Below, piece by piece: positions 1 to 13,329 of a DNA stretch of 13,329 nt. The translations under genes were made by a program, and so were the position numbers. The notes under the pieces were generated by a model, which saw only the letters and a list, made by a program, of their open reading frames with translations, was not told the origin of the DNA and ran no database searches. Positions within the stretch are counted from its first letter, which is position 1; every line of letters begins with the position of its first letter. The DNA is from Candidatus Iainarchaeum sp. (GTDB taxonomy: Archaea; B1Sed10-29; WALL01; JAGHAM01): positions 1 through 13,329 of the forward strand of contig JAGHAM010000002.1 in assembly GCA_021161465.1 (NCBI GenBank). The letters are read 5' to 3'.

Positions 1-143
1 CTGAGAAGGCTGCACCAGGCACCATAAGAAACCAGTTTGGCGATAGCATACAAAGGAACCTGGTGCATGCATCAGATGGTAAGGAAACCGCAGAAGCTGA
101 GATAAAGAGGTTCTTCGGGGAAAAGGAGTTGTGCAACTGGTGA
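1..143 (+). CDS. ndk: Nucleoside diphosphate kinase, C-terminal part (5' truncated by window edge)
   Basis: Reading from base 3 gives 46 codons ending in TGA at 141-143. The peptide contains PGTIRNQFG, then NLVHASD, then AEAEIKRFF and a final ELCNW. This is the C-terminal third of nucleoside diphosphate kinase, the cytosolic enzyme that moves phosphate from ATP to other NDPs. The His of NLVHASD (codon 66-68) corresponds to the family's phospho-histidine, so the catalytic residue is present in this fragment. The gene is convergent with nadC, with only four bases between the two stop codons. In many euryarchaea ndk lies just before infB; here an NAD synthesis block separates them. The identification is firm despite truncation; the start lies outside the window. 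Confidence 0.93.
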
Positions 144-147
144 ACAA

Positions 148-960
148 CTAACCAATAACATTCAAGGAGAAGTCCACAATCCTTGCTGATTTTGTAAGAT
201 AACCCATAGAGATTATATCTGGCTTTAGGCGTGCATAAACCTCCAGGTTGTCAAAGTTTATCCCACCAGATAGCTCGATTTTCACTGGATAAGCACGCAA
301 TTTTTCAATAGCTTTTGAAGCCTCGCTTATTGGGAAATTATCAAGCATTACAATATCAGCCCCTGCCTCCGCTGCTGCTAAAGCCTGCTCAAGACTATCC
401 GCCTCAGCCTCAACCTTAAGATTTGGATACGACTCCTTCGCCTTGCCCACTACCTCCTCAATGCTCTTGCAGAAAACTAGGTGATTATCCTTAATCAATA
501 CCATATCACCCAAATCATGCCTGTGTGGCCAAGCTCCTGCGATTTTAGCAGCCTTTTTATCAAAGTCTCTTAAGCCAGGCATTGTCTTGCGTGTTAGCGC
601 TACTTTTACACCATACCTACCAGTTACACCAACTGCTTTCTTGCAGAGTGTTGCCACCCCGCTCATCCTGCCAAGCAGGTTTAAGGCCGTCCGCTCTACA
701 GAGAGCATGGACTTGTTTGAACCTTTTAGACGCATAACCGTTTCTCCCTCTCCGCATACTTCCCCATCATTCTTCAAGAAAACCATCTTTATGCCCTGCA
801 GCTCAAACAAACGGGAAACTTCATTCACACCTGCCAGGATGCACTCCTCATTTGCAACTACCTCTGCCTCGCACTCAGAAGCAGGTATCAAAGCAGTAGT
901 TACATCCTTTTCAAAGGCGTCTTCCTCTAAAAATGAAACCAGGGTTTTATCAAGGTTCAC
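148..960 (-). CDS. nadC: Nicotinate-nucleotide pyrophosphorylase (quinolinate phosphoribosyltransferase)
   Basis: The 270-residue product makes nicotinate mononucleotide, CO2 and PPi from quinolinate and PRPP, the third step of de novo NAD synthesis. Family motifs appear in order: SVERTALNLLGRMSG at about residues 87-101, TRKTMPGLR at 123-131, HRHDLGDMVLIKDNH at 146-160 (substrate-binding His/Arg/Lys), EAEADSLEQA at 184-193, VMLDN at 204-208 and ELSGGI at 229-234. Length is normal for NadC (about 270-290). The start is GTG at 958-960, chosen because AGGAGGTG lies five bases upstream. That site overlaps the nadE stop codon, so nadE and nadC are one transcript and probably translationally coupled. 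The upstream enzyme NadA is not in the window. The PPi released could be handled by the pyrophosphatase encoded at 9497-10045, which is an inference only. Confidence 0.96.
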   Translation of the reverse strand: MNLDKTLVSFLEEDAFEKDVTTALIPASECEAEVVANEECILAGVNEVSRLFELQGIKMVFLKNDGEVCGEGETVMRLKGSNKSMLSVERTALNLLGRMSGVATLCKKAVGVTGRYGVKVALTRKTMPGLRDFDKKAAKIAGAWPHRHDLGDMVLIKDNHLVFCKSIEEVVGKAKESYPNLKVEAEADSLEQALAAAEAGADIVMLDNFPISEASKAIEKLRAYPVKIELSGGINFDNLEVYARLKPDIISMGYLTKSARIVDFSLNVIG

Positions 961-965
961 AGCAA

Positions 966-973
966 CACCTCCT
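966..973 (-). promoter_or_regulatory. Shine-Dalgarno site of nadC
   Basis: On the minus strand this reads AGGAGGTG, a strong anti-16S match five bases before the GTG start of nadC. It fixes that non-ATG start. It overlaps the nadE TAG stop (972-974), which suggests ribosomes ending nadE can reinitiate on nadC. Confidence 0.85.
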
Positions 974-1643
974 AAATTATGTCTGGTCCTATCCTTTTAT
1001 GTTCGACCTCAGAAACTCTCTTCCATATTGGATGGCTCCTGTCGTTCCCTTTCAGTGCCTTATCGATATCTTCATAAGAAAACCCCAACTCTCCTTCATC
1101 CGTTTGGCCAGACCACAGCCCAGCTGTAGGCTTCTTATTGAGTATGCTTCCAGGAATCCCAAGCTCGCGTGCCAGAGCATACACATCAGTCTTGTACAAA
1201 CTACCTATGGGTAAAACATCACATGCTATATCGCCGTGTTTGGTGAAATACCCCAGTAGATATTCTGTTTTATTCCCTGTTCCCGCAACAAGTGCATTGT
1301 GTTTTCTCGCAAAGTAATAAAGCATTATCATCCTGACACGGGCCATCACATTGCCCATATCCAGCTCATCCTCTGTGCCTACCAGCTTGCAAATAGCATC
1401 GACGGGTTCCTTTGTTGTTATCCTGGAAAAGTTAACTCCTGTTGCCTCTACTACTTTCTCAACATCAGGGTCCTCCTCAAAATACGGCAGCGAGTAGGTG
1501 TATATGTTTTCAGCGCCAAGTGCATCTGCCAGCAGAAAGCAAACCACAGATGAATCCACACCACCGCTTAGGCCAATGACCGCTTTCTTAAAGCCCTTCC
1601 TCTTGAAATAGGAACTTATTCTCCCGACTAATTCCCCTTTCAT
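972..1643 (-). CDS. nadE: NH3-dependent NAD+ synthetase
   Basis: The 223-residue product amidates deamido-NAD (nicotinic acid adenine dinucleotide) to NAD with ATP, the last step of NAD synthesis. It has the N-type ATP pyrophosphatase loop SGGVDSS at about residues 26-32, then GNVMARVRM at 97-105, GTGNKTEYLLGYFTKHGD at 121-138 and IGSLYKTDVYALA at 146-158. There is no nitrilase-type glutaminase domain, so the nitrogen donor should be ammonia. The reading frame runs on upstream to 1706. I chose ATG 1643 because the family homology begins there and a TATA-like box sits about 28 bases upstream, which suits a leaderless mRNA. It is the first gene of the nadE-nadC unit and is divergent from nadK. 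At 223 residues it is slightly short for the family, but all key motifs are present. Confidence 0.95.
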   Translation of the reverse strand: MKGELVGRISSYFKRKGFKKAVIGLSGGVDSSVVCFLLADALGAENIYTYSLPYFEEDPDVEKVVEATGVNFSRITTKEPVDAICKLVGTEDELDMGNVMARVRMIMLYYFARKHNALVAGTGNKTEYLLGYFTKHGDIACDVLPIGSLYKTDVYALARELGIPGSILNKKPTAGLWSGQTDEGELGFSYEDIDKALKGNDRSHPIWKRVSEVEHKRIGPDII

Positions 1644-1667
1644 ACAGAGAATGTTTTTAACTGGGAC

Positions 1668-1675
1668 TATAAAAA
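1668..1675 (-). promoter_or_regulatory. TATA-like box of nadE (minus strand)
   Basis: The minus strand reads TTTTTATA, centred about 28 bases before ATG 1643. No Shine-Dalgarno site lies between box and start, as expected for a leaderless archaeal transcript. This box and the nadK box share the 117-base divergent spacer 1644-1760. Called from sequence and spacing only. Confidence 0.5.
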
Positions 1676-1729
1676 TAGAGACGGTTTGAGGTAATATTGT
1701 CCGCAATCATCGAAAAAGCCGACAAAATG

Positions 1730-1737
1730 TATTTTAA
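1730..1737 (+). promoter_or_regulatory. TATA-like box of nadK
   Basis: TATTTTAA centred about 27 bases before ATG 1761, with no Shine-Dalgarno site before the start. The spacing matches leaderless transcription. The match to a TATA consensus is moderate. Confidence 0.42.
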
Positions 1738-1760
1738 CTTAAAAGATTGTAAATACAGCA

Positions 1761-2765
1761 ATGGAGTCACCAAAGGTAGATTACTTCATAGGCAAGGAAA
1801 GCACAGTCTGCACAGAAACCGTGAGGGAAGTTAAAAAAGCTCTTGAGAAACACGGCTTAGATATGCGCGAATGGAAACCAGGAAGAGAAGCAGATATGGT
1901 TTTTGTCTTTGGTGGGGATGGAACACTATTACAGGTCCTGCAGGCTATGGGTGAGAACCCAATACCTGTGTTAGGTATTAACTGTGGCGAACTCGGGTTT
2001 TTGATGGAAGTTAACTACTCCAACTTTAAGAAATTCCTGCCTTCTATCTTAAATGGGAGATATGCCCTGGAAAAGAGGAACCGGCTTATACTATCTGGTA
2101 AAAAGCCGTTCTATGCATTAAATGAATTCGTTGTGTGCCCATCCAAATCGGCAACTCTTGTAAGGTATATCCTAAGGGTAAACGGTGAGCAGATTTGGAG
2201 AGATTCTGCAGATGGTCTTGTCATAGCAACGCCTACAGGTTCAACTGCCTATGCCCTATCGGCTGGAGGACCAGTAATCACCCATGATTCTCAGGTGTAT
2301 GAGATAGTACCAAATAACTCAGTGAACCAGGCAAGGCGGGCTATGATAGTTCCAAAAGATGCTGTAACTGAGATAGAAGTTATGGACTGCCCAGGGGAAT
2401 GTAACGTGATAATAGATGGAAAAACTAGAATCAAGTGTAAAGACCACATCAAGATAACAACCTCAGATAAACCAGCCCTCTTCGTAAGGCTTTTCCCATC
2501 ATATACGGTGCTTTCAAGCAAGATGAAAAAGAAAGTTGATGTGTTTGGAAACCACGCCATACGTGGTGAGTCTCCATCCTCCAAATTCATCCTGAAAGTC
2601 ATAGAGTTTGAAGGCCCGCTTACACAAAAGGAAATCATCAAGGCCACACAACTACCAGCGCGAACCATCAGGCGCAACCTAGAGAGGCTCATAAAAAAAG
2701 GCCTTATCATCAAGAAGCCTTTCTTAGAAGACCCCAGGCAGTCTCTTTATATGATTGCTGATTAA
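1761..2765 (+). CDS. nadK: NAD kinase with C-terminal winged helix-turn-helix domain
   Basis: The 334-residue product has two parts. Residues 1 to about 255 are an ATP-NAD kinase (PpnK/NadK): FGGDGTLLQVL at 50-60 holds the GGDG nucleotide-binding and catalytic motif, GINCGELGFL at 72-81 follows, NE at 121-122 is the usual NAD-binding pair, and DGLVIATPTGSTAYALSAGG at 151-170 is the second signature. This part would phosphorylate NAD to NADP in the cytosol. Residues about 272-334 look like a winged HTH: a first helix SSKFILKVIEF, TQKEIIKATQ, a recognition helix PARTIRRNLERLIKKG and a wing ending RQSLYMIAD. NAD kinases usually end near residue 250-300 without such a domain. I infer an autoregulatory or nucleotide-sensing role; the sequence does not prove DNA binding. 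The gene is divergent from nadE. A TATA-like box but no Shine-Dalgarno site precedes ATG 1761. Confidence 0.93.
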   Translation: MESPKVDYFIGKESTVCTETVREVKKALEKHGLDMREWKPGREADMVFVFGGDGTLLQVLQAMGENPIPVLGINCGELGFLMEVNYSNFKKFLPSILNGRYALEKRNRLILSGKKPFYALNEFVVCPSKSATLVRYILRVNGEQIWRDSADGLVIATPTGSTAYALSAGGPVITHDSQVYEIVPNNSVNQARRAMIVPKDAVTEIEVMDCPGECNVIIDGKTRIKCKDHIKITTSDKPALFVRLFPSYTVLSSKMKKKVDVFGNHAIRGESPSSKFILKVIEFEGPLTQKEIIKATQLPARTIRRNLERLIKKGLIIKKPFLEDPRQSLYMIAD

Positions 2766-2792
2766 ACCGGCAAAGCCCTTTCTAGCGATATA

Positions 2793-2800
2793 TTTATAAA
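2793..2800 (+). promoter_or_regulatory. TATA box of the Yip1-like membrane protein gene
   Basis: TTTATAAA, a near-consensus archaeal TATA box in an A+T-rich stretch between nadK and the membrane protein gene. From its centre, transcription should start near 2823, close to the alternative GTG start at 2823 and nine bases before ATG 2832. It suggests this gene has its own promoter rather than reading through from nadK. Confidence 0.6.
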
Positions 2801-2831
2801 TCTAAGTCCTGTTGTTTCTTTGGTGCTGGTT

Positions 2832-3521
2832 ATGGAACCTGAAACGCGAATAACTGAAAATCCGCCACCTGCTATAAGGCCAGGCAGTGATATTGAGCAA
2901 AGGACCAATCCTATTGGCTTTGGGTCAAAGGTAGTATGCTGGTTCACATCCGTGTATAACGGTGCAGAAACTGCACGCAGGTTTAAGGGAAAGGTAGGTC
3001 TTGGTAGTGGGCTTCTAAACTTACTGGTTGCTTACTTCATTGTTGATGTAATTTCAATACCGATTTATTTTTTGATTTCTGGGTCTACTCCACCAGGAGT
3101 AACAAAAGAGATATTCTTCTTGCTAGTTATAGCACTCCAGATAGTAGGGTTGGTCAGCTGGCTTGCGATAAGTTTCCTTTCGCACCTGCTTGCCACTTAT
3201 ATGGGTGGCCAGGGGAGCTTCAGTGAGCTTGCTGGTCTTTTGACATTCCCACAGTCAGGAGTAATGATATTGAACCTTTTTTTCAGCTGGATACCTTTAT
3301 TGGGTGGATTGGTTCAACTTGTGCTTGGGATAGCTCTGGTTGTATCCGAGGTAAACATAATAAAAGAGGAGTATAGCATAAGCGGACTGAAAGCATTCAT
3401 TGCATGGCTCGTCCCAGCGGTCATAGCTACCCTGATACTTGTAGGAGTGGCTGTAGCGTTAGCTGTCACCTTGTATGCTTCAATACCTAGAATGGTTACA
3501 ATGCCACCTCCATATTACTGA
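2832..3521 (+). CDS. Yip1-family-like multi-pass membrane protein
   Basis: The 229-residue product has a polar, proline-containing N-terminus (residues 1-55) and then about five hydrophobic segments: roughly 62-83, 94-116, 143-157, 158-175 and 186-215. The stretch with GGQGSFSELAGLLTF (125-139), then a hydrophobic pair, then a loop with EVNIIKEEYSIS and a last helix resembles the Yip1 domain family, seen in archaeal membrane proteins of unknown role. ATG 2832 is used here. GTG 2823 or TTG 2820 would fit a leaderless start better relative to the TATA box and add three or four residues. The gene sits inside the NAD block and its 3' end overlaps the convergent nadD by seven bases. A link to NAD metabolism, for example precursor uptake, is only a guess from position. 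Confidence 0.72.
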   Translation: MEPETRITENPPPAIRPGSDIEQRTNPIGFGSKVVCWFTSVYNGAETARRFKGKVGLGSGLLNLLVAYFIVDVISIPIYFLISGSTPPGVTKEIFFLLVIALQIVGLVSWLAISFLSHLLATYMGGQGSFSELAGLLTFPQSGVMILNLFFSWIPLLGGLVQLVLGIALVVSEVNIIKEEYSISGLKAFIAWLVPAVIATLILVGVAVALAVTLYASIPRMVTMPPPYY

Positions 3522-4102
3522 GGGCTGTATGAATAAAGCCTGTGTTTTAGCATATAATCCTCGATGTGTTCTGAGACCAGTCCTTTGATTGACTCACCTC
3601 TAGCTATTCTTTCGCGCACTAGTGAACTGGAGATACGGGGGGAATCGCAGATTAAAGTTTCCCCAAAAGGTGTATTGCACTTCCCCCTGCAAACTACCAG
3701 AAAGTTGAAGTGTTTCTTCAAAGTCTCGCTTTCCCTCCAGTTGTCAAACGAACCCAACGATTTCTCGCTTATCGCCCAGTAGAAACGCGTATGAGGGTAC
3801 TTTCTCCCAAGTTCCCTTAGTGTGTCAATAGTGTAACTTACTCCTCCCCGCTTTATTTCGAGCCGGCTGACGCGCGCATTCTTAACTCCCTGTATGCCAA
3901 GCTTGCACATCGCATACCTCCTTTCCGCCGGGGCCAGCTTTTTGCCAAGTGCGTGTTGGTTGCAGGGCATAACCCAGACTTCATCAAACCTGCGCGCAAG
4001 GCACCTAACAACGGCTAGATGCCCATTATGAAATGGATTGAATGACCCCCCAAAAACAGCAATCCGTTTTTCATGTGTTTGCTCTGACAAACCTAACTTC
4101 AC
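3515..4102 (-). CDS. nadD: Nicotinate-nucleotide adenylyltransferase, bacterial NadD type
   Basis: The 195-residue product should join nicotinate mononucleotide and ATP to make deamido-NAD. It has the nucleotidyltransferase motif FGGSFNPFHNGHL at about residues 17-29, PAERRYAM at 58-65 and the second signature ISSSLVRERI at 157-166, followed by VSEHIEDYMLKHRLY near the end. This is the bacterial NadD pattern; archaea generally use the unrelated-looking NadM instead. Where bacterial NadD usually has a GxD before a Trp, this protein reads AISEKSLGSFDNW (110-122), so that aspartate is not in its usual context. The start is GTG 4102, supported by GAGGAGG seven bases upstream. It overlaps the nadB 3' end by 32 bases and follows nadB in one transcript. 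Confidence 0.9.
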   Translation of the reverse strand: MKLGLSEQTHEKRIAVFGGSFNPFHNGHLAVVRCLARRFDEVWVMPCNQHALGKKLAPAERRYAMCKLGIQGVKNARVSRLEIKRGGVSYTIDTLRELGRKYPHTRFYWAISEKSLGSFDNWRESETLKKHFNFLVVCRGKCNTPFGETLICDSPRISSSLVRERIARGESIKGLVSEHIEDYMLKHRLYSYSPQ

Positions 4103-5468
4103 TAAAATTCCTCCTCACAACAGTGTGCATCGGCACTTTCCATTTTGCTGGAAAATCTTCACGGTAATGTGCACCCCTGCTCTCTTTTCTGGCAAGCGCG
4201 CTCCTTATTATAAGCTCTGCAAGCTTTCCTGGGCGGCCTGCTAAGCCTTGCTTCAACGATTTTTCACTCCGTGAGATTCCACAGGAGTCCCACAGCACCT
4301 GCTTTGCCTCATGGCTTGGCCGAACATCGGCTATGCATGTTTTTGGTCTTGGAAGCGTAAAGCCGGTAGAAGCACTGGTCTGCTCACCAGCGCGTGCACC
4401 AAAGACCAGTGCCTCAAGCAGCGAGTTGCTCGCAAGCCTATTCGCCCCATGAACTCCAGTGCAAGCCACCTCGCCACATGCCAGCAGACCAGGGATGTTG
4501 GTTCGCGCGTTAAGGTCTGTCCGAACTCCACCCATACAATAGTGTGCTGCTGGTTCAACAGGCACCAACCGCTTCGTTGGGTCAATTCCCATCTCAACGC
4601 ATTTACTGTATATGTGCGAAAATCTCTTCTTGAAATAGCCAGGCTCGATAGAGGTGGCATCCAGAAACACCTTTCTCCCAGCTTGGAGCTCCGCCTGGAC
4701 AGCCCTTGCAACCACGTCCCTGCCAGAGAGCTCATCTTGGTTATGCCTCTTAAGGAACCTCTCGCCCTTGTCATTAACCAGCTCTGCTCCCTCACCGCGT
4801 ATAGCCTCGGAGATTAGGAAACCATCAAACACAGTTGGGTGGAACTGAACAAGCTCCAAATCCATCAGCTCTGCTCCAGCTTGGTATGCCAGAAGCGCTC
4901 CCGCACCAACAGCTGACTCCGGGTTTGTGGTCTTTGAGTATAGTCCAGCATAGCCACCAGTGGCCAGTATGACAGAACCTGCCCTCAGCTCATTAAGCTC
5001 ATCATCTTTCTCAGTAACTACACCACAGCATCTACCCTGGCTAATTAGTAATCCTTTTACCCGCGCATCAAGGCGTGGGATATCTCTAGCCAGCTCGTTG
5101 ACGAAGCTTAAAACTTCCATCCCTGTGAAATCGCCTATGTGGAGCACCCGCCTAACCGAGTGAGCTGCCTCCATGCTTGGCTCATCGTCAAACTTTAGAC
5201 CTGAGGCCCTCAACTCTTTTACGCGCTCCTTGCCATCCTTTATGAGGATATTAACTGCTTCCTCTTCGCAAAGACCGTCCCCAGCGTTTATGGTGTCCCT
5301 AAAGTGAAGCTCCTCACTGTCGTCCTTGCCAAGCGAGGCTGCTATGCCACCCTGGGCTTTCTCTGTGTTCGGCTGCCCTGATGAGACTATCAGAACATCG
5401 CCTTTAGCATGCAAAGCAGCCATTAAACCAGCAAGCCCTGCTCCGACCACTATCACATCAGCATCCAT
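4071..5468 (-). CDS. nadB: L-aspartate oxidase
   Basis: The 465-residue flavoprotein oxidises aspartate to iminoaspartate, which NadA would condense with dihydroxyacetone phosphate to quinolinate. Visible motifs are the FAD Rossmann GAGLAG at residues 9-14, TEKAQGGIAA at 35-44, the capping-domain RGEGAELV at 224-231, GRDVVARA at 249-256 with the family's active-site Arg, HYCMGGV at 309-315, and GEVACTGVHGANRLASNSL at 332-350, which holds the substrate-binding His. These distinguish it from succinate dehydrogenase flavoprotein, together with the lack of sdh or frd partners. It is a little short because the C-terminal domain is compact. A weak TATA-like box but no Shine-Dalgarno site precedes ATG 5468. 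nadB and nadD form a minus-strand pair. nadA is missing nearby. Confidence 0.95.
   Translation of the reverse strand: MDADVIVVGAGLAGLMAALHAKGDVLIVSSGQPNTEKAQGGIAASLGKDDSEELHFRDTINAGDGLCEEEAVNILIKDGKERVKELRASGLKFDDEPSMEAAHSVRRVLHIGDFTGMEVLSFVNELARDIPRLDARVKGLLISQGRCCGVVTEKDDELNELRAGSVILATGGYAGLYSKTTNPESAVGAGALLAYQAGAELMDLELVQFHPTVFDGFLISEAIRGEGAELVNDKGERFLKRHNQDELSGRDVVARAVQAELQAGRKVFLDATSIEPGYFKKRFSHIYSKCVEMGIDPTKRLVPVEPAAHYCMGGVRTDLNARTNIPGLLACGEVACTGVHGANRLASNSLLEALVFGARAGEQTSASTGFTLPRPKTCIADVRPSHEAKQVLWDSCGISRSEKSLKQGLAGRPGKLAELIIRSALARKESRGAHYREDFPAKWKVPMHTVVRRNFSEVRFVRANT
4110..4116 (-). promoter_or_regulatory. Shine-Dalgarno site of nadD, inside nadB
   Basis: The minus strand reads GAGGAGG, seven bases before GTG 4102. 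It lies inside the nadB coding region and supports the long nadD frame that overlaps nadB by 32 bases. An ATG at 4072-4074 overlapping the nadB stop is out of frame with nadD, so it is not the start. Confidence 0.82.
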
Positions 5469-5490
5469 GATGAGATTTGCTCATTGCCAG

Positions 5491-5500
5491 TTCAAATACC
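5491..5500 (-). promoter_or_regulatory. Weak TATA-like box of nadB (minus strand)
   Basis: The minus strand reads GGTATTTGAA, centred about 27 bases before ATG 5468, the spacing expected for a leaderless transcript. The match to consensus is weak and rests mainly on position. Confidence 0.35.
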
Positions 5501-5538
5501 GTACGCTAGAGGCTAGTTTGGCGCGTCTGCTGAGAAAA

Positions 5539-5555
5539 CCGGTAAAAATGACCGG
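5539..5555. repeat. Short inverted repeat in the nadB-infB divergent spacer
   Basis: CCGGT and ACCGG flank the seven bases AAAAATG, giving a perfect five-base-pair arm. It lies between the nadB and infB promoters in the 224-base spacer 5469-5692. It could be an operator or a short hairpin. Five base pairs can arise by chance. Confidence 0.35.
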
Positions 5556-5592
5556 CTGGAAAGGAAAAAACAAAAAGGAATTCACAAAAACC

Positions 5593-5600
5593 TTTATAAA
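5593..5600 (+). promoter_or_regulatory. TATA box of the infB operon
   Basis: TTTATAAA preceded by an A-rich stretch ending ACC, which resembles a TFB-recognition element followed by a TATA box. Predicted transcription start is near 5622, giving a leader of about 70 bases before infB. It is the only clear promoter seen for the ten-gene unit down to 11876. Confidence 0.68.
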
Positions 5601-5625
5601 TCATGGTTTTTACAATAAATGTGCA

Positions 5626-5668
5626 TCTCGGGGCAGGGAAGATTAAGTTCCCACCAAAGCCGCTGAGA
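5626..5668 (+). other. Possible structured element in the infB leader
   Basis: Nested complementary arms can be drawn by eye. TCTC (5626-5629) pairs with GAGA (5665-5668), GGC (5632-5634) with GCC (5659-5661), and GGGAA (5636-5640) with TTCCC (5648-5652) around the loop GATTAAG. The arms are collinear and separated by small asymmetric internal loops. It lies just after the predicted transcription start and ends about 25 bases before the infB start. It may be a regulatory leader, but it matches no riboswitch class or box C/D or H/ACA RNA that I recognise. No folding energy was computed. Confidence 0.38.
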
Positions 5669-5692
5669 CCTATCTGATTCGACAAACTGGTG

Positions 5693-7459
5693 ATGGAAAC
5701 GATAAGGCAGCCAATAGTGGTAGTTCTCGCACACGTGGACCATGGCAAGACCACGCTCTTAGATAAGATTAGGGGAACCGCTATTGCCAAGAAGGAACCG
5801 GGCCAGATAACACAGCATGTTGGCGCAACTGTGATTCCAAGAGAGGTTATAGAGAACCTTTGCGGACCACAGTTAGCCAAAATGGGAGTGAAGCTGACCA
5901 TACCCGGACTTCTTTTCATAGACACGCCAGGGCACGAAGCATTTACAAACCTACGCAAGCGCGGCGGGGGAATAGCCGACCTTGCAGTGTTACTCATCGA
6001 CATAAACGAAGGTATACAGCCACAAACGAAGGAAAGCATTGAGATACTAAAAAGCCATAAGACACCTTTCATAATCGCTGCCAACAAGATTGATATGCTC
6101 TTTGGATGGCAGTCATTAGAGAACAGGTGCTTTATGGAGTCATATAAAAGCCAGACAGAGCAGACGAGGAAGCTCCTAGACGATAAGTTATACGAACTTA
6201 TGGGACAGTTGCACAAGCTTGGCTTTGCTACCGACAGGTTTGACCAAGTAACTGACTTCACTAAGACCATAGCTATCATACCAATATCAGGGAGAACAGG
6301 AGAAGGCTTACCTGAACTGCTTATGCTTATATCGGGCCTTACCCAAAAATTCATGGGAGACCGGCTTGAAAGCAAGGAGGGCCCTGGCAGGGCAACAATA
6401 CTTGAGGTTAAGGAATTGCAAGGTCTTGGCTCCACAGTTGATGTGATAGTTTACAAGGGCTCAATAAAGCAGGGGGACACCATAGTCCTTGGAGGCAAGA
6501 ACGGTCCCATAGTCACCAAAATCCGAGCACTGCTACAGCCGAAACCGCTTCAGGAAATTCGTGAGGGCAAGAAGTTCGAACATGTTAAAGAAGTCCACGC
6601 CTCAGCTGGTGTTAAGATAAATGCACCGTCGCTTGAAGACGCACTTCCGGGCTCAGGGCTATTCGTTGCAGAAAAACCAGGAGACATTGACAAGCTCAAA
6701 GAAGAGATAGCCGAGGAGCTGGAGCAGACACAGTTCTCAACAGATGCAACTGGAGTCATACTGAAGGCAGACGCGCTTGGCTCACTGGAAGCCATTATAT
6801 CAATACTTAAAAAGGATGGCGTTCCAATAAGAAAGGCAGGAGTTGGCAGCGTAACGAAAAAGGACATAATTGAAGCCAGCTCGGTTAAAGAGGAGAACAA
6901 ACTGCTTGGTGTGGTTCTTGCATTCAACACTGGCATAACAGAAGAGGCTAAAAAAGAAGCTGAAGACCTCAATGTTGAAATAATCTCAACTAATGTCATA
7001 TACAAGCTGTTGGATGACTACACAGACTGGAAGAAGGAAGAGAAAGAAAAGGAGAAGCGCGAGCTCCTTGAAAGTGCAACGTACCCTGCCAAAATCCAAA
7101 TCCTGCCAGGCTATGTGTTCAGGAAGAGCAAGCCTGCAATAGTTGGTATAGAAATCATTGATGGCATCCTCAAAAGCCCCTGCCCACTTATGGACGCGGA
7201 AGGCAAAAGACGCGGCAAGGTAAAGGAAATCCAAGACAAGAAAGAAGTGATACCAAAAGCTGAAAAAGGGATGCAGGTTGCGGTTGCAATAGAGGGCGTA
7301 ACCATTGGCAGGCAGGTAAATGAGGGTGACATATTATACTCACACATTCCTCTCGAAAGAGTGTATAAACTCGAGGAAGAGGTTGAGGAAAAGCAATTAA
7401 TCGAAGAGATAAAAAAAATAAAGAAAAAGGTGAAATTGGATGAAAATGGTAGTGGCTAA
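5693..7459 (+). CDS. infB: Translation initiation factor aIF5B (IF2 family)
   Basis: The 588-residue GTPase promotes ribosomal subunit joining during initiation. GTP-binding motifs are AHVDHGKT at 13-20 (G1), DTPGH at 77-81 (G3) and NKID at 131-134 (G4). The effector region GQITQHVGAT at 37-46 is typical of IF2/eIF5B. Domain II, the alpha/beta/alpha domain III and the C-terminal domain follow, with the end rich in Glu and Lys. The length is usual for archaeal aIF5B and no intein is present. ATG 5693 is used; GTG 5690 would add one residue. It heads the ten-gene operon and its last 20 bases overlap rps6e. In several euryarchaea ndk comes directly before it, whereas here nadB is divergent upstream. 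Confidence 0.97.
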   Translation: METIRQPIVVVLAHVDHGKTTLLDKIRGTAIAKKEPGQITQHVGATVIPREVIENLCGPQLAKMGVKLTIPGLLFIDTPGHEAFTNLRKRGGGIADLAVLLIDINEGIQPQTKESIEILKSHKTPFIIAANKIDMLFGWQSLENRCFMESYKSQTEQTRKLLDDKLYELMGQLHKLGFATDRFDQVTDFTKTIAIIPISGRTGEGLPELLMLISGLTQKFMGDRLESKEGPGRATILEVKELQGLGSTVDVIVYKGSIKQGDTIVLGGKNGPIVTKIRALLQPKPLQEIREGKKFEHVKEVHASAGVKINAPSLEDALPGSGLFVAEKPGDIDKLKEEIAEELEQTQFSTDATGVILKADALGSLEAIISILKKDGVPIRKAGVGSVTKKDIIEASSVKEENKLLGVVLAFNTGITEEAKKEAEDLNVEIISTNVIYKLLDDYTDWKKEEKEKEKRELLESATYPAKIQILPGYVFRKSKPAIVGIEIIDGILKSPCPLMDAEGKRRGKVKEIQDKKEVIPKAEKGMQVAVAIEGVTIGRQVNEGDILYSHIPLERVYKLEEEVEEKQLIEEIKKIKKKVKLDENGSG

Positions 7460-7952
7460 TCCGAAAACTGGAAAAACCTATCAAAAGGATTTAACAGAGA
7501 CTCAGGAAAGAGCTCTTTACGGAAGCAAAATAAGTGATACGATAAAGGGTGATGTCGTTGGCCTCCAAGGGTATGAGCTAAAGATAACAGGGGGTTCCGA
7601 CAAGCAAGGGTTCCCAATGAGAAAAGACCTGCATGGCACCTCTAGGAAAAGTATACTTCTTTCAGGTGGCTCTGGCTTCCACCCAAGCAAAAAGGGTGAA
7701 AGGAGGAGAAAAAGCGTCAGAGGAAACACTGTAGCAGAAGATATCGCACAGATAAATGCAGTGGTTCTTAAGGACGGGAGCAAACCTCTGGAAGCATTAT
7801 TCGGAAAAGAGGGTGAGAAACCAGAAGAGGGCAAGAAGCCTGAAGAGGCTACGAAGAAGGAAGAGGATAAGAAGAAGGAAGAGAAAAAACCAGAGAAAGC
7901 TAAGCCAAAAAAACCTGAGAAGGAAGAACCAGCAAAAGGAGAAAAGAAATGA
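7440..7952 (+). CDS. rps6e: 30S ribosomal protein S6e with Lys/Glu-rich C-terminal tail
   Basis: The 170-residue protein matches S6e over residues 1 to about 120: VVANPKTGKTYQ at 4-15, GLQGYELKITGGSDKQGFPM at 41-60, LLSGGSGFHPSKKGERRRKS at 73-92 and RGNTVAEDIAQINAVV at 94-109. Archaeal S6e normally ends near residue 125-130. Here about 45 further residues made almost only of Lys, Glu, Pro and Ala follow (about 124-170). The start ATG 7440 has GGTGA six bases upstream; ATG 7446 is a less well-spaced alternative. It overlaps infB by 20 bases and aIF2-gamma by the four bases ATGA, so translation is probably coupled. The S6e-aIF2-gamma order is a familiar euryarchaeal pair. Confidence 0.96.
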   Translation: MKMVVANPKTGKTYQKDLTETQERALYGSKISDTIKGDVVGLQGYELKITGGSDKQGFPMRKDLHGTSRKSILLSGGSGFHPSKKGERRRKSVRGNTVAEDIAQINAVVLKDGSKPLEALFGKEGEKPEEGKKPEEATKKEEDKKKEEKKPEKAKPKKPEKEEPAKGEKK

Positions 7953-9139
7953 GCAAGCAGGCAGAAGTTAACATTGGTTTGATAGGGCACGTTGATAGTG
8001 GCAAAACTTCCTTAGTGAAAGCACTAACTGGCAAGTGGACAGATACGCACAGCGAGGAGCTCAAGAGAGGAATCACCATAAGGCTTGGATACGCTGATAT
8101 GGAAATAAACCAATGTGAGAAGTGCGGTGTAATAACCAAAGACAAGACCTGCCCAAAATGTGGTGCAAAAACAAAACCAAAGAGGGCAGTGGCACTCATA
8201 GATGCGCCAGGGCACGAAGCCTTGATGACTGTTGTGATATCATCCTCAGCCATAATGGATGGGGCAATACTTGTGATAGCAGCCAACGAGCCATGCCCAC
8301 AGCCGCAAACCTATGAGCACTTCAAAGTCCTCGAGATAATGGGCATAAAGAAGCTTGTAGTAGCGCAAAACAAAATTGATTTGGTAACCAAGGAAGAGGC
8401 CCTGAAGAACTACAAACAGATAAAGGAGTTCCTAAAAGGCACATTTGCAGAAAACGCACCAATAATTCCCGTAGCTGCACACCATGGTGTTAACATAGAT
8501 AAGCTTTGCCAAGCCATTGAGGAACACATACCAAGCCCAAAAAGGGACAGCTCAAAGCCCCCAATGATGTTCGTAGCAAGGTCCTTCGACGTGAACAAAC
8601 CTGGAACACCAATAGAAAAGCTTGCTGGAGGCGTCCTAGGTGGAAGCCTAATCCAGGGCGAGTTTAAGGTTGGAGACAGCATAGAGCTAAAGCCAGGGAT
8701 TGAAAAGGAAGGTAAATGGCAACAGCTTGAAACTAAGATAGCCAGCCTAAATACCTGTGGCAAGGAAGTCAAGACTGCCAAGCCGGGGGGGCTAATAGGT
8801 GTTGGAACCTATCTGGACCCGTCACTTGCAAAGAGTGATACATTGGTGGGTAACATATGCGGTAAGGGTGGGACACTCCCAGAGGCAAAAACCGAATTAA
8901 CGATTGATGCGAAGCTCATGGAAAGGGTGATTGGGATGGATAAGGTAACCCCCTTCACCAAAAACGAAACGCTGGTTGCAACCGTTGGTACTGCAACGGC
9001 AATTTCAACAGTAGCTGAAGTGAAGCCATTAAAGCTGTTGCTTAAAAAACCTGTTTGTGCTGAGAAAGGATGGATAGTTGCATTAAGCAGGAGAGTTGGC
9101 AACAGATGGAGGCTAATGGGATATGGTAAAATCATCTAA
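7949..9139 (+). CDS. eif2g: Translation initiation factor aIF2, gamma subunit
   Basis: The 396-residue GTPase is the core of aIF2, which brings initiator Met-tRNA to the small subunit. Motifs are GHVDSGKT at 13-20, RGITIRLGYAD at 40-50 (switch 1), DAPGHE at 85-90 and NKID at 141-144. A zinc knuckle C56-x2-C59...C68-x2-C71 is typical of the gamma subunit. Beta-barrel domains II and III follow, ending RVGNRWRLMGYGKI. Alpha and beta subunits are not in the window. AAGGAG lies seven bases before ATG 7949. The start overlaps the rps6e stop (ATGA) and the end overlaps the PIN gene by 17 bases. Confidence 0.97.
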   Translation: MSKQAEVNIGLIGHVDSGKTSLVKALTGKWTDTHSEELKRGITIRLGYADMEINQCEKCGVITKDKTCPKCGAKTKPKRAVALIDAPGHEALMTVVISSSAIMDGAILVIAANEPCPQPQTYEHFKVLEIMGIKKLVVAQNKIDLVTKEEALKNYKQIKEFLKGTFAENAPIIPVAAHHGVNIDKLCQAIEEHIPSPKRDSSKPPMMFVARSFDVNKPGTPIEKLAGGVLGGSLIQGEFKVGDSIELKPGIEKEGKWQQLETKIASLNTCGKEVKTAKPGGLIGVGTYLDPSLAKSDTLVGNICGKGGTLPEAKTELTIDAKLMERVIGMDKVTPFTKNETLVATVGTATAISTVAEVKPLKLLLKKPVCAEKGWIVALSRRVGNRWRLMGYGKII

Positions 9140-9500
9140 GGTGAGAGTGTTGCTCGATACAAACTTCTTAACGCTACCCCAACAATTCCATGTTGATATA
9201 GTGGAAGAGATTAAGTTTCAAATTCCAAGTGCTGAACTCGCAACAATTTCACCAGTCATCGATGAGCTCAGGGAGCTGCCAACAGGCGGTGTGGGTCTTG
9301 AGCTTATAAGAAAAGGATTAGTCAAAACCATACCTGCAACAGGCAAAGCTGATGATGCTTTGCTTGAGCGCGCCTTAGGAGACCATGCCGTAGTATGCAC
9401 TAATGACAAAGAATTAAGGAAAAGGTTACGCTCAGCAGGAGTCCCTGTAATGTATCTAAGAGGCAGGAAAAAGCTTCAGTTGGATGGGGTGGTGGAGTGA
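9123..9500 (+). CDS. PIN-domain protein (Fcf1/VapC9-like)
   Basis: The 125-residue single-domain protein fits the PIN ribonuclease fold: LLDTNFL at 10-16 with the first acidic residue D12, DELREL at 47-52, ADDALLERA at 76-84 with D77/D78, and VVCTNDKELRKRL at 90-102 with D95. All acidic metal-binding positions appear present, so nuclease activity is plausible. Archaeal relatives next to aIF2-gamma are compared with Fcf1/Utp24, a eukaryotic pre-rRNA processing nuclease; RNA processing in ribosome assembly is an inference from that and from the operon. No antitoxin partner is adjacent, so a toxin role is unlikely. GGAGG lies ten bases before ATG 9123. It overlaps aIF2-gamma by 17 bases and ppa by four. 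Confidence 0.85.
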   Translation: MVKSSKVRVLLDTNFLTLPQQFHVDIVEEIKFQIPSAELATISPVIDELRELPTGGVGLELIRKGLVKTIPATGKADDALLERALGDHAVVCTNDKELRKRLRSAGVPVMYLRGRKKLQLDGVVE

Positions 9501-10045
9501 ACCTATTCAAGAACATATCACCAGGAAAGAAAAACCAGATAAACGTTGTTGTTGAAATACATTCAGGGGCAACCGATAAGGTTGAATACAATGAGGAAGG
9601 AGGGTATTTCGAGCTCGATAGGTCACTATACTCTGCAGTGTATTACCCATTTGAATACGGTTTTATACCGCAAACAAAATCACCAGATGGTGATGCATTG
9701 GACGTTGTCCTATTGACCACGCACCCCACATTCCCTGGGTGCGTGATAAAAGCAAAGCCAATAGGTGTGCTTATGATGAAGGATGAAAATGGCAGGGACG
9801 ATAAGATAATAGCAGTGCCCATAAGCAAGGTAGACCCCAGGTTTGATGGAATAAAAGAAGTGAAGGACCTGGCAAAACACCTAAAGGTGGAGATAAGGCA
9901 ATTTATGCTTGACTATAAAAGGCTTGAGCAAAACAAGAAGGTTAGGATAATTGGCTGGGAAGGTTCAGATGAAGCCAAAAATATGATTGAGAAGGCAATC
10001 AAAAATTACAGGAGTGAAAAAAATGTATCAACTCATAACAGTTAG
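9497..10045 (+). CDS. ppa: Inorganic pyrophosphatase, soluble class I
   Basis: The 182-residue enzyme hydrolyses pyrophosphate, pulling forward RNA, protein and NAD synthesis. Family features include PFEYGFIPQT at 51-60, the signature DGDALDVVLL at 64-73 with metal ligands D64, D66 and D69, and the late DDKIIAVP at 101-108 and DPRF at 113-116. Length is normal for archaeal and bacterial class I enzymes (about 175-180). It starts with GTG whose GTGA overlaps the PIN stop, and GGGGTGGTG lies just upstream. Its last 23 bases overlap rpoE, where the ppa C-terminus ends in a short, poorly conserved Ser/Asn tail. Confidence 0.96.
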   Translation: MNLFKNISPGKKNQINVVVEIHSGATDKVEYNEEGGYFELDRSLYSAVYYPFEYGFIPQTKSPDGDALDVVLLTTHPTFPGCVIKAKPIGVLMMKDENGRDDKIIAVPISKVDPRFDGIKEVKDLAKHLKVEIRQFMLDYKRLEQNKKVRIIGWEGSDEAKNMIEKAIKNYRSEKNVSTHNS

Positions 10046-10616
10046 AGATACTGTCCGGGTCCCCCCAAAGGACTTTGGAAAACCAATGAAGGAATCCTCT
10101 TTAATCGCACTTAGGGAGAAATACGAGAACAAATACGATAGCGACACTGGGATAGTCCTAGCAGTGTCAAAGGTGGACGAGATAGGCGATGGGAGGATTA
10201 TCCCTGGTGACGGCGCAAGCTACCACGATGTAGTGTTTGAGTCACTTGTCTTCAACCCGCAAATCCACGAAGTTATAACTGGCAAAGTATCAGAGATAAC
10301 ACAATTTGGGGCTTTCGTCAGGATAGGGCCAATAGATGGTTTAGTGCACGTATCCCAGATAACAGATGACTTTATGTCGTACAACGAAAAAACTGGAACC
10401 TTAATCGGGAAGGAAAGTGGAAAAGTCCTGAAAGAGGGAGATACAGTAAGGGCAAGGATAGTAACGTTAAGCCTAAAGCCCGTTACAAACGACAGCAAGA
10501 TTGGCTTAACCATGAGGCAGCCAGGCCTTGGCAAGATGGAATGGATAGAGAAAGAGAAAACCAAACCCAAGAAAGAACCAAAGAAAACAGGGGGTAAGAA
10601 AGGTGCCCGCAAGTAA
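10023..10616 (+). CDS. rpoE: DNA-directed RNA polymerase subunit E' (Rpo7)
   Basis: The 197-residue subunit forms the polymerase stalk with Rpo4 and binds nascent RNA. Residues 1-80 match the N-terminal RNP-like domain (MYQLITVRDTVRVPP at 1-15, KYDSDTGIVLAV at 37-48, GDGASYHDVVFESLVF at 63-78). Residues 83-165 are an S1 RNA-binding domain (GKVSEITQFGAFVRIGPIDG and HVSQITDDF). The usual ending GLTMRQPGLGKMEWI is followed by a 20-residue Lys-rich tail (178-197). The frame is open further upstream, but ATG 10023 is chosen because GGAGTGA sits five bases before it and homology starts there. It overlaps ppa by 23 bases and spt4 by 14. Confidence 0.96.
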   Translation: MYQLITVRDTVRVPPKDFGKPMKESSLIALREKYENKYDSDTGIVLAVSKVDEIGDGRIIPGDGASYHDVVFESLVFNPQIHEVITGKVSEITQFGAFVRIGPIDGLVHVSQITDDFMSYNEKTGTLIGKESGKVLKEGDTVRARIVTLSLKPVTNDSKIGLTMRQPGLGKMEWIEKEKTKPKKEPKKTGGKKGARK

Positions 10617-10797
10617 AGCATGCAAAAACTGCAGGCGGATAATCGACAAAGGCAATGTCTGCCCTGTCTGCAAAAGCACTGACCTTACCACAAACTGGAA
10701 GGGTTTCGTGATAGTGATTGACCCAACAAACTCTGAAATCGCAAAGAAGCTTGGTATAAAACTCCCTGGTAAATACGCATTGAGGTTGGGAAAGTGA
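10603..10797 (+). CDS. spt4: Transcription elongation factor Spt4 (RpoE'')
   Basis: The 64-residue zinc protein pairs with Spt5 to support processive transcription. Four cysteines in two pairs, C7-x2-C10 and C20-x2-C23, form the zinc ribbon. The second half, NWKGFVIVIDP then SEIAKKLGIKLPGKYALRL, matches archaeal Spt4 closely. Length is typical (about 60). The start is GTG 10603, preceded by a GGGGGT stretch. The gene overlaps rpoE by 14 bases and the next gene by GTGA. The partner spt5 is not in the window. Confidence 0.95.
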   Translation: MPASKACKNCRRIIDKGNVCPVCKSTDLTTNWKGFVIVIDPTNSEIAKKLGIKLPGKYALRLGK

Positions 10798-11303
10798 AAG
10801 TTGCGTATGCAGTTCCAGAAGGGTCCCCTCTCAGGGATAAGCTCAAGGAACCCCTTGGTGAGCTTGTGCCTGAGGAAGAGCTCTCATTCGCTGTCAAGAG
10901 CGGCAAGCTCATAGCAGTTGGTGATGCTTGCCTTGCAAAAGCACTTTCATATGGCGAGCCACTGATTGGCATCTACGACAGAAAAATTGAGAGAGCACCT
11001 GCAGAAGACAAGATTGCCGACAGGATAGACAACTGGGAGGTTGGAAAACTAAGTGTGACCAACCCAGCAGGAAAGATTACAGAAGAGGCTTTTGAACTCG
11101 TAAAAGGCTCTGTCGAACGCGGTGATAAGATTAAAATAGAGGTAGATGGTGAGGAGGACTTGCTTACGTTACCTGCAGTGGCCTATGCCAAGAAGGGCAC
11201 CACCATCTGCTATGGACAACCACATGTTGGGGTTGTCCTCGTTAAACCTGATGATAAAACCAAAGAGAAAGTTAAAGAGATTCTCAAGGAGATGAGAGTG
11301 TGA
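10794..11303 (+). CDS. GTP-dependent dephospho-CoA kinase (DUF359 family)
   Basis: The 169-residue protein belongs to the archaeal DUF359 family, whose Thermococcus member was shown to phosphorylate dephospho-CoA with GTP, the last step of CoA synthesis. Family features are VGDACLAKAL at 42-51, GIYDRKIER at 59-67, DNWEVGKLSVTNPAG at 79-93, the acidic GEEDLLTLPAV at 119-129 and GQPHVGVVLV at 141-150. It starts with GTG overlapping the spt4 stop and ends overlapping rps24e by GTGA. Its place between spt4 and rps24e is a conserved euryarchaeal order, which supports the call. Activity in this organism is inferred from family. Confidence 0.92.
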   Translation: MKVAYAVPEGSPLRDKLKEPLGELVPEEELSFAVKSGKLIAVGDACLAKALSYGEPLIGIYDRKIERAPAEDKIADRIDNWEVGKLSVTNPAGKITEEAFELVKGSVERGDKIKIEVDGEEDLLTLPAVAYAKKGTTICYGQPHVGVVLVKPDDKTKEKVKEILKEMRV

Positions 11304-11683
11304 AACTCGAGATAACTGATGAAAAGGTAAATAGGTTACTTTACAGAACGGAACTAAAGTGCAAGGCAGAATTCGAAGGCTCAACCCCATCTAGACCAGA
11401 CGTCATAAAAGAGATAGCCACTAAGAAGCATGTGGACGAGAAACTTGTAGTGCTAGACTCCATAAGACAAATGTATGGGAAACAAGAGTGCAGCTTCCAG
11501 GCAAGGATATACGAGTCTGAAAAAGCTAGGAAACGCGTAGAAGGCAAAGAAAGGAAACAAAAAAAGTTAGAGAAGAAGCCTGAGAGTAAGGAAGAACCGA
11601 AAGAGGCAGAAAAACCAGCAGCGGAGGGTGAGGAAAATGCCAAAGAAGCAAAAGAAGAAAACAAAAAGAATGAAGAAGAGTGA
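11300..11683 (+). CDS. rps24e: 30S ribosomal protein S24e with Lys/Glu-rich C-terminal tail
   Basis: The 127-residue protein matches S24e in residues 1 to about 80: [21 protein letters not shown] spans 11-31, then [20 protein letters not shown] at 34-53 and [12 protein letters not shown] at 68-79. Archaeal S24e normally ends near 100. The last 45 or so residues (83-127) are almost wholly Lys, Glu, Ala, Pro and Asn, like the tail of S6e in the same operon. It starts with GTG overlapping the previous stop (GTGA). The DNA encoding the tail also holds the Shine-Dalgarno site and first 47 bases of rps27ae in another frame. Confidence 0.95.
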
Positions 11684-11876
11684 GTATTACGAACTAAGTG
11701 ATGGTAAGGTGAACCGGAAAAAGATACCTTGCCCAAAGTGTGGTCCTGGGGTGTTCATGGCTGAGCACAAGGATAGGTACCATTGCGGTAGATGTGGATA
11801 CACTATGATGAAAACTGAAAAGAATGCAAAACCAGCTGCAGAAGTTAGTCAAGACCATCCGCAAGGTCAGACATAA
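11637..11876 (+). CDS. rps27ae: 30S ribosomal protein S27ae
   Basis: The 79-residue zinc protein has a basic N-terminus ([11 protein letters not shown]), then [13 protein letters not shown] at 17-29 and the zinc ribbon C32-x2-C35...C50-x2-C53 (CPKC and CGRC), ending GYTMMKTE like other archaeal S27ae. It is longer than usual (about 50-60 residues) because of the basic start and an 18-residue polar C-terminus. ATG 11637 is preferred because GGAGGGTGAGG lies just upstream; GTG 11628 and ATG 11670 are alternatives. It overlaps rps24e by 47 bases if ATG 11637 is right. Its 3' end overlaps the convergent membrane protein gene by 32 bases. Confidence 0.93.
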
Positions 11877-12537
11877 TATCCAGAGCCTTTCTTAAAACTG
11901 CCTCATCCAGCAGCGCGCCTTCAGCTTCAATAGTTATTTTGAAGGTGCCCTGCCTTTCTGTGGGCCACACAAACAATGCAAAGTCAAGCTCATTTCTCAA
12001 ATTCAAAAGCTTCTCCTGAATCTCTAGAGTAAGTATTTTGATATACTCCTCTTTTCCACTGAAGAAAAATTTCTTTTTGAACTGGGGAGTACCTTGCTTG
12101 AGAGACTTATTAAGCAGCAGTAGTTTAGGGCCTATGTGTATGAGTGGGGTTGCTGTTATTGGCACCTTAACTTTCTCCTTGCCTGTCCACATGAGTATCC
12201 CTGTGTAAACCCTTCTAAAGAGGTGGATGTCTATGTCAACCCGCCTTCCATTGTATACACCAGAGAGCTTTTTGAAGACCGTACCACGCATGCCCAAGCC
12301 AAGCGCGTGAGATAACTCTTCCAGTTTTTTCAGTGTGTTTCTGAACTTGATAACAGTATAGCCCAGAGCAAAAACAAGGATGAGGAATGACAATACAATG
12401 GCTGCAGACCAGCCAAATGAACCAGAGAACAAGGCAACAGGTGAGGGGGATAACACAACAGCTGCACCAATCAAAATGAGCAACATTATGACCATGGATA
12501 TATCATAAACCCTTTCCAGGGGCAAATCAACTGCCAT
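11845..12537 (-). CDS. Two-helix membrane protein of unknown function
   Basis: The 230-residue product has a short N-terminus, hydrophobic segments at about residues 13-31 and 42-62, then a soluble domain of about 165 residues that includes [21 protein letters not shown] (82-102), [20 protein letters not shown] (125-144), then [21 protein letters not shown] (153-173) and a C-terminal helix with [20 protein letters not shown]. The YxGRxVxI and FFxxGxxE...LT patterns recall a family of uncharacterised prokaryotic membrane proteins, but I cannot name it. No catalytic motif is evident. The frame is open to 12606, but that would run into kae1; ATG 12537 is chosen since a TATA-like box sits about 27 bases upstream. 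It lies where rps27ae and kae1 are often adjacent in euryarchaea. Confidence 0.8.
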
Positions 12538-12556
12538 AATGTATAAAGGACATACG

Positions 12557-13329
<773 letters not shown>

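Follow-up and report, generated by a model that had tools for sequence, protein, structure and literature searches.

A NAD kinase–winged helix-turn-helix fusion as a probable regulator of NAD biosynthesis genes in archaea

NadR of the Enterobacteriaceae unites NAD-pathway enzyme domains with a helix-turn-helix (HTH) domain and acts as a NAD-liganded repressor of nadB, nadA-pnuC and pncB (PMC6800001, PMC7221760). NrtR similarly joins a metabolic enzyme domain to a DNA-binding domain and has a palindromic site between the regulator gene and nadA/B/C; in some lineages its enzyme part is inactive whilst regulation is retained (PMC6800001). RbkR, as cited in PMC8305020, is an archaeal protein serving both as a cofactor kinase and as a gene regulator, and in that citation its HTH-less relatives are enzymes only. 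NiaR also regulates NAD biosynthesis genes (PMC7713382). An archaeal NAD kinase with an added domain is known in the MJ0917-type NAD kinase–NADP phosphatase (PMC8553519).

The archaeal protein described here resembles each of these in part. Like NadR it couples a NAD-pathway enzyme to an HTH, but NadR has an N-terminal HTH followed by NMN adenylyltransferase and ribosylnicotinamide kinase, a domain set that a domain search did not find in the fusion, whereas here a NAD kinase, the putative sensor, precedes a C-terminal winged HTH (wHTH). NrtR differs in its Nudix ADP-ribose fold and in its operator, GTTTTCGA-N7-TCGAAAAC in mycobacteria, and RbkR, as there cited, in being a riboflavin kinase with an N-terminal HTH that concerns flavin rather than NAD(P) metabolism; neither a Nudix nor a riboflavin kinase domain was matched in the fusion protein, in which only the NAD kinase and the C-terminal wHTH were found. 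The added domain of the MJ0917 type is an IMPase-like phosphatase and not DNA-binding (such fusions are also visible as frames of ~590 aa in the sampled archaeal genomes), and NiaR responds to niacin and has no NAD kinase fusion. By analogy, the fusion may work like NadR, NrtR and RbkR with a NAD kinase as its sensor, which none of those three uses. No report of a NAD kinase–HTH fusion, nor of an archaeal regulator of NAD synthesis, was found in the open-access literature. The reading favoured here, with a probability of about 0.8, is that the fusion controls the transcription of NAD biosynthesis genes, its own gene included, with the NAD kinase domain as sensor.

The window, that is the whole stretch of 13,329 nucleotides analysed, carries nadC, nadE, the divergent nadK-wHTH fusion gene, a gene for a 233-aa protein, nadD and nadB, an order kept in genome G001. 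In the window's own genome (G000) nadA alone lies outside the cluster, on contig C33. The genes are:

148 to 960, minus strand: nadC, quinolinate phosphoribosyltransferase (TIGR00078, 267 bits)
972 to 1643, minus strand: nadE, NAD+ synthase, divergent from the fusion gene (TIGR00552, 220.6 bits)
1761 to 2765, plus strand: nadK-wHTH fusion gene, 334 aa (open reading frame and translation)
3515 to 4102, minus strand: nadD, nicotinate-nucleotide adenylyltransferase of bacterial type (TIGR00482, 124 bits)
4071 to 5468, minus strand: nadB, L-aspartate oxidase (TIGR00551, 443 bits, slightly below the cut-off of 452.75)

The adenylyltransferase at 3515-4102 is of the bacterial NadD type and not the archaeal NadM (TIGR01527, 22.6 bits, cut-off 181); a bacterial-type NadD is unusual in an archaeon. 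Its frame overlaps that of nadB by about 30 bases (4071-4102), which suggests coupled translation. The 233-aa protein encoded between nadK-wHTH and nadD (2820-3521) is membrane-like and has no NCBIfam family match; a similar frame of 218 aa occupies the same position in G001 (L002:2514-3167). An Rfam scan of the window found no RNA element, and therefore no known riboswitch accounts for nad control there.

The anatomy of the fusion protein is as follows:

1884 to 2492, plus strand: NAD kinase core, residues 42-244 (Pfam and motif table)
2574 to 2762, plus strand: winged HTH domain, residues 272-334 (Pfam HTH_24 and MarR_2 above cut-off; PDB matches)
2622 to 2651, plus strand: second HTH helix, TQKEIIKATQ, residues 288-297 (alignment of 22 family tails)
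2655 to 2702, plus strand: recognition helix PARTIRRNLERLIKKG, residues 299-314, with an R-T-x-R core near-invariant across the family
2703 to 2759, plus strand: wing region with the C-terminal family signature D-x-RQ-xx-Y (alignment of tails)

The kinase is matched by PF01513 (NAD_kinase N; residues 42-101, 3.1e-14, 53.8 bits against a cut-off of 25.5) and by PF20143 (NAD_kinase_C; residues 120-244, 2.4e-23, 82.7 bits against 23.7), and all of its motifs are intact: FGGDGT (GGDGT at 51-55), LNE (NE at 121-122), DSADG, TPTGSTAY and D219-G220. As it is the sole NAD kinase detected in a genome that is 93% complete, it is likely to phosphorylate NAD to NADP. In the tail, HTH_24 matches residues 277-316 with 26.0 bits (cut-off 21.9) and MarR_2, when the tail is scanned alone, scores 29.6 bits (cut-off 27); both models are matched by 20 of 22 family members. 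A phmmer search of the tail against the PDB returned MarR, Lrp and archaeal HTH regulators (best E 1.6e-4), and a profile of the 22 members returned the same classes. Within the protein, conservation is highest in the tail, with 88-91% identity to the nearest relative as against 56-64% for the kinase part, and the fusion recurs in distant archaea, so that the HTH match goes beyond chance. AlphaFold (AF2) models of the whole protein and of the tail, made from a two-sequence input, reached pLDDT values of 42 and 52; they are too poor for domain arrangement and place only helices at the expected HTH positions.

An earlier note on this DNA had described a NAD kinase with a C-terminal wHTH at 2565-2765 (residues 269-334). 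Pfam, the PDB matches and the family profile bear this out, the HTH profile search that the note proposed gives matches above cut-off, and the boundaries prove correct within a few residues. Its remark that NAD kinases normally lack such a domain holds for most of them, but a whole archaeal family carries the wHTH; the fusion, which the note had suggested looking for in related genomes, recurs across distant archaea.

The full-length fusion is present in about 25 of 394 sampled archaeal genomes, to which two phylum searches added many more. Carriers are found in the window's own family, in a second small-genome phylum (G058, G439, G440, G445, G449 and G222), in G128's phylum, whose genomes measure 2-4 Mb, in families f104 and f13, and as single cases elsewhere. 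Family f13 consists of ammonia oxidisers, since all 11 of its genomes encode archaeal AmoA; the labels 'Asgard-like', used here for the phylum of G128, and 'DPANN-like' are ones that we infer. A tree built from kinase columns only sets all 55 fusions aligned, which come from DPANN-like, Asgard-like and ammonia-oxidising lineages, apart from 49 stand-alone NAD kinases (support 0.90), and thus the fusion most likely arose once. Within it a clade of eight, all with intact kinases, holds the window's lineage (support 0.65), and the remaining 47 fusions (support 0.97) have broken loops except for G128. Some fusion-less archaea have short wHTH frames that stand alone and share 37-41% identity with the tail (G047:C1:1903362-1903571, G045:C1:6502-6669 and G013:C24:21462-21641); the domain may have come from such frames. 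In another genome (L103; G112:C11, ~13.2-13.7 kb) the only NAD kinase match is a fusion gene that has decayed and carries two internal stops.

The fusion gene is repeatedly coupled to nad genes. It is divergent from nadE, followed by nadC, in G000 and G001; from nadA in G058, G440, nearly all f45 genomes read (Asgard-like) and f148; from a nadA-nadC pair in f128; and from nadC and then nadE in f104. A divergent gene pair is the usual layout for a local regulator and its target. In the ammonia oxidisers the fusion gene is located away from the nad genes; its neighbours in one of them (L004) are a PfkB-type kinase gene and pyrG.

Reading of the fusion/nad spacers led to the discovery of a 13-bp palindrome, GGCAA-N3-TTGCC, which is the probable operator of the fusion protein. 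Of the 23 f45 genomes read, 22 have an exact copy in the fusion/nadA spacer, the remaining spacer being cut off by a contig end, and both fusion/nadC spacers of f104 likewise hold an exact copy; the middle three bases vary freely. With one or two mismatches it occurs in the fusion's divergent spacer of f148 and of the f128 genomes read, a single arm base being changed in f148 and in several f128 genomes. Each of the 11 ammonia-oxidiser genomes has it immediately upstream of nadA (nine exact, two with one mismatch), and in G128 it is found upstream of nadA with one mismatch. The nadA upstream regions of 32 fusion-less genomes, four of them from fusion-bearing families (three from f45) and 28 from other archaea, contain no site within one mismatch; the association of a nadA site with the fusion gives a Fisher p of 3e-9, kinship being ignored. 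The TATA box starts ~43 nt downstream of the palindrome in all 36 promoters compared, and offsets 43-47 are A/T in 36/36 of the aligned promoters (Asgard-like, f104 and ammonia-oxidising). The f45 genomes often have a further, weaker copy 29 bp nearer the promoter. No operator was found for G440, G222, G369, G167 or G175. Exact copies of GGCAANNNTTGCC at other places in G000 and G128 fall within long frames, away from nad genes, and were not counted as support. In six loci of ammonia oxidisers (L140, L142-L145, L158) an aspartate dehydrogenase-like gene precedes nadA, with nadC close by and the operator in the gap before nadA.

These promoters bear on whether the wHTH might be a structural or oligomerisation module without DNA binding, its proximity to nad genes reflecting pathway clustering. 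Whilst wHTH folds serve protein contacts in some proteins and genes of one pathway often cluster, few parts of the tail are as well conserved as the recognition-helix core, and the palindrome sits at a fixed TATA distance even at the unlinked nadA of ammonia oxidisers, yet is missing upstream of nadA in the fusion-less genomes searched. Pathway clustering explains neither the helix conservation nor the unlinked nadA palindromes nor their absence from the fusion-less genomes searched, and a purely structural module is considered highly unlikely.

In the window's lineage both the recognition helix and the candidate sites depart from the family pattern. In the intact-kinase clade the helix has RTVRR, RTIRR or RSIRR, G440 with KTVYN excepted; most other family members have RTVRY/L/H/N. 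The lineage's sites, GGCCAAATTGGCC in G058, GGACAGTCTGTCC in G439, GGCAAGTTTGACC in G001 and GGTAATATTGTCC in the window, combine into the variant GGNMA-N3-TKNCC. Operator variant and recognition-helix residue change together (RTVRR versus RTVRY/L/H). The corresponding features of the window are:

1668 to 1677, minus strand: nadE TATA-like box, 12 nt from operator candidate 1 (sequence)
1690 to 1702, unstranded: operator candidate 1, GGTAATATTGTCC, in the fusion/nadE divergent spacer (pattern match; counterpart GGCAAGTTTGACC at the same place in G001)
1721 to 1737, plus strand: promoter block GACAAAATGTATTTTAA upstream of the fusion gene, common to G001 (sequence comparison)
5494 to 5498, minus strand: nadB TATA-like TATTT, ~42 nt from candidate 2, offset 42-46 (sequence)
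5541 to 5553, unstranded: operator candidate 2, GGTAAAAATGACC (within CCGGTAAAAATGACCGG), upstream of nadB (second pattern match)

The variant has exactly two matches in the window, at 1690 and 5541, both at nad promoters, where a first-order model, with the frequency judged from 22 kb of the genome's sequence, expects about one match anywhere in the window. With shuffled spacers the probability of a chance match is 0.002 for the fusion/nadE spacer (1690) and 0.017 for that of nadB (5541). Because the pattern was partly defined from site 1690, the nadB site is the sole independent evidence inside the window, and the out-of-sample sites are this one and that of G445 only. The spacing of candidate 2 to the nadB TATTT matches that of other lineages; the same site is also ~40 nt from the infB TATA box, which leaves its target ambiguous. 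The earlier note had offered the divergent nadE-nadK promoter or that of nadB as the place where a regulator reporting cofactor state might act, and these are the only two places in the window with the lineage's variant; gene coupling, the palindrome at a fixed TATA distance and the fusion-linked nadA sites lend the proposed role support at the level of sequence. For the family as a whole the case for a regulator and its operator is strong; for the individual window sites it is moderate. G001 shows no convincing nadB site: a GGCTAG...CTGTCC match before that gene resembles a terminator-type hairpin and was not accepted as an operator. The nadB upstream region of G001 also has a terminator-like hairpin with a T run after it (L085:7560-7590).

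A narrower role is a possibility, albeit a rather doubtful one: the regulator would be real, but in the window's lineage the protein would be mainly a kinase whose tail autoregulates only its own gene and nadE. It would fit the counterpart of site 1690 in G001, the lack of a canonical operator upstream of nadA in G000 and G001, and the kinase being the sole copy; set against it is the second site of the window, at nadB with the common TATA spacing. Much less probable, indeed scarcely so, is that GGCAA-N3-TTGCC belongs to another, unlinked regulator of nadA which merely co-occurs with the fusion. Similar stand-alone wHTH proteins do exist in other archaea; however, the site lies within the fusion's own divergent spacer (f45 and f104, and with mismatches f148 and f128), it tracks the fusion inside one family, fusion-less f45 genomes being without it, and the operator variant changes along with the recognition helix.

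The state of the kinase differs between the two branches of the tree. The catalytic Asp of the GGDG loop removes a proton from the NAD 2'-hydroxyl, and the loop touches the ATP phosphates and the NADP 2'-phosphate (PMC8553519, PMC5890153). Of the 46 broken members, 22 have Ser at position 52 and 35 carry Arg or Lys at position 54, whilst 43 retain D53 and all 46 the pocket residues N121, D148, D151, G160, S161, Y164, D219 and G220; in f128 the loop reads GDTG or similar. An intact fusion is the genome's only short NAD kinase in eight of nine cases, and a broken one is accompanied by a second NAD kinase in 25 of 28 genomes (p = 3.5e-5; 0.009 when each family counts once), frames of ~370-400 aa matching PF20143 having been excluded from these counts as AcoX-like, judged by length. 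The exceptions to this rule are G449, G650, G618 and G621, the last three being incomplete assemblies. Broken-loop fusions, those of most lineages, are thus probable pseudokinase sensors, and the window protein, on the intact branch, is probably bifunctional. Such an enzyme-to-sensor transition, in which the catalytic loop is lost and the ligand pocket kept, mostly where a second NAD kinase exists, follows the course proposed for NrtR.

NAD kinases are homomultimers in which the NAD site is formed by the dimer (PMC8553519), and for this reason a two-headed protein on a palindrome would fit. In the mechanism that we infer, which covers DNA binding, ligand, dimer geometry and the choice between activation and repression, the kinase homodimer would present two wHTH domains to the 13-bp palindrome beside nad promoters. 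NAD or NADP in the shared cleft would shift the spacing of the wHTH heads and so alter DNA binding, and the altered promoter occupancy would tune nad expression to the cofactor pool. Sites ~43 nt upstream of the TATA box, at a constant distance, suggest activation of nadA; those touching the BRE/TATA, as in the fusion's own promoter in f104, suggest autorepression. In the window's lineage the same polypeptide, as an intact and sole kinase, would also make NADP, whilst in Asgard-like and ammonia-oxidising archaea, with the ATP/2'-phosphate loop broken and a separate NAD kinase present, it would be a pure sensor-regulator.

On balance we lean towards, without strong conviction, an archaeal NAD regulon of ancient origin under the control of a moonlighting NAD kinase, in which the enzyme itself is the switch in the window's branch and the kinase of Asgard-like archaea and ammonia oxidisers has decayed to a NAD(P)-sensing pseudokinase, often with a loop Arg or Lys at the 2'-phosphate contact, acting on the same operator at the same TATA distance. 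For ammonia oxidisers and Asgard-like archaea the preferred reading thus predicts a regulator of NAD synthesis whose operator is defined, a prediction testable with one protein and one promoter fragment. Two further residues set the fusions apart. Residue 187 (2319-2321 in the window) is Ser in 55/55 fusions and Pro in 47 of 49 stand-alone NAD kinases, and D148 is nearly fixed in the fusions only (54/55); the two may be a signature of the sensor role.
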